From the NCBI GenBank assembly GCA_016234445.1, contig JACRBT010000006.1, positions 1-56,622 on the forward strand: 56,622 nt of DNA, in the 5' to 3' direction. Position 1 is the stretch's first letter, and the number at the start of each line of letters is the position of its first letter. The notes under the pieces are model-generated. The model saw nothing but the letters and a program-made list of their open reading frames with translations, was not told the origin of the DNA and ran no database searches. Both the position numbers and the translations under genes were made by a program. The stretch is from Chloroflexota bacterium (lineage in GTDB: Bacteria > Chloroflexota > Dehalococcoidia > Tepidiformales > Tepidiformaceae). Shown here one piece after another: positions 1 to 56,622 of this stretch.

Positions 1-792
1 ACGATCGTGCAGGTGCCGACGCTCAGGAGCGCCGAGCAGGTGCCCGTCGACGAGTACCCCGCCGGGACGGCCGACTCGGTGGCCGTGCAGAGCGGGTCGC
101 CGCTGTAGCCGTTCACCGTGAAGTTCGCCGGGTCGGCCTCGGAGGCGGTGACGTCGTCGTTGACGACGCTCCCGCTCCCGCAGACCAGGCCGACGGTCAC
201 GGATCCACCGGCGTCGGGGACGAAGTCCTTGAGGACCACGAATCCATCGGTCCGGAGAGTGTTCACGATCGTGCAGGTGCCCACGCTCAGGAGCGCCGAG
301 CACGTGCCGGTCGAGGTGTACCCCGCCGGGACGGCCGACTCGGTGGCGGTGCAGAGCGGGTCGCCGCTGTAGCCGTTCACGGTGAAGTTCGCGGGATCAG
401 CCTCGGAGGCTGTGACGTCGTCGTTCACGACGCTCCCGCTGGCGCAGACAAGGCCAACGGTGACCGAGGCGGTGCTGTTGTCGCTGAAGTCCTTCACCAC
501 TTCGAAGGTGTCGGTGTTCAGGGTGTTCGTGATGGTGCACGTGCCCACGCTTAGCAGCGCCGAGCAGGTCCCCGTCGACGAGTACCCCGCCGGTACCGCG
601 GACTCGGTGGCGGTGCAAAGCGGGTCGCCGCTGTAGCCGTTCACGGTGAAGTTCGCGGGGTCAGCCTCGGACGCGGACGTGTCGTCGTTCACGACGCTCC
701 CGCTCGCGCAGACCAGGCCCACCGTCACCGTGCCACCCGCGTTCGGGACGAAGTCTTTCACCACTTCGAAGGTGCCGGTGTTGTAGGTGTTC
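1..792 (-). repeat. Three tandem 264-bp coding repeats
   Basis: Units at 1-264, 265-528 and 529-792 keep an exact 264-bp spacing (for example the shared CGCTGTAGCC at 101, 365 and 629) and are nearly identical in DNA as well as protein. Each encodes 88 residues with the order V-V-K-D-F, L-V-C, D-P-L-C-T-A-T-E, G-T-C-S-A-L-L-S-V-G-T-C. The array continues past the left edge of the window. Confidence 0.9.
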
Positions 793-2030
793 TTGACGCA
801 GACCGTGTACGAGGCCGACGAGGCTGGGATCACGTTCCCACTGCTCGTGTAGCCGGAGGTGTCCGCGACACAGTCTGCGTTCAGGCCGGAGAGCGTCTTG
901 TACCCGGCCAGGGTCCACCCTGCTGGCACCGGCGTCTCAACCACCGTATGGCTCTGGAGGTCCACCGTCCGGTCCTGGCCGAACTGGCCGTTGGCGTTGG
1001 TGAGGATGCTGAAGGCGCTGTCGGGGCCGTTGCTTATCGTCCCCGCGAAGGTGACGTCGCCGCTGGCCAGGCCCGCGCGCACCTTCTTGACCGTGATCTG
1101 CCTGGTCGAAGGCGTGTTCACGATCGTGCAGGTGCCGTCACCGACAGGCACGGCGAGACAGTCCGATTCGTCCGCCGTGTAGCCGGCGGGCACCACCTCG
1201 GTGGCTGTGCAGGTGACCGTGCTGGTCGCGCCAAAGACGTTGAAGTCGGCGGGGTCCGCTTCGGAGGCCGTGTTGTCGAGCACGATGACGCTCGTGCCCG
1301 TGCCGGTGCATTGCAGGGAGACGGTCACGTTCGCGCTGTTGTTGTCCGTGAAGTCCTTATTGACGATCCAGAGGACGCCGATGCTCGCGGGGTTGATCGA
1401 GCGATCCTTCCCCTCGATGTCCATGTGGAGGCTGCTGCCCGGGTACTGGGAGGCGCCGTTGCCGAACCCGACACCGGGGTCGGTCGGGGCCGCGAGGTGG
1501 CCGCCGAAGTAGACGAAGGCCGTGGCCGCCGTGATCGTGATCGTCACGGTCGTCTCACGGTGGTCCGCGTTACAAACGCCCTGGGTGTTCCCGCCGGCGA
1601 CAATGTCGACGGTCGCGCCCTCGGCGCTGAAGTTCCCGAGCGTCGAGGTGATGGCGCCGTGGGTGGTGGTCTCCGTCGTTTCGAAGGGCGTGTGGAAGTT
1701 GTAGCCAAACTCCGTCCCGTTCGAGTAGTCACGACAGACCGGGAAGGTGTACTGGCCCAGCGGTACGCCGCTCACGTCGAGGCGGAAGGGCACGGTTTCG
1801 CCCTCGGCGTAACTCGAGTTGTGGGCGCCGAGGTTACCGGTTACCCAGCTGCCGCCGCCGGTCTCCCACTGGTAGAGCTGGATGCTGCTGGGAAGGGGGT
1901 CAGCCGCGGCGGCGGACCAGTTCCCCCGGAGTGCGGTCCCCCCAAATGCGGCAACGACGACGGCGATGACCGCCGAGAGGATGAGGAGCGCCTTGCGGCG
2001 CCGGGACTTCCCGCGCAGTGCGAGTGTCAT
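1..2030 (-). CDS. Secreted repeat protein with tandem 88-residue Cys-containing repeats (partial)
   Basis: The frame is open from the ATG at 2030 to the window edge, so the C-terminus is missing. The N-terminus has a basic patch (RGKSRRRK) followed by a hydrophobic stretch (about residues 14-33), a signal peptide or anchor, so the protein is probably exported. About residues 45-230 match no fold I recognise. Then follow a beta-rich module with paired Cys, a module (about 310-400) resembling prealbumin-like/SpaA domains, and from about residue 413 at least three nearly identical 88-residue repeats, each with four Cys. Proteins built this way are usually surface or sheath proteins, so an adhesin role is inference. 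No sorting signal can be judged because the end is outside the window. A ribosome-binding GGAGG lies upstream of the ATG (CGGAGGTCCTGGC-ATG). Confidence 0.8.
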   Translation of the reverse strand, partial: MTLALRGKSRRRKALLILSAVIAVVVAAFGGTALRGNWSAAAADPLPSSIQLYQWETGGGSWVTGNLGAHNSSYAEGETVPFRLDVSGVPLGQYTFPVCRDYSNGTEFGYNFHTPFETTETTTHGAITSTLGNFSAEGATVDIVAGGNTQGVCNADHRETTVTITITAATAFVYFGGHLAAPTDPGVGFGNGASQYPGSSLHMDIEGKDRSINPASIGVLWIVNKDFTDNNSANVTVSLQCTGTGTSVIVLDNTASEADPADFNVFGATSTVTCTATEVVPAGYTADESDCLAVPVGDGTCTIVNTPSTRQITVKKVRAGLASGDVTFAGTISNGPDSAFSILTNANGQFGQDRTVDLQSHTVVETPVPAGWTLAGYKTLSGLNADCVADTSGYTSSGNVIPASSASYTVCVKNTYNTGTFEVVKDFVPNAGGTVTVGLVCASGSVVNDDTSASEADPANFTVNGYSGDPLCTATESAVPAGYSSTGTCSALLSVGTCTITNTLNTDTFEVVKDFSDNSTASVTVGLVCASGSVVNDDVTASEADPANFTVNGYSGDPLCTATESAVPAGYTSTGTCSALLSVGTCTIVNTLRTDGFVVLKDFVPDAGGSVTVGLVCGSGSVVNDDVTASEADPANFTVNGYSGDPLCTATESAVPAGYSSTGTCSALLSVGTCTI

Positions 2031-2496
2031 GCCAGGACCTCCGCTCTGAGAACTGGGACCCTCGCCCCGCCCTCAAGGCCACCGAAGCCACTGTGCGTAC
2101 GAACTGCGACAGCCGGTCCACTGCCTCCGCCACACAAGTGCCACCCAACCAATGCCCGGGGTCTCTCCGGTTGCCAACGAGTTGCAGGTGGGGGCTCTTC
2201 CCGATCTCACCGAGCGTAGTCCCGGAGGCATGGCGAACAAAGTCCGACAGACCCGTTTTCGCGGGCCGAACGGCGCGAATCCTTAGCCCGCACTCACCGG
2301 TACCGTCCGTACCGCGACGGGAACGGAGCGGCGCCGGTGGTCTCATCACCCTGCTCTCCCGGGCGCCGGCATTGGAGGGCAGGCGGAAAACCACTCCTTC
2401 ACCGTCGTGGCGCGGCGATCTCCGGTCCGCTCTCCATCCGTACCGCAAGCCAGGTCCCCGATACGCCGCGCTCCCCCGCGCGCCGATGATCCCCGG
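2031..2496. other. Divergent intergenic region, no gene seen
   Basis: This 466-bp stretch separates the repeat-protein gene (minus) from the small secreted protein (plus). Open frames here have no start signal or recognisable product. It holds several short inverted repeats (for example GGTACGGACGGTACC read on the minus strand near 2295-2310) and a 35-bp segment at 2306-2340 that recurs at 32016-32050. It could contain a long 5' leader for the repeat protein; I compared it by eye with glycine, cobalamin, c-di-GMP and c-di-AMP riboswitch cores and found no adequate match. Confidence 0.5.
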
Positions 2497-3210
2497 GTGA
2501 GCAGGATCGCCATCTTCGCCGCCGTCGCCGGCCTCTTCCTCCTGACCCGCTGCTACACGGAGGGCGCGCCGGCCATCGTCGACCAGTTCATCCCCAGCGG
2601 CGCCGTCGCCGCGCCGGCGCCGGACGTCTCGACGATCGGCACGCCCGCGGCCACGGCCCTCCCCGAGACCGACCTCACGACCTGGTTCGCCGCCGATGCC
2701 ACCGATCCCTACGCCCCCACGACCTGGTCCGCCGTCTCCGCCTACATGGCCGAGGCAGGCACCCGGGCCGGCTGGAGCGAAGTCTGCAAGCAGGCAAGCG
2801 ACGCCGCGGGAGGCGACCGCGCCGCCAACCCCGCCCTCGGCGCCATCGCCTGCAGCGACGACCCCTCGGTCACGCTCGTCCAGCGCTTCGCCGTTGGGCT
2901 GCTGGCGATGCGGGCGGAGGTAGCGCTGTTCATCCGGGCCGTGCCGGGCCACAGCATCCCGGGCATTTCCGGCCGCCAGGGGGAACTGCGGGTGATGTGC
3001 GGCTTCGAGGCGGTGGCATCGCAGGGGGGCGCCGATTCGGTTTACGGGCAGGCCTGCGCCTCGGCCATGGAAACCGCCTACCTCGCCGGGGACCCCGCCG
3101 CCACCTTCATCACCCTCGCCACCGCCTACGACGCCATCGCCGCGGAGATCGCCACGCGGTCACCGAAGACCGCGCCGGAGCCGGCGTGGTTCGATGGCGG
3201 GAAGGACTGA
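2497..3210 (+). CDS. Small secreted or membrane-anchored protein of unknown function
   Basis: A 237-residue protein starting at GTG 2497; the frame is open further upstream (ATG 2407), but the GTG start places a hydrophobic segment (RIAIFAAVAGLFLLT) at the extreme N-terminus, as expected for a signal peptide. A Cys follows it (LLTRCY), but Arg just before the Cys makes a lipobox unlikely. The mature part is Ala-rich, mostly helical in appearance, with four further Cys. I recognise no family. Its stop codon lies inside the first unit of a 7-bp repeat array and it converges on the TetR gene. Confidence 0.6.
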   Translation: MSRIAIFAAVAGLFLLTRCYTEGAPAIVDQFIPSGAVAAPAPDVSTIGTPAATALPETDLTTWFAADATDPYAPTTWSAVSAYMAEAGTRAGWSEVCKQASDAAGGDRAANPALGAIACSDDPSVTLVQRFAVGLLAMRAEVALFIRAVPGHSIPGISGRQGELRVMCGFEAVASQGGADSVYGQACASAMETAYLAGDPAATFITLATAYDAIAAEIATRSPKTAPEPAWFDGGKD

Positions 3211-3329
3211 GGACTTAGGACTGAGGACTGAGGACTGAGGATTGAGGACTGAGGACTGAGGACTGAGGATTGAGGACTGAGGACTTGGGACTTGGCACTG
3301 AGCACTGAGCACTCAGCACTCAGCACTCG
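3204..3329. repeat. Heptanucleotide tandem repeat, 18 units
   Basis: Eighteen consecutive 7-mers: mainly GGACTGA with GGACTTA, GGATTGA and GGACTTG variants, drifting to GCACTGA, GCACTCA and GCACTCG at the right end. The first unit contains the TGA stop of the upstream gene and the last ends 5 bp before the stop of the convergent TetR gene. The GCACTGA/GCACTCA end is partly self-complementary and could fold. Confidence 0.9.
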
Positions 3330-3333
3330 CCCC

Positions 3334-3942
3334 TCAGTCCGGGAGCCAGGCGCGGGCCATGGCGACGAGGGCGGGGATCGTCCCGGGGTCGTCTTCGTGG
3401 CCCCGCCAGACGCCCATCCCCAGCATCGCGTCGACCGAGACGCTGACCAGCGCCCGGGCCGCGGTCTCGGCGGGCACGGGCCGTAGTTCGCCGGATTGGA
3501 CACCCCCAGTGATCATCTGGGCGAAGGCGTGGACCACCCAGTCGCCGGGCTGGTCGCCGCTTTCGGCGCCGGCCGGCGAGTTGATGGCGGCCCGGAGGAG
3601 GGTGCGGTGGTCCCGGAGGTACTCGGCGAAGGTTTCGATGGCCATGCAGAGGCGGTCCAGCGGCGGTGTGGCGTCGTCGACCGCGGCCCGGTAGCGTTCG
3701 ACGGAGATGGCGGAGTGTTCGCGCAGCACCTCGCGGAGCACGTCCTCTTTCGAATGGAAGTAGCCGTAGAGCGTGCCGACACCGGTGTCCGCGAGGTCGG
3801 CGATCTGCTGCATCGAGGTCCCTTCGAACCCGGCGACGGAGAACAGGTCACCGGCGGCGGCGATGATCGCGGCCCGGGTCCGGGCTTTGCGCCGGGCGAG
3901 GCGGCCTTCTGGTCGTGGTGGCAACGTGGCGGCCTGGGTCAT
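3334..3942 (-). CDS. TetR/AcrR family transcriptional regulator
   Basis: A 202-residue one-component repressor. The N-terminal helix-turn-helix is clear: RTRAAIIAAAGDLF, then GFEGTSMQQIADLA and GVGTLYGYFHSKEDV (about residues 18-66), as in TetR/AcrR proteins. The remaining about 130 residues are an all-helical ligand and dimerisation domain whose effector cannot be read. ATG 3942 is preferred over an upstream in-frame ATG at 4002 because it has a purine-rich GGGGAGGGGAG ribosome-binding site and starts just before the basic DNA-binding arm. It is divergent from a membrane-protein gene, with an inverted repeat between them, which suggests control of itself and possibly that neighbour. Confidence 0.88.
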   Translation of the reverse strand: MTQAATLPPRPEGRLARRKARTRAAIIAAAGDLFSVAGFEGTSMQQIADLADTGVGTLYGYFHSKEDVLREVLREHSAISVERYRAAVDDATPPLDRLCMAIETFAEYLRDHRTLLRAAINSPAGAESGDQPGDWVVHAFAQMITGGVQSGELRPVPAETAARALVSVSVDAMLGMGVWRGHEDDPGTIPALVAMARAWLPD

Positions 3943-3965
3943 CGAATCTCCCCTCCCCCAAGAAG

Positions 3966-4010
3966 GCCGAACGAATCTTGGCTTCGAACGGCGATGATAC
4001 ACCGTTCGGC
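3966..4010. promoter_or_regulatory. Inverted repeat around the tetR promoter (candidate TetR operator)
   Basis: GCCGAAC (3966-3972) and GTTCGGC (4004-4010) form a 7-bp inverted repeat that brackets TATCAT (minus strand, 3999-3994), a good -10 hexamer for the tetR gene. The spacing (31 bp) is longer than in classical TetR operators, so this is only a candidate site. Confidence 0.35.
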
Positions 4011-4063
4011 TCCGAATCGGACGAGCGCGCTGGCCCCGGGGCGTGTGTGGACGGGAGCGGTGG

Positions 4064-4069
4064 TACGAT
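4064..4069 (+). promoter_or_regulatory. -10 element of a leaderless start
   Basis: TACGAT ends 7 nt before ATG 4077, so transcription should begin at or next to the start codon. No Shine-Dalgarno sequence precedes the ATG. Confidence 0.5.
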
Positions 4070-4076
4070 GCCGCCG

Positions 4077-4940
4077 ATGTCCACGGAACGCGCGCCCGAA
4101 GACAGCCGCCGCCCCGATGAGCTCCTCCTCGACCAGCTGACGGAGCAGCTCGACCGCACCCGCAGGCTGTTGACCGGGAGCCCGGAAGCCGCCGCCGAGG
4201 CCGCGCTCGCCCGGGCCGGCGCCGAACACGAGGCCGACGCCCGGATCGCCGCCCAGCTCTCCTTCCGCGAACCGCTGGCCGAGCCGGAACGCTTCCCGGA
4301 GGCCCACCGCGTCGTCATGGGCGCCCTCGAAGTCCTCGACCGCGAAGGTTCCCGGAACCCGCGCGTGCCGAACTTCGGCCCTCTCACGGCCATCGCCGAA
4401 GCCGGGGTCGAATTCGTCGCCGAATACATCGTCCAGTCCTACGCCGGAAGCATCGCCGGGCGCCTGCGCGACCTCTACACGCGCCGCGAAGCCCGCAGCA
4501 TCCCCGGTTCGCCCGAACGCCGGATGCTCGCCGGGGCGCGGGTCGAAATCACCCGCATCGCCACGGGGATGGGCGGCCGGAACCCGGTGGCGCCGTTGTT
4601 GCTGGTGGGCGGCGCGGCGGTGCCCTTGCTCGCTTCGCTCTCGCAGTGGATGGGGGCCGTCGACGTCACCAGCCCGCCTGTGCTCTGGACCGGCGTGGCG
4701 GTGCTCTTCGTCCTCTTCTTCGCGCTTTCCTGGGTGCTGTTGCGGGGTGCGGCGGTGGCCCGGCGGCGGTCCCGGCTGATCATGCAGCAGCCGCTCGCCG
4801 CGCTCTGGGAGACGATCGGCCACGCCGGCGAGCCCCCAAAGGACGACGCCGCCACCTTCGCGACGTTCGCCATCCTGCTGACGGCGGCGGTCTGGATTGT
4901 GCTCCCGGCGGCGGTGGCGGCGCTGCTGGTGTGGACGTAG
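4077..4940 (+). CDS. Membrane protein of unknown function, three C-terminal TM segments
   Basis: A 287-residue protein. The first about 165 residues are soluble, highly charged and helical (Glu/Arg/Ala-rich, possibly coiled coil around residues 15-60). Then come three hydrophobic segments (about residues 172-195, 203-228 and 262-287), the last ending at the C-terminus. I recognise no family. ATG 4077 (MSTERAP) is chosen because TACGAT lies exactly 7 nt upstream; ATG 4068 overlaps that element. The gene is divergent from tetR, making it a plausible target. The stop codon is followed directly by a 47-bp palindromic repeat. Confidence 0.65.
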   Translation: MSTERAPEDSRRPDELLLDQLTEQLDRTRRLLTGSPEAAAEAALARAGAEHEADARIAAQLSFREPLAEPERFPEAHRVVMGALEVLDREGSRNPRVPNFGPLTAIAEAGVEFVAEYIVQSYAGSIAGRLRDLYTRREARSIPGSPERRMLAGARVEITRIATGMGGRNPVAPLLLVGGAAVPLLASLSQWMGAVDVTSPPVLWTGVAVLFVLFFALSWVLLRGAAVARRRSRLIMQQPLAALWETIGHAGEPPKDDAATFATFAILLTAAVWIVLPAAVAALLVWT

Positions 4941-4987
4941 CCCCTCACCCCCCGGCCCCCTGCTCCCACTTCGTGGGCGAGGGGGAG
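4941..4987 (+). repeat. 47-bp palindromic repeat, copy 1
   Basis: Starts CCCCTCACCCCCC and ends GGGCGAGGGGGAG with internal CTCCCACTTCGTGGGCGAG, so it can fold into a hairpin. It begins at the base after the TAG of the upstream gene and is identical over 47 bp to the copy at 27445-27491. Confidence 0.85.
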
Positions 4988-4993
4988 TTGGCC

Positions 4994-5031
4994 GTGCCGC
5001 GCATGGAGCGCGTGCGCTCCATGCGCGGCAC
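4994..5031. repeat. 38-bp near-perfect palindrome (long hairpin)
   Basis: GTGCCGCGCATGGAGCGC is followed, after the central GT, by its exact reverse complement, giving an 18-bp stem with almost no loop (about 17 bp with a 4-nt loop). It lies between convergent genes, just after palindromic repeat copy 1. There is no T run, so it is not a typical intrinsic terminator, though it could still stop or stabilise transcripts. Confidence 0.7.
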
Positions 5032-5046
5032 GTGTTCCTGTGAAGT

Positions 5047-5307
5047 TCAGTGCCGGTTGAGGGCTTCGCGGAGGGCATCTTCGAGGGGGCCGGCGTAGAT
5101 GGGCGCCTTCGCTACTTCGCGGCCCGCGACGGCGACAACGGGGATTTCGAACAGGTAGCGGCGGAGCAGCTCTTCGTCGCCTTCGATGTCGACCTGTTCG
5201 ACCACGAAGCGGAGGCGGGGCGCCAGGGCGTCGAGCATCTTCGCCGCCTGGTCACAGAGGGTGCAGCCGTCGCGCCCGTAGAGCGTGACCGCCGGGAGCG
5301 GGGGCAT
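5047..5307 (-). CDS. Glutaredoxin-like thioredoxin-fold protein (DUF836 type)
   Basis: An 86-residue protein beginning VTLYGRDGCTLCDQA, the beta-strand plus CxxC (CTLC) of glutaredoxin-like proteins, followed by FVVEQVDIEGDEELLRRY and the cis-Pro segment FEIPVVAV. Length and order match the short DUF836/glutaredoxin family, which acts in cytoplasmic thiol-disulfide exchange; the partner is unknown. Its ATG overlaps the stop of lgt (TGATG), so translation is probably coupled and the two genes form an operon. Confidence 0.82.
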   Translation of the reverse strand: MPPLPAVTLYGRDGCTLCDQAAKMLDALAPRLRFVVEQVDIEGDEELLRRYLFEIPVVAVAGREVAKAPIYAGPLEDALREALNRH

Positions 5308-6185
5308 CAGGCGGGTGTGGCGTCCGCGGGGGGCGCGTCGTCGTCGCGGCCGGGCCAGACGCGCTCGGCGTACTCGCGGGTGATCGGGCCCGGGTAACGG
5401 TAGAGGATGCCGGCCGCGATCACGGCGATTCCAAGGAGGATCCCGCTGACCAGCTGCGGCACCGGCACGCTGCCGATCGTCTGCTCGTCGGTACGTGTAT
5501 AGGAGAGGAAGAAGCGCATGACCCCATACATCGCCACGTAGCTACAAAAGACCCACCCGGGGACCTTCACGACGCGCATAAGGACGAAGACGCAGATGGC
5601 GAGGATGAGCAGGTCGCCGAGGAGCTCGTAGCCGCCGGCGGTGGGGTGCACTGCCACGCCGAAGTCCCCGAGCGTGTTCGGGTGGGTGTAGCGCACGGCC
5701 CAGGGGAGGTCGCTCGGGTCGGCCTTGTGCTCGCCGTTGATGAGGTCGCCAACGCGCCCGAGGGCCTGCCCCAGCAACATGCCCGGGGCGGCCGCGTCGA
5801 GCGCGATCGCGATCGGCCACCGCCGCCAGAGCGAGTAGACGAGCCCGCCAAGGACACCTCCGAGGAGGCCGCCGTAGAGCGTGATCCCGCCGTCGTTGAT
5901 CTTGAGGACGATGTCGGGGATGTTGCTGCCGCTGAAGCGATCCCAGTGTTCGAAGACGTAGAAGAGGCGGGCGCCGACAATCGCGGAGGGGACGCCGACG
6001 AGCGCGATCTCCTGGGCTATTTCCGATGGGATGCCGTCGCGCTTGGCAAGGGCCACCGAGAGGCTCACCCCGGCGATGATCCCGATCGCGGTGAACAACC
6101 CGTGCCAGGTGAGCTGGAGCCCTCCCCAGTCGGCAAACGTGGGGTCGATGTTGATGTCGATGGCGAGGAAGGCGAGCAGGAACAT
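5307..6185 (-). CDS. lgt: Prolipoprotein diacylglyceryl transferase
   Basis: A 292-residue multi-pass membrane enzyme that transfers diacylglyceryl from phosphatidylglycerol to the lipobox Cys of prolipoproteins. The family signature appears as GRVGDLINGEHKADP (normally GRxGNFxNxE), preceded by the Gly-rich GGLLGGVLGGL helix and followed by HPTAGGYE. At least six hydrophobic segments are visible. ATG 6185 (MFLLAFLAI) is chosen over an upstream GTG at 6299, which would run into the divergent proA promoter; TACGCT ends 10 nt before it. A downstream gene in the window (22455) encodes a lipoprotein substrate type. Confidence 0.9.
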   Translation of the reverse strand: MFLLAFLAIDINIDPTFADWGGLQLTWHGLFTAIGIIAGVSLSVALAKRDGIPSEIAQEIALVGVPSAIVGARLFYVFEHWDRFSGSNIPDIVLKINDGGITLYGGLLGGVLGGLVYSLWRRWPIAIALDAAAPGMLLGQALGRVGDLINGEHKADPSDLPWAVRYTHPNTLGDFGVAVHPTAGGYELLGDLLILAICVFVLMRVVKVPGWVFCSYVAMYGVMRFFLSYTRTDEQTIGSVPVPQLVSGILLGIAVIAAGILYRYPGPITREYAERVWPGRDDDAPPADATPA

Positions 6186-6294
6186 TGCGGGCGTAAGCGT
6201 ATAGGGAAGCCGGGCAAGGGAATAGCAGATTTGGAAAGGCCCGCGAACCATCCGTCCGGGCCGGTCGCGGCGCGTGCCGAAGTGGCCGATCCCG

Positions 6295-6300
6295 TACACT
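6295..6300 (+). promoter_or_regulatory. -10 element of a leaderless start (proA)
   Basis: TACACT ends 7 nt before ATG 6308. The 7-nt spacer contains GGGGG too close to the ATG to be a normal ribosome-binding site. Confidence 0.5.
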
Positions 6301-6307
6301 TGGGGGC

Positions 6308-7588
6308 ATGACCGCGACCACTTCCTACGTCCGTGAACGGGCTGCCGCCGCCAGGAAGGCTGCCCGCAGCCTGGCGACGCTCCCCACGGGCGCCAAGGAC
6401 GCGGCCCTCCTCCGGATCGCCGAACTGCTCGAAACCGAACAGGCGCCCATCCTCGAAGCGAACGCCGCCGACCTCGCCGCCGCCCGGGAGAGCAACCTCG
6501 AAGACGCCTTCGTCGAACGGCTCACCCTCACGCCCGCGCGGCTCCGGGGTATCGCCGGCGACACCCGCGGAGTGGCCAGCTTGCCCGACCCCGTCGGCGA
6601 GATGTTCGACACCCGGACGCTCGCGAACGGCCTCCTCCTCGGGCGGCGCCGGGTGCCGCTGGGCGTGGTCGCCTGCATCTACGAATCGCGGCCGAACGTC
6701 ACGGTCGACATCGCGGCCCTCTGCCTCAAGAGCGGCAACGCCTCCATCCTCCGGGGCGGCAAGGAAGCGCGCCACAGCAACGCCGCCCTCGGGCGCCTGC
6801 TCCAGCGCGCGCTCGCCGAGGCTGGCGTCCCCGGCGACGCCGTCCAGGTGATCAGCGACCCCGACCGCGGCCACGTCGACGAACTCCTGAAGGCGAACGA
6901 CCTGGTCGACCTCATCGTCCCCCGCGGGGGGGCAGCGCTGATCGACTATGTCCGCCGGGAAGCGACGATGCCCGTGGTCGCCCACGGCGAGGCGGTCGTC
7001 CAGATCTATATAGACGAGCACGTGGACCTGGGAATGGCCGTGAACGTCGTCGACAACGCCAAGACGCGGCGCTACAGCATCTGCAACGCCGTCGACACCC
7101 TCCTGGTCCACGCCAGCGTCGCCCCGGCGTTCCTCCAGCGGCTCTACGAATGCTGGGGCCCGAAGGTGACCCTGATCGGCTGCGAACGGACCCTCGCGCT
7201 CCTGCCGCCCGCCAGGTTCCCCGGGCTCACGGTCGAACGCGCGACGGCCGCCACCTGGAAGACCGAGCACCTGGCGCTGCGAGTCGGCGTCCGGGCCGTG
7301 GACTCGCTGGACGAAGCCGTCGCCCACATCGAAGAACACGGCAGCCACCACAGCGACGCCATCCTCACGAGCGACTACGCCAACGCCATGCGCTTCGTCG
7401 ACGAGGTGGACTCGGCGGCGGTCTACGTCAACGCGAGCACCCAGTTCACCGACGGCGCCCAGTTCGGGCTCGGCGCGGAAGTGGGGATCTCGACCCAGAA
7501 GATGCACGCCCGCGGGCCGATGGGGCTCCGCGAACTGACAAGCTACAAATGGACAGTGTTCGGGAAAGGGCAGGTACGGCCGCTATGA
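6308..7588 (+). CDS. proA: Glutamate-5-semialdehyde dehydrogenase (gamma-glutamyl phosphate reductase)
   Basis: A 426-residue NADPH-dependent enzyme of proline synthesis that reduces gamma-glutamyl phosphate to glutamate semialdehyde. It matches ProA throughout: LGVVACIYESRPNVTVDIAA, LCLKSGNASILRGGKEA, the catalytic Cys in RRYSICNAVDTLLVH, and the C-terminal QFGLGAEVGISTQKMHARGP with GLRELTSYKW. Length is typical. It is not next to proB in this window. The stop overlaps the next ATG (ATGA), so the small downstream gene is probably translated from the same message. The start is leaderless in form (TACACT-N7-ATG). Confidence 0.96.
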   Translation: MTATTSYVRERAAAARKAARSLATLPTGAKDAALLRIAELLETEQAPILEANAADLAAARESNLEDAFVERLTLTPARLRGIAGDTRGVASLPDPVGEMFDTRTLANGLLLGRRRVPLGVVACIYESRPNVTVDIAALCLKSGNASILRGGKEARHSNAALGRLLQRALAEAGVPGDAVQVISDPDRGHVDELLKANDLVDLIVPRGGAALIDYVRREATMPVVAHGEAVVQIYIDEHVDLGMAVNVVDNAKTRRYSICNAVDTLLVHASVAPAFLQRLYECWGPKVTLIGCERTLALLPPARFPGLTVERATAATWKTEHLALRVGVRAVDSLDEAVAHIEEHGSHHSDAILTSDYANAMRFVDEVDSAAVYVNASTQFTDGAQFGLGAEVGISTQKMHARGPMGLRELTSYKWTVFGKGQVRPL

Positions 7589-7902
7589 TCGAGTTCGAAC
7601 GGGAGTCTCGCACCCCTTATTCAGAGTGCTACACCATCCTCGAAGAGGGCGGGATCGTCGGCCGGATCGACATCCACTACCAGGGCGGCAACGTCTATGC
7701 GACGCTCTGCACCACCGCCGACGCGAACGAGGAGCGGATCCAGGCCCTCATCGAAGCCGCGGACGAGCGCCTCGTGATGACCGCCGACCCCTTCCGCGAA
7801 GACTTCGTGGTGTCCGTCTGGCGGGGGTCGCCGGCAGGCGTTTACAGCGACAGCGACGACGAAGACGACGAGGAAGACACGTTCCACCTGGGCAATAACT
7901 AA
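7585..7902 (+). CDS. Small acidic protein coupled to proA, unknown function
   Basis: A 105-residue protein whose ATG overlaps the proA stop codon by 4 bp. It reads as an alpha/beta domain (about residues 1-80: GGIVGRIDIHYQGGNVYATL, then a helix and DFVVSVWRG) with a strongly acidic tail (DSDDEDDEEDTF). I do not recognise the family. Overlap with proA implies co-expression, but proline synthesis is not otherwise suggested. It is followed by a GGCCGATCGGCC palindrome that may act as a weak terminator. Confidence 0.75.
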   Translation: MIEFERESRTPYSECYTILEEGGIVGRIDIHYQGGNVYATLCTTADANEERIQALIEAADERLVMTADPFREDFVVSVWRGSPAGVYSDSDDEDDEEDTFHLGNN

Positions 7903-7941
7903 CGGCCGATCGGCCCTAACGATCCGTTAACGGGCTGCGAC

Positions 7942-7947
7942 GATAGT
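7942..7947 (+). promoter_or_regulatory. -10-like element of a leaderless start
   Basis: GATAGT ends 6 nt before ATG 7954. It differs from TANNNT at the first base but keeps A at position 2 and T at position 6. Confidence 0.35.
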
Positions 7948-7953
7948 CGTGGC

Positions 7954-8295
7954 ATGATCGAGACGACGGTTGGCCCCTTCCACTTTCGCCTCCAGAGTTC
8001 GCTGACCCTGGCGCCGCCCCCGTTCACGGCCTGGCCGTTGCTGCTGGACGAATCCGGGCAGAGTGTCGGCGCGACGATGGACGGCCGCGACACATTCCTC
8101 ATCGTCGACCATCGTTCCAACCTCGAACGGCGGGCAGCTCACATCGAGTTCTGGACGACGGGAGAGGACGGCGAGGGTTCGCTGCGCGGGATGTTCGTGC
8201 TGAGCGACCCCGTGATCGACGTCTGCCGGCCCTGCGACGGTTGGAGTCTCGGCGAGATCGCCGACCTGCTCAGCTCGGTCCCGGCCGGGATGTAG
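7954..8295 (+). CDS. Small protein of unknown function
   Basis: A 113-residue soluble protein with alternating strands and turns (TFLIVDHRSNLERRAAHIEFW, GMFVLSDPVIDVCRPCDGW). It has one CxxC pair (CRPC) near the C-terminus but no second pair that would make a zinc ribbon. No family recognised. The start is supported by the -10-like element 6 nt upstream and by lack of any ribosome-binding site. It converges on the metallo-beta-lactamase-fold gene with 5 bp between them. Confidence 0.6.
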   Translation: MIETTVGPFHFRLQSSLTLAPPPFTAWPLLLDESGQSVGATMDGRDTFLIVDHRSNLERRAAHIEFWTTGEDGEGSLRGMFVLSDPVIDVCRPCDGWSLGEIADLLSSVPAGM

Positions 8296-8300
8296 CCGGC

Positions 8301-8936
8301 TCAGGCGCGTGGCTGGAGAAACATCACCGTCAGGTCGGCCGGGAGTTGGCTCTTCGTCACCCGGAGCATGGGCTGGGGCTCGGCGCGGATGCCCGTCTCC
8401 TTGATGAAGCGCTCCAGCGGGTCCAGCTCGGCCGTTTCCACGTCTGTCCGGTAGTTCATGGGGATGGCGATGTGGGGGTCGATCGTCGTCATGGCGACGG
8501 CCGCCGCCGGGGCCGCGAGGGAGTTGCCGCCGCCCACGGGGATCAGGAGGATGTCCACGTCCGAGAGCTCTTCGAGAAGGGCGGCGCCGGCGATTGCCGT
8601 GGGCAGGCCCAGGTGGCCGACGCGGATGCCGTCGAGTTCGCAGATGAAGCAGACGTTGCGCGCGCCGTCGGCCCGGGGGTTCGCCACGCCGGTGATGAGG
8701 ATGCCGCCGACTTCGAATTCGCCCGGCGCGTCGAGGACGAAGGCGGGCTCGCCCGAGTTCCTGGTCACCGCGCGGGTATAGGAATAGCCCTGCTCCGTCC
8801 GCGAAGAGACGGTGACCACGTCCGCCGTCTGCTTCCCCAGCTTGTACCCGCTGTCGGGCGGGCAGGGGTCGGTGATGACGGTGCCTTCCCGGCCCTTGAT
8901 CCGGAAACAGTTGCGACCGAGCCAGGTGATTTCCAT
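8301..8936 (-). CDS. Metallo-beta-lactamase-fold protein lacking metal ligands (pseudoenzyme)
   Basis: A 211-residue protein of the UlaG-like MBL-fold hydrolase group, recognised from ITWLGRNCFRIKGREGTVITDP near the start, the central LVLDAPGEFEVGGI-like region, LLIPVGGGNSLAA, and the C-terminal AIPMNYRTD. In active relatives the first metal motif is HxHxDH after a TVSH strand, the next is HLGD and the last IPMHY. Here these read TVSSRTEQGY, GHLGLP and IPMNY, so essentially all zinc ligands are replaced. The fold is well supported; hydrolase activity is not expected. Start ATG 8936 has TAGGAT 6 nt upstream. Confidence 0.8.
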   Translation of the reverse strand: MEITWLGRNCFRIKGREGTVITDPCPPDSGYKLGKQTADVVTVSSRTEQGYSYTRAVTRNSGEPAFVLDAPGEFEVGGILITGVANPRADGARNVCFICELDGIRVGHLGLPTAIAGAALLEELSDVDILLIPVGGGNSLAAPAAAVAMTTIDPHIAIPMNYRTDVETAELDPLERFIKETGIRAEPQPMLRVTKSQLPADLTVMFLQPRA

Positions 8937-8942
8937 GGCTTC

Positions 8943-8948
8943 ATCCTA
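8943..8948 (-). promoter_or_regulatory. -10 element of a leaderless start
   Basis: TAGGAT (minus strand) ends 6 nt before ATG 8936; no ribosome-binding site is present. Confidence 0.5.
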
Positions 8949-9000
8949 CCATCGGCAGGCGAACAACCAACCCGAAATGCTGACTCGCTGATCGATTGCC

Positions 9001-10161
9001 TCAGCGATGGAGGAGGAGGCTGACGTTGGTCCCGCCCAGCCCCAGGCTCGTGACGAGGACGCAGTCGAGCTTTTCGTCGCGCGCGGCCGTCACGTAGGCG
9101 AGTTCGAGGTCTTCCTCCCGGGTTTCGAAACCGGCGCAGGGAAACACCTGCTGGCGGCGCATCGCTTCCAGGGCGAGGGCGACCGAGAGCGGGCCGCTCG
9201 CCGCGAGGGTGTGGCCCAGCGCCCCCGCCACCGAGGACACCGCGGCGTAGTAAGCGTGGCGCCCGAAGGTGCGTTTCATCCCGTAGCCGTCCGCGAAGTC
9301 GACCGCCGGGCGGCCGTCGGCGCAGGAGACGAGGAAGTCGACCTGGTTCTGCATGTAGCCCGCATCGGCGAGCGCGGCTTGCATCGCCCGCCCGGCCTCG
9401 GGTGCGCCGCTGGTTTCGAGCGGTTCGGCCGAGGGGTCGAAGATCTGGCCGAACCCGGCGATCTTCGCGAGCGCCGGGGCGCCCCGCTGGCGGGCGTGAT
9501 CCTCGTCTTCGACAACGACATAGGCGGCGCCTTCACCCGCGACGAAGCCGTTGTGCGATCGGTCGAAGGGGCGGGCTGGCTGGCGGCCCGCGAACCCCTG
9601 GGCGCGGAGGTGTTCGAGCAGCGGCCGCTGGATGGCCTGCGCGCCACCGGCGATCACGGCGTCGGCTTCGTTGCCGGCCACCATCCGGGCCGCGGCCACG
9701 ATCGCCGCCATGCCGCTTGCTTCCGCGCCCGCCACCGCGGCGACAGGGCCGCGGACGCCAAGGGTGCGCCCGACCAGTTGCCCGAAGCCGACGAACTGGG
9801 TGGCCTGGCCGGGCGCCCGGTAGGGGAGGCCGTCGGCGACAGCGAAGCGCCGGGCATCGCCCGAGCCACCGCCGAGCCCGGCCGACTCAACCGCCTGCAG
9901 GGCCGCGTCGAGGGCGATCAGCGAGCCGCGGTCGAGGAAGTGGCCGAGGTTGCGGGGGATTTCCGGGTGGGCCCGGTAAGAGTCCGGGATTGCCGCGGCG
10001 AAAACGGTGGCAGCGTCTTCGTCCGGGCTCCACTGGGCGCCGGCGGGGTCTCCCGCGGCGAGCGCATCCCACGCCTTCGCCATCCCGGAGCCACAGCGGG
10101 TGACGATGCCCACGCCGGTGATCACCGGCCGGCGGACTGGGGGAGTGCCTGGCGCCGTCAG
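9001..10161 (-). CDS. Ketosynthase-fold protein lacking the catalytic Cys (KAS/CLF-like)
   Basis: About 386 residues with the FabF-type two-lobed thiolase fold: RRPVITGVGIVTRCG at the N-terminus, RPFDRSHNGFVAGEGAAYVVVED, and LGLGGTNVSLLL at the C-terminus. The nucleophile elbow, normally ACASG, reads AEASG (Cys to Glu). The first catalytic His segment (HGTGT) reads ADGRP, and the SxKxxxGH segment keeps GH but has lost the Lys. This resembles non-condensing chain-length-factor subunits rather than active ketosynthases. Start: the conserved RRPVITG lies before the only usable GTG (10125), so translation may begin at CTG 10161, directly after the upstream stop codon and behind GAGGAA. Confidence 0.82.
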   Translation of the reverse strand: MTAPGTPPVRRPVITGVGIVTRCGSGMAKAWDALAAGDPAGAQWSPDEDAATVFAAAIPDSYRAHPEIPRNLGHFLDRGSLIALDAALQAVESAGLGGGSGDARRFAVADGLPYRAPGQATQFVGFGQLVGRTLGVRGPVAAVAGAEASGMAAIVAAARMVAGNEADAVIAGGAQAIQRPLLEHLRAQGFAGRQPARPFDRSHNGFVAGEGAAYVVVEDEDHARQRGAPALAKIAGFGQIFDPSAEPLETSGAPEAGRAMQAALADAGYMQNQVDFLVSCADGRPAVDFADGYGMKRTFGRHAYYAAVSSVAGALGHTLAASGPLSVALALEAMRRQQVFPCAGFETREEDLELAYVTAARDEKLDCVLVTSLGLGGTNVSLLLHR

Positions 10162-10272
10162 TTAGTCGAGTTCCTCATCGAGGAATTCGTCGTCGTCCTT
10201 CTTGCGCCGCCAGAACATGACCGCGCCCCCGAGGGCGGCCAGGACGGCAAACATGCCAAGGAATTTCTTCAT
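10162..10272 (-). CDS. 36-residue single-TM protein with charged tail
   Basis: MKKFLGMFAVLAALGGAVMF forms one membrane segment, followed by WRRKKDDDEFLDEELD, a basic stop-transfer patch and an acidic tail. A GGAGGTCCTCTCCCG sequence precedes the ATG. The next gene begins at or just after its stop codon, so it is likely co-translated with the ketosynthase-fold protein. Such mini-proteins are common in Actinobacteria and Chloroflexota, without an assigned role. Confidence 0.75.
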   Translation of the reverse strand: MKKFLGMFAVLAALGGAVMFWRRKKDDDEFLDEELD

Positions 10273-10379
10273 CGGGAGAGGACCTCCGCGGGGTCGGCTT
10301 GAACAGTGCCCCGTTGCGGGAAAAGCCAGCCGCCGCAATTCAGCATAGTGCACGCCCGGGGCTGGGGCATCCTTCGCCG

Positions 10380-11216
10380 TCAAACGATGAGGCTGCCGGC
10401 CACCGCTTTCCCGTCCTCTACGTCGCCCAGGAAGTCGAGCACTGCCTTTGTGAAGGGGCCGGGGCGGATGGCCGGGACGCCGTGGCCCGTGCGTTCGAAG
10501 ACGACGACGCGCGCGCCCGGGAGCTCCGCCGCCATCACCTCGCGCGCCGAGATAACCGGGTCCTCGCTGCCCCAGCAGAGGAGGACCGGCATCGCCAGGC
10601 GCTCGCGGAGCAGCGGCGCCAGGTCGGGCCGCGAACGGCGCGCGGATTCGGCGCCGAGGAAGCCGTCGCGGTGGAGGGCACGGTAGCGGCGGCGGATGCC
10701 CTCGGCGAGGAAGGGGTCCTTCACCGCGGCCGCTGCCTGTTTCCCGAGCGCCGCCGGTCCCTTCGTCCTGACGACTTCCGCCATCGCGCTGATGCGGCGC
10801 TCGCGCTCGCGGAAGGCTTCGGCATAGGCCGGGTGGTCGTAGGCGGGAGAGGAATCGCTGATGACCAGGGCGGCGACGCGTTCCGGCCAGGTGGTGGCGA
10901 ACTGGAGCGCCACCATCCCGCCGAAGCTGCAGCCGATCAGCGCGCAGACGTCGGCGCCCACGTCGTCGAGCAAGGCCCGGAGGTCCTCGGCGTAGGTCTC
11001 CATCGAATACGCGGCTGGGTCTTCCGGCGAGGCGCTGCGCCCGTGCCCGCGCAGGTCCGGGACGATGACGCGGTAGTCCTCCGCGAACGCCTCCACGTGG
11101 GGCAGCCACATCCGCTGGTCGCTGGTGAACCCGTGGAGGAGCACCACGGCAGGCGCCTCGGGGCTGCCCCACGTCTCGTAGAAAAGGGTCACACCGTCGC
11201 GGTCGAATTCGGGCAC
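10380..11216 (-). CDS. Alpha/beta hydrolase
   Basis: A 278-residue hydrolase of the alpha/beta fold with a complete catalytic set: oxyanion HGF after VVLLHGFTSDQRMW, nucleophile elbow GCSFGG, acid in WGSEDPVIS and His in RTGHGVP. Overall it resembles 3-oxoadipate enol-lactonase-like and other small-ester hydrolases; the substrate is unknown. GTG 11216 is chosen because TACACT lies 6 nt upstream on the minus strand; the longer frame from ATG 11300 would overlap the divergent FAH-family gene. Confidence 0.85.
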   Translation of the reverse strand: MPEFDRDGVTLFYETWGSPEAPAVVLLHGFTSDQRMWLPHVEAFAEDYRVIVPDLRGHGRSASPEDPAAYSMETYAEDLRALLDDVGADVCALIGCSFGGMVALQFATTWPERVAALVISDSSPAYDHPAYAEAFRERERRISAMAEVVRTKGPAALGKQAAAAVKDPFLAEGIRRRYRALHRDGFLGAESARRSRPDLAPLLRERLAMPVLLCWGSEDPVISAREVMAAELPGARVVVFERTGHGVPAIRPGPFTKAVLDFLGDVEDGKAVAGSLIV

Positions 11217-11222
11217 GGGCGG

Positions 11223-11228
11223 AGTGTA
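11223..11228 (-). promoter_or_regulatory. -10 element of a leaderless GTG start
   Basis: TACACT (minus strand) ends 6 nt before GTG 11216. Confidence 0.5.
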
Positions 11229-11298
11229 CGTCCGGGCGGGCAGCAGGGGCCACCGGAGCCATGGTATCGTCCGGGTCGACGACAACCGGGAGGGACGC

Positions 11299-11931
11299 AT
11301 GCAGGGGTACTACCGGCTGCGCGGGCGGCGCGACGCAACGGCCGTGCCGCGCGTCTTCGGGGCGGTCGCGAACTACGGCACCCCGCTTTCCGACGAGCCC
11401 ATCATCTTCCTGAAGCCGGCAAGTTCCATCGTCCAGGATGGCGGCGTGATTCGCGTCCCGTCCGGGGAGCAGGCGCTCTTCGAAGGAGAGGTCGTGGTCG
11501 CGCTCGGCCGGGGCGGGCGCGACGTGCCGGCCGCCGAGGCGATGGCGCTTGTCGCCGGGTATGGCGCCGGGCTCGACATGACCCTCGCCCGGTTCCGCAA
11601 GAACCGCGAGCAGGGGCTGCCCTGGGCGATGGCGAAGGGCTTCGACACATCGACCTGCCTCTCCGAGTTCGTCCCGGCGGCTGGCGTGCCTCGGCCGGAA
11701 GCGCTTGTGGTCGAACTGGAAGTGAACGGCGAGCAGCGGCAGCGAGGATGCGTGGCGGACCTGATCACGCCGATCCCCGGCCTGATCGCCTGGATCTCTC
11801 GGTTCATCACCCTCGAGCCCGGCGACCTCATCTTCACCGGCACGCCCGCGGGGGCGGACGCCGTGGCCCCGGGCGACAGGTTGAGGGTGCGGCTCCCCGG
11901 CCTCGTCGAGGCGTCGTTCGCGGTAGCCTGA
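11299..11931 (+). CDS. Fumarylacetoacetate hydrolase family protein
   Basis: A 210-residue FAH-fold protein, the size of the short YcgM/FAHD1-type members that act on acylpyruvates, oxaloacetate or related 2-oxo acids. Visible family elements are FGAVANYG, IIFLKPASS, the metal-site strand ALFEGEVVVALGR (two acidic ligands), GYGAGLDMTLARF (Asp ligand), and the C-terminal LEPGDLIFTGTPAG. ATG 11299 has GGGAGG 4 nt upstream; the frame extends upstream but without a better start. It converges on the CoxG-like gene. Confidence 0.87.
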   Translation: MQGYYRLRGRRDATAVPRVFGAVANYGTPLSDEPIIFLKPASSIVQDGGVIRVPSGEQALFEGEVVVALGRGGRDVPAAEAMALVAGYGAGLDMTLARFRKNREQGLPWAMAKGFDTSTCLSEFVPAAGVPRPEALVVELEVNGEQRQRGCVADLITPIPGLIAWISRFITLEPGDLIFTGTPAGADAVAPGDRLRVRLPGLVEASFAVA

Positions 11932-11940
11932 CAGGCCGGG

Positions 11941-12387
11941 TTATCGCTGCCGGAGCGCGACCTGCCGTTCCATCGCCTTCATGAACTGGCCGATCATCAG
12001 CTTCGCCGTGCCGCCGAGGACGCGCGGGCCGAGCCGGGCGATCGGCCCCTGGGCCTTGAGTTCGCCGCTGTAGGTCACGCGGGTGCCGCCGGCGTCGTCG
12101 GTCAGGGTCATGAGGGAGTCGCCCTGGAGGGTCCCGGGAAGGCCGCTCCCGGAGACGAGCAACCGGTAGGAGTCCGGCGGCTTTCGGTCGGCAACCTGGA
12201 CGCTGCCTGAGTACGTCCCCCGCATCGCCGTGATGCCGACGGCCATGGTCACGCGATAGGTGTCAGGCCCGGCCGGGTCCAGCCGCTCGCAGCCGGGCAT
12301 GGCGGCCTGGAGCGCCTTCGGGTCGAGGAACGCTTCCCAGACCACGCCGCGGGGGGCGTCGAAGTGGTAGTCGCCGGTAATCTCCAG
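11941..12387 (-). CDS. coxG: CoxG-like SRPBCC protein, probable CTG start
   Basis: A 148-residue START/SRPBCC-fold protein of the carbon monoxide dehydrogenase subunit G group: EITGDYHFDAP, VVWEAFLDPKALQAAMPGCE, YSGSVQVADRKPPDSYRLLV and GGTRVTYSGELKAQGPIARLG. These proteins bind hydrophobic ligands and in cox operons take part in membrane anchoring of the dehydrogenase; no CO dehydrogenase genes are nearby, so its role here is open. The conserved N-terminus lies upstream of the only GTG (12345), no ATG, GTG or TTG is available, and AGAGGAG sits 7 nt before CTG 12387, so CTG initiation is the best reading. It lies 42 bp downstream of the Crp-type gene. Confidence 0.85.
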   Translation of the reverse strand: MEITGDYHFDAPRGVVWEAFLDPKALQAAMPGCERLDPAGPDTYRVTMAVGITAMRGTYSGSVQVADRKPPDSYRLLVSGSGLPGTLQGDSLMTLTDDAGGTRVTYSGELKAQGPIARLGPRVLGGTAKLMIGQFMKAMERQVALRQR

Positions 12388-12429
12388 GGTCCCGCTCCTC
12401 TGTCTGCGCTGGCCGGCCGCGGCCGCGAT

Positions 12430-13119
12430 CTAGGCGAACCGCTGCAGCGCCTCCACGTCATCCACGTAGACGGCGCCGCGGCCGAGCCTGATCCAGCCTT
12501 CGCGGGCGAACCCGTTGAGCTGCTTGTTCACGCTTTCGCGGCTGACGCCGAGCATCATCGCGAGTTCCGCCTGGGTGATGATGATGCGGCCACCGGGGCC
12601 GGCGGCGGTGGCGGCCAGCACCCGCAGTTGCTTGGCGAGGCGATGCGGCAGATCCAGGAAGATCATGTCGGCGAGCTGTTCGTCCGTCCGGCGGAGGCGG
12701 AGGCTGAGCGTTTCGAGGAGCGCCAGCGCCGCCGTCGGCCGCTGGGAGATCCAGCGGACGAAGGCGTCGCGCGTCACGATGAGGGTGCGCGTGGGGAGCG
12801 CGGCGAGGACGCTCGCGGATCGCGGCCGCCCGTCGAGCAGGGAGAAGTCGCCGAAGAAGTCGCCTTGCCCCATGACGGCAACCGTCGCTTCCTCCCCGGT
12901 GGGGGAACCGACGGTGATCCGCACCTGGCCTTCGACGACAACGTGGAGCGAGTCGCCGGGGTCGCCCTCGCGGATGATCACGGTCCCGGCGGGGAAGGCT
13001 CGCAGCCGGGCGGTGGCGGCGAGGGCGCGGACGTCCTCGGCCGGGAGGCGTGCCAGGAGCGGCACTTCGCGGATGAAACGCTCTTTCTGAGCCTCGGTTC
13101 CCTGCGCAGCCACGGCCAC
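12430..13119 (-). CDS. Crp/Fnr family transcriptional regulator
   Basis: A 229-residue regulator. The N-terminal cyclic-nucleotide-binding fold spans about residues 20-130 (VIIREGDPGDSLHVVVEGQV; FFGDFSLLDGRPRSASVLA, the phosphate-binding cassette). A long dimerisation helix follows (ALALLETLSLRLRRTDEQL), then a winged helix with recognition helix GVSRESVNKQLNGF. The Arg-Glu pair is placed as in E. coli CRP, which reads TGTGA half-sites. GTG 13119 follows GGAGGAGAC. A perfect TGTGA-N6-TCACA site lies 26 bp upstream, suggesting autoregulation. The CoxG-like gene is probably in the same operon. Confidence 0.92.
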   Translation of the reverse strand: MAVAAQGTEAQKERFIREVPLLARLPAEDVRALAATARLRAFPAGTVIIREGDPGDSLHVVVEGQVRITVGSPTGEEATVAVMGQGDFFGDFSLLDGRPRSASVLAALPTRTLIVTRDAFVRWISQRPTAALALLETLSLRLRRTDEQLADMIFLDLPHRLAKQLRVLAATAAGPGGRIIITQAELAMMLGVSRESVNKQLNGFAREGWIRLGRGAVYVDDVEALQRFA

Positions 13120-13144
13120 GTCTCCTCCCGCGGACGGCCCCGTG

Positions 13145-13160
13145 TGTGACCTGTTTCACA
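13145..13160. promoter_or_regulatory. CRP-type operator TGTGA-N6-TCACA
   Basis: TGTGA (13145-13149), six bases, TCACA (13156-13160): a perfect 5-bp inverted repeat identical to the E. coli CRP consensus core. It sits between the Crp-type gene (minus) and the structured region to its right (plus). Confidence 0.75.
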
Positions 13161-13162
13161 GA

Positions 13163-13331
13163 CCGGGGGACCGTCCCCGGGTGATCCTACACGGCAAGTG
13201 GTGGAGCGTGCAGCGCTCGCCAGCGACCGGAGCCCAGGACTGCTGCAGCCCCCGTGGCGGCGCACGCCGCCTGGCAGTCGAACAAAGCCCGGCCAGTGAG
13301 TGGCGGCCCCGGTTCCCCTCCCGGGGCCGCC
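13163..13331 (+). ncRNA. Candidate structured RNA ending in a strong hairpin
   Basis: No protein gene fits this stretch, but it is unusually rich in hairpins: CCGGGG/CCCCGG (13163-13180), GAGCG/CGCTC (13204-13218), a two-tier stem GACTGC/GCAGTC (13238-13243 with 13274-13279) enclosing GGCGGC-GCAC-GCCGCC, and an 11-bp stem GGCGGCCCCGG/CCGGGGCCGCC (13302-13331) followed by CTTCTTTCC, which resembles a terminator on the plus strand. Nothing on the plus strand upstream needs terminating, which is why a small RNA is suspected. I see no match to 6S, SRP or tmRNA cores. Confidence 0.35.
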
Positions 13332-13428
13332 CTTCTTTCCCCCCACCGAACCACACCCGCTTTTCATGCCCCCCGCAGCCGGTTAGGATTCGCGCATCTT
13401 GCCGAGTGCAGCCGTGAAGGAGGACCCC

Positions 13429-13533
13429 ATGGGAGACAAGAGCCCCAAGAACAACGCCAAAGGCCAGAAGCAGAAGTCGCAGGCAAAGTCCGGCGCGGGT
13501 TCCGCGGCAGCGGCCAAACCCGCCCGGAAATAG
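13429..13533 (+). CDS. 34-residue basic protein beginning MGDKSPK
   Basis: The ATG at 13429 has an excellent ribosome-binding site (GAAGGAGG, 5 nt spacing). The product, MGDKSPKNNAKGQKQKSQ followed by an Ala/Lys/Ser-rich tail, belongs to a widespread but uncharacterised class of tiny Lys/Gln-rich proteins with the invariant start MGDKSPK. It is likely disordered and may bind nucleic acid, which is inference only. A promoter with TTTTCA (13361-13366), 16 bp, TAGGAT (13383-13388) fits, and a hairpin follows the gene. Confidence 0.8.
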   Translation: MGDKSPKNNAKGQKQKSQAKSGAGSAAAAKPARK

Positions 13534-13553
13534 CCCGGGGCACAGAGCCTTCG

Positions 13554-13584
13554 GAAGAGACCGGTGCGATCCGCCGGTCTCTTC
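13554..13584 (+). terminator. Hairpin terminator after the MGDKSPK gene
   Basis: GAAGAGACCGG and CCGGTCTCTTC form an 11-bp stem with a 9-nt loop, 20 bp after the stop codon. There is no long T run, so termination may be weak or factor-assisted. Confidence 0.55.
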
Positions 13585-13602
13585 TGCCGTGGGGAGAGAT
13601 CC

Positions 13603-14367
13603 GTGTACCGCGAACTCGGCCCGGGTGACCACCGCCGCATCCTCGGCATCGAAGCCGCCGACGTCCCCGACGTCCTCCTCCTCGTCGGGATCTTCGCGGT
13701 CCAGCCCGGGGGGGAGCGATTTGCCGCCTACCTCGACGAAGCCACGCCCATGCCCCACTACCCCGCCTGGCTGGGCAGGTATCGCGGCGCCCGTGTCGGC
13801 CTCGCCTCCTGCTTCGGCGGCCCCATGGCGGCCATGCACGCCCACACCTGGTGCGGCGCCGGCGTCCCGGCCGTCGTCCAGCTCGGCTGGTTCGGGGCAC
13901 TCCAGGCCGGGATGGCCCTCGGCGACGTCGTCGTCCCCCGCCATGCCGAGCGACAGGACGGCGTCAGCGACTGGTACCTGCCGAAGGGGATCCTCGCCGA
14001 CGCCTCGGCCGACCTCGCGGGCGCGATAACGTCGCGGCTGCGGGAGCGCGGGATCGCCGTCTCCGAGCACGCCATCTACAGCACGCCCGCGCTCCTCGCC
14101 GAATCGCGGGAAGTGATCACCGACTGGAGCCGCCACGGCTGGCAGGGCGTCGACATGGAGACGGCCGCTACCTTTGCCGTGGCCAAGGCTCTCGGCGCCC
14201 GCCGCGCCGCCGCCCTCATCCGGCTCGACGACCTCGTCGCCGAAGAAGACAGCCTCGCCGAGCGGATGCCGCGGGAGCGCCGCGACTTCCTCCGGGCGCG
14301 CGAACGGGAAGTCATGCTCGCCGCCCTCGACGCAGTCCTCGACGGGGACACGGCCAGCCAGGGATGA
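13603..14367 (+). CDS. Nucleoside phosphorylase family protein
   Basis: A 254-residue member of the PNP/UDP phosphorylase family 1 fold: RYRGARVGLASCFGGPMAAMH (phosphate and nucleoside site), GVPAVVQLGWFGAL, GDVVVPRHAERQDG and the ribose-binding GVDMETAATFAVAKALG, which corresponds to the usual G-V-E-M-E. It should cleave nucleosides, or a related compound, with phosphate; the base specificity cannot be read. GTG 13603 follows GGGGAGAG; an in-frame upstream start would overlap the preceding hairpin. The stop overlaps the methyltransferase ATG (ATGA). Confidence 0.8.
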   Translation: MYRELGPGDHRRILGIEAADVPDVLLLVGIFAVQPGGERFAAYLDEATPMPHYPAWLGRYRGARVGLASCFGGPMAAMHAHTWCGAGVPAVVQLGWFGALQAGMALGDVVVPRHAERQDGVSDWYLPKGILADASADLAGAITSRLRERGIAVSEHAIYSTPALLAESREVITDWSRHGWQGVDMETAATFAVAKALGARRAAALIRLDDLVAEEDSLAERMPRERRDFLRAREREVMLAALDAVLDGDTASQG

Positions 14368-14960
14368 GCGCGCCACCGGAGGCCGGCTGGCTCTCCCGCC
14401 ATCTGCCGGCGCTCCGGGCGGCGGGCACGAGCGTCCTCGACCTTGGCTGTGGGCCTGGCCGCGATTGCGCCTTCCTTTCGGCCGAGGGCTTCCGGGTGAC
14501 CGGCTGCGACCGCTACGCCGCCGCGCTCGCCCGGGCCCGGATCGCCGCCCCGGCGGCCGCCTACCTCCGGCTCGACATCGCGCGGCCGTTGCCGTTCCGG
14601 TCCGGGACCTTCGACGCCGCCATCGCCTCGCTCTCGCTCCATTACCTGCCGTGGGTGGAGACGCTGGCGGCAGTCGCCGAAGTCCGACGCGTCCTTCGCC
14701 CCGGCGGGCTCTTCCTCTTTCGCGTGAACGCTTCCGACGACGTTAACTTCGGCGCGGGGCGCGGCGAGGAGGTGGAGCCGGGCCTCTTCCGGGTCGATGG
14801 CGAGCCCGGACGCTGGAGCCCGGTGAAGCGCTTCTTCGACGCCGCCATGGTGCACGCGATGGCCGCCGGCGCCTTCGAAATCGAACGGCTCGAACACCGC
14901 GCGATCGACCGGGAAGGCGTGACAAAGCGGATCTGGGAGTGCCTCGCGCGGCGCGACTGA
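14364..14960 (+). CDS. Class I SAM-dependent methyltransferase
   Basis: A 198-residue Rossmann-fold methyltransferase of the Methyltransf_11 type. SAM motif I is VLDLGCGPGRDC, the acidic loop is VTGCDRYAA, and the post-I motif is DAAIASLSLHYLPW followed by EVRRVLRPGGLFLFRVN. The substrate is unknown. The ATG overlaps the stop of the nucleoside phosphorylase gene, so the pair is translationally coupled; a joint role in nucleoside or small-molecule metabolism is inference. Confidence 0.88.
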   Translation: MSAPPEAGWLSRHLPALRAAGTSVLDLGCGPGRDCAFLSAEGFRVTGCDRYAAALARARIAAPAAAYLRLDIARPLPFRSGTFDAAIASLSLHYLPWVETLAAVAEVRRVLRPGGLFLFRVNASDDVNFGAGRGEEVEPGLFRVDGEPGRWSPVKRFFDAAMVHAMAAGAFEIERLEHRAIDREGVTKRIWECLARRD

Positions 14961-14972
14961 CGGCGCCGGGGG

Positions 14973-15221
14973 CTATTCGACCGCCACAGCCTCGGTGTCG
15001 GCCTTCTTGGCGCGTTCCATGTGCTCGAGGCCGGCCATGCTGAAGCCGAGATCGCCGAGTTCACAAAGGAAGCTGCAGTAGGTGAGACGGAGCGCGCTGG
15101 TGGACTTCGAAGGAAGGTAGGCGAGGTTGCAACGGGTGCACTTCGGCATCTTCACGATCTCGGCGTCGCGGGCCGAGTTCGGAGGGGCCTGTTCGTCGCG
15201 GCCGTCGGTGATGGTGCTCAT
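14973..15221 (-). CDS. Small zinc-ribbon-like protein
   Basis: An 82-residue protein with two Cys pairs, MPKCTRCNLAYLP and LTYCSFLC, spaced as in a single zinc ribbon, flanked by a polar N-terminus and a Lys/Glu-rich C-terminal tail. Probably a small metal-stabilised adaptor or nucleic-acid-associated protein; no family named. The ATG is preceded by AGGAG at 13 nt, with CATACT further upstream. It converges on the methyltransferase gene. Confidence 0.65.
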   Translation of the reverse strand: MSTITDGRDEQAPPNSARDAEIVKMPKCTRCNLAYLPSKSTSALRLTYCSFLCELGDLGFSMAGLEHMERAKKADTEAVAVE

Positions 15222-15443
15222 GCTCGCTCGTTCACTCCTGATACGTAGTATGGCGCATCACGGTTCTTTGCGCTTGGCCATGGGCGGTCCTCGGCGGCTT
15301 GCTGGCCGCAGGCGGGCCGGGGCAAGAAAGCGGTAGGATGGAAGCACTCCCCCGAAGAAATGCGTTGACCGCGCATTCCCGGGATTGATACAGTTCTCCG
15401 CAGGAAGCAATGCGGCGCAGCCGGTAGGAACAGGCCGAATCGA

Positions 15444-16262
15444 ATGAGCCCAGCCAGCCAGGGCCTCAGCAACTCCGTGCAGACCCAGCAGCCGCGCCCG
15501 CCCGCGTGGTATGCCGACGCGCGCCGCTGGCGAGTGGTGGCGACGGAAATCGGCATCACCGCCCTGATTATGGTGGCCTACTTCCTCATCCGCGGGCTCC
15601 GGCCGGACAACGTCCCCGCCGCGGTCGACCGCAGCCTGGCGATCATCCACTTCGAACAGCAGGTTGGCCTCTTCCAGGAGGTCCGCTGGCAGGAAGCGTT
15701 CTTGCCCCACCTCTGGCTGATGGACGTCGCGAACCTTATCTACGCCTGGGGCCATTATCCCGTGCTCCTCGCCATCGCCCTCTGGCTGGTGGTGAAGGAC
15801 CCCGCCCGCTTCCGCTTCCTGCGGAACGTGATGCTCCTCTCGGCCCTCATCGGGATCGCCTCCTACTGGATCCTCCCGGCGGCCCCGCCGCGGCTGATGG
15901 AAGTCCACGGCTACGACTTCGGCTTCGTCGACACGGTCCACGGCGCCACGAGCAACACGGTCTACTTCCAGCCCGGCCCCTTCGTGAACAACTACGCGGC
16001 GGTGCCCAGCTTCCACTTCGGCTGGATCGCCCTCGCCTCGGCCGCCATCTGGACGAACACGCGCATCCCCTGGGCACGGGGCGTGGCCGTCCTTATGTCC
16101 GTCCTCATGTGGTGGGCGGTGACGGTCACGGGGAACCACTTCTTCTTCGACATGATCATGGGCGGGCTCGTGGTTGGCGCCTCGTGGCTCGTCGTGGCCG
16201 GGCTCTACCACGTGCCCTACCGGCGCTTCCTCCCCCTCCGCGCCGCTTCCGCCGGGACCTAA
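15444..16262 (+). CDS. PAP2-type membrane phosphatase / inositolphosphotransferase-like
   Basis: A 272-residue integral membrane protein of the PAP2_3 (Aur1-like) branch. Six hydrophobic segments are visible. Motif 2 appears as NNYAAVPSFHFGW (usually PSLH), motif 3 as VTGNHFFFDMIMG (GNHxxxD), with ILPAAPPRLM between helices, as in PAP2_3 proteins. These enzymes hydrolyse or transfer lipid phosphate head groups at the membrane. The downstream kinase-fold gene starts 10 bp after its stop, so the pair may act on the same lipid or sugar alcohol; this is inference. Confidence 0.85.
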   Translation: MSPASQGLSNSVQTQQPRPPAWYADARRWRVVATEIGITALIMVAYFLIRGLRPDNVPAAVDRSLAIIHFEQQVGLFQEVRWQEAFLPHLWLMDVANLIYAWGHYPVLLAIALWLVVKDPARFRFLRNVMLLSALIGIASYWILPAAPPRLMEVHGYDFGFVDTVHGATSNTVYFQPGPFVNNYAAVPSFHFGWIALASAAIWTNTRIPWARGVAVLMSVLMWWAVTVTGNHFFFDMIMGGLVVGASWLVVAGLYHVPYRRFLPLRAASAGT

Positions 16263-16271
16263 CCCCCTTTC

Positions 16272-17111
16272 ATGACCACGGTCGCCGAACTCGAACGAAT
16301 CGCCGGCGGCGGCGAGGCCGACGTCTATGCCTGGCCGACGGGCGAGGTCGTTCGGCTGCTCCGCGACACGGGCGAATGGGCCGAACTGCGGGTTGAGCGC
16401 GAGTGCGCGGCAATGCGGGCCGCGGCGAGCGCCGGCGTCCGCGTCCCCGCACTCGGCGGCGCCATCACCGTCGACGGCCGCCCTGGAGTCCTCCTCGAGC
16501 GGATTGCCGGGCCAGACCTCCTCAACCTGGTGGGCAAGAAGCCATGGCTCGTCCTCCGCTCGGGGGGGCTCACGGGGAAGACCCACGCCCGGCTGAACGC
16601 CGCGGCCGGACCCGAAAGCCTGCCGGCCTCCCGGGAAGCCCTCCGCCGCCGGATCGAAACGCTCGTGCCCCATGAGCCCGCGCTCTTCGGGTTCGTCCTC
16701 GACGTGCTGGCGTCGCTCCCGGATGGCGACCGGCTCTGCCACGGTGACTTCCACCCGGGGCAACTCCTGATGGACGGCGACGACCCGGTCACGATCGACT
16801 GGTCCAATGCCACCCGCGGCGACCCCCTCGGCGACTACGCGCGGACGCGGGTGATCCTCTCCATGGGCAGCCTCCCGCCCGGGACTACGCTGCCGTTGCG
16901 GGTCCTGACGGCGGTGGGCCGCCGGCTCATGGTCGGCGCCTACGTCCGCGGGTACGAACGCGAATGCGCCGCCCCCATCGACCGCGAACGGCTGGAGGCA
17001 TGGGAGACCGTGCACGTAGCCGCGCGGATCGCGGACGGCTACGAAAACGAGCGGGCCATGCTCGCCGCCCGCCTGCGCCGGAAGAAGGAACTCGCGGACG
17101 CGAAAGGCTGA
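16272..17111 (+). CDS. Aminoglycoside phosphotransferase-fold kinase
   Basis: A 279-residue APH/choline-kinase-fold protein. The catalytic loop is LCHGDFHPGQLLMDG and the metal-binding loop VTIDWSNATRGDPLGDYA, both intact, so a working small-molecule kinase is likely. The N-lobe has the Gly-rich IAGGGEADVYAWP. No substrate can be assigned; aminoglycoside resistance should not be assumed. It follows the PAP2 gene closely without a clear ribosome-binding site and ends in a strong bidirectional terminator. Confidence 0.8.
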   Translation: MTTVAELERIAGGGEADVYAWPTGEVVRLLRDTGEWAELRVERECAAMRAAASAGVRVPALGGAITVDGRPGVLLERIAGPDLLNLVGKKPWLVLRSGGLTGKTHARLNAAAGPESLPASREALRRRIETLVPHEPALFGFVLDVLASLPDGDRLCHGDFHPGQLLMDGDDPVTIDWSNATRGDPLGDYARTRVILSMGSLPPGTTLPLRVLTAVGRRLMVGAYVRGYERECAAPIDRERLEAWETVHVAARIADGYENERAMLAARLRRKKELADAKG

Positions 17112-17136
17112 GGCCCCGGGCAAACGCCGGGGCCTC
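17110..17136. terminator. Strong hairpin terminator between convergent genes
   Basis: GAGGCCCCGG (17110-17119) and CCGGGGCCTC (17127-17136) form a perfect 10-bp stem with loop GCAAACG, followed by AAGTTTGT. It serves the kinase gene and, in reverse, probably the SDR gene. Confidence 0.8.
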
Positions 17137-17165
17137 AAGTTTGTGGCTTCGCAGCCGGCGGCGGC

Positions 17166-18011
17166 TCAGATCTGGCTGTAACCCGAGCCCTTGCGTTCGA
17201 CGCCCGTGCCCTTGCCGTCCTTGATCCAGCCGAACTCCTGGAGGATCTCCTGGCTGTAGGTCACCCGCCCGGTGACCTTGTCGATGGGCTCCGTCGCGAG
17301 CAGGAGGGCGGCCTTCGCCATCAGCACCGGCGGCTCGCCGCGGGGGTCGTCCATGCCCGTCACCAGGTGGTGGAAGACCGTCCCGGGCGTTGGCACCACC
17401 TGCGAAGGGGAGACGCAGGTGACGCTGACGCCGTCGGCATAGACTTCGGACGCGAGGCCCTGGGTGAAGCGTTCGAGCGCGGCCTTCTCCGCGCCGTAGA
17501 GCGTGCCGCCGCGCTGGGCCGGCCCCGGGTAGGGACCGCGGCCGGGGCCGATCGCCGCGCCACTGGAGATGTTCACGATCGAGCCGGACTTCCGCGGCAC
17601 CATGTCGGCCAGGGCCATCTGTGACAGGTAGAACGGCGCGTGGAAGTTCACCGCGAACGACCGGTGCCACTTGTTCACCGGGAAGTCCTTCACCGGGATG
17701 AAGTAGGTGAGGGCGGCGTTGTTCACGAGCACGTCGACGGGCCCGTAGATGCGATGGGCCTCCGCGAAGATGTGGATGCAGGCGTCGTAGTCGGAGACGT
17801 CGGCGGTGACGGCGCTGGCTTCTCCGCCGCTGGCCTTGATCCCGGCAACCGTGGTTTCGAGCGACCCTTCGAGCGGGTGTTCGCCCTCGTGGAGGGTGCG
17901 GGCTGTGCAGATGACCTTGCCGCCCTCGGCGGCGAAGACTTCCGCAATGGACTTCCCGATGCCGCGGCTGGCACCGGTGACGATAACGACCTTCCCATCA
18001 AGCTTTCCCAT
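17166..18011 (-). CDS. Short-chain dehydrogenase/reductase
   Basis: A 281-residue classical SDR. The cofactor motif is VVIVTGASRGIGKSIAE (TGxxxGxG), followed by VLVNNAALTYF (NNAG variant), catalytic Ser in IVNISSGAAIGPG and the Y/K site as LYGAEKAALER (Tyr-x-x-x-Lys). NAD(P)(H)-dependent oxidation or reduction of a hydroxyl/ketone is expected. An inserted segment after the Ser loop is longer than usual. ATG 18011 is supported by TAGGCT exactly 7 nt upstream; the longer frame to 18152 would run through the divergent thiolase promoter. It probably serves the adjacent acyl-CoA operon. Confidence 0.88.
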   Translation of the reverse strand: MGKLDGKVVIVTGASRGIGKSIAEVFAAEGGKVICTARTLHEGEHPLEGSLETTVAGIKASGGEASAVTADVSDYDACIHIFAEAHRIYGPVDVLVNNAALTYFIPVKDFPVNKWHRSFAVNFHAPFYLSQMALADMVPRKSGSIVNISSGAAIGPGRGPYPGPAQRGGTLYGAEKAALERFTQGLASEVYADGVSVTCVSPSQVVPTPGTVFHHLVTGMDDPRGEPPVLMAKAALLLATEPIDKVTGRVTYSQEILQEFGWIKDGKGTGVERKGSGYSQI

Positions 18012-18018
18012 GGCGCGA

Positions 18019-18024
18019 AGCCTA
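18019..18024 (-). promoter_or_regulatory. -10 element of a leaderless start (SDR gene)
   Basis: TAGGCT (minus strand) ends 7 nt before ATG 18011, with TTTCCA 17 bp further upstream as a plausible -35. Confidence 0.55.
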
Positions 18025-18108
18025 CACCGGGCGAGGAAGGCTGGAAAACCGCCAGCACATGCGGGCTTCGCGGCAAGCCGGTATAAATGGCCACCCGGGG
18101 GGATTCGA

Positions 18109-19296
18109 ATGACAGAGCACACCATCCGCGGCAAGACCGCGATCGCAGGCATCGGCGAGACCCGCTACTACAAGCGCGGTGGGTCGCCGGACCCTGAGTT
18201 CAAGCTCGGCCTCCAGGCCATCATGGCGGCCGCCGACGACGCCGGGATCGACGTCCGCGAAATCGACGGCTTCGCCTCGTTCAGCAACGACCGCAACGAC
18301 CCGGCCCGGATCGCGGCGGCGCTCGGCACCCGCGAAGTGACCTTCAGCAACATGTTCTGGGGCGGCGGCGGTGGCGGTGGCTCCGGCGCGGTGGCGAACG
18401 GCGTCGCGGCCGTCGCGGCGGGCTATTCGAAGTACGTCGTTGCCTACCGTTCGCTGGCGCAGGGGCAGTTCGGCCGGTTCGGCCAGGGCGCCGCCGTGCC
18501 GAAAGCCGCCGGCGCCGCCGCCTTCACGGCCCCCTACGGGCTCATGTCGCCTGCGCAGACGTTCGCCATGCGCGTGCGCCGCTTCATGCACGACCACGGC
18601 GTCAGGCAGGAGGCGCTCCGGGCGGTGGCGCGGGCGAGCTACCACCACGCCCAGGCCAACCCCCGCGCCGTGATGTACGGCCGCGACCTCAGCGACGAGG
18701 ACTACGACAACTCCCGCTGGATCGTCGAGCCCTTCCACCTCTTCGACTGCTGCCAGGAGAACGACGGCGCGGCGGCAATCATCATCACTTCGGCCGAACG
18801 CGCCCGGGACCTGAAGCACCCACCGGCGTACGTCCTCGCGGCGGCGCAGGGTTCGGACTACCGCCAGGCGGCGCCCTCCCACAACGCCCCGGACTACGGC
18901 ACCTCCAACTTCAAGACGCTGGCCCCGAAGCTCTATGCGATGGCCGGCCTTGGCCCCGGCGAGGTCGACGTCCTCCAGAGTTACGAGAACTTCACGGGCG
19001 GCGTGATGATGAGCATCGTCGAGCAGGGGTTCTGTTCGCCCGGCGAGGTGAACGACTTCTTCACGCTCGAGAACTTCTCCGCTCCCGCCGGGAAGCTGCC
19101 CCTGAACACCAGTGGGGGGAACCTCGCGGAGTGCTACATGCACGGGCTCGAACTGATCACCGAGGCGGTGCGGCAGGTCCGGGGCAACGGCGTCTGCCAG
19201 GTCCCCGGGGCCAACATCTCGATGGTGACCTCCGGGCCGATGGTCCAGCCGGTGAGCAGCCTCATCCTCGCGCGCGACACAGGAGCAGACCGATGA
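18109..19296 (+). CDS. Thiolase-fold protein without catalytic Cys (Ltp2/aldolase-like)
   Basis: A 395-residue protein of the SCP-x/thiolase-like group (KTAIAGIGETRY, VREIDGFASFSND, LPLNTSGGNLAECY). The segment that should carry the nucleophilic Cys is a glycine run (FWGGGGGGGSGAVANG), and the active-site His of the HDCF-type motif is replaced by Tyr (QSYENFTGG). In steroid side-chain degradation, Ltp2 has the same losses, pairs with a DUF35 protein and works as a retro-aldolase. A DUF35 gene follows immediately with ATGA overlap, so an aldolase or other C-C lyase complex is the favoured reading. TATAAA at 18082 and GGGGGGA before the ATG support the start. Confidence 0.85.
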   Translation: MTEHTIRGKTAIAGIGETRYYKRGGSPDPEFKLGLQAIMAAADDAGIDVREIDGFASFSNDRNDPARIAAALGTREVTFSNMFWGGGGGGGSGAVANGVAAVAAGYSKYVVAYRSLAQGQFGRFGQGAAVPKAAGAAAFTAPYGLMSPAQTFAMRVRRFMHDHGVRQEALRAVARASYHHAQANPRAVMYGRDLSDEDYDNSRWIVEPFHLFDCCQENDGAAAIIITSAERARDLKHPPAYVLAAAQGSDYRQAAPSHNAPDYGTSNFKTLAPKLYAMAGLGPGEVDVLQSYENFTGGVMMSIVEQGFCSPGEVNDFFTLENFSAPAGKLPLNTSGGNLAECYMHGLELITEAVRQVRGNGVCQVPGANISMVTSGPMVQPVSSLILARDTGADR

Positions 19297-19736
19297 CGAC
19301 CGGCACCCACTACCTGCCCCCCGGGCTTCCCGCCCCCGCCCCCAGCCCCGAGGGCCTCGGCGCCGAGTTCTGGGATGCCACCCGCCGGCACGAACTCCTC
19401 GTCCAGCGCTGCAACGCCTGCCGGACCTTCCAGTGGGGCCCCGAGTTCATCTGCCACCACTGTCTCTCCTTCGACATGGGCTGGCACCGCGTCTCCGGCC
19501 GGGGGCGCATCTACAGCTGGGAGCGGCCCTGGTACCCGGTGCACCCCGCCCTGCGGGAAGGAGTACCCTACATCGTCGTGCTGGTGGAGCTCCCCGAGGC
19601 CGGGAACGTCCGGATGGTCGGCAACCTCCTCGGTGACCCGAAGCAGGACGTGCCCATCGGCGCGGAGGTCGAAGCCGTCTTCGAAGACCACGACGGCCCC
19701 GAGCCCTACACCCTGGTCCAGTGGCGGCTGGCCTGA
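19293..19736 (+). CDS. DUF35 OB-fold zinc-ribbon protein, partner of the thiolase-fold protein
   Basis: A 147-residue protein. The N-terminal helix and rubredoxin-like ribbon (LLVQRCNACRTFQWGPEFICHHC, two CxxC pairs, split here in the middle by 11 residues) precede an OB fold (GRGRIYSWERPWYPVHPAL, YIVVLVELPEAGNVRMVGN). This is the ChsH2/DUF35 architecture, which binds acyl-CoA and completes the active site of thiolase-like aldolases. Its ATG overlaps the stop of the thiolase-fold gene. Confidence 0.9.
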   Translation: MTTGTHYLPPGLPAPAPSPEGLGAEFWDATRRHELLVQRCNACRTFQWGPEFICHHCLSFDMGWHRVSGRGRIYSWERPWYPVHPALREGVPYIVVLVELPEAGNVRMVGNLLGDPKQDVPIGAEVEAVFEDHDGPEPYTLVQWRLA

Positions 19737-19757
19737 ATCCCCGAGGAGGGAACCGAA

Positions 19758-20579
19758 GTGGACTACGCGGACATCCTCTACGACGTCGAGGAAGCGGCGG
19801 CGATCATCACCCTCAACCGCCCCCAGCGGCTCAACGCCTGGGGCGGCGCCATGGACCGGGAGTTCCGGGACGCCCTCAAGCGGGCCGACGCTGACAGCGG
19901 CGTCCGGGCGGTCATCGTCACGGGCGCGGGCCGCGGCTTCTGCGCCGGCGCCGACATGGGCAACCTCAACACGATCGCGGCGGCAGGTGGCGAAGACGTG
20001 CGCGAAGACCCGCGCGCCCGCGCTTCCGGGATCGAAGCGAACTACCACCAGCGCTTCACCTTCCCCCTGCAAACGAAGAAGCCCTTGCTCGGCGCGATCA
20101 ACGGCCCGGCCGTGGGCCTCGGGCTCATCCTCTCCCTCTACTGCGACATGCGCTTCGCCTCCGACCAGGCGAAGTTCGGGGCCGCGTTCTCGTCGATCGG
20201 GCTGGTAGCCGAGCACGGCGTGAGCTGGATGCTCCCGCGGGTGGTCGGCATCGGCCACGCGCTCGACATGCTCTATTCGTCGCGGGTCGTCGGCGCGGAA
20301 GAAGCCCTGCGCATGGGGCTGGTCAACCGCCTCGTCCCCCACGACCAGCTCCTTCCGGCGACGAAGGAGTACGCCCGTTACCTGGCCGAGCACGCCTCCC
20401 CCCGGGCCATGCAGAAGATCAAGAAGCTCGTCTACGACGCCCAGTTCACCGACCTCGCCACGGCCATCCAGACGGCGAACGCGGTCATGGCCGACAGCCT
20501 CCGGGAACCCGACTTCCAGGAAGGGCTCAATGCCTTCGCCGAGAAGCGCCTGCCAAGGTTCGAGGGCATCTCGGAGTAG
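19758..20579 (+). CDS. Enoyl-CoA hydratase/isomerase family protein
   Basis: A 273-residue crotonase-fold protein: ITLNRPQRLNAWGG, the first oxyanion loop GRGFCAGADMGNLN and the second GPAVGLGLILSLYCDMRF, then SIGLVAEHGVSWMLPR containing a Glu at the usual catalytic position. It should hydrate or isomerise an acyl-CoA supplied by the same operon. GTG 19758 follows GGAGGG at 7 nt. It lies 21 bp after the DUF35 gene. Confidence 0.9.
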   Translation: MDYADILYDVEEAAAIITLNRPQRLNAWGGAMDREFRDALKRADADSGVRAVIVTGAGRGFCAGADMGNLNTIAAAGGEDVREDPRARASGIEANYHQRFTFPLQTKKPLLGAINGPAVGLGLILSLYCDMRFASDQAKFGAAFSSIGLVAEHGVSWMLPRVVGIGHALDMLYSSRVVGAEEALRMGLVNRLVPHDQLLPATKEYARYLAEHASPRAMQKIKKLVYDAQFTDLATAIQTANAVMADSLREPDFQEGLNAFAEKRLPRFEGISE

Positions 20580-20590
20580 GAGCGAGGTCC

Positions 20591-21577
20591 GTGACCACAG
20601 ACCCGCCGGTCGCCTGCGTCGCCATTGCGGTCCCCCCGGCGCTGCTGGCGCGCATCCGGGGGGTCGCGACGGTTGTCTCCCCGCCGATCGCGGCGCCGCG
20701 CGAAGCGATCCTCGCCCTCCTCGCAGACGCGGAGGGGCTCCTCTGCAGCAACCTCCTCCCGATCGACGCCGCCCTGATGGACGCGGCGCCGCGGCTGCGA
20801 GTCGTGTCGAATTTCGGCGTCGGCTACAACAACGTCGACCTGGAGGAAGCGACGCGACGCGGCATCGCCATCTGCAACACCCCTGGCGTCCTCACAGAAG
20901 CAGTCGCGGACCTGACGCTCGGGCTGATCCTGTCGCTCTCGCGGAGGCTCGTCGAGAACGCCGACTTTGTGCGAACCGGCAACTGGGGCAAGACGCCGCC
21001 ACCCCCGCTCGGCTTCGACCTCGGCGGCCGGACGCTTGGGATCGTCGGCTTCGGGCGCATCGGCAGGGCGGTGGCGAAACGGGCGCTCGCCTTCGGGATG
21101 CAGGTGCTCTACCACGACGTGGACACCTGGCCCGAACCCGGCGTCGCGGCCGAACCGCGATCACTCGAAGACCTGCTGCGCGAGTCCGACGTCGTCTCGC
21201 TCCACGTGAACCTGACCCCGGAGACGCATCACCTCATCGGCGCCTCGCAGCTTTCGCTGATGAAGCCCGGCGCCTACCTCGTCAACACCTCCCGCGGCCC
21301 GGTGGTAGACCAGGCGGCGCTCCTGGATGCGCTCCGTTTCGGGCGCATCGCTGGCGCGGGCCTGGACGTCCTCGAAGTCGAACCCCCGGCGGCGGACGAA
21401 CCGCTGCTCGCGCTCCCGAACGTCGTCGTCTTCCCCCACGTCGGGTCGGCGACAGCGGAGACGCGGGCAGCGATGATGGAGCTCGCGGTCGGCAACCTGG
21501 TCGCGGTCCTCGGTGGCCAACCGCCGCCGGCCTGCGTGAACCCGGAAACACTCGCGAAAGCGATCCAGCGAAGGTAA
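20591..21577 (+). CDS. D-2-hydroxyacid dehydrogenase (glyoxylate/hydroxypyruvate reductase type)
   Basis: A 328-residue NAD(P)-dependent enzyme. The Rossmann motif is TLGIVGFGRIGRAVAKRA; the catalytic Arg is in LVNTSRGPVVDQ, Glu in GLDVLEVEPP and His in VFPHVGSAT, all present. VVSNFGVGYNNVDLEEATRRG is the family substrate loop. The substrate is a 2-oxo/2-hydroxy acid such as glyoxylate or hydroxypyruvate. GTG 20591 follows GGAGCGAGG. A 2-oxo acid produced by the next gene's aldolase could be its substrate; that link is inference. Confidence 0.9.
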   Translation: MTTDPPVACVAIAVPPALLARIRGVATVVSPPIAAPREAILALLADAEGLLCSNLLPIDAALMDAAPRLRVVSNFGVGYNNVDLEEATRRGIAICNTPGVLTEAVADLTLGLILSLSRRLVENADFVRTGNWGKTPPPPLGFDLGGRTLGIVGFGRIGRAVAKRALAFGMQVLYHDVDTWPEPGVAAEPRSLEDLLRESDVVSLHVNLTPETHHLIGASQLSLMKPGAYLVNTSRGPVVDQAALLDALRFGRIAGAGLDVLEVEPPAADEPLLALPNVVVFPHVGSATAETRAAMMELAVGNLVAVLGGQPPPACVNPETLAKAIQRR

Positions 21578-21588
21578 GGAGCGAACTG

Positions 21589-22374
21589 ATGCGGCAGAAC
21601 ACGGTGAAAGCGAAATGGGCAGCGGGCGAAACGACCTTCGGGGCATGGCTCTCAGTCCCGAACTCGTTCTCGGCCGAGGTGATGGCCCACCAGGGGTTCG
21701 ACTGGGTGTGCATCGACATGCAGCACGGCATCGCCGACTACCAGGTGGCCGTGACGATGCTCCAGGCGATCGGCACGACGGACACCATCCCCATCGTCCG
21801 TGTCCCCTGGAACGAGCCCGGGATCATCGGCCGCATGCTCGACGCCGGCGCGCTCGGCGTCATCATCCCGATGGTCAACAGCGTCGAGGAGGCGAAGGCC
21901 GCGGTGTCCGCCTGCCGCTATTTCCCGGCGGGCGCGCGCAGCTTCGGCCCCACCCGCGCGGCCTACTATGCCGGCAGCGACTACTTCGGCGACGCCAACA
22001 ACCAGGTCGCCTGCATTCCCATGATCGAGACGAAACAGGCGGTGGAGCGGCTCGACGATATCCTCTCGGTGCCCGGGATCGACGCCGTCTACGTGGGGCC
22101 GGCCGACCTCAGCATCACCCTCGGGTTGCCGCCAGGGATGGACAACGGCGGCGCCTTCGAAGAGGCGCGGGTGAAGATCGCCAACGCCTGCGCCCGCCAC
22201 GGCGTCACGGCCGGCATCCACGCGAACGCCTCGCTGGCGGCGAAACACGCGGCCGCGGGCTATCGGATGATCACGGTCAGCGGCGACCTCGCGGCGATGA
22301 CCGCCGGCGCCGCCCGTGACCTGAAGGCGGTCCGTGAGTCGGCGCCCGTCTCGGGGAAGCCCGTCTACTCGTGA
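21589..22374 (+). CDS. HpcH/HpaI family aldolase
   Basis: A 261-residue class II aldolase of the HpcH/HpaI (4-hydroxy-2-oxoheptanedioate aldolase) family. Features include GFDWVCIDMQHG, VRVPWNEPGIIGRMLDAG, GVIIPMVNSVEEA, CIPMIETKQAVE (metal-binding Glu) and VYVGPADLSITLG (metal-binding Asp). It makes or cleaves hydroxy-oxo acids using pyruvate or similar. The ATG follows AAGGAG. It is the last gene of the operon that begins at 18109. Confidence 0.9.
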   Translation: MRQNTVKAKWAAGETTFGAWLSVPNSFSAEVMAHQGFDWVCIDMQHGIADYQVAVTMLQAIGTTDTIPIVRVPWNEPGIIGRMLDAGALGVIIPMVNSVEEAKAAVSACRYFPAGARSFGPTRAAYYAGSDYFGDANNQVACIPMIETKQAVERLDDILSVPGIDAVYVGPADLSITLGLPPGMDNGGAFEEARVKIANACARHGVTAGIHANASLAAKHAAAGYRMITVSGDLAAMTAGAARDLKAVRESAPVSGKPVYS

Positions 22375-22454
22375 GTTCACCGATTGCCACCGGGCGCGTC
22401 TGATCGTAGCGTCAGAACCCGGGGCCGGACACGCATACACGAAGGAGAACCCTG

Positions 22455-23240
22455 ATGAAGCGGCATTACGGTTGGTTCGGTATCTTTGCGCTCCTGGTCC
22501 TGGCCCTGGCTGCGGCCTGCGGCGGAGGTGGCGACGACGACAGCGACAGCGACGGTGGCGACGCCGGCTCGCCCTCCGGCACGGCAGCGCCGGGCAAGAC
22601 AACCGACGGTTCGAAGGCCACGGCGACCTCGAAGTCCGGTTCCTCCACCGCCGGGAAGGGCTGCGATCTGACGATCACCGGCGACAAAGAGATCTCGGTG
22701 AAGACGGCGTTCAGCGCCACAGGCTCTGGGGCCGGGACGGACTACTGGATCAGCGACGACGAGATGCGGGCGGCGTTGCTGGCGCTGGTGAAGGCCGGGA
22801 ACGCCGGGATCAGCGATGCCGACGCGAAGAAGAAGGTCGACGAGGAGATGAAGAACGACCCGCGGATCTTCCTCCTCATCGTCAACTGCGTGGCCCCGAA
22901 GCCGGACGACGTGAGCATCTCGTTCCTCCCGGGCGGGGACTCGAAGTACGCCGACGTGCCGTTCGGGTCGAAGAAGTACACGATCGCCGCCGGGGGAACC
23001 CTCGGCGGCGACGTGAAGCCGGGCCAGTTCTCCGTGCTCTTTACGATCGGCGACCACTTCTTCAACGTCGCCGAGGACGGCCAACTCAACATCACGAAAT
23101 TCGACGCCAGCGGGATCGCGGGGACGTTCAGCTTCAGCGCGAAGGAAAACGAGTTCCTCGCCACCGGGACACCGCTGAAGGTGAAGGTCGAAGGCAAGTT
23201 CGACTACCCCTGCACCGGCGGCTCGAAGTGCAAGAACTAG
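22455..23240 (+). CDS. Lipoprotein of unknown function
   Basis: A 261-residue lipoprotein: hydrophobic signal ending in the lipobox LAAAC with the modified Cys at residue 22, then a glycine/Asp/Ser/Thr-rich flexible linker to about residue 70. The folded part (about 70-261) is beta-rich with three conserved-looking Cys (KGCDL, VNCVAP, YPCTGGSKCKN). It should be anchored to the outer face of the membrane after processing by Lgt. The ATG follows AAGGAGAAC. No family recognised. Confidence 0.8.
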   Translation: MKRHYGWFGIFALLVLALAAACGGGGDDDSDSDGGDAGSPSGTAAPGKTTDGSKATATSKSGSSTAGKGCDLTITGDKEISVKTAFSATGSGAGTDYWISDDEMRAALLALVKAGNAGISDADAKKKVDEEMKNDPRIFLLIVNCVAPKPDDVSISFLPGGDSKYADVPFGSKKYTIAAGGTLGGDVKPGQFSVLFTIGDHFFNVAEDGQLNITKFDASGIAGTFSFSAKENEFLATGTPLKVKVEGKFDYPCTGGSKCKN

Positions 23241-23243
23241 GGC

Positions 23244-23891
23244 TCAGCCGGGGATGACGTAGAGGGCGGCGACCGCGTAGAAGACGGCGCTGCCCGCCAC
23301 GACCATCGCATGGAAGACTTCGTGGAAGCCGAAGACACGCGGCAGCGGGTTGGGCCAGCGGACGGCGTAGACGACCCCGCCAAGCGAGTAGACGAGGCCG
23401 CCGACAACGAGCAACGCCATCGCGCTCACGGGGAGTGACCCCGCCAGTTCCCACGACCCCGCGATGGCTACCCACCCCACCGCCAGGTAGGCGCCCACCC
23501 CCAGCCAGCGCGGCGCCCGCGGCCAGGCGACCTTCATCGCGACACCGAGGGCGACGAGCGTCCACACCACCGCCAGGAGCGAGATGCCCCAGGCCAGGCC
23601 CATCGCCCCCAGGCAGAAGGGCGTGTAGGTGCCGCCGATGAAGACGAAGATCATCGAATGGTCCAGGCGCATCATCAGCGGGCGGAGGCGGGGCCCCCAG
23701 GGGAGCAGGTGGTAGCTGGCGCTCGTGGCGTAGAGGAGGATGAGGCTGGCCCCGAAGATCGACGCTCCAACGTAGCCCGACGGCGATCGCGCAAGCAGCA
23801 GGAGCGCGACCAGCCCGGCCGGCGCGGCGAACGCGGCCGCGAGGTGGAGGTAGCCCCGGAAGAGCGGGCGGGGGTCGCCGCGAAGCATCAT
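23244..23891 (-). CDS. Hemolysin III/PAQR family membrane protein
   Basis: A 215-residue seven-TM protein. PAQR/HlyIII metal-site motifs are visible as YATSASYHLLPW (S-x-x-x-H), LDHSMIFVFIGGTYTPF (DxS plus GTYTP) and the C-terminal GFHEVFHAMVV (HExxH-like). PAQR proteins are membrane metal-dependent hydrolase-like proteins; bacterial members are of uncertain role. The start is ATG 23891 or the adjacent ATG 23888, behind GGAGTGAG. Confidence 0.9.
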   Translation of the reverse strand: MMLRGDPRPLFRGYLHLAAAFAAPAGLVALLLLARSPSGYVGASIFGASLILLYATSASYHLLPWGPRLRPLMMRLDHSMIFVFIGGTYTPFCLGAMGLAWGISLLAVVWTLVALGVAMKVAWPRAPRWLGVGAYLAVGWVAIAGSWELAGSLPVSAMALLVVGGLVYSLGGVVYAVRWPNPLPRVFGFHEVFHAMVVAGSAVFYAVAALYVIPG

Positions 23892-23911
23892 CTCACTCCA
23901 GAGTATCGGCA

Positions 23912-23942
23912 ACCGCGGTCAGCCGCGGTAAGCAACCGCGGT
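23912..23942. promoter_or_regulatory. Three CCGCGG palindromes between divergent genes
   Basis: ACCGCGGTCAGCCGCGGTAAGCAACCGCGGT contains three CCGCGG cores spaced 10 and 13 bp apart, in the only gap between the PAQR gene and the ABC operon. The spacing near one helical turn suggests a protein-binding site, but no cognate regulator is evident. Confidence 0.3.
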
Positions 23943-23976
23943 GACACCATTTCCCGGCCCCAAATCGCCGCTGCTG

Positions 23977-23982
23977 TAGCAT
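23977..23982 (+). promoter_or_regulatory. -10 element of a leaderless start (ABC operon)
   Basis: TAGCAT ends 7 nt before ATG 23990; the ATG at 23981 overlaps this element and is therefore not favoured. Confidence 0.5.
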
Positions 23983-23989
23983 GGAGGGG

Positions 23990-24916
23990 ATGGCCCTGCT
24001 CACCACCGACCTGCTCACCAAGCGCTACGGCAGCAGCGTGACGGCGCTCGATTCGCTCAGCCTGGAACTGGAACCGGGGGTCATCGGGCTGGTGGGGGCG
24101 AACGGCGCCGGCAAGAGCACCCTCATCAAGATCCTGCTCGGCCTCATCCCCGCGACCTCGGGCTCGGCCAATCTCTTCGGCATGGACATCGTCGAGCAGG
24201 GGCCCGGGCTCCGCCAGTTCGTCGGCTACATGCCCGAACACGACTGCCTCCCGACCGACATCAGCGCGACCGAGTTCGTCGCCCACATGGCCCAGGTCAG
24301 CGGCCTTCCCCGCGCGGCCGCCCGCGAGCGGACAGCAGAAACGCTCCGCCACGTTGGCCTTTTCGAAGAGCGCTACCGGGAGATGCGCGGCTACTCCACC
24401 GGCATGAAGCAGCGGGTGAAGCTCGCCCAGGCGCTCGTCCACGACCCCCGCCTGATGCTCCTCGACGAGCCGACGAACGGGCTCGACCCGGCCGGCCGCG
24501 ACGAAATGCTGGACCTCGTCCGGCGGACCGGGCGGGAGTTCGGCATCTCGATTGTTATGTCGTCACACTTGCTCGGGGAGATCCAGCGCGTCTGCGACCA
24601 CCTGGTCGTCATCGAAGGCGGGCGGCTCGTCCAGTCGGCGCCGGTCGCGGACTTCACAGGCCAGACAAGCGTCCTCGCGGTGGAGGTCGAACCCGCCGGG
24701 GCGGCCCTGGCCGGGCGTCTCGCTGCTCTCGGGCTCCAGGTGCAGGAGGAGGGCCGCACCGTGCTGGTCACCCTCGACGGCGCCCCGCCCTACGACCTCA
24801 TCCGCGACGCCGTCGTGGACCTCGGCCTCGGGCTGGTGCGCCTGGAGCAACGGCGGCAATCGCTCGAAGACCTCTTCCGCGAGCCCGCGGCCGTCCCGGG
24901 GGAAGCGCGTGGCTGA
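23990..24916 (+). CDS. ABC transporter ATP-binding protein (first of two)
   Basis: A 308-residue ATPase of the ABC-2 exporter type. Walker A is GANGAGKST (residues 36-44), the signature is YSTGMKQ (about 135), Walker B LMLLDE (155-160), then SSHLLGEIQRVCDH (switch His). The C-terminal about 90 residues are the extra alpha/beta domain common in this group. ATG 23990 has TAGCAT 7 nt upstream; an in-frame ATG at 23981 is an alternative. It overlaps the permease gene by 8 bp. Confidence 0.9.
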   Translation: MALLTTDLLTKRYGSSVTALDSLSLELEPGVIGLVGANGAGKSTLIKILLGLIPATSGSANLFGMDIVEQGPGLRQFVGYMPEHDCLPTDISATEFVAHMAQVSGLPRAAARERTAETLRHVGLFEERYREMRGYSTGMKQRVKLAQALVHDPRLMLLDEPTNGLDPAGRDEMLDLVRRTGREFGISIVMSSHLLGEIQRVCDHLVVIEGGRLVQSAPVADFTGQTSVLAVEVEPAGAALAGRLAALGLQVQEEGRTVLVTLDGAPPYDLIRDAVVDLGLGLVRLEQRRQSLEDLFREPAAVPGEARG

Positions 24917-25793
24917 GCGGCCCGCCGGCAGCATCTACGACCTCGGCTACCGGCGCTACGAAGGGGTGCGCTTGGGGCGCCGCCACGCCATCCTCGCGCT
25001 TTACATCCATGGTCTCCGGAGCGCCTTCGGCATCGGCCGCCGCACGCAGAGCAAGCTCTTCCCCATCGGCCTCGCCCTCCTCGCCTTCATCCCGGCGACC
25101 ATCCAGCTGGGGATCGCCGCCATCGCTGCGGACCGCATCGAGATCGTGAAGGCGGAGGACTACTACGGCTACGTCGAGATGATCCTGGCGCTCTTCGCGG
25201 CGGCGGTGGCCCCCGAACTCGTCGGCCGCGACCAGCGCACCAGGACGCTCTCGCTGTACTTCTCCCGGGCGGTCGCGCGGCGAGACTACGCGGCGGCACG
25301 GCTCGGCGCCTTGATCACGGTCATGCTGGCCCTGACGCTTCTCCCCCAAACGGTCCTCTTCGCCGGGCGCGGCCTGGCCTCCAACGATCTCCCGAGCTTC
25401 TTCCGCGACGAAGCGGACCAGATCGCCCCAATCGTCGTCACCGCCGTGCTGATCTCGGTCCTCGTCGCCGCCGTGGGGGTCGCGGTCGCCGCCCAGACGC
25501 CGCGTCGCGTCTATGCCACCGTGACTATCCTCGCCATGTTCGTGGTGCCACTCGCGATCGCCTCCGCGATCGTGAACATCACTGACGGCGAGGGCACCGG
25601 CTTCGCCCTCCTCCTGAGCCCCTTCCACCTGATGGACGGCCTGACGAAGTGGGTCTTCAGCGTGACACCGGAACCGATGTCCGACCTCGCCATCGCCGGC
25701 CTGGGCGGCTGGCTCTACGGGGTCGGCGTCGCGGCCTGGGTCGCGGCTTGCGTGTGGTTCTTCGTGCGCCGCATCGACCGGGTGGCGGCATGA
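24909..25793 (+). CDS. ABC-2 type permease (first of two)
   Basis: A 294-residue membrane protein starting at GTG 24909 inside the end of the ATPase gene. It has a basic cytoplasmic N-terminus (YDLGYRRYEGVRLGRR) and about six TM segments, with the conserved loop APELVGRDQRTRTLSLYFSR typical of ABC-2 permeases, where the coupling helix lies. Export substrate unknown. Confidence 0.85.
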   Translation: MAERPAGSIYDLGYRRYEGVRLGRRHAILALYIHGLRSAFGIGRRTQSKLFPIGLALLAFIPATIQLGIAAIAADRIEIVKAEDYYGYVEMILALFAAAVAPELVGRDQRTRTLSLYFSRAVARRDYAAARLGALITVMLALTLLPQTVLFAGRGLASNDLPSFFRDEADQIAPIVVTAVLISVLVAAVGVAVAAQTPRRVYATVTILAMFVVPLAIASAIVNITDGEGTGFALLLSPFHLMDGLTKWVFSVTPEPMSDLAIAGLGGWLYGVGVAAWVAACVWFFVRRIDRVAA

Positions 25794-26710
25794 GTGAGAC
25801 AGCCGCGGTCGAGGTGGCGAACGTCTCCCGCTGGTACGGAAACGTCGTCGCCGTGAACGACATCTCCTTCAGCCTCGGGACGGGGATCACGGGGCTCCTC
25901 GGCCCCAACGGCGCCGGGAAGTCGACGCTCCTCCACATGCTCTCCGGCTTTCTCCAGCCCTCCGCCGGGGCAGTGACCGTCCTCGGGCAGCCGGCCTGGC
26001 GGAACCCCGCCCTCTACCGCGAGATCGGGCTCGTGCCCGAGCGCGAGGCGGTGTACCCCTTCCTCACCGGCCGCGAGTTCGTCCTCGCCAGCGCCAGGCT
26101 CCAGCGGCTGCCCGACCCGGAGGCCGCGACCGCGAAGGCGATCCGCCTCGTCGAGATGGAGCCGTTCCAGGACCGCGCCGCGGGCGGCTATTCGAAGGGG
26201 ATGAAGCAGCGGATCAAGGTCGCCGCCGCGATCGTCCACGAACCCCGCGTCCTCCTACTCGACGAGCCCTTCAACGGCGCCGACCCCCGCCAGCGGCTGC
26301 ACATGATCGACATGCTCAAGGTGATGGCCGCCGGTGGCTGCACGATCGTCTTCTCCTCCCACATCCTCGAAGAGGTCGAACGGCTCGCCGAGAACGTCCT
26401 GGTCATCGTCGCCGGGCGGCTGGCCGCCTCCGGCGACTTCCGCGAGATCCGCAAGCTGATGACGGACCGGCCCCACACCTTCACCCTCCGCTCCAGCGAC
26501 GACCGCGGCCTGGCGGCGGCGCTCATCGGCGAGCCCGCGGTCTTCGGCGTCGAACTCAGCGACGGCATCCTCACCGTCCGGACCGCCGACCTCGCCGGCT
26601 TCGCCGCGGCTGCGCCGCGGGTTGCCCGCAGCGGGGGCATCTCCCTCTTCGAAGTGCGGCCCACGGACGAGTCGCTCGAGAGCGTCTTCTCCTACCTGGT
26701 GAAGCGATGA
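25790..26710 (+). CDS. ABC transporter ATP-binding protein (second of two)
   Basis: A 306-residue ATPase: Walker A GPNGAGKST (residues 38-46), signature YSKGMKQR, Walker B VLLLDEP, FSSHILEEVERL with the switch His, and a C-terminal domain of about 80 residues. The D-loop is NGADPRQ rather than the usual NGLD. ATGA overlap with the preceding permease gene and with the next permease gene shows one operon. Confidence 0.9.
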   Translation: MSETAAVEVANVSRWYGNVVAVNDISFSLGTGITGLLGPNGAGKSTLLHMLSGFLQPSAGAVTVLGQPAWRNPALYREIGLVPEREAVYPFLTGREFVLASARLQRLPDPEAATAKAIRLVEMEPFQDRAAGGYSKGMKQRIKVAAAIVHEPRVLLLDEPFNGADPRQRLHMIDMLKVMAAGGCTIVFSSHILEEVERLAENVLVIVAGRLAASGDFREIRKLMTDRPHTFTLRSSDDRGLAAALIGEPAVFGVELSDGILTVRTADLAGFAAAAPRVARSGGISLFEVRPTDESLESVFSYLVKR

Positions 26711-27444
26711 ACGCGGTCGTCCTTTCGCTGACGGCCAGACAGCTGTTGAGCCGGCGGCGAACGTTGCTGATGGCCGGCTTCGCGCTCCTGCCGGTGGCCG
26801 TTGCCGTCGTCTTCCGCTTCGCCGGCGACTCCGAAACCGACCCGGCTGAGTTCACCTCGAAGGCCGTCCTCGGGGCGCTGGTGGTGAGCACCCTCCTGCC
26901 GCTGGTCGCGCTGGTGATGGGCACCGCCGCCCTCGGCGCCGAGATCGAAGACGGGACCGCGGTCTACCTGCTGGCCAAGCCCATATCCCGGCAGGAGATC
27001 GTGCTCTCGAAGCTGCTGCCCGCCTGGGCGGTCACGTCGGCCCTTGTCGTGCCGGTGGTGGTCGCGGGAGGCTTCATCGGCATGGGCGGCGACGAGCCGG
27101 GGCTGGTCGCCGCCTACGCGGTGGGCACGGCGCTCGGGGGGCTGGTCTACTGCGCCATCTTCCTGGCCGCGAGCGTCATCACCAGCCGCGCGCTGATCGC
27201 GGGGCTGGTCTACGTCTTCATCTGGGAGAACACCGTCACCCGGCTCTTCCAGGGCACCCGCGTCCTCAGCGTCCGCCACTACATCAGCGGCGTCGTGGAC
27301 CTGCTCTCCAACGTCCCCGACCGCGTGCTCGACGCGAAGCTGGGCGGCTTCGAGGCGCTCGTCCTGATGGTCGCGGTCGGGGCGCTGGCGACGCTCTACG
27401 CGGTCCGGCGGCTGGAGCGCTTCGAGATCGGCGAGAGCAGCTGA
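26707..27444 (+). CDS. ABC-2 type permease (second of two)
   Basis: A 245-residue six-TM permease. GAEIEDGTAVYLLAKPISRQE is the conserved cytoplasmic loop after TM2 in ABC-2 exporters. It is the last gene of the four-gene operon (ATPase-permease-ATPase-permease), all joined by overlaps, so the products may form one heteromeric exporter or two related ones. The 47-bp palindromic repeat begins at the base after its stop codon. Confidence 0.87.
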   Translation: MNAVVLSLTARQLLSRRRTLLMAGFALLPVAVAVVFRFAGDSETDPAEFTSKAVLGALVVSTLLPLVALVMGTAALGAEIEDGTAVYLLAKPISRQEIVLSKLLPAWAVTSALVVPVVVAGGFIGMGGDEPGLVAAYAVGTALGGLVYCAIFLAASVITSRALIAGLVYVFIWENTVTRLFQGTRVLSVRHYISGVVDLLSNVPDRVLDAKLGGFEALVLMVAVGALATLYAVRRLERFEIGESS

Positions 27445-27491
27445 CCCCTCACCCCCCGGCCCCCTGCTCCCACTTCGTGGGCGAGGGGGAG
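27445..27491 (+). repeat. 47-bp palindromic repeat, copy 2
   Basis: Identical over 47 bp to copy 1 (4941-4987) and again directly abutting a stop codon (TGA, 27442-27444). Confidence 0.85.
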
Positions 27492-27510
27492 CGCGCCGGT
27501 GGCGCGACGT

Positions 27511-28263
27511 CTAGTCGAGGACGATGCCGAAGTGCTCCTTGAGGGCGGCGGCGTAGGCTTCGTCCGTGTCCAGGCGGCGCATCTGGCGGTGGCCGTCGGA
27601 GACGACGATCAGGCGGCGCTCGCTCATGGTCACCCGGCCGCTGGGCGTGGGCAGCGTGCAGATGTTCTTGCGGAAGGCGGACTCGGGCGCGACCTGGTGC
27701 CACTGGCACATGGCGGCGAAGTCCTCCAGCGGGTGGGCCGCCAGCGAGAAGTGATAGGTGGGCTTCCACCTGCCGTTCGCGCCAAGGATCGACATCGTCC
27801 AGTCGTCGCCCTCGTGGCCGAGGAGGTAGGTGCCGCTCTCCTGTTCCTGGGGCCTTTCGGCGTCGAGCCGGAGCGGTTCCTGGAACGACTCGCCGAAGCC
27901 GACGTCCGCGAGCCAGCGTTCTTCGAGTTCGACGCGAAGGGTCAGGTGGTCGAATTCGGGGCCGACCGCGCCGTTCTGGCCGACGACCCGCGCCGATAGC
28001 AGGCTGACGTCGAACCCGAGGTCGCGGAGGAGGGCGGCGAAGAGACCGTTCAATTCGTAGCAGAAGCCGCCGCGGTGGTGGTTGACGATCTTGTCGAACC
28101 ACTCACCTTCGTCCATGTGGATGGGGCGGCGGAGGACCTGCATGTCGAGGTTTTCGAACGGCACCGAGCGCATGTGGGCGCGGTGGACGCCCCGGAGGGT
28201 CTCGATGGTCGGGTCGGCGGGGCCTTCGTAACCGATTCGCCGGAAATACGCGGCCCTATCCAC
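27511..28263 (-). CDS. Arylamine N-acetyltransferase
   Basis: A 250-residue NAT-family enzyme that transfers acetyl from acetyl-CoA to arylamines or hydrazines. The Cys-His-Asp triad is complete: RGGFCYELNGLF (Cys), PEFDHLTLRV (His) and WLADVGFGES (Asp). GTG 28263 (VDRAAYFRRIGYEG) is chosen because NATs typically start D-x-x-A-Y-F-x-R-I-G-Y; a TTG at 28293 would add ten residues. No strong ribosome-binding site is seen for either. Confidence 0.92.
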   Translation of the reverse strand: MDRAAYFRRIGYEGPADPTIETLRGVHRAHMRSVPFENLDMQVLRRPIHMDEGEWFDKIVNHHRGGFCYELNGLFAALLRDLGFDVSLLSARVVGQNGAVGPEFDHLTLRVELEERWLADVGFGESFQEPLRLDAERPQEQESGTYLLGHEGDDWTMSILGANGRWKPTYHFSLAAHPLEDFAAMCQWHQVAPESAFRKNICTLPTPSGRVTMSERRLIVVSDGHRQMRRLDTDEAYAAALKEHFGIVLD

Positions 28264-28361
28264 GGGCGCGCCCGCAGGGTTGGGCAGAGGCAACAGAAGG
28301 GACGGCGTGGCTCATAGGCGAGTAACCATGGTGTCGTATCGGGTGGTGCGGAACAAGGGAC

Positions 28362-28396
28362 TTCCGATTTCCGATTTCTGATTTTCGATTTCCGAG
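28362..28396. repeat. Heptanucleotide tandem repeat, 5 units
   Basis: TTCCGAT, TTCCGAT, TTCTGAT, TTTCGAT, TTCCGAG in perfect register, 99 bp from the NAT start and 91 bp from the MmeI-like gene. Confidence 0.8.
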
Positions 28397-28473
28397 GATC
28401 CCGTAGCCGCGCCCCGCCGTGGCCGCATCGCCCGGAACCTCCGATCCGCGTCAGCCTCCAACACGCGCCGGGG

Positions 28474-28479
28474 TATACT
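28474..28479 (+). promoter_or_regulatory. -10 element of a leaderless start (MmeI-like gene)
   Basis: TATACT ends 7 nt before ATG 28487. No ribosome-binding site precedes the ATG. Confidence 0.6.
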
Positions 28480-28486
28480 GCCGCCC

Positions 28487-31327
28487 ATGCAGGCAGCTGA
28501 CTTCGTCGCGAAGTGGCGAGCGTCTCAACAGAAAGAGTCCGCCGCCTACGTCTCCCATTTCGAAGACCTCTGCCGCCTTGTCGGCCACGAAACGCCGATC
28601 GAGACTGACCCCTCGGGCGGCTTCTTCTGTTACCAGAAGGGCGTGACGAAGGAGTCCGGCAGGCAGGGCTTTGCTGACGTCTGGCTCCGGCGCCACTTCG
28701 GCTGGGAGTACAAGAGCAAGGGCGGCGACCTCGAAGCGGCCTACCGCCAGCTCCTCCAGTACCGCGACAACCTCGAGAACCCACCGTTGCTGATCGTCTG
28801 CGACTTCGACCGGATCGAGATCCGGACCAACTTCACCGGGACGGTCTCCCGCAAGTTCACGATCACCCTCGACGACATCCTCTCCGGCGAACCGCTTGCC
28901 GGGACGGGCCTGACGCCGTTTCAGGTGCTCAAAGCCTGCTTCGAGGAGCCGGACGACCTCCGCCCCAAGCAGACCACCGAGGGGCTGACGAAGGACGCGG
29001 CCGACCGCCTCGGGGCTGTGGCCGAGAGCCTGCGGGCCTTCCGCAAGCCCCAGTACGACCCGGTGGCGCGAGAGTATCCGCGGTACTACACCGACGACGA
29101 GATCGCCAGGTACCTCTCCAAGCTGATCTTCTGCATGTTCGCGAGTGACGTTGGCTTGCTCCCCCGGGGCATCGTCGGGCGCCTCATCGACAACTACGGC
29201 AACCTCGCACCGGTCTTTGCCGCGCGGATGTGCGAGCTCTTCGAAAAGATGAGCACCGGGGGGGACTTTGGGGTCGACCGGATCTCCTACTTCAACGGCG
29301 GCCTCTTCACCGACACCGCGGCGCTGGAGATCGACTCCGACAACCTCCGCGCCCTCCGCCGCGCCGACGAACTGGACTGGACCGACGTCGAGCCCTCGAT
29401 CTTCGGGACGCTGTTCGAGCGGATACTCGACCCGGCGAAGCGCAGCCAGCTCGGCAAGCATTACACCTCGCGGGAGGACATAGAGCGGATCGTGACGCCC
29501 GTCTTGATGTGGCCGTTAGAACGGGAGTGGGAGGCGCTCCAAAAGGAGGCCGCGCCGCTGCAACGCTGGGACACCGAAACGGGGGTGCGCCGCCAACAGC
29601 ACCGCGAAACCCTGAAAGCCAAGCTCGACGGCTTCCTCGACCGTCTCGGCGCGATCAAAGTGCTCGACCCCGCCTGCGGCTCCGGGAACTTCCTCTACGT
29701 CAGCCTGGCGATGCTGAAGACACTGGAGCGGCAGGTCATCGCCTACGGGGCCACGTGGGGGATCACGGGGCTGGAGCCGCGCGTGCACCCCCGCCAGATG
29801 TACGGCATCGAGATCAACGACTACGCCCACGAGCTCTCCAGCATCGTCGTCTGGATCGGCTACCTCCAGTGGAAGCACCGCAACGGCATCCCCTTCGAGA
29901 CGGAAGTCCCGGTCCTCCAGAAGCTGGACAACATCCACCTCATGGACGCGATCATCTCCCTTCCCCCTTCTCCGTCCTCCCTTGTCCCCCAGGAGCCGGA
30001 ATGGCCGGAGGCTGACGTGATCGTGGGGAACCCGCCGTTCCTCGGCGGGAAGCGGCTCCGCACCGAACTCGGCGACAGCTACGTGGACGGGATGTTCCGG
30101 CTTTACGACGGCCGTGTGCGGCGCGAGTCCGACCTCTGCTGCTACTGGTTCGAGAAGGCGCGGGCGATGGTCGAGTCTGGGAAGGTGAAGCGCGCCGGCC
30201 TGCTCGCGACCCAGGCCATCCGGCGCGGGGCGAACCGGGAGACCCTGCGCCGGATCAAGGAGTCGGGAGACCTGTTCTACGCCGACTCCGACCGGCCGTG
30301 GGTACTGGACGGGGCGGCAATCCGGGTGTCTATGGTGGGATTCGACGCGGGGACCGAGGCTCGGCGGGTGCTCGACGGACAGCCGGTGGAAGGCATTAAC
30401 GCCGACCTGACGAGCCAAACGGACCTGACCCGGGCGCGGCGGCTGAAGGAGAACCTTGGCATCTCCTTCATGGGCGACACGAAAGTCGGTCCGTTCGAGA
30501 TCGACGAAGCCACCGCCAGCAAGATGCTCGCGGCGCCCAATCCGCACAGGAAGCCGAACAGCGACGTTGTCCGGCCGTGGGTGAACGGGCTCGACATCAC
30601 CCGGCGCCCCCGCCATATGTGGATCATTGACTTCCCCCCGGGGATGACGGAGGCGGAAGCGGCCTTCTACGAGGCGCCGTTCCTTCATGTGTCGCTGTTC
30701 GTCAGGCCCATGCGGGCGGTCGCCAAGTCCGGCGACGCGACCGGCGTGCCATGGTGGATTCACCAGCGGCCGCGGCCGGAAATGCGGGCGGCGTTCGCAT
30801 CGTTGGACCGATTCCTGTGCACATCGCGAGTGTCGAAACATCGGATCTTCATCTGGGTTCCCACGGCGACGCTACCTGACAGCCGCGTCTACGCTTTCGC
30901 CCGCGACGATGACTACTTCGCCGGAGTGCTTCAATCCAGGATCCACGACGTGTGGAGCTTGCACACCGGTTCGACTCACGGCGACGGGTCGACCGGCGGT
31001 CGACCGGTCTACAACAACACTACCTGCTTCGAGACGTTCCCCTTCCCGCGGCCAACGCCGGCGCAGGAAGCGGCCATCGCCTCGGCTGCCGCGGAGCTGA
31101 ACCAGCTACGGGAGAACTGGCTGAACCCGCCCGGCCTCGCGGAGGAGGAATTGAAGAAGCGGACCTTGACGGCCTTCTACAGCAACCCTCCAACGTGGCT
31201 TCCTTATGAGCAGAGGAAGCTGGACGAGGCCGTCTTCGCCGCCTACGGCTGGCCCCCAACCCTCTCCGACGGGGACATCCTCGCGCGCCTGCTAGCGCTG
31301 AACCTGGAGCGTGAGGCGGTGCCGTGA
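28487..31327 (+). CDS. MmeI-like single-chain restriction-modification enzyme (type IIL)
   Basis: A 946-residue fused nuclease-methyltransferase. The N-terminal domain carries a PD-(D/E)xK type site: FADVW (D64), then GWEYKSK (E74, K76). A helical spacer follows (about 150-380; YTDDEIARYLSKLIFCMFA). The adenine methyltransferase has SAM motif I VLDPACGSGNFLYVSL (from residue 392) and catalytic motif IV NPPF (515-518). The last about 300 residues, with HGDGSTGGRPVYNNTTCFETFPFP, correspond to the target-recognition and C-terminal domains of MmeI relatives. One polypeptide cuts and protects, so no separate partner is needed. All catalytic motifs look intact. ATG 28487 is leaderless in form. Confidence 0.92.
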   Translation: MQAADFVAKWRASQQKESAAYVSHFEDLCRLVGHETPIETDPSGGFFCYQKGVTKESGRQGFADVWLRRHFGWEYKSKGGDLEAAYRQLLQYRDNLENPPLLIVCDFDRIEIRTNFTGTVSRKFTITLDDILSGEPLAGTGLTPFQVLKACFEEPDDLRPKQTTEGLTKDAADRLGAVAESLRAFRKPQYDPVAREYPRYYTDDEIARYLSKLIFCMFASDVGLLPRGIVGRLIDNYGNLAPVFAARMCELFEKMSTGGDFGVDRISYFNGGLFTDTAALEIDSDNLRALRRADELDWTDVEPSIFGTLFERILDPAKRSQLGKHYTSREDIERIVTPVLMWPLEREWEALQKEAAPLQRWDTETGVRRQQHRETLKAKLDGFLDRLGAIKVLDPACGSGNFLYVSLAMLKTLERQVIAYGATWGITGLEPRVHPRQMYGIEINDYAHELSSIVVWIGYLQWKHRNGIPFETEVPVLQKLDNIHLMDAIISLPPSPSSLVPQEPEWPEADVIVGNPPFLGGKRLRTELGDSYVDGMFRLYDGRVRRESDLCCYWFEKARAMVESGKVKRAGLLATQAIRRGANRETLRRIKESGDLFYADSDRPWVLDGAAIRVSMVGFDAGTEARRVLDGQPVEGINADLTSQTDLTRARRLKENLGISFMGDTKVGPFEIDEATASKMLAAPNPHRKPNSDVVRPWVNGLDITRRPRHMWIIDFPPGMTEAEAAFYEAPFLHVSLFVRPMRAVAKSGDATGVPWWIHQRPRPEMRAAFASLDRFLCTSRVSKHRIFIWVPTATLPDSRVYAFARDDDYFAGVLQSRIHDVWSLHTGSTHGDGSTGGRPVYNNTTCFETFPFPRPTPAQEAAIASAAAELNQLRENWLNPPGLAEEELKKRTLTAFYSNPPTWLPYEQRKLDEAVFAAYGWPPTLSDGDILARLLALNLEREAVP

Positions 31328-31364
31328 CCATCACAAGGATGTCGGCGGTGACTCGGGAAGTGGC

Positions 31365-31970
31365 TCATCGGTAGTTCTTCGGGCGATGTCGAATCGGCGC
31401 GGCTGGCGAACCGTTCGCGCACGAGGCAACAATGGTCAGCAGCATCGTCGGTTCATCCCATTGCCCGAGGGTGCAGAGGTCCAAATTGGAGTCAGGTGGC
31501 AGCGGGTCCGGAAGGTGCCACACATAGTTGCCGACTTCAATCCCACCATCTGAGAGGCTTCGGTGAGCCTCTCGGAGCGTCACGAAGTTCCCGAAAGACG
31601 GCGTGAATCGATCCATCCCAGCTGTGTCACGAACCTCCGTGGTCCCGTCTACATGGTATGCCGCCGCGGTGCCCCGGTTGCTGATCGTCACGATGACCCG
31701 GTGGAAGTCCGCGCCCTTGTAGCTCAGCTCAAGCTTCGGAGCCGCAGGTCGCAGAGCCCGCACCACCTCCGCAAACGTGATGAATCCGGCTCCGAGGAAC
31801 GAAAACGCGGTGGCCACCCCAGCCCATGATGCAGCCGTCGCGCTGTCCAGGTTCCATCTCCACAAAGCTACCAAGAAGACAATCCAAGTGAGCCCAAAGA
31901 CGAAAAGGGGGAGTCGGAGGTACTTTCCGAACTCGGGCAGTTCGCCGACGGGCCACAGCCACTTGAACAT
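31365..31970 (-). CDS. Two-TM protein of unknown function beside the MmeI-like gene
   Basis: A 201-residue protein with two N-terminal membrane segments (LRLPLFVFGLTWIVFLVAL and ASWAGVATAFSFLGAGFITF, about residues 18-70) and a C-terminal about 125-residue beta-rich domain (LSYKGADFHRVIVTISNRG and so on) that contains no metal or catalytic motif I can name. ATG 31970 is supported by TACCAT 7 nt upstream; the much longer frame to 32690 has no support. It converges on the MmeI-like gene (37 bp between stops). Confidence 0.7.
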   Translation of the reverse strand: MFKWLWPVGELPEFGKYLRLPLFVFGLTWIVFLVALWRWNLDSATAASWAGVATAFSFLGAGFITFAEVVRALRPAAPKLELSYKGADFHRVIVTISNRGTAAAYHVDGTTEVRDTAGMDRFTPSFGNFVTLREAHRSLSDGGIEVGNYVWHLPDPLPPDSNLDLCTLGQWDEPTMLLTIVASCANGSPAAPIRHRPKNYR

Positions 31971-31977
31971 GGCGGAG

Positions 31978-31983
31978 ATGGTA
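31978..31983 (-). promoter_or_regulatory. -10 element of a leaderless start
   Basis: TACCAT (minus strand) ends 7 nt before ATG 31970. Confidence 0.5.
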
Positions 31984-32142
31984 CGCGAACGCGAACGCCA
32001 GCGCCCCGCTGCCCATCCGTACCGCGACTGCGAAGGAGCGGCGTCGGTGCGCCTGGCACCACTGCTGGCGGCGGGCTTCCCGCCGGCGCTCCGCGAGGGA
32101 AATCGCGGCGGTCCGATGCGGCCACGGGGGGCCGCGGCTACC

Positions 32143-32177
32143 ACTCGGGCCTCGGACCTCGGAACTCGGAACTCCCC
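32143..32177. repeat. Heptanucleotide tandem repeat, 5 units
   Basis: ACTCGGG, CCTCGGA, CCTCGGA, ACTCGGA, ACTCCCC. A very similar array lies at 33153-33187, on the other side of the zinc-finger gene. Confidence 0.8.
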
Positions 32178-32292
32178 GTCCCCCTGCCACCTCCCCCTTC
32201 CACCTCCCCCGCCCTCCCCGCGACCATCGTTGCATGGCGGCGCCTCTCCGGACCCGGGACCCGGTACTCGGTGCTCCGAAAAGGCGCCCGAG

Positions 32293-32316
32293 GTGGGTTC
32301 AACCCACGTTTTTTTT
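32293..32316 (+). terminator. Intrinsic terminator upstream of the zinc-finger gene
   Basis: GTGGGTT-C-AACCCAC (32293-32307) followed by eight T (32309-32316) is the only classical intrinsic terminator in the window. It lies 18 bp before the next start codon on the same strand, where there is no upstream plus-strand gene within 900 bp. Confidence 0.8.
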
Positions 32317-32334
32317 CTTTCGGAGGCCCGAACC

Positions 32335-33117
32335 ATGCCCCAGTGCCAGGCGATCACCGAGAAAGGTTCGCGCTGCCGCCTCCCTGCGCTGAGCACCTCC
32401 GAACACTGCCTCAACCACGACCCGGAGTACCACGAACAGCAACGGGCCAACGCGGCGGCGGCCGGACGCGCCTCGGGGGTCGCCCGCCGCCTCCAGCCGA
32501 TCGACCTCGACTTCGTCTCCCTTGCCGAACGCACCTCCATCCAGGGCCTCCTCGATACGCTCTTTCGCATGGAACTCCTCGGGACGCTGCCGCCGCCGCG
32601 GGCACGCCTCCTCGTCCGCATCCTCTCCCTCGCCATCCGGAACTTCGACCGCCCGGTCCGCACCAGCCCCAACGACGCCACAAAGGCCACGCACGAACCC
32701 GCGACCTACGACCGCACCCGCAACGAGTTCGAGGAACTCGCCGCCGCGGTCGTCAGCGCCCTCGCCGACAACGACGACCTCACTCTTGCCCGCCAGCTGT
32801 CCGCCGAATCCGCCCGCCGCCGCCAGAAATGGACCGACGAAGAAGCCTTCGACCGCGTCCCCCGGGCGCTGGAAACGCGCGGGACCCCCGCTCGCCCGCA
32901 GACCTCCGGGGACGCCTGGGAAGAGTCGTTCCGCGACCACCCCTCACCCCCCGACCCGCTCTCCCGCGGTCGCGGGCGAGGGGGAGGTTGGGAGCAGTCC
33001 TTCCGCGACCACCCGTCCGACAGCCGGCAGCCGACAGCCGATAGCCGATGGCCATCCGAGCCCGACCCGATGCCGATCCTCGAACGGCTCCTCAAAGGCC
33101 ACATCCCCGATGTGTAG
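32335..33117 (+). CDS. Zinc-finger (DUF5763-like) protein of unknown function
   Basis: A 260-residue protein. The N-terminus CQAITEKGSRCRLPA then EHCLNHDPEY has the Cx9CxnCxxH pattern of small zinc-binding domains seen in DUF5763-like proteins, many near mobile DNA. A basic helical part follows (about residues 35-165, QQRANAAAAGRASGVARR), then a low-complexity Pro/Arg-rich tail that contains an embedded 47-bp palindromic repeat and a heptamer array, and a short conserved-looking end (PMPILERLLKGHIPDV). ATG 32335 follows CGGAGG. The in-frame extension to 31777 crosses the terminator and is rejected. Nucleic-acid binding is inference. Confidence 0.75.
   Translation: MPQCQAITEKGSRCRLPALSTSEHCLNHDPEYHEQQRANAAAAGRASGVARRLQPIDLDFVSLAERTSIQGLLDTLFRMELLGTLPPPRARLLVRILSLAIRNFDRPVRTSPNDATKATHEPATYDRTRNEFEELAAAVVSALADNDDLTLARQLSAESARRRQKWTDEEAFDRVPRALETRGTPARPQTSGDAWEESFRDHPSPPDPLSRGRGRGGGWEQSFRDHPSDSRQPTADSRWPSEPDPMPILERLLKGHIPDV
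32940..32986 (+). repeat. 47-bp palindromic repeat, copy 3, inside a coding sequence
   Basis: CCCCTCACCCCCCGACC...GGGCGAGGGGGAG inside the zinc-finger gene. It is flanked by two in-frame copies of TGGGA-Y-x-AGTC-like sequence 72 bp apart, both encoding W-E-x-S-F-R-D-H-P-S. Confidence 0.8.
33021..33048. repeat. Heptanucleotide tandem repeat inside a coding sequence, 4 units
   Basis: CAGCCGG, CAGCCGA, CAGCCGA, TAGCCGA within the 3' part of the zinc-finger gene; the reading frame stays open. Confidence 0.7.
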
Positions 33118-33121
33118 AACT

Positions 33122-33187
33122 GGCTGTTAGCTGTTAGCCGTTAGCTGTTAGCACTCGGACCTCGGGCCTCGGACCTCGGAACTCCCC
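33122..33187. repeat. Compound heptanucleotide tandem repeat
   Basis: GGCTGTT, AGCTGTT, AGCCGTT, AGCTGTT (33122-33149), AGC, then ACTCGGA, CCTCGGG, CCTCGGA, CCTCGGA, ACTCCCC (33153-33187). It begins 4 bp after the zinc-finger gene's stop codon and joins two different unit types. Confidence 0.85.
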
Positions 33188-33248
33188 GGCCCATTGGCCC
33201 GGGCGCTGGCGCTTTGGTAGAGTGCCGCCTTACGAGGAGTGTGGTGGT

Positions 33249-34307
33249 ATGCGAGAGCAGTTGCAGGAGTTCCTGGCGCGGCAGTGGCCCGACGCCGACG
33301 AGATCGTGGTGGAGGAGTTCGCCGTCATCGCCGGCGGCTATTCGCGGGAGACGTTTCGTTTCGACGCCCATGTGACGCGCGGCGGGGCACGGACGATCCT
33401 GCCGATGATCCTGCGGAAGGACCCGCCCCCGGCGGTCGGCATCCTTCACACCAGCCGCGAGACCGAGCACAACCTCCTCCAGAACGTCCGCAAGCACACG
33501 ACGATCCCGGTTTCCGAAAGCCACTTCGCGGAGATGGACCCGGGCACCTTCGGCCAGCCGGCGATGCTGGTGGAGCGCGTCCGCGGGAGCGGCGAGGTCT
33601 CGGCGCTCTTCAACGGCGGCCGCAACGAACACCTGGCCGAACGCGTCGCTACCGAGCTCTGCGAATACCTCGCCCAGCTCCACATGGCCGACCCGAAGCT
33701 CCTCAACCCCCGGGGCGAAATCGACGACCCGCGCGGCGTGGGCATCGACGCCAGCAGCTGGGACCGCTACATGGACTCGACCTTCGAGTACTACATCGAC
33801 GGCTACAGCAAGAGCGACTTCGATGCGCTCCCGCTGGTGATGGACGCCTACCTGACGATTCGCCGCCTGAAGCCGCGGCCTCTGCCCCTGCGGGTGGTCC
33901 ACGGCGACTTCAACCCGGCGAACTTCCTCTACGACGAAGAAGGGCACGTCACGGCGCTCATCGACTGGGAGAACTCGCGGATGGGCGATCCCCGCGAGGA
34001 CCTCGGCTGGATGATGCAGATGGACGTGCTTTCGAACACGAACATCTTCGGCAGCGTGAAGGTCGATGGCGGCTTCCTCGGGCACTACAACAAGATCACC
34101 GGCTTCGGGGTCACCGAGGACGAACTGAACTACTTCCGGCTCTTCGGGACCGCGAACATCGCCGTGCCGGTGCTTTCGGCGCTGAAGCGGCGGGTGGAAA
34201 AGGAACACGAAGAGCTCCTCCACCTCTACATCATCCAGCCATCGATGGTTTCCCTGATGGCCTTCGCCCAGCTGATGGGCTACCCGATCCCCACCGGAGG
34301 CGCCTGA
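33249..34307 (+). CDS. Phosphotransferase family protein (APH/ACAD10-like kinase fold)
   Basis: A 352-residue APH-fold protein. EEFAVIAGGYSRETFRFD is the nucleotide loop, VVHGDFNPANFLYDEEG the catalytic loop, ALIDWENSRMGDPREDLGW the metal loop; all key residues are present. This subgroup often accompanies acyl-CoA metabolism genes and may phosphorylate hydroxyacyl or small hydroxylated compounds; substrate unknown. ATG 33249 follows GAGGAG at 9-10 nt; an upstream in-frame GTG at 33222 is less likely. TGATG overlap with the next gene indicates coupling. Confidence 0.85.
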   Translation: MREQLQEFLARQWPDADEIVVEEFAVIAGGYSRETFRFDAHVTRGGARTILPMILRKDPPPAVGILHTSRETEHNLLQNVRKHTTIPVSESHFAEMDPGTFGQPAMLVERVRGSGEVSALFNGGRNEHLAERVATELCEYLAQLHMADPKLLNPRGEIDDPRGVGIDASSWDRYMDSTFEYYIDGYSKSDFDALPLVMDAYLTIRRLKPRPLPLRVVHGDFNPANFLYDEEGHVTALIDWENSRMGDPREDLGWMMQMDVLSNTNIFGSVKVDGGFLGHYNKITGFGVTEDELNYFRLFGTANIAVPVLSALKRRVEKEHEELLHLYIIQPSMVSLMAFAQLMGYPIPTGGA

Positions 34308-34813
34308 TGCTTACGAAGCCGACATCCAGCGACATGATCGAGGGCGTGATGACCGCTTTGGCGAAAGACGTCCTGCCCGAACTGACCTCCGAGCGCGCCC
34401 AGGTGGTGGTCATCATGGCCCAGGGGGTGCTCCAGGCCGTGCGCCAGAGGATCGAAGTCGAACAGCAGGCGATGGCCGCGGAACACAACGACATGACCGC
34501 GCTCTTCCGGGAGATGGCGGCGGCGCTCGGGGAGACGCCGGGGGCCGAAGCCGACCGCATGCGTGCCCGCGCCCGCGAACTCGGGGGGCAGGACGACATG
34601 CCGCAGGTGCCGTCGTTCGCGACCATTAACGGCTCCTACCGCGAGTTGAGCCAGGGGCTGGTGGATTCGATGCCCGACCTCGACGCCCTCATCCGCGCCG
34701 GCAACCCGGGGGCCGAGAAGGCGCTGGCGAAGGCGCGGGAGTACATGGGCAAGCGCGTCGCCGGGGACTTCGCCACGAACGTCGCGGGCGTGGGGATGGC
34801 CGGGCGGGGGTAG
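34307..34813 (+). CDS. Helical protein coupled to the phosphotransferase, unknown function
   Basis: A 168-residue soluble, almost wholly helical protein (MIEGVMTALAKDVLPELTSE; QGVLQAVRQRIEVEQQAMAA) whose ATG overlaps the upstream stop codon by one base. Its composition and pairing with an APH-fold kinase recur in acyl-CoA-degrading Actinobacteria and Chloroflexota, but I know no defined function. A heptamer array starts right after its TAG. Confidence 0.7.
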   Translation: MLTKPTSSDMIEGVMTALAKDVLPELTSERAQVVVIMAQGVLQAVRQRIEVEQQAMAAEHNDMTALFREMAAALGETPGAEADRMRARARELGGQDDMPQVPSFATINGSYRELSQGLVDSMPDLDALIRAGNPGAEKALAKAREYMGKRVAGDFATNVAGVGMAGRG

Positions 34814-34848
34814 TAGCTGTTAGCTATTAGCTGTTAGTTGTTAGTCCT
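34814..34848. repeat. Heptanucleotide tandem repeat, 5 units
   Basis: TAGCTGT, TAGCTAT, TAGCTGT, TAGTTGT, TAGTCCT. It starts at the base after the TAG of the upstream gene and ends 6 bp before the stop of the convergent CaiB gene. The unit matches the left part of the array at 33122. Confidence 0.85.
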
Positions 34849-34854
34849 GAGCCG

Positions 34855-36087
34855 CTAGCCGACGCCGGGGTTGATCGGGGCGTCGCCGATGATGCCGCTG
34901 GCGGCGAGGGTTTCCAGTTCGGCCTCGGGAAGGCCGAGGAGGCCGACGAGGAGTTCGCGGTTGTGCTCGCCGAAGAGCGGCGCGTGCCGGCGAAGGTGGG
35001 GGTTCGCTTCGACGAAGCGCCAGGCCGACGACGGCTGCCGCCACGGCTCCATCCGGGGGTGGGGGAGCGCCACCCAGAACCCGCGCGCCCCGAGGTGGGG
35101 GTCGTCGTGGATGTTCTCGGTGTTGAGGACGCGGCCGGCGGGGATCCCCGCGGCCTGGAGCGTCTCCATCGCCGCCTGGGGGTCCTGCGTCAGCGCCCAG
35201 GCCTCGATGCGGGCGTCGATCTGGTCGTGGAAGGAGCGGCGAGCCTCCTCTTCGAGCGACGCCAGGTCGTCGGCGCCGGCGATGGCGGCGAGCGCCCGCC
35301 ACTCGGCGTCGGTGCGGACGGAGATGGCGAGCCACTGTTCGACGCCTTCGCAGCGATAGACGCCCTGGGGCGCATAGCGGGGGCTCCGGTTGCCGTGGTG
35401 GACGGGGCCCTGGCCGCGGAGCGAGGCGGCGACGAAGGCTTCGCCGTTCATCAGCGCCATCGTCTCGCGCTGGGCGAGGTCGATGAAGCTGCCCTTCCCG
35501 GTGCGGCGGCGATGGATGAGGGCGAGGGCAACCGCGCCGGCGGCGGCGAGCCCGCCCACGGGGTCACCGTAGGAGAGGCCGGTCTTGTAGGGGACACCGT
35601 CGTCGCCGTAGCCAGTGAGGGAGGTGGCGCCGCCCATCTGCTCGATGATCGGCCCGAAGCCGACGTGGTCGCGCTCGGCGCCGGTCTTCCCAAAGCCAGC
35701 CATGCTGACGAGGATGATGTCCTCCTTCGCCGCCTTGAGGACGTCGTAGCTCAGGTCGAGGTTGTCGAGCACGTCGGCGCGGTAGTTCTCGATGACGACG
35801 TCGGAGCGCTTGACCAGCTCGATGGCGAGTTCGCGGCCGCGGGCCTGGGCGAGGTCGAGGGTCAGCGACTTCTTGTCGCGGTTGTAGTCGTTGAAGTAGT
35901 AGGAGCTGTTCCAGGGGTCGGGGGCGCCGGGCTGGGGGATGAGGGTGCGGATGTTGTCCCAGGCGCTCGGGGATTCGACCTTGATGACCTCGGCGCCCAT
36001 CTCGGCGAGGATGCGGGTGGCGTAGGGGCCGGCCCACATCATGGTCAGGTCGACGACGCGGATGCCGGCGAGCGGCAGCTTTCTCAT
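34855..36087 (-). CDS. CaiB/BaiF class III CoA-transferase, catalytic Asp present
   Basis: A 410-residue formyl-CoA-transferase-like protein: GIRVVDLTMMWAGPYATRIL, GAEVIKVESP, the linker loop NRDKKSLTLDLAQARGRELA, NYRADVLDNL, and SYGDPVGGLAAAGA, which carries the Asp that forms the acyl anhydride in class III transferases. It moves CoA between carboxylic acids. Its ATG (36087) overlaps the stop of the upstream CaiB gene (ATGA), so the two are made together and may form a heteromer. Confidence 0.9.
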   Translation of the reverse strand: MRKLPLAGIRVVDLTMMWAGPYATRILAEMGAEVIKVESPSAWDNIRTLIPQPGAPDPWNSSYYFNDYNRDKKSLTLDLAQARGRELAIELVKRSDVVIENYRADVLDNLDLSYDVLKAAKEDIILVSMAGFGKTGAERDHVGFGPIIEQMGGATSLTGYGDDGVPYKTGLSYGDPVGGLAAAGAVALALIHRRRTGKGSFIDLAQRETMALMNGEAFVAASLRGQGPVHHGNRSPRYAPQGVYRCEGVEQWLAISVRTDAEWRALAAIAGADDLASLEEEARRSFHDQIDARIEAWALTQDPQAAMETLQAAGIPAGRVLNTENIHDDPHLGARGFWVALPHPRMEPWRQPSSAWRFVEANPHLRRHAPLFGEHNRELLVGLLGLPEAELETLAASGIIGDAPINPGVG

Positions 36088-37166
36088 CGCCCGCCCCCGA
36101 GCCATTCGGCCAGCACGGCGCTGGTGTCGGCGGCGGGTTGGTGGAGGCCGTCGCCCTGCCAGGGGAGGCCGAGGAAGGGCCGGCCGGGGATGCGCGCGGC
36201 GCCGGCCGGCGTGGGCACGGTGTCGAAGAACTGGCGCTCGGCGAGCGAGCCGCTGGCGAGGAGGTCCGCCGGCGTGAGGACGGCGCCGAGGGGCACGCGA
36301 TGCTTCGGTCCCAGTTCGAGGATCTCGGCCTTCGTCCGTTCGAGGAACCAGGCGAACACCTTGGCCTGGAGCTCGTCGTCGTTCAGCGCCCGCTCCGTCG
36401 GGTCGGCGAAGCGCGGCTCGGTCAGCTCAGGGTCGCCGAGGAGGTTGAAGAACGCCTTCACCTGGCGTTCGAGGCAGCAGACCCCGGCGTAGCCATCGGC
36501 GCAGGGATAGATGCCCCAGACGGCGCGCAGCTGGTTCCCCGACCGCATGACCGGCCCGACCTTCGCCGACTCCGACATCGCGCCATAGAGTTCGAGCATG
36601 CCCGCCGCGCACTCCTGCAGCGAGATGTCGACCCAGTCTCCTTCTCCCTGGACGAGCGAGCCGTAGTAGGCGGCGAGGGCCGCGCCGAACGCGTTCAGCC
36701 CGCCGAGGACCTGCGCCTGGCTGCCGCCGGTGACGAGCGGGGGCAGGGCCGGGTGGCCGGTGAGCGACATGATCCCGCCCATCGCGAAGGAGACGATGTT
36801 CGTCGCCTGGTAGTGGGCGCAGGGGCCGGACTGGCCGAAGGGCGTGATCGAAACGATGACGAGGGCCGGCTTCCGCCGCCGGAGCCGCTGGGGCACGAGG
36901 CCCATGCCGTCGAGCGTGCCGGGGGTGCGGTCTTCGATGAGGATGTCGGCGGCGAGGGCGAGGTCACGGAGGTCGTCGCCGGCGGCCGTCACCCGGCGCT
37001 TGTTGGCGAGCAGGTAGACCTCTTCGTCGGCGGTGAGGGCGCCTGCGGGGCCTTCGGTGCGGACCACGTCGGCGCCGAAGCCGGCAAGAAGGCGGCTGGC
37101 GAACGCGGCCGGGATCCCGCCGCCGATTTCGAGGACCCGCACGCCATGGAGGGGAAGTTCGTCCAT
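36084..37166 (-). CDS. CaiB/BaiF family protein lacking the catalytic Asp
   Basis: A 360-residue CaiB-fold protein (GVRVLEIGGGIPAAFASRLL, GADVVRTEGP, LANKRRVTAAGDDLRDLA). At the position of the catalytic loop, where the downstream partner has YGDPVGG, it reads GGSQAQVLGG, so the nucleophilic Asp is missing. It probably acts as a non-catalytic subunit of the coupled CaiB protein, as suggested for two-gene class III transferases. ATG 37166 has TAGAAT 7 nt upstream and CTGACG 17 bp further. Confidence 0.85.
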   Translation of the reverse strand: MDELPLHGVRVLEIGGGIPAAFASRLLAGFGADVVRTEGPAGALTADEEVYLLANKRRVTAAGDDLRDLALAADILIEDRTPGTLDGMGLVPQRLRRRKPALVIVSITPFGQSGPCAHYQATNIVSFAMGGIMSLTGHPALPPLVTGGSQAQVLGGLNAFGAALAAYYGSLVQGEGDWVDISLQECAAGMLELYGAMSESAKVGPVMRSGNQLRAVWGIYPCADGYAGVCCLERQVKAFFNLLGDPELTEPRFADPTERALNDDELQAKVFAWFLERTKAEILELGPKHRVPLGAVLTPADLLASGSLAERQFFDTVPTPAGAARIPGRPFLGLPWQGDGLHQPAADTSAVLAEWLGGGR

Positions 37167-37173
37167 GGCCGCG

Positions 37174-37179
37174 ATTCTA
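37174..37179 (-). promoter_or_regulatory. -10 element of a leaderless start (CaiB pair)
   Basis: TAGAAT (minus strand) ends 7 nt before ATG 37166; CTGACG at 37202-37197 is a fair -35 with 17-bp spacing. Confidence 0.6.
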
Positions 37180-37276
37180 CGGCCCCGGGCGGAGAGCGTC
37201 AGCCGCCGGTCGTCAGTGCCCTGGCGGGGACCTTCGCCGGCGCGGCCCGGGGGGTTCGGACGAATCCGTTTGGCGT

Positions 37277-37292
37277 AATGATCTGGATCATT
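37277..37292. promoter_or_regulatory. FNR-like palindromic operator AATGATC-TG-GATCATT
   Basis: A perfect 7-bp inverted repeat, readable as ATGAT-N4-ATCAT, one base per side from the FNR consensus TTGAT-N4-ATCAA. A possible -10 (TGTAAT, 37311-37316) for the plus-strand gene would put the site near -39 to -41, where Crp/Fnr activators bind. Confidence 0.55.
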
Positions 37293-37379
37293 GCCAGCGC
37301 CGCGCGGATGTGTAATTTGGGGCCATCGCTGCCGCACCGCGGCACGCCGTCGAAGCACGGCGAGGGAGAAGTGAGCGCG

Positions 37380-37871
37380 ATGATCATCAACGCACTGCGA
37401 GGCGGTGGAAGGTCCCGGACGACATCAGCGAAGGTCGAGGAACTGAACCGCGTGCCGCTCTTCCGGGACATCCCGGACAAGTCGGTGGAGCGGATCGCCG
37501 AGGCGGCGGTGCCGGTTTCATACGGGCCGGACGAAGTCGTGTTTCGCCAGGGCGACCCCGGGCTGGGCGTCTTCGTTATTCTCGAAGGTCGGGTGAGGGT
37601 CAGCCTTGATGGCAAAGAGGCGGCGCAACTGCCGGCGGGCGGCTTCTTTGGGGAGATGTCGGTGCTCGACGACTTCCCCCGGAGCGCCACGGTGACCGCG
37701 ATGGAAGACACGCATTGTCTCGAGGTGAAGCGCGCGGACTTCCTGCGAGAACTCGAACGCCAACCCGACATCGCCTTCGAGCTGCTGGCGGTGCTGAGCC
37801 GGCGGGTGCGGGACCTCGACGCCCGGGTTCGGCTGATGCAGAGCGCCATCCCGGACGAGTGGCTCACGTAG
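37380..37871 (+). CDS. Stand-alone cyclic nucleotide-binding domain protein
   Basis: A 163-residue protein consisting of a short polar N-terminus and one cNMP-binding fold (NRVPLFRDIPDKSVERIAE; VVFRQGDPGLGVFVILEGRV; FFGEMSVLDDFPRSATVTA), then a helix like the Crp dimer helix. There is no helix-turn-helix, unlike the regulator at 12430, so it is not a DNA-binding regulator by itself. The phosphate-binding cassette G-E-M-S-x-L-D-D-x-P-R-S-A is intact. ATG 37380 follows GAGGGAGAA; GTG 37371 is possible. Confidence 0.87.
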   Translation: MIINALRGGGRSRTTSAKVEELNRVPLFRDIPDKSVERIAEAAVPVSYGPDEVVFRQGDPGLGVFVILEGRVRVSLDGKEAAQLPAGGFFGEMSVLDDFPRSATVTAMEDTHCLEVKRADFLRELERQPDIAFELLAVLSRRVRDLDARVRLMQSAIPDEWLT

Positions 37872-37976
37872 CAGGCCAGTTTCGCCGAGCATGCGTTCCG
37901 GGCGATGCGCCCACGGTCGGAATCCCTATCCGCGGCTAACGGCCCGACGCTGACCGCGTAAGTGCGCCTTGCGCGG

Positions 37977-40900
37977 TCAGCGCCTCGGCGCGGCCGGCGG
38001 CGATGATGCCGCACCGCCGCGCGGCGGTCTCGGCGCGGGCGGCCCTGGTGGCTGGCCGCCGCCCTCTTCGCTCCCTTCGATCCACCAGTGGCCGATGCGG
38101 AGACGTGTCCGGTCCCACCATTCGCGGGCGGAGAGGAGGAGCACCCCGAAGCCCAGGAGGATGAGGCCCGCGATGCCCAAGGTCAGCCAGTAGGGAAGCC
38201 TGCCCTGGCCGGTAGAGAAGTAGCGGACGCCAATGCCGCCGATCGTCAGCACGCCGGCGACCACGAGCCATCGCTGGGAGAGCGCGAACCCGGCCGCGAG
38301 GAGGAGGAAGGATTCGGCGATGAGCACGAGCCCCCACCTGTCGCCGCCGGGGGAGAGTGCCTGTTCGGCGCCGGGCAGGACGAGGACGGCGGCGCCCCCG
38401 GCGATGAGGGTCTCGTGGAGGTACATGTGGCGGCCGAAGAGCTCGCTGCTCTGGCGGTAGGTCATCCCCAGGGCCATGAGGTAGATCGCGAGCGGCGCGG
38501 TGTAGGCCTGGACGTTTTCGGGCTGGAAAGTGGCGATCGCGAATTCGAGGCCGAGCATCGCAGCCGCCGTGCCGGAAACCGCCAGGAGCCGCAGCCGAAG
38601 CCGCATGCCTTCGAGGAAGAGCGCGGCGCCAAAGGCGACAACGATGCCCGCCATCGCCGCCCATTCGTCGGTCGTCGCGATGTCGGGCCTGGCGGCGGGC
38701 GAGAGCCGGGCGAGTTCGTCACTGCGCCAGTTGAGCGCCCCAAGCACGACCGCAAGCGCGAGCCCGCCCGGGAGCGTCGACAGGCCGGTGATGACCCGGC
38801 TTCGTTCCGACCGCCCGTAGTCGCGCCAGCGGGTGAGGGCGGCGGCCATGGCGATGGCCAACGCGGCATAGAACACCGCCAACGACCAGACCGGCCAGTC
38901 GCGGGCGGCCCACGTGTAGGCGAGGGTCCCGGCGGTGCCGGCGGCGACGGGCGCTGCGGCGATCCAGCGGCGGGTGGCGGCGATCGAGACGGCCGAGGCG
39001 GCTGTCCAGGCCCCGAGCATGAACGCGGACTGGCCGTACTCGTCGCGGGCGAGGAAGAGGGCGAGGCCGAGGCCCGTGGCGGCGACCGGGACGAGAACGC
39101 CCGTGAGCGACCGTTCGAGGCGGGCGAAGGCAGCGATGCCCAGCCATGCGGCCGTACCGATGGCCGCATAGGTCCAGGCGCCCTCAGCCGCTTCGAGGTC
39201 GAGGGCAAGGTTCAGGTAGGCGGCGGCGCCGAAGAAGAGGGCGGAGCCTGCACGGCCGAGCATCTGGCGTTCGACAAGGAGCGCGCGCGGTGTCAGCTCC
39301 AGTCCGTAGCGGGCAGCGAGAGCGCCGTGGGTCCGGGCGGCGGCCCAGGTGAAGGCAAGCCCGGCGAGAGCAAAGGCGATCGTCCCCGCCCAGGGGGTGT
39401 CGACGTATTCGCCGACGAACCCGAGCGGGACGAGGGCCAGGGCCAGGGCGTAGGGCCAGCCCAAAGCTGCGAGGGACGGGCGGTTTCGCCACCAGAGTTC
39501 GGATGCAGCGATGGCGAGACCGGCCGCGACCGGCGGCCAGGCCCAGTGCGCCGCGGGGACGCCGCCTGCCCAGAGCGCGGTGGAGCCGGTCATGCCAGCA
39601 AGCGCGGGGACGAAGAGCCACGACCGCTCGTGGCGCGCGGGCAGGGCATCCCAGAGCGCCCCGGCCAGGACGGCGGCATAGGTCGCCGGGAGTTGCCACG
39701 GGGAGGAGTCCGGGGTGACCGCGGCGATGTGCCCGCCGGCGATCGTCGCGATGCCTGCGACGCCTGCCATCTGGCGCCAGGCGGCTTCCCGGGCGCGGTC
39801 GAGCCAGGCGAGGGCGAGGTAACCCGCACCCGTCGTCGCCGGGCCGAGGGTGAACCACTCGGGCGGGATGTCGGCTGCCGCCCAGAGGCTGGTGAAGAGC
39901 GTCGCCGAGCCGAGGATGGGGAGCGAACCCAGGACCACCGGCCACTGCCAGCGGACGTAGAGCACGGAGGCCCCGACAAACGTGAAGCCGTAGGAGAGGG
40001 GCAGGCGCCAGCGCTCTTCGCCTTCGGCCACCCAGCCATGGGAAAGGGAGATGGCGGCGGCCGCGAACAACGCCGCGGCCAGTGAACGTTCCTGCACCTC
40101 TTTCGACGGGAGCATCGCGAGGGCCAGGTAGCCGGCGGAGGCGACGAGGAGGCCGGCCTGTTGCCACGAGGCTTCGCTGACGTCCAGCGTCCACCACAAG
40201 GTGCTCGACGTGGTCGCGGCTACGAGCACGGGCAGCGCGTCGAGGGCAGCGTCCCAGCGCCAGCGGGCGTAAAGGAGCCCGGCGCCGGCCGTCGTGAAGC
40301 CGTAGGAGAGGGGCAGCCGCCAGCGGTCTTCGCCCTCGGCCACCAGGCTGTGTGAGAGCGCGATGGCACTGGCGGCGAACAGCGCCGCGGCCACCGCCCG
40401 GTGCTGGACCTCTCTTGAGGGGAGCATGACCAGGGCGAGGTAACCGCCGGAGGCGACAAGGAGGAAGGTCTGCTGCCAGGAACCGTCACTGACGTCGAGC
40501 GTCCACCACATGGTGCTCGACGTCGTCGCGGCGACGAGCACGGGCAGCGCGTCGAGGGCGGCGTCCCAGCGCCAGCGCAGCCAGAGGACCCCGGCGCCGG
40601 CCGTCGTGAAGCCGTAGGAGAGGGGCAGCCGCCAGCGCTCCTCGCCCTCCAGCACGAGCGTGTGCGAAAGCCAGATCGCCCCACCGGCGAAGGCGGCCGC
40701 CACGAAGGCGCGGCCCTGCACTTCCCTCGACGGGAGCATGGCCAGGGACAGGTAGCCGCCTGAGGCAACAAGGAGGCCGGTCTGCTGCCATGAGCCTTCG
40801 CTGACGTCGAGCGTCCACCACATCGTGCTCGACGTGGTCGCGGCTACCAGGACGGGCAGGGCGTCAAGGGCGGCGTCCCAGCGCCAGCGCAGCCAGAGGA

Positions 40901-43589
40901 CCCCGGCGCCGGCCGTCGAAAAGCCGTAGGCGAGGGGCAGCCGCCAGCGCTCCTCGCCTTCGGCCACCAGGCTGTGCGAGAGTGCGATGGCACTGCCGGC
41001 GAACAGCGCCGCGGCCACCGCCCGGTGCTGGACCTCTCTTGAGGGGAGCATGGACAGGGCCAGGTAACCGGCGGAGGCCACAAGGAGGCCGGTCTGCTGC
41101 CATGAGCCTTCGCTGACGTCGAGCGTCCACCACATGGTGCTCGATGTCGTCGCGGCGACGAGCACGGGCAGGGCGTCGAGGGCGACGTCCCAGCGCCAGC
41201 GGGCGTAAAGCAGCCCGGCGCCGGCCGTCGTGAAGCCGTAAGAGAGGGGCAGCCGCCAGCGCTCCTCGCCCTCGACGACGAGCGTGTGGGAGAGCCAGAT
41301 CGCCCCACCGGCGAAGGCGGCCGCCGCGAAGGCGCGAGCCGGCACTTCCTTTGAGGGGAGCATGGCCAGGGCGAGGTAACCGCCGGAGGCCACCAGCAGG
41401 AAGGTCTGCTGCCACGAGCCTTCACTGACGTCGAGCGTCCACCACAGCGTGCTCGAAGTCGTCGCAGCGACAAGCACGGGCAGGGCGTCGAGGGCAGCGT
41501 CCCAGCGCCACCGGGCGTAAAGCAGCGCGGCGCCGGCGGTCGTGAAGCCGTACGAAAGGGGCAGGCGCCAGCGCTCTTCGCCCTCGGCGACGAGCGTGTG
41601 CGAAAGCCAGATCGCCCCACCGGCGAAAGCGGCCGCCGCGAAGGCGCGAGCCTGCACTTCCTTCGAGGGGAGCATGGCAAGGGCGAGATAACCGGCGGAG
41701 GCGACGAGGAGGCCGGTCTGCTGCCAGCTGCCCTCGCTCACTTCAAGCGCCCACCAGGTCGTGCTCGACGTGGTCGCGGCGACGAGCACGGGCAGCGAAT
41801 CGAGGACGGCGTCCCAGCGCCAGCGCAGCCAGAGGGCGGCGGCGCCGGCGGTCACCAGGGCGTAGGTAGCGGGCAGGCGGTAGGCGTTGTCGCCCTCGGC
41901 CACCGCGGCATGGGCCACGAGCACGGCCCCGGCGGCGAGTCCGGCGGCGAATCCCACGCGCCGAAGCGTTTCGGCCGAGCGCGGAAGCATCGCCAACGCC
42001 AGGTAGCCGGCCGAAGCGACGGCAAGCCAGAGCTCGCCCCATGTCTCCGGGCGAGCGTCCCATCCGGCCCAGGACGTGCTCGCGACGAACGACGCGGCGG
42101 CGGGCGGGACCATGTCGACAAGGAGCTGCCAGCGCCATCGCCACCACGCGGCGACGGTCCCGGCGGTGATGCCGCCGTAGACAACGGGCAGGAGCGCGCG
42201 CGGGTCGCCGTCGGCGCAGCTGCCATGCGCTCCCACGGCGGCGACGGCCGCCGCGACGCCGGCGGTGACGGCCCAGCCGCGGGCGCGGTCCGGATGGAAG
42301 TGGGCGATGACGAGGTATCCCGCGGCGGCGGCGAGGGCCCAGGATGCAGCCCAGTCGACTTCGCCGACGGAAGGGACAGTCGCGGCCCAGGCCGCGGAGC
42401 CCGCCGTGGCCGCCGCCGACACCGGCAAAAGCGCCCAGGCCCGGACTTTCCGCGTCGCGTGGACGCTGACAATCACGGCGGCGAGGAGGAAGGCGTAGGT
42501 GATTGGGAGCTGCCAGCGGGCGACGTCATCGAGCAGGGCCGCGCCCTGGGCGAAGACCACCGACGGGAACACGAGCACGACGGCGGCCACTTCGGCCCAC
42601 TTCTGGTACGTCTTGTAGCGGTAGGTGCCAAGGGCGTTGGCGAGCGGGGCGAGGACGGCAAACCAGGCCCCGTACCATTCGCCCCCGATGTCGATGGTGG
42701 CGCCGAGCGAACCCCATGCCATCAGCGCGGCAATCGTCGCGGGGACGGCGTAGAGGCGGCCGTAGCCTGTGCGGACGAGGAGGAAGTAGAGCCCGGAAGT
42801 GGTCGTGCTGCCGGCGAGCCACGTCCAGGCGATGGGGACGTCGCGCTCGTCGAGGACGCGGACGTAGAGCATGAGGAACGTGAGCGGCGTCAGCAGCGCC
42901 GCGAGGCCGACGAACACGGGGCCAGCCTCGCGGATGCGGTCCCAGCGGCGGACGGAAAAGCCGAGCACGAGGAAGGCGAGCGCATAGGCGCCAAGGATGG
43001 AAGTCCGCGTGACGCCGCTGATGGCCGAACCCGACCAGTTCACGAAGATGAGGGCGGCGATCGACATGAGGAAGGCGCCGAGGTAGAGGAGCAGGTCGGC
43101 CTGGCGCTTCGCCGCCCAGTTGAAGACGACGCGGGGCGCGCTTGGCCCCGGGGGTCGAGGCGGCTTCGCGGGGCGAGCGGGGGGCGGGGGAACGGGAGGG
43201 CGGGGCAGGGCCGGACTCGCGGCGGGAGCCTGGGCCGCGGCGAGCGCCGGAGCGGGCGCCGGGACCGCCTTCGGGGGGATCGCGGCGGCCGGGTGGGGCG
43301 GCGGGGCCGGGACAGGAGCGGGCGCCGGCGCGGCTGCCGGGGCAGGGTGACGGAGCTCCTCCAGCCGGGCTTCGTAGAGGCGGACGAGGCGGAGGTAGAC
43401 GTCGTCGTCGATCGTCTTGTCGCGGTGGCGGGCCTGGATGTCGTGGAGGATGAGCGCGAGCGTATAGAAGGTGTTCGCCGCCGGCTGGAGCCAGGCGGCG
43501 GAGCAATCGGGACAGCGCGGCTCCGATTCGCTGAAGCGCGCGCCGCAGAGGGAACAGTAGCGGGGATAGAGCGAGTCGCCGGGTTGCAT
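37977..43589 (-). CDS. Giant zinc-ribbon multi-pass membrane protein with eight 104-residue repeats
   Basis: An 1870-residue protein. Residues 12-29 form a zinc ribbon (C12, C15, C26, C29: YCSLCG ... CPDC). A helix follows (to about 70), then a Pro/Ala-rich linker (about 75-165). The rest is almost continuous membrane helices, probably more than 40. Residues about 485-1316 are eight tandem 104-residue repeats, six nearly identical; each looks like four TM helices. The architecture (ribbon, Pro/Ala linker, many TMs) resembles the SCO7613-type membrane proteins of Streptomyces, whose function is unknown. ATG 43589 follows GGAGGGCCGC; an upstream in-frame ATG (43640) is less likely. A short charged, Pro-rich tail ends the protein. 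Confidence 0.85.
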   Translation of the reverse strand: MQPGDSLYPRYCSLCGARFSESEPRCPDCSAAWLQPAANTFYTLALILHDIQARHRDKTIDDDVYLRLVRLYEARLEELRHPAPAAAPAPAPVPAPPPHPAAAIPPKAVPAPAPALAAAQAPAASPALPRPPVPPPPARPAKPPRPPGPSAPRVVFNWAAKRQADLLLYLGAFLMSIAALIFVNWSGSAISGVTRTSILGAYALAFLVLGFSVRRWDRIREAGPVFVGLAALLTPLTFLMLYVRVLDERDVPIAWTWLAGSTTTSGLYFLLVRTGYGRLYAVPATIAALMAWGSLGATIDIGGEWYGAWFAVLAPLANALGTYRYKTYQKWAEVAAVVLVFPSVVFAQGAALLDDVARWQLPITYAFLLAAVIVSVHATRKVRAWALLPVSAAATAGSAAWAATVPSVGEVDWAASWALAAAAGYLVIAHFHPDRARGWAVTAGVAAAVAAVGAHGSCADGDPRALLPVVYGGITAGTVAAWWRWRWQLLVDMVPPAAASFVASTSWAGWDARPETWGELWLAVASAGYLALAMLPRSAETLRRVGFAAGLAAGAVLVAHAAVAEGDNAYRLPATYALVTAGAAALWLRWRWDAVLDSLPVLVAATTSSTTWWALEVSEGSWQQTGLLVASAGYLALAMLPSKEVQARAFAAAAFAGGAIWLSHTLVAEGEERWRLPLSYGFTTAGAALLYARWRWDAALDALPVLVAATTSSTLWWTLDVSEGSWQQTFLLVASGGYLALAMLPSKEVPARAFAAAAFAGGAIWLSHTLVVEGEERWRLPLSYGFTTAGAGLLYARWRWDVALDALPVLVAATTSSTMWWTLDVSEGSWQQTGLLVASAGYLALSMLPSREVQHRAVAAALFAGSAIALSHSLVAEGEERWRLPLAYGFSTAGAGVLWLRWRWDAALDALPVLVAATTSSTMWWTLDVSEGSWQQTGLLVASGGYLSLAMLPSREVQGRAFVAAAFAGGAIWLSHTLVLEGEERWRLPLSYGFTTAGAGVLWLRWRWDAALDALPVLVAATTSSTMWWTLDVSDGSWQQTFLLVASGGYLALVMLPSREVQHRAVAAALFAASAIALSHSLVAEGEDRWRLPLSYGFTTAGAGLLYARWRWDAALDALPVLVAATTSSTLWWTLDVSEASWQQAGLLVASAGYLALAMLPSKEVQERSLAAALFAAAAISLSHGWVAEGEERWRLPLSYGFTFVGASVLYVRWQWPVVLGSLPILGSATLFTSLWAAADIPPEWFTLGPATTGAGYLALAWLDRAREAAWRQMAGVAGIATIAGGHIAAVTPDSSPWQLPATYAAVLAGALWDALPARHERSWLFVPALAGMTGSTALWAGGVPAAHWAWPPVAAGLAIAASELWWRNRPSLAALGWPYALALALVPLGFVGEYVDTPWAGTIAFALAGLAFTWAAARTHGALAARYGLELTPRALLVERQMLGRAGSALFFGAAAYLNLALDLEAAEGAWTYAAIGTAAWLGIAAFARLERSLTGVLVPVAATGLGLALFLARDEYGQSAFMLGAWTAASAVSIAATRRWIAAAPVAAGTAGTLAYTWAARDWPVWSLAVFYAALAIAMAAALTRWRDYGRSERSRVITGLSTLPGGLALAVVLGALNWRSDELARLSPAARPDIATTDEWAAMAGIVVAFGAALFLEGMRLRLRLLAVSGTAAAMLGLEFAIATFQPENVQAYTAPLAIYLMALGMTYRQSSELFGRHMYLHETLIAGGAAVLVLPGAEQALSPGGDRWGLVLIAESFLLLAAGFALSQRWLVVAGVLTIGGIGVRYFSTGQGRLPYWLTLGIAGLILLGFGVLLLSAREWWDRTRLRIGHWWIEGSEEGGGQPPGPPAPRPPRGGAASSPPAAPRR
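39642..42137 (-). repeat. Eight tandem 312-bp coding repeats
   Basis: The period is exactly 312 bp: GTCCACC-type anchors fall at 39877, 40189, 40501, 40813, 41125, 41437, 41749 and 42061. Units begin with R-W-R-W. Units 2-7 (41825 down to 39954) are nearly identical in DNA; the outer two are diverged. Alternate units share variants (for example GTGCTGGACCTCTCTTGAGG near 40410 and 41034, 624 bp apart), pointing to duplication of two-unit blocks. Confidence 0.92.
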
Positions 43590-43769
43590 GCGGCCCTCCG
43601 CCGGGCACGGCGCGCCATGCGCGCGGCCCTGCGCCGCCATCCTACGCTGTCACAAACGCCATTCGCATGTACTTCCGGCCGTCTTGCAAGGGGCCGATCG
43701 GCGCAAAAGCGGGCCGCCACGCCAGCGCCGGAGTCGCGTACGATTGGCGCCGGACAGGGGAGGTGCACG

Positions 43770-45368
43770 ATGGCACGACGTAGCTTTTGGGCCTGGGGCC
43801 TCGAAACCGACGAACCGACACCGGAACAGCAGGCTTCGGCCGCCCGCCGGGCATCGGAACGGTACGGCAAGACGATCGAGCCGGTCCGACCGCCCTCGCT
43901 GGACGAGATCACGCTCCGGGCGCCGCGGATCAAACCCCCGGCGGCGCTCGCCGCATTCTGCAAGGACGACACCTACGACCGGGCCGCGCACAGCTACGGC
44001 CGCAGCTTCATCGACATGGTGCGCGCTTTCGGGCGCCAGTTCCCGAACCCGCCCGACGTCGTCGCCTACCCCAGGACCGAGGCGGAGGTGGTCGCCGTGC
44101 TCGACTGGTGCGCGAGCGCGAACGCGGCGGCTGTGCCCTTCGGCGGCGGCTCCTCTGTCGTCGGCGGGGTCGAGCCGCCCGGGGGCGACCGCCCGGTCGT
44201 GACGATCGACCTCGGCCAGATGGACCGCGTCCTGGAGGTGGACCAGACCTCGCGGGCGGCGCGGATCCAGGCGGGGGTGCTCGGGCCGTCGCTCGAAGAC
44301 CAGCTCCGGCCCCACGGGCTCACGCTTCGCCACTTCCCCCAGAGCTTCGAGTATTCGAGCCTCGGCGGCTGGATCGTGACCCGCTCCGGCGGCCACTACG
44401 CCACGAATCACACCCACATCGACGACTTCGTGGAGTCGGTGCGGATGGTGACGCCGGCCGGCGCCTGGGAGTCCAGGCGGCTGCCGGGGAGCGGCGCGGG
44501 GCCGAGCCCGGACCGGATGGTGCTGGGGAGCGAGGGCATCCTCGGGATCGTCACGGAAGCGTGGATGCGGGTGCAGGGGCGGCCAACCTTCCGCGCCTCC
44601 GCAGGCGTGAACTTCCCGACGTGGGAGTCCGGGGCGGAAGCGGCCCGGCTGATCACGCGGGCGAAACTCTGGCCTGCGAACTGCCGCCTGCTCGACCCGG
44701 GCGAAGCCGAAGCCGCGGCAGGCGGCACCGGCAAGGAAGCCGTCCTTGTCATCGGCTTCGAATCGGCGGACTTCCCCCAGGACGCGCTCATCGCCGAGGC
44801 GGTGCGGATCGCCCGCGAGTGCGGCGGCGTGGTCGGGGACGACGCGATCCGGATCTCTTCGGGCAAGGACGAGGAGGTCGGCCGCCAGGGTTCGGTGGGA
44901 GCCTGGCGAAACTCGTTCATTCGCGCGCCCTACGCCCGGAACTCGACGATGGGTCTCGGGCTCGTGGGCGACACCTTCGAGACGTCGATCACTTGGGACC
45001 GCTGGCCCGAGTTCGACCGCTCGGTGCGGGCAGCGGTGCAGGAGGCGCTCCAGCGAGTCTGCGGCGGGGGGACGCTCACCTGCCGCTTCACGCACGTCTA
45101 CCCGGACGGGCCAGCGCCGTACTATTCCTTCAGCGGGCTCGGCCGGAAGGGAGGCGAGATCGAGATGTGGCGGGAGATCAAGCGAGCCGCTTCGGACGCC
45201 GTGATGGCCGGGGGCGGGACGATCACCCACCACCACGCCGTCGGCCGGGACCACCGGCCCTGGTACGACATCCAGCGCCCGGCGCCGTTCACGCTCGCGC
45301 TGCGGGCGGCGAAGAAGGCGGTGGACCCGCAGGGCATCCTCAACCCGGGCGTGCTCATCGACCCGTAG
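43770..45368 (+). CDS. FAD-binding oxidase, alkylglycerone-phosphate synthase (AGPS)-like
   Basis: A 532-residue VAO-type flavoprotein. The FAD domain has PPDVVAYPRTEAEVVAVLDW, AVPFGGGSSVVGGVEPPGG and the FPQSFEYSSLGGWIVTRSGG loop; the C-terminal domain has TITHHHAVGRDHRPWY, the AGPS-type His cluster, and DPQGILNPGVL. AGPS exchanges an acyl for an alkyl chain on dihydroxyacetone phosphate to make ether lipids; bacterial homologues are often unproven. ATG 43770 follows GGGGAGG. It is divergent from the giant membrane protein. Confidence 0.88.
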   Translation: MARRSFWAWGLETDEPTPEQQASAARRASERYGKTIEPVRPPSLDEITLRAPRIKPPAALAAFCKDDTYDRAAHSYGRSFIDMVRAFGRQFPNPPDVVAYPRTEAEVVAVLDWCASANAAAVPFGGGSSVVGGVEPPGGDRPVVTIDLGQMDRVLEVDQTSRAARIQAGVLGPSLEDQLRPHGLTLRHFPQSFEYSSLGGWIVTRSGGHYATNHTHIDDFVESVRMVTPAGAWESRRLPGSGAGPSPDRMVLGSEGILGIVTEAWMRVQGRPTFRASAGVNFPTWESGAEAARLITRAKLWPANCRLLDPGEAEAAAGGTGKEAVLVIGFESADFPQDALIAEAVRIARECGGVVGDDAIRISSGKDEEVGRQGSVGAWRNSFIRAPYARNSTMGLGLVGDTFETSITWDRWPEFDRSVRAAVQEALQRVCGGGTLTCRFTHVYPDGPAPYYSFSGLGRKGGEIEMWREIKRAASDAVMAGGGTITHHHAVGRDHRPWYDIQRPAPFTLALRAAKKAVDPQGILNPGVLIDP

Positions 45369-45397
45369 CCACTGGCGGGCAGTGGCACCGGGCGCGG

Positions 45398-45403
45398 TAT
45401 AGT
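45398..45403 (+). promoter_or_regulatory. -10 element of a leaderless GTG start (glycosyltransferase)
   Basis: TATAGT ends 6 nt before GTG 45410; no ribosome-binding site. Confidence 0.55.
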
Positions 45404-45409
45404 CAGCCG

Positions 45410-46363
45410 GTGCGCGTCTCCGTGATCCTGCCCGTGAAGGACGACAGCCGCGTCTTCGCCTGCATCGAGTCGATCCTTGGCTGCGAGGGCGCCGCCGAGG
45501 CCGAGGTCATCGTCGTGGACAACGGTTCCGGGGACGACCTGGCGGAGCAGATCTCCAACCGCTTCCCGGGGGTGACGGTGCTTGCCGAGGCGACGCCGGG
45601 GGCCTACGCGGCCCGCAACGCCGGGGTTCGCCAGGCGACGGGGGACATCGTCTTCTTCACCGACGCCGACTGCATCGTCGACCGGCGCTGGATCGCCGAG
45701 GGGCTGCGCGCGTTCGCCGAAACCGGCGCGGACATCGTCCAGGGGTTCTCTGGCTCGATTGGGAGGGCGCGCAACGACCGCCTGATCCAGGGACGCTATG
45801 CGGCGCAGTTCCGGCGGCGGCGCCCCGGCGAGGCGAGCGAATGCGACACCCGCAACCTGGCCGTGCGCCGCGAAGTCTTCGAGCACCTGCACTTCAACGA
45901 CCGCTTCCGGCGGGTGGGCGACACCGAATTCGGGCTGGTGGCCGAGCAGCTGGGCTACCGGGTGGCGTATTGGCGGGCGATGCAGGTCGACCACGCCCAC
46001 GAGGCGGAGCTCGCGACCTTCGTGGCCAAGCAGGTCTGCCACGGTTGGGGCGCCCAGCGGCTGATGCGGGACCACCCGGGCATCACCTGGCACGGGGGGC
46101 ACCTTCGCGCGGTGGCGCGGGCAAGCCGCTGGACCCGCTGGCTCCCCGGGCACCGGCGCGCAGGCTGGTGGCTGGCGCGGGGCTCCGTCCGGGTCGCCGG
46201 CGCGCTAGACCGGCGCGGGCGGCGCCTCCCCCTCGGCGCGGCGCTCGCGGTGATGGCCGTCCTCGACAAGTCCGCGGCGCTCGGTGGGCACCTGCTGTAC
46301 GAAGCGGGGACGCCAGAACCAGCGCCGTCGCATCTCATCGGCCGTGCCCACCCGAGGGAGTAG
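45410..46363 (+). CDS. Family 2 glycosyltransferase
   Basis: A 317-residue GT-A enzyme: VSVILPVKDDSRVFACIESI, EVIVVDNGSGDD, AYAARNAGVRQATGDIVFFTDADCIVD (DxD metal site), and later NLAVRREVFEHLHFNDRF and GDTEFGLVAEQLGYR with the catalytic E-D type region. It lacks TM segments. It should transfer a sugar from a nucleotide-sugar to an unknown acceptor, in the cytoplasm or at the membrane face. GTG 45410 is set by the -10 element 6 nt upstream. Confidence 0.9.
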   Translation: MRVSVILPVKDDSRVFACIESILGCEGAAEAEVIVVDNGSGDDLAEQISNRFPGVTVLAEATPGAYAARNAGVRQATGDIVFFTDADCIVDRRWIAEGLRAFAETGADIVQGFSGSIGRARNDRLIQGRYAAQFRRRRPGEASECDTRNLAVRREVFEHLHFNDRFRRVGDTEFGLVAEQLGYRVAYWRAMQVDHAHEAELATFVAKQVCHGWGAQRLMRDHPGITWHGGHLRAVARASRWTRWLPGHRRAGWWLARGSVRVAGALDRRGRRLPLGAALAVMAVLDKSAALGGHLLYEAGTPEPAPSHLIGRAHPRE

Positions 46364-46374
46364 GGAAGAGGGGG

Positions 46375-46911
46375 CTACTGGAAGTCGCGGGGCCAGCGAA
46401 GGGTGCAGGGCTGGCGCGCCGCCAGGCGTTCCGCCGCCGAGATATCGAGCAACTCGATGGGGTCGCCGGCGCGGATGTGTCCGCCGTGGATGATCCGGGC
46501 GTAGACGCGGCTGAAACCGGGGTGGGTCTTGTGGTTCATCCGGTTGAAGTCGCCGTCGCGGAACCAGGCGGTGTTCTTGTTGCAGGGGGTCGCGTAGTCG
46601 GTGATCTCGGCGATCACATCCGCGCCGAGGCGGAGACTGGCCCCCGGCACGACGCGCCGCCAGTCGATGCCGTCGGTCGTGATGTTCTCGCCGGTGCTCC
46701 CGGGGAAGATCGGATGGCCCTCGGCGCGGAGCGCTTCGATGACCTCGACGGCGTAGAGGCAGAGCGCCTGTTCGGGGCTGCCGTGGTGGCGAAGGTCCGC
46801 CTGGCGGTCGACGGTGATCCCGCGAGGGCCGACCTCCGCCTCGGCGATCGGCGTCTTGGGAACGCCTCCGCGAGAGACGTTGATCGAGAAGATAGTCCCG
46901 GTCGTAGTCAT
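46375..46911 (-). CDS. MOSC domain protein
   Basis: A 178-residue protein consisting of one MOSC (molybdenum cofactor sulfurase C-terminal) domain: IFSINVSRGGVPKTP, GITVDRQADLRHHGSPEQALCLY, FPGSTGENITTDGIDW, and the conserved Cys in TDYATPCNKNTAWF. Stand-alone MOSC proteins bind sulfur or Moco in pathways such as YiiM-type N-hydroxylated base reduction. ATG 46911; a candidate -10 TAGATT (46991-46986, minus strand) would place a palindromic repeat inside its 5' leader. Confidence 0.9.
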   Translation of the reverse strand: MTTTGTIFSINVSRGGVPKTPIAEAEVGPRGITVDRQADLRHHGSPEQALCLYAVEVIEALRAEGHPIFPGSTGENITTDGIDWRRVVPGASLRLGADVIAEITDYATPCNKNTAWFRDGDFNRMNHKTHPGFSRVYARIIHGGHIRAGDPIELLDISAAERLAARQPCTLRWPRDFQ

Positions 46912-46917
46912 GGAGGC

Positions 46918-46965
46918 CCCCTCACCCCCCGGCCCCCTCTCCCCACTTCGTGGGGAGAGGGGGAG
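46918..46965 (+). repeat. 47-bp-type palindromic repeat, copy 4
   Basis: CCCCTCACCCCCCGGCCCCC ... CCCCACTTCGTGGGG ... AGGGGGAG, with a perfect inner stem. It lies between two minus-strand genes (halogenase-like end and MOSC start), so its orientation is opposite to those genes. Confidence 0.8.
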
Positions 46966-47014
46966 TAAGCGGCGTTGCGGTGAATCTACCAGTGCAGACT
47001 TCCTGTGCGAAGTG

Positions 47015-48652
47015 CTAGCGGCCCGCGAGTTCGGCGATGGCGCCGTCACTATAGAGGATGCGGATGGCGCTGACCGCGTGGGGCACGGCCTTCGCGGCAG
47101 ACTCGGGCGGGAGGCCTTCGGCGAGGGCGGCGAGGAGCGCGGCGACCGTGCGGCGGCCGTCGATGAGCGCGACCACGCGGGCGACGAAGGGGCTCAGGGG
47201 CGCGCCTTCCGGGTGAGCCGTAGTCGTGAGGACGTGACTCATGACGAACTCGCCTTCGCCGATGACGGGCCGCTCCTCCAGCACGGCGCCAGCGGCAAGG
47301 TGCGGGATCGCGTCGAAGAAGGCCGGCGCCGGCGGTTGCGATGGCGGCAGGAGGGCATCGAGGCGCTGGCGGCGGCGAAGGCGGTCTTCCTCGGCGAGGC
47401 GGACGGCTTCGACGAACTCCGCGGGGGCTTCGCCGTGGTCGAGGACGGCGCGTTCGTAGCCCTGCGGGGGCTGCCCGGCGACGGCGCGGACGAAGGCCTC
47501 GCGCGGGGTGAGGTCGTCCTCCGCCTCCAGCATCCGCCGGATCTCCCAGAAGTAGGACTCGGTGGTGCGGTTGCTGGAATAGAAGAGGCGGGCCATTTCG
47601 CGGAAGTGGCTGTACTGCTTCAGGTAGAGCTGCTCGTAGACCTTCGCCGCGGGCTCCTGCATCTCCGGGTGGCGGAGCGCGGTCGTTATGTAGGCTGAGG
47701 CGAGGACGCCGGAGAGCAGCGCCAGGTGCACGCCGGACGAGAACAGGGGGTCGATGAAGCAGCCGGCGTCGCCGACGAGGATGTAGCCGTCGCCGACGAG
47801 CTGGCGGGAGGCGTAGGACCAGTCGCGGATGACGTGGGGGCCGGAGGCGACGGTGGTGTCGCGGAGCATCGCGGCGGTGCGGGGAGCCTGGGCGAACTGT
47901 TCCCGGAGGAAGGGTTCGAGGCCGAGGCGGGCGATCTCCTGTTGGCCGAAGGCACTGTCGACGACGGCGCCGACGCTGGCCCAGCCGTTGTGGAGGGGGA
48001 TCACCCAGACCCAGCCGTTGGGGTAGGCCTCGATGAGGAGGTTGTTCTCGTCGGGGGCGGGGAGCCGCTCGCCGCCATCGAAGTAGGCGTAAACGGCGAG
48101 ATTGCGGAAGTAGTCGTCGGTGCGGCGCAGCTTCAGGGCGCGGCCAAGAAGCCCGGTCTGGCCGCTGGCATCGACGACGAAACGGGCCGAAACGGCGCCG
48201 GTTTCGCCGGTTGCTTCGTTGACGAAGGAGAGGCCGGTGGCCCGGCCATCGTCGAAGGTGACCTCGAGGACGCGGTGCTCTTCGTGGACGTCGACGCCGT
48301 GGGCGCGGGCGTTGTCGAGGAGGATCTGGTCGAACCTGGCGCGCCAGACCTGGTAGGTGTGGGGGTAGTCGCGGTTGGTTTCGCGGAAGTACCAGCTCCA
48401 GGGTTCGGGGCTGGCGCCCCAGATCATGGTGGCGCCCCACTTGTGGAGGAAGCCGGCTTCTTCGATGGCGGGGAGCACGCCGAGCTCTTCGAGGACGGGC
48501 ATGCTCGCGGGGAGGAGCGACTCGCCGATGTGCTCGCGGGGGAAGCGCTCGCGTTCGAAGATGGCGACGCGCCAGCCCTTGCGGGCGAGCATGGTCGCGA
48601 CGGTGCTGCCGCCGGGACCCCCACCGATGACGGCGACGTCGATCTGCCTCAT
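47015..48652 (-). CDS. FAD-dependent halogenase-like flavoprotein with a PqqD/winged-helix-like tail
   Basis: A 545-residue flavoprotein. The FAD motif is VAVIGGGPGGSTVATMLARKG, and ESLLPASMPVLEELGV follows. GFLHKWGATMIWG contains the Lys that is catalytic in flavin-dependent halogenases, and GWVWVIPL matches the halogenase-specific GWxWxIP, so the tryptophan/phenolic halogenase family is a better fit than a geranylgeranyl reductase. VGDAGCFIDPLFSSGVHLAL is the second FAD site. The last about 75 residues (FVARVVALIDGRRTVAALLAA) resemble PqqD-like or winged-helix domains. No NRPS/PKS cluster is nearby, and true halogenation is not proven. ATG 48652 follows GGAGG at 11 nt. Confidence 0.85.
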   Translation of the reverse strand: MRQIDVAVIGGGPGGSTVATMLARKGWRVAIFERERFPREHIGESLLPASMPVLEELGVLPAIEEAGFLHKWGATMIWGASPEPWSWYFRETNRDYPHTYQVWRARFDQILLDNARAHGVDVHEEHRVLEVTFDDGRATGLSFVNEATGETGAVSARFVVDASGQTGLLGRALKLRRTDDYFRNLAVYAYFDGGERLPAPDENNLLIEAYPNGWVWVIPLHNGWASVGAVVDSAFGQQEIARLGLEPFLREQFAQAPRTAAMLRDTTVASGPHVIRDWSYASRQLVGDGYILVGDAGCFIDPLFSSGVHLALLSGVLASAYITTALRHPEMQEPAAKVYEQLYLKQYSHFREMARLFYSSNRTTESYFWEIRRMLEAEDDLTPREAFVRAVAGQPPQGYERAVLDHGEAPAEFVEAVRLAEEDRLRRRQRLDALLPPSQPPAPAFFDAIPHLAAGAVLEERPVIGEGEFVMSHVLTTTAHPEGAPLSPFVARVVALIDGRRTVAALLAALAEGLPPESAAKAVPHAVSAIRILYSDGAIAELAGR

Positions 48653-48674
48653 GACGCCCGTCCGGCCTCCCGGC

Positions 48675-49469
48675 TCACCGGCCGGTGAAGCGCGGGTCCC
48701 GCTTTTCCTGGAAGGCGCGGACGGCTTCGCGGTGGTCGTCCTTGGTCATGGAGGCCTCTTCGAGGGAGAGCGAGAGCGGGAGGACGAGGTTGGAGACGGA
48801 CTTGATGTACTTGTTCACCGCGATCTTCGTCGACTGGACGGCGTAGGGGGCGCCGGCGGCGAGGCGGCGGGCGAAGGCGAGCGCCTCGGGGAGGGCCTGG
48901 CCTTCGTCGACGACCTTGTTGACGAGGCCCATCGCCATCGCCTCCTGCGCCGGGATGAGGTCGCCGGTCATGAGGAACTGCTTTGCGCGGTTGACGCCGA
49001 TGAGGAGGGGCCAGATGACGGCGCCGCCATCGCCGGCGGTGATGCCCATCTTCACGTGGGGGTCGCCGATGCGGGCGTTGCTGGAGGCGATGACGACGTC
49101 GGCGAGGAGGGCGACGGTCGCGCCGAGGCCGGCGGCGGCGCCGTTGACCGCCGAAACCAGGGGCTTCTCCAGGTCGAGGAGGTTGTCCACGATGCGGCGG
49201 GCTTCCTGCATCATCGAGAGGCCGGACTTCGGGGCCATGCTGGCGGCGCCTGAGAAGTCGCCCCCGGCGCAGAAGGCCCGGCCGGCGCCGGTGATGACGG
49301 CGGCGCGGACATCGGTGTCGGCCTGGACGTCGATCCAGATCTGCATGAGCTCGGAGTGCATCACGCCGTTGACGGCGTTCAGGCGCTCGGGGCGGTTGAG
49401 GGTGAGGACGGCGACGCCATCGGCGCCCTTTTCGATGAGGATGGTTTCGTAGTTTTCCTGGCGGAGCAT
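48675..49469 (-). CDS. Enoyl-CoA hydratase/isomerase family protein
   Basis: A 264-residue crotonase-fold protein: VLTLNRPERLNAVNG, first oxyanion loop GRAFCAGGDFSGA, second GAAAGLGATVALLADVVIAS, then ARIGDPHVKMGITAGDGGAVIWP. The catalytic Glu position reads GITAGDGG, with Asp rather than Glu, so the reaction may not be hydration. It is followed on the same strand by the halogenase-like gene (22 bp) and preceded by the CaiB-family gene. ATG 49469 follows GGGGGA. Confidence 0.88.
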   Translation of the reverse strand: MLRQENYETILIEKGADGVAVLTLNRPERLNAVNGVMHSELMQIWIDVQADTDVRAAVITGAGRAFCAGGDFSGAASMAPKSGLSMMQEARRIVDNLLDLEKPLVSAVNGAAAGLGATVALLADVVIASSNARIGDPHVKMGITAGDGGAVIWPLLIGVNRAKQFLMTGDLIPAQEAMAMGLVNKVVDEGQALPEALAFARRLAAGAPYAVQSTKIAVNKYIKSVSNLVLPLSLSLEEASMTKDDHREAVRAFQEKRDPRFTGR

Positions 49470-49542
49470 GGCAGTCCCCCGGGCGAGTATGGGCGCATGA
49501 TAGCGGGTTCGGCGGCGCCGCAGGGCTCGGGGCGGTGGACGC

Positions 49543-50724
49543 CTACACGACGTTCGCTGACTTCAGCGAGGCGATGTCTTCCCAGGAGTAGCCGAGCCCG
49601 AGGAGCACGTCCTCGGTGTGCTGGCCCAGTTCGGGAGCGACGTGGCGCGGCCCGACTTCGCTCTTCGACATGTAGATCGGGGAGCCGACGACGCCGATTT
49701 CGCCGAGGCTGGGGTGTTCCAGGGTCGTCACGTAGCGGTTCGCGACTACCTGCGGTTCCCGGACCATCGCGGCGTAGTCGTTGACGGGGCCGGAGGGGAT
49801 GTCGGCCTTCTTCAAGAGCGCCAGCCATTCGTCCCGCGGCCTGTTCGCGAAGGCGGCGTCGAGTTCGTCCAGCAGTTCGAGGCGGTTGCGATAGCGGTCG
49901 CCCGGGGCGGCGAAGCGCTCGTCGGAGACGAGGTCTTCGCGGCAGAGGACGCGGCAGAGGCCGGGCCACCACTTGGGGTCGAGGAGGCCGATGGTGAGCC
50001 AGAGGCCGTCCTGGGCTTCGAAGTAGGTGAAGACGGGGTTGCTCCGGGCGGGCGTCTGGCCCTGGTGCATGCCGCGGAGGAAGCCGGTGACCTGCAACGC
50101 CTGGAGCGCGACCTGGGAACCGAGGAGCGAGACGTCAACGTGCTGGCCGATGCCCTGGCGTTCGCGCGCGACCACCGCGGAGACGACACCGAGGGCGAAG
50201 ACCATCGCCCCCACCTGGTCGGCCATGCCGCCCATCACGCCCATGGGAGCATGGCCGGGGCCGCCACCCTGGTTCACCATGATCCCGCCCATGCCCTGGC
50301 CGATGATGTCGAACGAAGGCTCGGCGGCGCCCGGGCCGACGGGACCGAAGCCGGAGGCGCTGGCGGTGATGATCCGGGGGTTGATGGATTCGAGCTTTTC
50401 GTGGCCGAAGCCGAGGCGGTCCATCACCCCCGGGCGGAAGTTGTCGGTCACCACGTCGATCTCGGGGACGAGCTTGTAGATGATCTCCTTGCCCTCCGGC
50501 GTGCGGACGTCGATGGTGATGGACCGCTTGTTGCGGTTGTGGGCTTCGAAGTAAGAGCACCACCCGTCGGGCTGGAGGCCAAGACTGCGGCCGAGGTCGC
50601 CGTTGGTGCGCTCCTCGACCTTGAGGACGTCGGCGCCGAGGTCGGAGAGCATGACCGTGGCGTAGGGGCCCTGCTGGTAGCGGGTGAAATCGAGGATACG
50701 GATGCCGTCGAGTGGTCCGGGCAT
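49543..50724 (-). CDS. CaiB/BaiF class III CoA-transferase
   Basis: A 393-residue transferase: GIRILDFTRYQQGPYATVML, GADVLKVEERTNGDLGR, NRNKRSITIDVRTPEGKEI and VTDNFRPGVMDRLG, with GGMADQVGAMVFALG holding an Asp in the expected catalytic loop. It should activate a carboxylic acid as its CoA thioester and could feed the adjacent hydratase. ATG 50724 has AAGGAG 9 nt upstream. Confidence 0.9.
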   Translation of the reverse strand: MPGPLDGIRILDFTRYQQGPYATVMLSDLGADVLKVEERTNGDLGRSLGLQPDGWCSYFEAHNRNKRSITIDVRTPEGKEIIYKLVPEIDVVTDNFRPGVMDRLGFGHEKLESINPRIITASASGFGPVGPGAAEPSFDIIGQGMGGIMVNQGGGPGHAPMGVMGGMADQVGAMVFALGVVSAVVARERQGIGQHVDVSLLGSQVALQALQVTGFLRGMHQGQTPARSNPVFTYFEAQDGLWLTIGLLDPKWWPGLCRVLCREDLVSDERFAAPGDRYRNRLELLDELDAAFANRPRDEWLALLKKADIPSGPVNDYAAMVREPQVVANRYVTTLEHPSLGEIGVVGSPIYMSKSEVGPRHVAPELGQHTEDVLLGLGYSWEDIASLKSANVV

Positions 50725-50815
50725 GGAGTGGCTCCTTCGGTGGGCGCGGCGGGTGACGGGGCGATCCTAGCGGATCGGGCGGAACGTGTGCAGGGGTATA
50801 GACGGCGCCGCCGCG

Positions 50816-50821
50816 TAGAAT
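50816..50821 (+). promoter_or_regulatory. -10 element of a leaderless start (SGNH hydrolase)
   Basis: TAGAAT ends 7 nt before ATG 50829. The nearby ATG 50820 overlaps this element, so 50829 is favoured. Confidence 0.5.
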
Positions 50822-50828
50822 GGCGCGG

Positions 50829-51587
50829 ATGAAGCTGCTCGTGCTCGGCAACAGCAACACCGGGAACGGGCACCTCCAGCCGGGCGAGATCGAATGGCCG
50901 GTGCTTGTGGCCCGGGAGTGTCAGGCCCGCCTGGGCGAACCGGTGGAGTGCGAGAATCGCACCTTCATGCCGATGGGCGCCCGGGCTGTGCCCTACGCAC
51001 GGAAGCTGGTCGACGAGAACGACCCCGACCTCGTGATCATCCCCCTGGTGATCTACCACTGCTCGGTGGGATGGGTGTCGTTGAAGGTGCGCCAGCGCGT
51101 GGGGGAGCGCGCCTATGGTTGGTACCGCTCGATCGAGGGGCGGCTGACGCATTCGCCGGCGCCGCTGGGGCGCCCCGGGAGCCCGCCGCGATCCCTCGGC
51201 CGGCGGGTGCTTCGGCGGCTTATCGGCACCGCAACCCACACGACCGTGGACGACGTGATCGCCACCTACACGGAACTCCTTCACGAACTGGCCCGGGACG
51301 AGGGCCGGCACGTGCTCGTCGTGGGCGAATCGCACTACGGGGGGCGGGTCCGGCGGGAAAACCCAACCCTCCAGGCGATCGTCGAGCGCGCGGAGGCGGC
51401 GATCCGGCCTGTCATCGAAAAACACCGTTTCCTCTGGGCCGACGTCCACCTCGCCCACGAGGCGGGGCCGGGAAGCGAAGCCTGCCAGTCGCCCGACGGC
51501 ATCCATGTGAACGCGACCGGCCACCGCATCTTCGCGGAGACGGTGATGGCGGCGGCGGCGCCGGTGCTGGCCGAAAGGGCAGGCTAA
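50829..51587 (+). CDS. SGNH/GDSL-type hydrolase
   Basis: A 252-residue hydrolase. Block I is LLVLGNSNTGNG (Ser nucleophile in G-N-S instead of G-D-S), the middle has VIIPLVIYHCSVGW where block III would lie, and block V is SPDGIHVNATGH with the Asp-x-x-His pair. SGNH enzymes are esterases or acetylhydrolases of varied substrates; there is no signal peptide, so it is cytoplasmic. A mid-protein stretch (LGRPGSPPRSLGRRVLRRL) is an unusually basic insert. Confidence 0.8.
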   Translation: MKLLVLGNSNTGNGHLQPGEIEWPVLVARECQARLGEPVECENRTFMPMGARAVPYARKLVDENDPDLVIIPLVIYHCSVGWVSLKVRQRVGERAYGWYRSIEGRLTHSPAPLGRPGSPPRSLGRRVLRRLIGTATHTTVDDVIATYTELLHELARDEGRHVLVVGESHYGGRVRRENPTLQAIVERAEAAIRPVIEKHRFLWADVHLAHEAGPGSEACQSPDGIHVNATGHRIFAETVMAAAAPVLAERAG

Positions 51588-51596
51588 CCGCTGGTA

Positions 51597-51625
51597 TTCG
51601 CAAGCGTTTCGCCGTCATGTATAGT
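51597..51625 (+). promoter_or_regulatory. Promoter TTCGCA-N17-TATAGT
   Basis: -35 TTCGCA (51597-51602) and -10 TATAGT (51620-51625) with 17-bp spacing; transcription would start near 51632, about 77 nt before ATG 51709, giving a leader that contains a hairpin. Confidence 0.55.
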
Positions 51626-51640
51626 CCGCCACATCCGGTA

Positions 51641-51675
51641 GTTAGCCTTGGGCAAAAGGGTTGCCATGGGCTAAC
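51641..51675 (+). other. Hairpin in the leader of the hydrolase/LLM operon
   Basis: GTTAGCC pairs with GGCTAAC and, inside a symmetric 3 x 3 internal loop, GGCAA pairs with TTGCC around the loop AAGGG. It starts about 9 nt from the predicted 5' end of the transcript. It could be a regulatory or stabilising structure, or a protein-binding dyad in DNA. Confidence 0.45.
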
Positions 51676-51708
51676 CGCCACCCACCTCGAAACGGAGGCA
51701 GCAGGCCT

Positions 51709-52500
51709 ATGGCGGCGGCGACCGAATCTTTCACCGACCAGGCAATCGAAGTGGCGGGCCTGAAGGTGCGGGTCATGCAGGGCGGGCGGGGTTCGCCCGT
51801 CGTGGTCCTGCACCATTCCACCGGCGGCCCCGGCTGGATCCCCCTCTTCGAGCGGCTGAGCGCACAGCACACCGTCGTCGCGCCCGATATGCCGGGCTAC
51901 GGCCAGTCGGAGCGCCCGGAGTGGGCCCGCGAGCCGCGCGACCTGGCGATCCTGATGAACGCCGCCATCGACCGGCTCGGGCTGACGGGGGTGACGCTGG
52001 TCGGCCTCGGGTTCGGGGGCTTCGTCGCCGCTGAGATGGCGACGATGAACCCGTCGCGGCTGAAGGCGCTCGTGCTCGTCGGGGCGCCGGGCTTGCAGCC
52101 GGAAGAGGGCGAAATCGCCGACCAGATGATGGTGGACTACGAGGACTACGTGAAGGCCGGCTTCCGCGACGAGGCCGCCTACACCGCCGTCTTCGGCGAG
52201 ACCGCGGCCCAGGACATCAAGACGCTCTGGGACTTCAGCCGGGAAATGACCGCGCGGCTGACCTGGAAGCCGTACATGTTCAACCGCCGGCTGGCCCCGC
52301 TGCTGAAGGAAGTCCGGACGCCCACGCTGATCGTCTGGGGCGAAAAGGACGCGGTGGTGCCGCCCGCCTGTGGCCGCCAGTACAAGCGGGCGCTCCCGAA
52401 CGCCCGGCTGGAGGTCGTCGCCGGGGCCGGGCACCTGGTCGAACTCGAAGAAGCTGACAGGGTGGCGAAACTGATCGCCGCCCACGCCGCGCAGGCCTGA
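51709..52500 (+). CDS. Alpha/beta-hydrolase-fold protein lacking the Ser nucleophile
   Basis: A 263-residue alpha/beta-hydrolase fold: VVVLHHSTGGPGW (oxyanion loop), then the nucleophile elbow reads VGLGFGGFVA, i.e. G-L-G-F-G where G-x-S-x-G is expected. The acid (WGEKDAVVP) and His (GAGHLVELEE) remain. Loss of the Ser argues against ordinary ester hydrolysis; other chemistry or a binding role is possible. ATG 51709 follows GGAGG at 10 nt. The LLM oxidoreductase gene begins 15 bp after its stop, so the two share an operon. Confidence 0.83.
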   Translation: MAAATESFTDQAIEVAGLKVRVMQGGRGSPVVVLHHSTGGPGWIPLFERLSAQHTVVAPDMPGYGQSERPEWAREPRDLAILMNAAIDRLGLTGVTLVGLGFGGFVAAEMATMNPSRLKALVLVGAPGLQPEEGEIADQMMVDYEDYVKAGFRDEAAYTAVFGETAAQDIKTLWDFSREMTARLTWKPYMFNRRLAPLLKEVRTPTLIVWGEKDAVVPPACGRQYKRALPNARLEVVAGAGHLVELEEADRVAKLIAAHAAQA

Positions 52501-52515
52501 GAGAGGAGCACGCGC

Positions 52516-53823
52516 ATGTTCATCGGATACTTCACGGAACGCCCCTACCAGGACCCGAGCTCGGGCTATTTCGGCGCCACCGGCCGCGACCTGACGGACC
52601 TTGGCATGAGCAACGCCTCGTATGACCCCCGTCTCGGCGCCGAACTCTACAACCGCTACCTCGACGAGAAGGTCTACGCGGAGGAGATGGGCTTCGACGG
52701 CCTGATGCTGAACGAACACCACAGCACGCCCTTCTGCATGGGCGGCGTGATGAACGTGGAGGCGGCCATCCTCGCCCGGATCACGAAGAAGGCGAAGATC
52801 GTCCTCCTCGGGAACGTCCTGCCAATCTGGGACGACCCGCTCTGGCTGGCGGAAGAACTCGCCGAGATCGACATGATCTCGCGCGGACGGCTGGTCACGG
52901 GCTGGGTGCGCGGCACCGGGCGGGAAAGCGTCGCCCACAACGCCCAGCCGCCGTTCAACTGGGAACGGTTCCAGGAAGCGCACGACTTCGTCGTCGCCGC
53001 GTGGACGCGGCCGGGGCCCTTCCGCTGGGAGGGCGAGCACTACAACTACCGCTACGTGAACCCGTGGTCGCGGCCCTACCAGCAGCCGCACCCGCCGATC
53101 TGGATCCCGGGCGTGATGAGCCGCAACACGGTGGCCTGGGCAGCGAAGCACCGCTACCCCTACGTCATGCTTGCGACCGAACTCGAACCGACGCGGCAGT
53201 CGTACCAGTACTACGACGACCAGGCGAAGGAGAACGGCTACGAGTCGGGCACCCAGAACCGCGGCTACCTGTTCAAGGTGCACGTGGACGAGACGGAGGA
53301 ACTGGCCGAAGCCGCCGCCCGCAAGTACATCCAGGGCCCGAGCAACCCCTTCCTCGAAGGGAACCAGGGCAACGTCCGGCCGTTCATCCAGAACCTGCCG
53401 GGGCTGACTTCGCGGACGAACCTCCTGCCGACGGTCCAGAGCTTCGCACTCGCCGCTTCCCGCGGCCGCCTGAAGGAGCACGAAGCGGCGACCGGGAAGA
53501 AGGCCGAGGCCGCCACGGCTTCCGCCGACAAGCAGGACGCCGCGGACTTCCTCGGGACGTTCACTGACCAGATCAACAAGATGAGCATCATCACGGGGAC
53601 GCCGAAGACGGTGATCCCGAAGGTGCGCCACGTCCTCGAATACCTGCGGCCGGGGAGCATCTTCTTCTGGGACGGCGACGGCGCCATGACCCACGAAGAC
53701 TCGATGCGCAGCCTCCGGCTCATGGGCGAAGAGGTCATCCCGGCGGTCCGGGAGATGGGCAAGTCGCTCGACCTCAGCAGCCCGTTCGAGGTCGACCCGA
53801 GGACCAACCAGCCGGTCGCGTGA
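52516..53823 (+). CDS. LLM class flavin-dependent oxidoreductase (luciferase-like monooxygenase)
   Basis: A 435-residue bacterial-luciferase-like flavoprotein: YAEEMGFDGLMLNEHHST, LGNVLPIWDDPLWLAEELAEIDMISRGRLVTGWVRG, and PHPPIWIPGVMSRNTVAWAAKH, all typical LLM strands and the FMN/F420-binding region. It is longer than usual, with an insert (about residues 290-350) rich in Ala/Lys. It may use FMNH2 or F420; the substrate is unknown. ATG 52516 follows GAGAGGAG. Confidence 0.9.
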   Translation: MFIGYFTERPYQDPSSGYFGATGRDLTDLGMSNASYDPRLGAELYNRYLDEKVYAEEMGFDGLMLNEHHSTPFCMGGVMNVEAAILARITKKAKIVLLGNVLPIWDDPLWLAEELAEIDMISRGRLVTGWVRGTGRESVAHNAQPPFNWERFQEAHDFVVAAWTRPGPFRWEGEHYNYRYVNPWSRPYQQPHPPIWIPGVMSRNTVAWAAKHRYPYVMLATELEPTRQSYQYYDDQAKENGYESGTQNRGYLFKVHVDETEELAEAAARKYIQGPSNPFLEGNQGNVRPFIQNLPGLTSRTNLLPTVQSFALAASRGRLKEHEAATGKKAEAATASADKQDAADFLGTFTDQINKMSIITGTPKTVIPKVRHVLEYLRPGSIFFWDGDGAMTHEDSMRSLRLMGEEVIPAVREMGKSLDLSSPFEVDPRTNQPVA

Positions 53824-53863
53824 GGCCGGTTCGTTCGAGAGAGGCAGGGAAGGGCTGGCTTCG

Positions 53864-53910
53864 GCCCTCACCCCCCGGCCCCCTCTCCACCCAAGTGTGG
53901 AGAGGGGGAG
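53864..53910 (+). repeat. 47-bp-type palindromic repeat, copy 5
   Basis: GCCCTCACCCCCCGGCCCCC ... CTCCACCCAAGTGTGGAG ... AGGGGGAG, 40 bp after the LLM stop codon. The loop differs from the other copies. Confidence 0.8.
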
Positions 53911-53968
53911 CCCGGCGCGTGGCTGAAGTTACGTAGCGCCAACTTTGTTCGCGAAGTGGAGGTAGGCG

Positions 53969-54085
53969 CTAGTTCGCCACGCCCAGGGCGAGCACGGCGA
54001 AGGCCGCCGCGAAGAGAGTTAACACCGCCAGCGCCGAGACCACCACCACCATCCGCCCGCTCACGCCCTCGCCATCGTCACTCAT
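53969..54085 (-). CDS. 38-residue single-TM protein
   Basis: MSDDGEGVSGRMVVVVSALA then VLTLFAAAFAVLALGVAN: a polar head and one hydrophobic segment. ATG 54085 follows GAGGTGCGCG, and TATCCT (minus strand, about 54109-54104) could be its -10. It is a good small-gene candidate because start signals, frame and hydrophobic pattern agree; function unknown. Confidence 0.6.
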   Translation of the reverse strand: MSDDGEGVSGRMVVVVSALAVLTLFAAAFAVLALGVAN

Positions 54086-54171
54086 CGCGCACCTCGTCAC
54101 TCAGGATAGGACACGGGGTGCTCGGCGCCAGTGGCGGAACGCCCGCGACAGCTTCGGCCGGAGCGCTCGCC

Positions 54172-54177
54172 TATACT
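54172..54177 (+). promoter_or_regulatory. -10 element of a leaderless start (molybdoenzyme)
   Basis: TATACT ends 6 nt before ATG 54184. Confidence 0.55.
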
Positions 54178-54183
54178 CGTGGG

Positions 54184-56367
54184 ATGGCAAAGCCTCGGGT
54201 CTCGGCGGGGGGCGGGCTGCCCGCGACGTGGTACGTCCTGAAGAAGGGCCGCGAAGCCGGCGGCTACTGGAAGCTCTACCGCCGGTTGCGTTCGAAGAAT
54301 GCCTGCAAGACCTGCGCCCTTGGCATGGGCGGCCAGCGCGGTGGCATGGTCAACGAAGCCGGCCACTTCCCGGAAGTGTGCAAGAAGTCCGTCCAGGCGC
54401 AGGCGGGGGACATGGGCCGCGCGATCCCGGAAGCCTACTTCCGCGGCACCAGCATCGAGGCGATGGGGCGGCTGGCCTCGAAGCAGTTCGAGGACCTCGG
54501 CCGGCTGGCGTTCCCGGTGGCCGCGGGCCCGGGGGAGACGCACTTCCGCCGGGTGTCGTGGGAGGAAGCGCTCGACCTCGCCGGCGAAGGGTTTCGGGAC
54601 ACGGCGCCCGGGGAGGCGTTCTTCTACGCCTCCGGGCGGTCGAGCAACGAAGCAGCGTTCCTCCTCCAACTGGTGGCGCGCGCCTACGGGACCGCGAACA
54701 TCCACAACTGCTCGTACTACTGCCACGCGGCTTCCGGCGTCGCGCTCGAAGGCGTCTACGGCTCGGGGACGGGCTCGGTGGCGCTCGAAGACGTCGCCGG
54801 GACGGACCTCGTCGTCATCGCCGGGGCGAACCCGGCGAGCAACCACCCGCGGCTGATTTCGCAGCTGGTCCAGCTGAAGCGCCGGGGCGGGCGCGTCATC
54901 GTCATCAACCCGCTGAAGGAACTGGGCCTCCAGCGATTCCGGGTGCCATCGGACTGGCGGTCGATGCTGTTCGGGTCGGAGATCGCGGACGTCTACCTGC
55001 AACCCCACATCGGCTCGGACGGGGCGCTGTTCGTGGCGCTGCTGAAGGGGCTGGTGGAGCAGGCCGGCGTGGACGAGGGGTTCGTCCGCGACCACACCGA
55101 GGGCTGGGACGAGGTTCGCGCGGCCGCCGCGGCCGCCTCCTGGGACGACCTTGTGCGCGACAGCGGTGTTCCCCGGGCCGAGATCGACCGCGTGGTGCGG
55201 ATGCTGATCGGCGCCCGGCGGGGGGTCTTCATGTGGGCGATGGGGCTGACGCACCATGCCAGCGGCGTCGAGACGATTGAGGCGCTGGCGAACCTGGCCC
55301 TGGCGCGGGGGTGGCTGGGACGCCCGGGCTGCGGGCTGCTGCCGATCCGGGGACATTCGAACGTCCAGGGGGTGGGCTCGGTTGGGGTCAGCCCGCAACT
55401 GAAGGCCGCCTTTGCGGCGCGGCTGGAGGAGGTCTACGGGATCACGGTGCCGGCGGACCCGGGGCAGGACACCTACGCGTCGATGGAGGCGGCGGCGGCG
55501 GGCCGGGTGAAGGCGGCGCTGCTCCTTGGCGGCAACCTCTTTGCCAGCAACCCCGACCGGGAGTGGGCGGCGGCGGCGATGCGCCGGATCGGCCTGGCCG
55601 TCTCGGTGACGACGAAGCTGAACGAGGGGCACGTCCACGGCCGGGGGCAGACCGCCGTCATCCTGCCCGCCCTCGCCCGCGACGAAGAGTCGCAGGCGAC
55701 CACGCAGGAGTCGATGTTCAGCTTCGTCCGGCTCTCCGATGGCGGCGAGCCGGCGGTGCCGGGGTCGATGCGGTCGGAGGTCGAGATCATCGCCGCGATT
55801 GCGGAGCGGGTGCTTCCCCCCGGGCGGTTCGACTGGCGTGAGTTGCGGTCGCACGCGGCCTTGCGGGGGGCGATGGCGAAGATCGTCCCCGGCTGGGAGG
55901 CCATGGGCGAGATCGACCCGTCGAAGGCGGAGTTCCGGATCGAGGGACGGGTGCTGCATGAGCCGGCGTTCAAGACGCCCTCGGGGAGGGCGCGGTTCCG
56001 GCCGGTGGGGCCGGTGGCGTTCGTCCCCGGCGAGGGCGAGTTCCGGCTGATGACCATCCGCTCCGAGGGGCAGTTCAACACGGTCGTCTACGAAGAAGAG
56101 GACCTCTACCGGGGGAACCGCCGCCGCGACGTGGTGATGATGGCCGCCGAAGACGCGCGCCGCATCGGCGTCAGCGAAGGCAGCCGTGTGGTGGTCGAAT
56201 CCGAAGCCGGGAGCATGACCGTTTCTGTCGCCATCGTCGAGATCCGGGCGGGGAACCTGGCGATGTACTACCCGGAGGCGAACCTCCTCGTCCCCCGGAA
56301 GCTGGACCCGCGTTCGAAGACGCCGGCGTTCAAGTCGGTGGCGGTGACAGTGCGGGCGGCGGACTGA
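54184..56367 (+). CDS. Molybdopterin oxidoreductase, FdhF/YdeP-like
   Basis: A 727-residue bis-MGD oxidoreductase of the FdhF-alt/YdeP type. The N-terminal CKTCALGMGGQRGGMVNE has a CxxC typical of the group, but no four-Cys iron-sulfur site follows. FYASGRSSNEAAFLLQLVAR, NIHNCSYYCHAASGVAL (Cys-His at the usual metal-ligand position), VVIAGANPASNHPRLI, GVGSVGVSPQLK and LLLGGNLFASNPD are molybdopterin contacts; the C-terminal domain (FKTPSGRARFRP, LMTIRSEGQFNTVVY) is the MGD-binding barrel. Acceptor and substrate unknown. ATG 54184 is leaderless in form. Confidence 0.9.
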   Translation: MAKPRVSAGGGLPATWYVLKKGREAGGYWKLYRRLRSKNACKTCALGMGGQRGGMVNEAGHFPEVCKKSVQAQAGDMGRAIPEAYFRGTSIEAMGRLASKQFEDLGRLAFPVAAGPGETHFRRVSWEEALDLAGEGFRDTAPGEAFFYASGRSSNEAAFLLQLVARAYGTANIHNCSYYCHAASGVALEGVYGSGTGSVALEDVAGTDLVVIAGANPASNHPRLISQLVQLKRRGGRVIVINPLKELGLQRFRVPSDWRSMLFGSEIADVYLQPHIGSDGALFVALLKGLVEQAGVDEGFVRDHTEGWDEVRAAAAAASWDDLVRDSGVPRAEIDRVVRMLIGARRGVFMWAMGLTHHASGVETIEALANLALARGWLGRPGCGLLPIRGHSNVQGVGSVGVSPQLKAAFAARLEEVYGITVPADPGQDTYASMEAAAAGRVKAALLLGGNLFASNPDREWAAAAMRRIGLAVSVTTKLNEGHVHGRGQTAVILPALARDEESQATTQESMFSFVRLSDGGEPAVPGSMRSEVEIIAAIAERVLPPGRFDWRELRSHAALRGAMAKIVPGWEAMGEIDPSKAEFRIEGRVLHEPAFKTPSGRARFRPVGPVAFVPGEGEFRLMTIRSEGQFNTVVYEEEDLYRGNRRRDVVMMAAEDARRIGVSEGSRVVVESEAGSMTVSVAIVEIRAGNLAMYYPEANLLVPRKLDPRSKTPAFKSVAVTVRAAD

Positions 56368-56390
56368 GGTGGCGCCAGCTTCGACGGGGG

Positions 56391-56436
56391 CCCCTCACCC
56401 CCTGCCCCCTCTCCCACTGCGGTGGGCGAGGGGGAC
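56391..56436 (+). repeat. 47-bp-type palindromic repeat, copy 6
   Basis: CCCCTCACCCCCTGCCCCCT ... CCCACTGCGGTGGG ... GAGGGGGAC, 23 bp after the molybdoenzyme stop codon, same orientation as the others. Confidence 0.8.
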
Positions 56437-56439
56437 GCA

Positions 56440-56622
56440 TTACGTTGCCCGGAGCGAGTCGAGGTGGCCGCGGATGTCGCCGAGGAGGATGCCTTCGACG
56501 ATGGCGCGGACGGAGACGGGGGCGCCGCCGGTGATGGTCATGGTGACGGTGCGGTCGAAGGCTTCCGCGGGGATGGCGCGGAGCCCCAACTTCGGCGGAA
56601 GGCCCCTCACCCCCTGCCCCCT
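56440..56622 (-). CDS. C-terminal part of an unidentified gene (partial)
   Basis: A minus-strand frame stays open from the TAA at 56440-56442 to the window edge (about 60 residues). The sequence (FDRTVTMTITGG, APVSVRAIVEGILLGDIRG) alternates like a beta protein and shows the G/C-rich third positions of a real gene. Its upstream part passes through a palindromic repeat copy (56603-56622). A GTG inside that repeat (56608-56610) could start it, but the window ends too soon to judge. No family recognised. Confidence 0.4.
   Translation of the reverse strand, partial: RGQGVRGLPPKLGLRAIPAEAFDRTVTMTITGGAPVSVRAIVEGILLGDIRGHLDSLRAT
56603..56622 (+). repeat. 47-bp-type palindromic repeat, copy 7 (cut by window edge)
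   Basis: CCCCTCACCCCCTGCCCCCT matches the first 20 bp of copy 6 and continues beyond the window. Confidence 0.7.

Follow-up and report, generated by a model that had tools for sequence, protein, structure and literature searches.

How a bacterial membrane protein comes to be built from tandem copies of one membrane module, and what such an array might do, is the question raised by the gene described here. Surface and fibrous proteins are familiar cases of repeat expansion at the DNA level; in the present case such expansion produces the membrane core of a polytopic protein, and appears to have done so independently in at least five lineages, from different four-transmembrane (4-TM) segments. 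The gene lies on the minus strand (37977..43640) of the window, by which we mean the whole 56,622-nucleotide stretch of DNA analyzed (Chloroflexota bacterium, GCA_016234445.1, JACRBT010000006.1), which is the entire contig 11 of a 3.54-Mb draft genome in 20 contigs. As detailed below, the repeat is real and an artefact unlikely, and the interest of the locus lies mainly in the recurrent tandem growth of a membrane core across lineages.

Extent and identity of the 312-bp repeat

Autocorrelation across the entire protein was strongest at a lag of 104 residues (z ~10, well above chance), and the period is exact and in frame (104 aa, 312 bp), as a previous sequence-only reading of the window had proposed. 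At a fixed phase, eight units occupy 39651-42146, a shift of 9 bp from the interval 39642-42137 given in that reading. Units 4-9 in our numbering (39963..41834) form a core of six tandem units, detected by TRF as 5.9 copies of 312 bp with 83% matches, and share 76-90% DNA identity and 79-89% protein identity, so that their earlier description as nearly identical (there as units 2-7) was too strong. Of the 312 sites, 115 vary among these core units, mainly at third codon positions (68 of the 115). The flanking units 3 (41835..42146) and 10 (39651..39962) are diverged, with 21-33% amino acid identity to the core. Iterating a unit HMM over the homologs added two diverged units on the N-terminal side (unit 1, 42459..42770; unit 2, 42147..42458) and a partial unit 11 on the C-terminal side (39417..39650; a weak match of 11.3 bits), indicating that the array is about 10 units long. 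Autocorrelation at 52 residues was weak, and descent from a half unit of two TM helices (52 aa) is not claimed.

The sequence-only reading had also taken variants shared by alternate units as a sign that the array grew by duplication of 624-bp pairs. Identity between core units is 82.4% at a lag of 312 bp, 82.8% at 624 bp, and 83.3% at 936 bp, which gives no support to pairwise duplication as the general history of the array. A single dimer duplication is nevertheless plausible, given the 89% match between units 5-6 and units 7-8 over a 615-bp stretch.

The unit as a predicted four-helix membrane module

AlphaFold2 was employed to model four core units (4-7), using 40 unit-register rows drawn from the window and its homologs. 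The resulting model (pLDDT 91.9, pTM 0.80) displays a short N-terminal turn followed by sixteen helices of similar length, four per unit, with the units stacked as an alpha-solenoid of antiparallel helix hairpins. Across units from the whole family, charged residues make up only 0.6-1.6% of the helix cores (three of the four cores measured), and the two loops on one side contain 1.95 and 2.19 Lys plus Arg residues, compared to 0.16 and 0.77 in those on the other. The uncharged cores, together with the asymmetry of the loops, indicate that the 4-TM unit follows the positive-inside rule and has its two ends in the cytosol. The model and the charge distribution together identify the unit as a predicted transmembrane module of four helices, in agreement with the earlier suggestion, made from the sequence, that entire membrane modules were multiplied in tandem. 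The charge distribution also ruled out a soluble, TPR-like solenoid. The signature RWxW...LP...W...EW...GYL...W...AH...R..LP..Y is kept family-wide; a His in helix 3 is present in 42 of 50 internal units, while Tyr46 and two Trp residues are present in all 50. An AlphaFold2 model of the full-length minimal homolog (L032) was poor, with a pLDDT of 58 that is too low to interpret.

A Foldseek search with the four-unit model returned no significant match (best E 0.037). When the Foldseek candidates were aligned with VIA-align, soluble alpha-solenoids were on top, including the TPR protein LGN (5a7d; Z 19.4, rmsd 20 Å) and the designed circular repeat 7rdr (Z 15.9, rmsd 11.7 Å). Since high Z values are common among helical repeats, these matches indicate the stacking arrangement only.

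Age of the array and reliability of the copy number

Pairwise dS between core units ranges from 0.19 to 0.93 (median 0.55), indicating that the array is not very recent and arguing against the recent expansion proposed earlier. The corresponding dN/dS values range from 0.14 to 0.38 (median 0.20), and, as judged from these substitution rates, every pair of core units is under purifying selection. A PHI-type permutation analysis (p = 0.0005) revealed that site conflicts run in blocks along the unit, implying that sequence has been exchanged among units through recombination or conversion. The units are thus significant recombinant mosaics that have been partly homogenized by recombination.

It was also considered that the copy number might have been collapsed or inflated during assembly. 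The window is a single contig of a 20-contig draft, and its start falls inside a different tandem array, both of which lend this explanation some weight. However, exact repeats within the gene do not exceed 56 bp in length and every 77-mer is unique, so ordinary reads should resolve the array and the copy number is probably right. Moreover, the number of sites at which the units differ, the unbroken frame across all units, and the presence of similar arrays in independent genomes all argue against an artefact, which we consider extremely improbable and rejected on the length of the exact repeats.

The different array at the contig start consists of three 264-bp (88-aa) tandem units (3-796; 83% matches) within a minus-strand ORF (3-2030) that has no Pfam match and runs off the contig, which probably broke inside this array. 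Elsewhere in the window, heptanucleotide tandem repeats that are apparently intergenic were observed at 3203-3328, 28362-28395, and 33123-33152, comprising, in one example, ~16 copies of AGGACTG followed by copies of GCACTCA. A 946-aa MmeI-like protein (28487-31324) with N-terminal, helicase-spacer, and methyltransferase domains is a candidate fused restriction-modification enzyme.

Layout and family membership of the protein

The ORF encodes 1887 aa, or 1870 aa when counted from Met18, the latter being the length reported by the sequence-only reading, and homologs have the same ends. Hydropathy analysis detected 59-65 TM segments (~60), an approximate and threshold-dependent count that is in line with the more than 40 segments behind a zinc ribbon described previously. 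The zinc ribbon (43494..43562, minus strand, as are all features of the gene), predicted to be cytosolic, takes the form CxxC-x10-CxxC at aa 29-46, with C29, C32, C43, and C46 invariant in the family alignment. It has the two CxxC knuckles that define DZR and DZR_2 proteins, and scores 17.3 bits against Pfam DZR_2, under the cutoff of 27. A Pro/Ala-rich linker evident from the sequence (43125..43349) is followed by a conserved, DUF2157-like N-terminal 4-TM block (NWAAKRQADLLLYLGAF...EAGPVF; 42768..43109), delineated from alignments. Beyond the array lies a conserved C-terminal block (38091..39416) with ~14-18 TM segments and NVQAYTAP, HE, and AEQ motifs, which resembles SCO7613_CTERM. Both blocks are retained by members of the family, with GWAAERQADILLYVGAF in the N-terminal one and NVQAYTAP, HE, and PPAEQSF in the C-terminal one.

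No Pfam or NCBIfam model matched the protein above its cutoff. It has no match to NF047321 (SCO7613_CTERM, cutoff 45 bits) at E <= 1, its closest homologs have none at E <= 0.1, and it is unmatched by DUF2157 (PF09925, gathering cutoff 32.4 bits). A profile of the C-terminal block built from the alignment of the window protein and nine homologs (A4), in turn, finds the remote homologs L059 (4.5e-36) and L061 (1.5e-16), which score 50.1 and 48.0 bits, respectively, against NF047321. DUF2157 matches L061 above its cutoff (37.1 bits) and L032 below it (25.0 bits), in both cases in the region corresponding to the N-terminal TM block. Transitive homology therefore places the protein, as a very large inner-membrane member, in the SCO7613/DUF2157 superfamily.

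Unit number varies among relatives

The relatives are MAGs, mostly labeled as Dehalococcoidia. At the sensitivity of the profile, the gene was detected in 10 of the 38 genomes that make up the window's family, 25 of 393 sampled genomes of the class, and 14 of 400 sampled genomes of the phylum, and this patchiness within the family implies that it is dispensable in many genomes. Two records, L028 and L026, are titled Holophagae bacterium and Anaerolinea sp.; as both carry close homologs of the Dehalococcoidia MAG genes, and L026 falls inside the window's own family, these titles look misassigned.

The homologs range from 876 to 1920 aa, with the conserved ends separated by ~2-10 units: ~2 in L032 (876 aa), 6-8 in L031, L026, L029, L025, L027, and L028, and ~10 in L024 and the window protein. 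The comparison of related genomes that the sequence-only reading had called for thus reveals real differences in unit number. In the tree, the first unit forms one clade family-wide, which includes unit 1 of the window, and another clade unites the final units of the longer homologs, indicating fixed ends and a variable middle. Units in the middle instead form lineage-specific clades (bootstrap/aLRT), comprising units 3-9 of the window, with unit 3 sister to the core (100/94), units 5-6 of L024 (100/95), and units 3-5 of L031 (95/95). This topology shows that units 3-9 arose by tandem duplication within the window's own lineage. By comparison, the units of L025, L027, and L028 are orthologous by position, and two species of genus g7 have the same eight position-orthologous units, with L028 likewise having eight. 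These results imply that expansion is lineage-specific, but that unit number can also stay stable.

The genes flanking the homologs differ, with nothing consistently shared among neighbors and no operon partner or pointer to function, and a plasmid search and a scan of genome contigs with the single protein as query returned no matches. An additional TM hairpin precedes the zinc ribbon in L024, L026, L029, L028, L027, and L031, and is lacking in the window protein, L032, and L058-L060.

Arrays in other lineages

Tandem arrays detectable at the DNA level were also present in L024 (321 bp x 3.0), L058 (360 bp x 2.1), L069 (2481-6632; 354 bp x 3.7, inside the C-terminal block), and L074 (2499-6269; 339 bp x 3.1, 86%). 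The units of L058, L069, and L074 each contain four hydrophobic segments, and comparison of their profiles with that of the window family by hhalign was not significant, indicating that different 4-TM segments were multiplied. Common ancestry of the arrays in families f1, f2, f17, and f134 was rejected on these grounds. At least four other lineages thus appear to have made their own 4-TM arrays, some elsewhere in the protein, and we read these as apparently independent, with the tree providing direct evidence for independence only within family f1. It seems, from these sequence comparisons, that evolution repeatedly lengthens and shortens this membrane protein, providing a natural experiment in the growth of large membrane proteins through topology-preserving modules.

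Possible function of the array

The fixed ends and variable middle argue that the activity of the protein would reside in its conserved ends, and that the ribbon of units would set spacing or membrane area. We tentatively favor a lineage-expanded membrane solenoid with conserved active ends, in which the array may serve as a length-variable scaffold or a sensor of membrane state. The units are predicted to stack as an alpha-solenoid ribbon within the membrane, each unit having its two ends in the cytosol, and because the number of helices per unit is even, gain or loss of units would leave frame and topology intact. Such a ribbon would join the two ends and might organize lipids or protein partners, and a cytosolic partner could dock at the zinc ribbon. 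Several observations count against this explanation: no conserved gene neighbor points to such a role, the gene is patchy in its occurrence, some helices have a low mean hydropathy (0.2-0.6), and the AlphaFold2 model covers a four-unit segment, which cannot show the whole assembly, with the model of the minimal homolog being poor.

The strongest rival to the scaffold or sensor is neutral drift of copy number, in which in-frame 4-TM duplications that preserve topology are tolerated and the protein works in the same way at any length. The wide variation in copy number, the patchy occurrence of the gene itself, and the expansion of different segments by different lineages, as would be expected if any 4-TM stretch duplicates harmlessly, are all consistent with drift. 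On the other hand, purifying selection on the units (dN/dS ~0.2), the strict unit signature, and the stability of the eight position-orthologous units in the two g7 species and L028 are not readily accommodated, and we regard near-neutrality as rather unlikely, but as an explanation to be taken seriously. Conservation of the helix-3 His and of the Trp and Tyr residues could alternatively reflect a transporter or channel with translocation paths formed by single units, or by pairs of units, and lined by these side chains, and a role in glycerol transport has been raised for SCO7613, as discussed below. Yet no transporter family was matched in Pfam, NCBIfam, or PDB sequences, Foldseek returned nothing significant, solenoids headed the VIA-align results, and a pore number free to vary would be functionally odd, all of which makes transport improbable.

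Still more doubtful is a mechanosensor resembling the Piezo blade, in which a curved arm of tandem 4-TM units would report tension to the conserved ends. The ~10 tandem units that precede the conserved C-terminal block recall the nine of the Piezo1 blade, but no relationship to a solved structure emerged from searches of PDB sequences at E <= 1, and Piezo was absent among the 50 matches listed by each structure search (Foldseek and VIA-align), lists that may have missed it. By analogy with the blade, it could be imagined that the protein is a bacterial transmembrane alpha-solenoid whose arm length, set by recurrent 4-TM duplication, tunes membrane sensing or shaping, a notion that we consider a long shot. 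Whatever the role of the array, the length variants supply a set for probing that of the uncharacterized SCO7613/DUF2157 family.

Comparison with known systems

In architecture, the blade of Piezo1 comes closest: it is composed of nine repetitive four-TM units, or 36 TMs (PMC5880808), and, as in the window protein, tandem 4-TM repeats account for the bulk of a very large membrane protein. Homology between the two was not detected in searches of PDB sequences by phmmer and with a profile, which at E <= 1 returned only three chance matches near the zinc ribbon and linker. The window protein is bacterial, its 104-aa units retain similarity at the DNA level, and the cap, beam, and pore of Piezo were not identified in it. 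The TPR solenoid of LGN and the designed repeat 7rdr share with the predicted model the antiparallel stacking of hairpins, but are soluble, in contrast with the uncharged helix cores and positive-inside loops of the window protein, which is also unmatched by Pfam TPR models and does not conform to the 34-aa soluble TPR consensus.

SCO7613 and DUF2157 are the known families to which the protein is linked by homology. A SCO7613 deletion had an effect on PHA accumulation in a study that also raised, as an untested question, a role in glycerol transport (PMC8313934). DUF2157-type TM domains have been described as sensory in Lia/PSP envelope-stress systems (PMC11237479). DUF2157 is one short domain, in contrast with the array of the window protein, and corresponds to its N-terminal TM block. 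Unlike the proteins matched by NF047321, the window protein carries ~10 tandem 104-aa 4-TM units, but it shares with them many TM segments, a homologous C-terminal membrane domain, and, in several relatives, an N-terminal zinc ribbon. Judged by this homology, the protein is most simply viewed as a member of a known family whose Chloroflexota branch is expanded.
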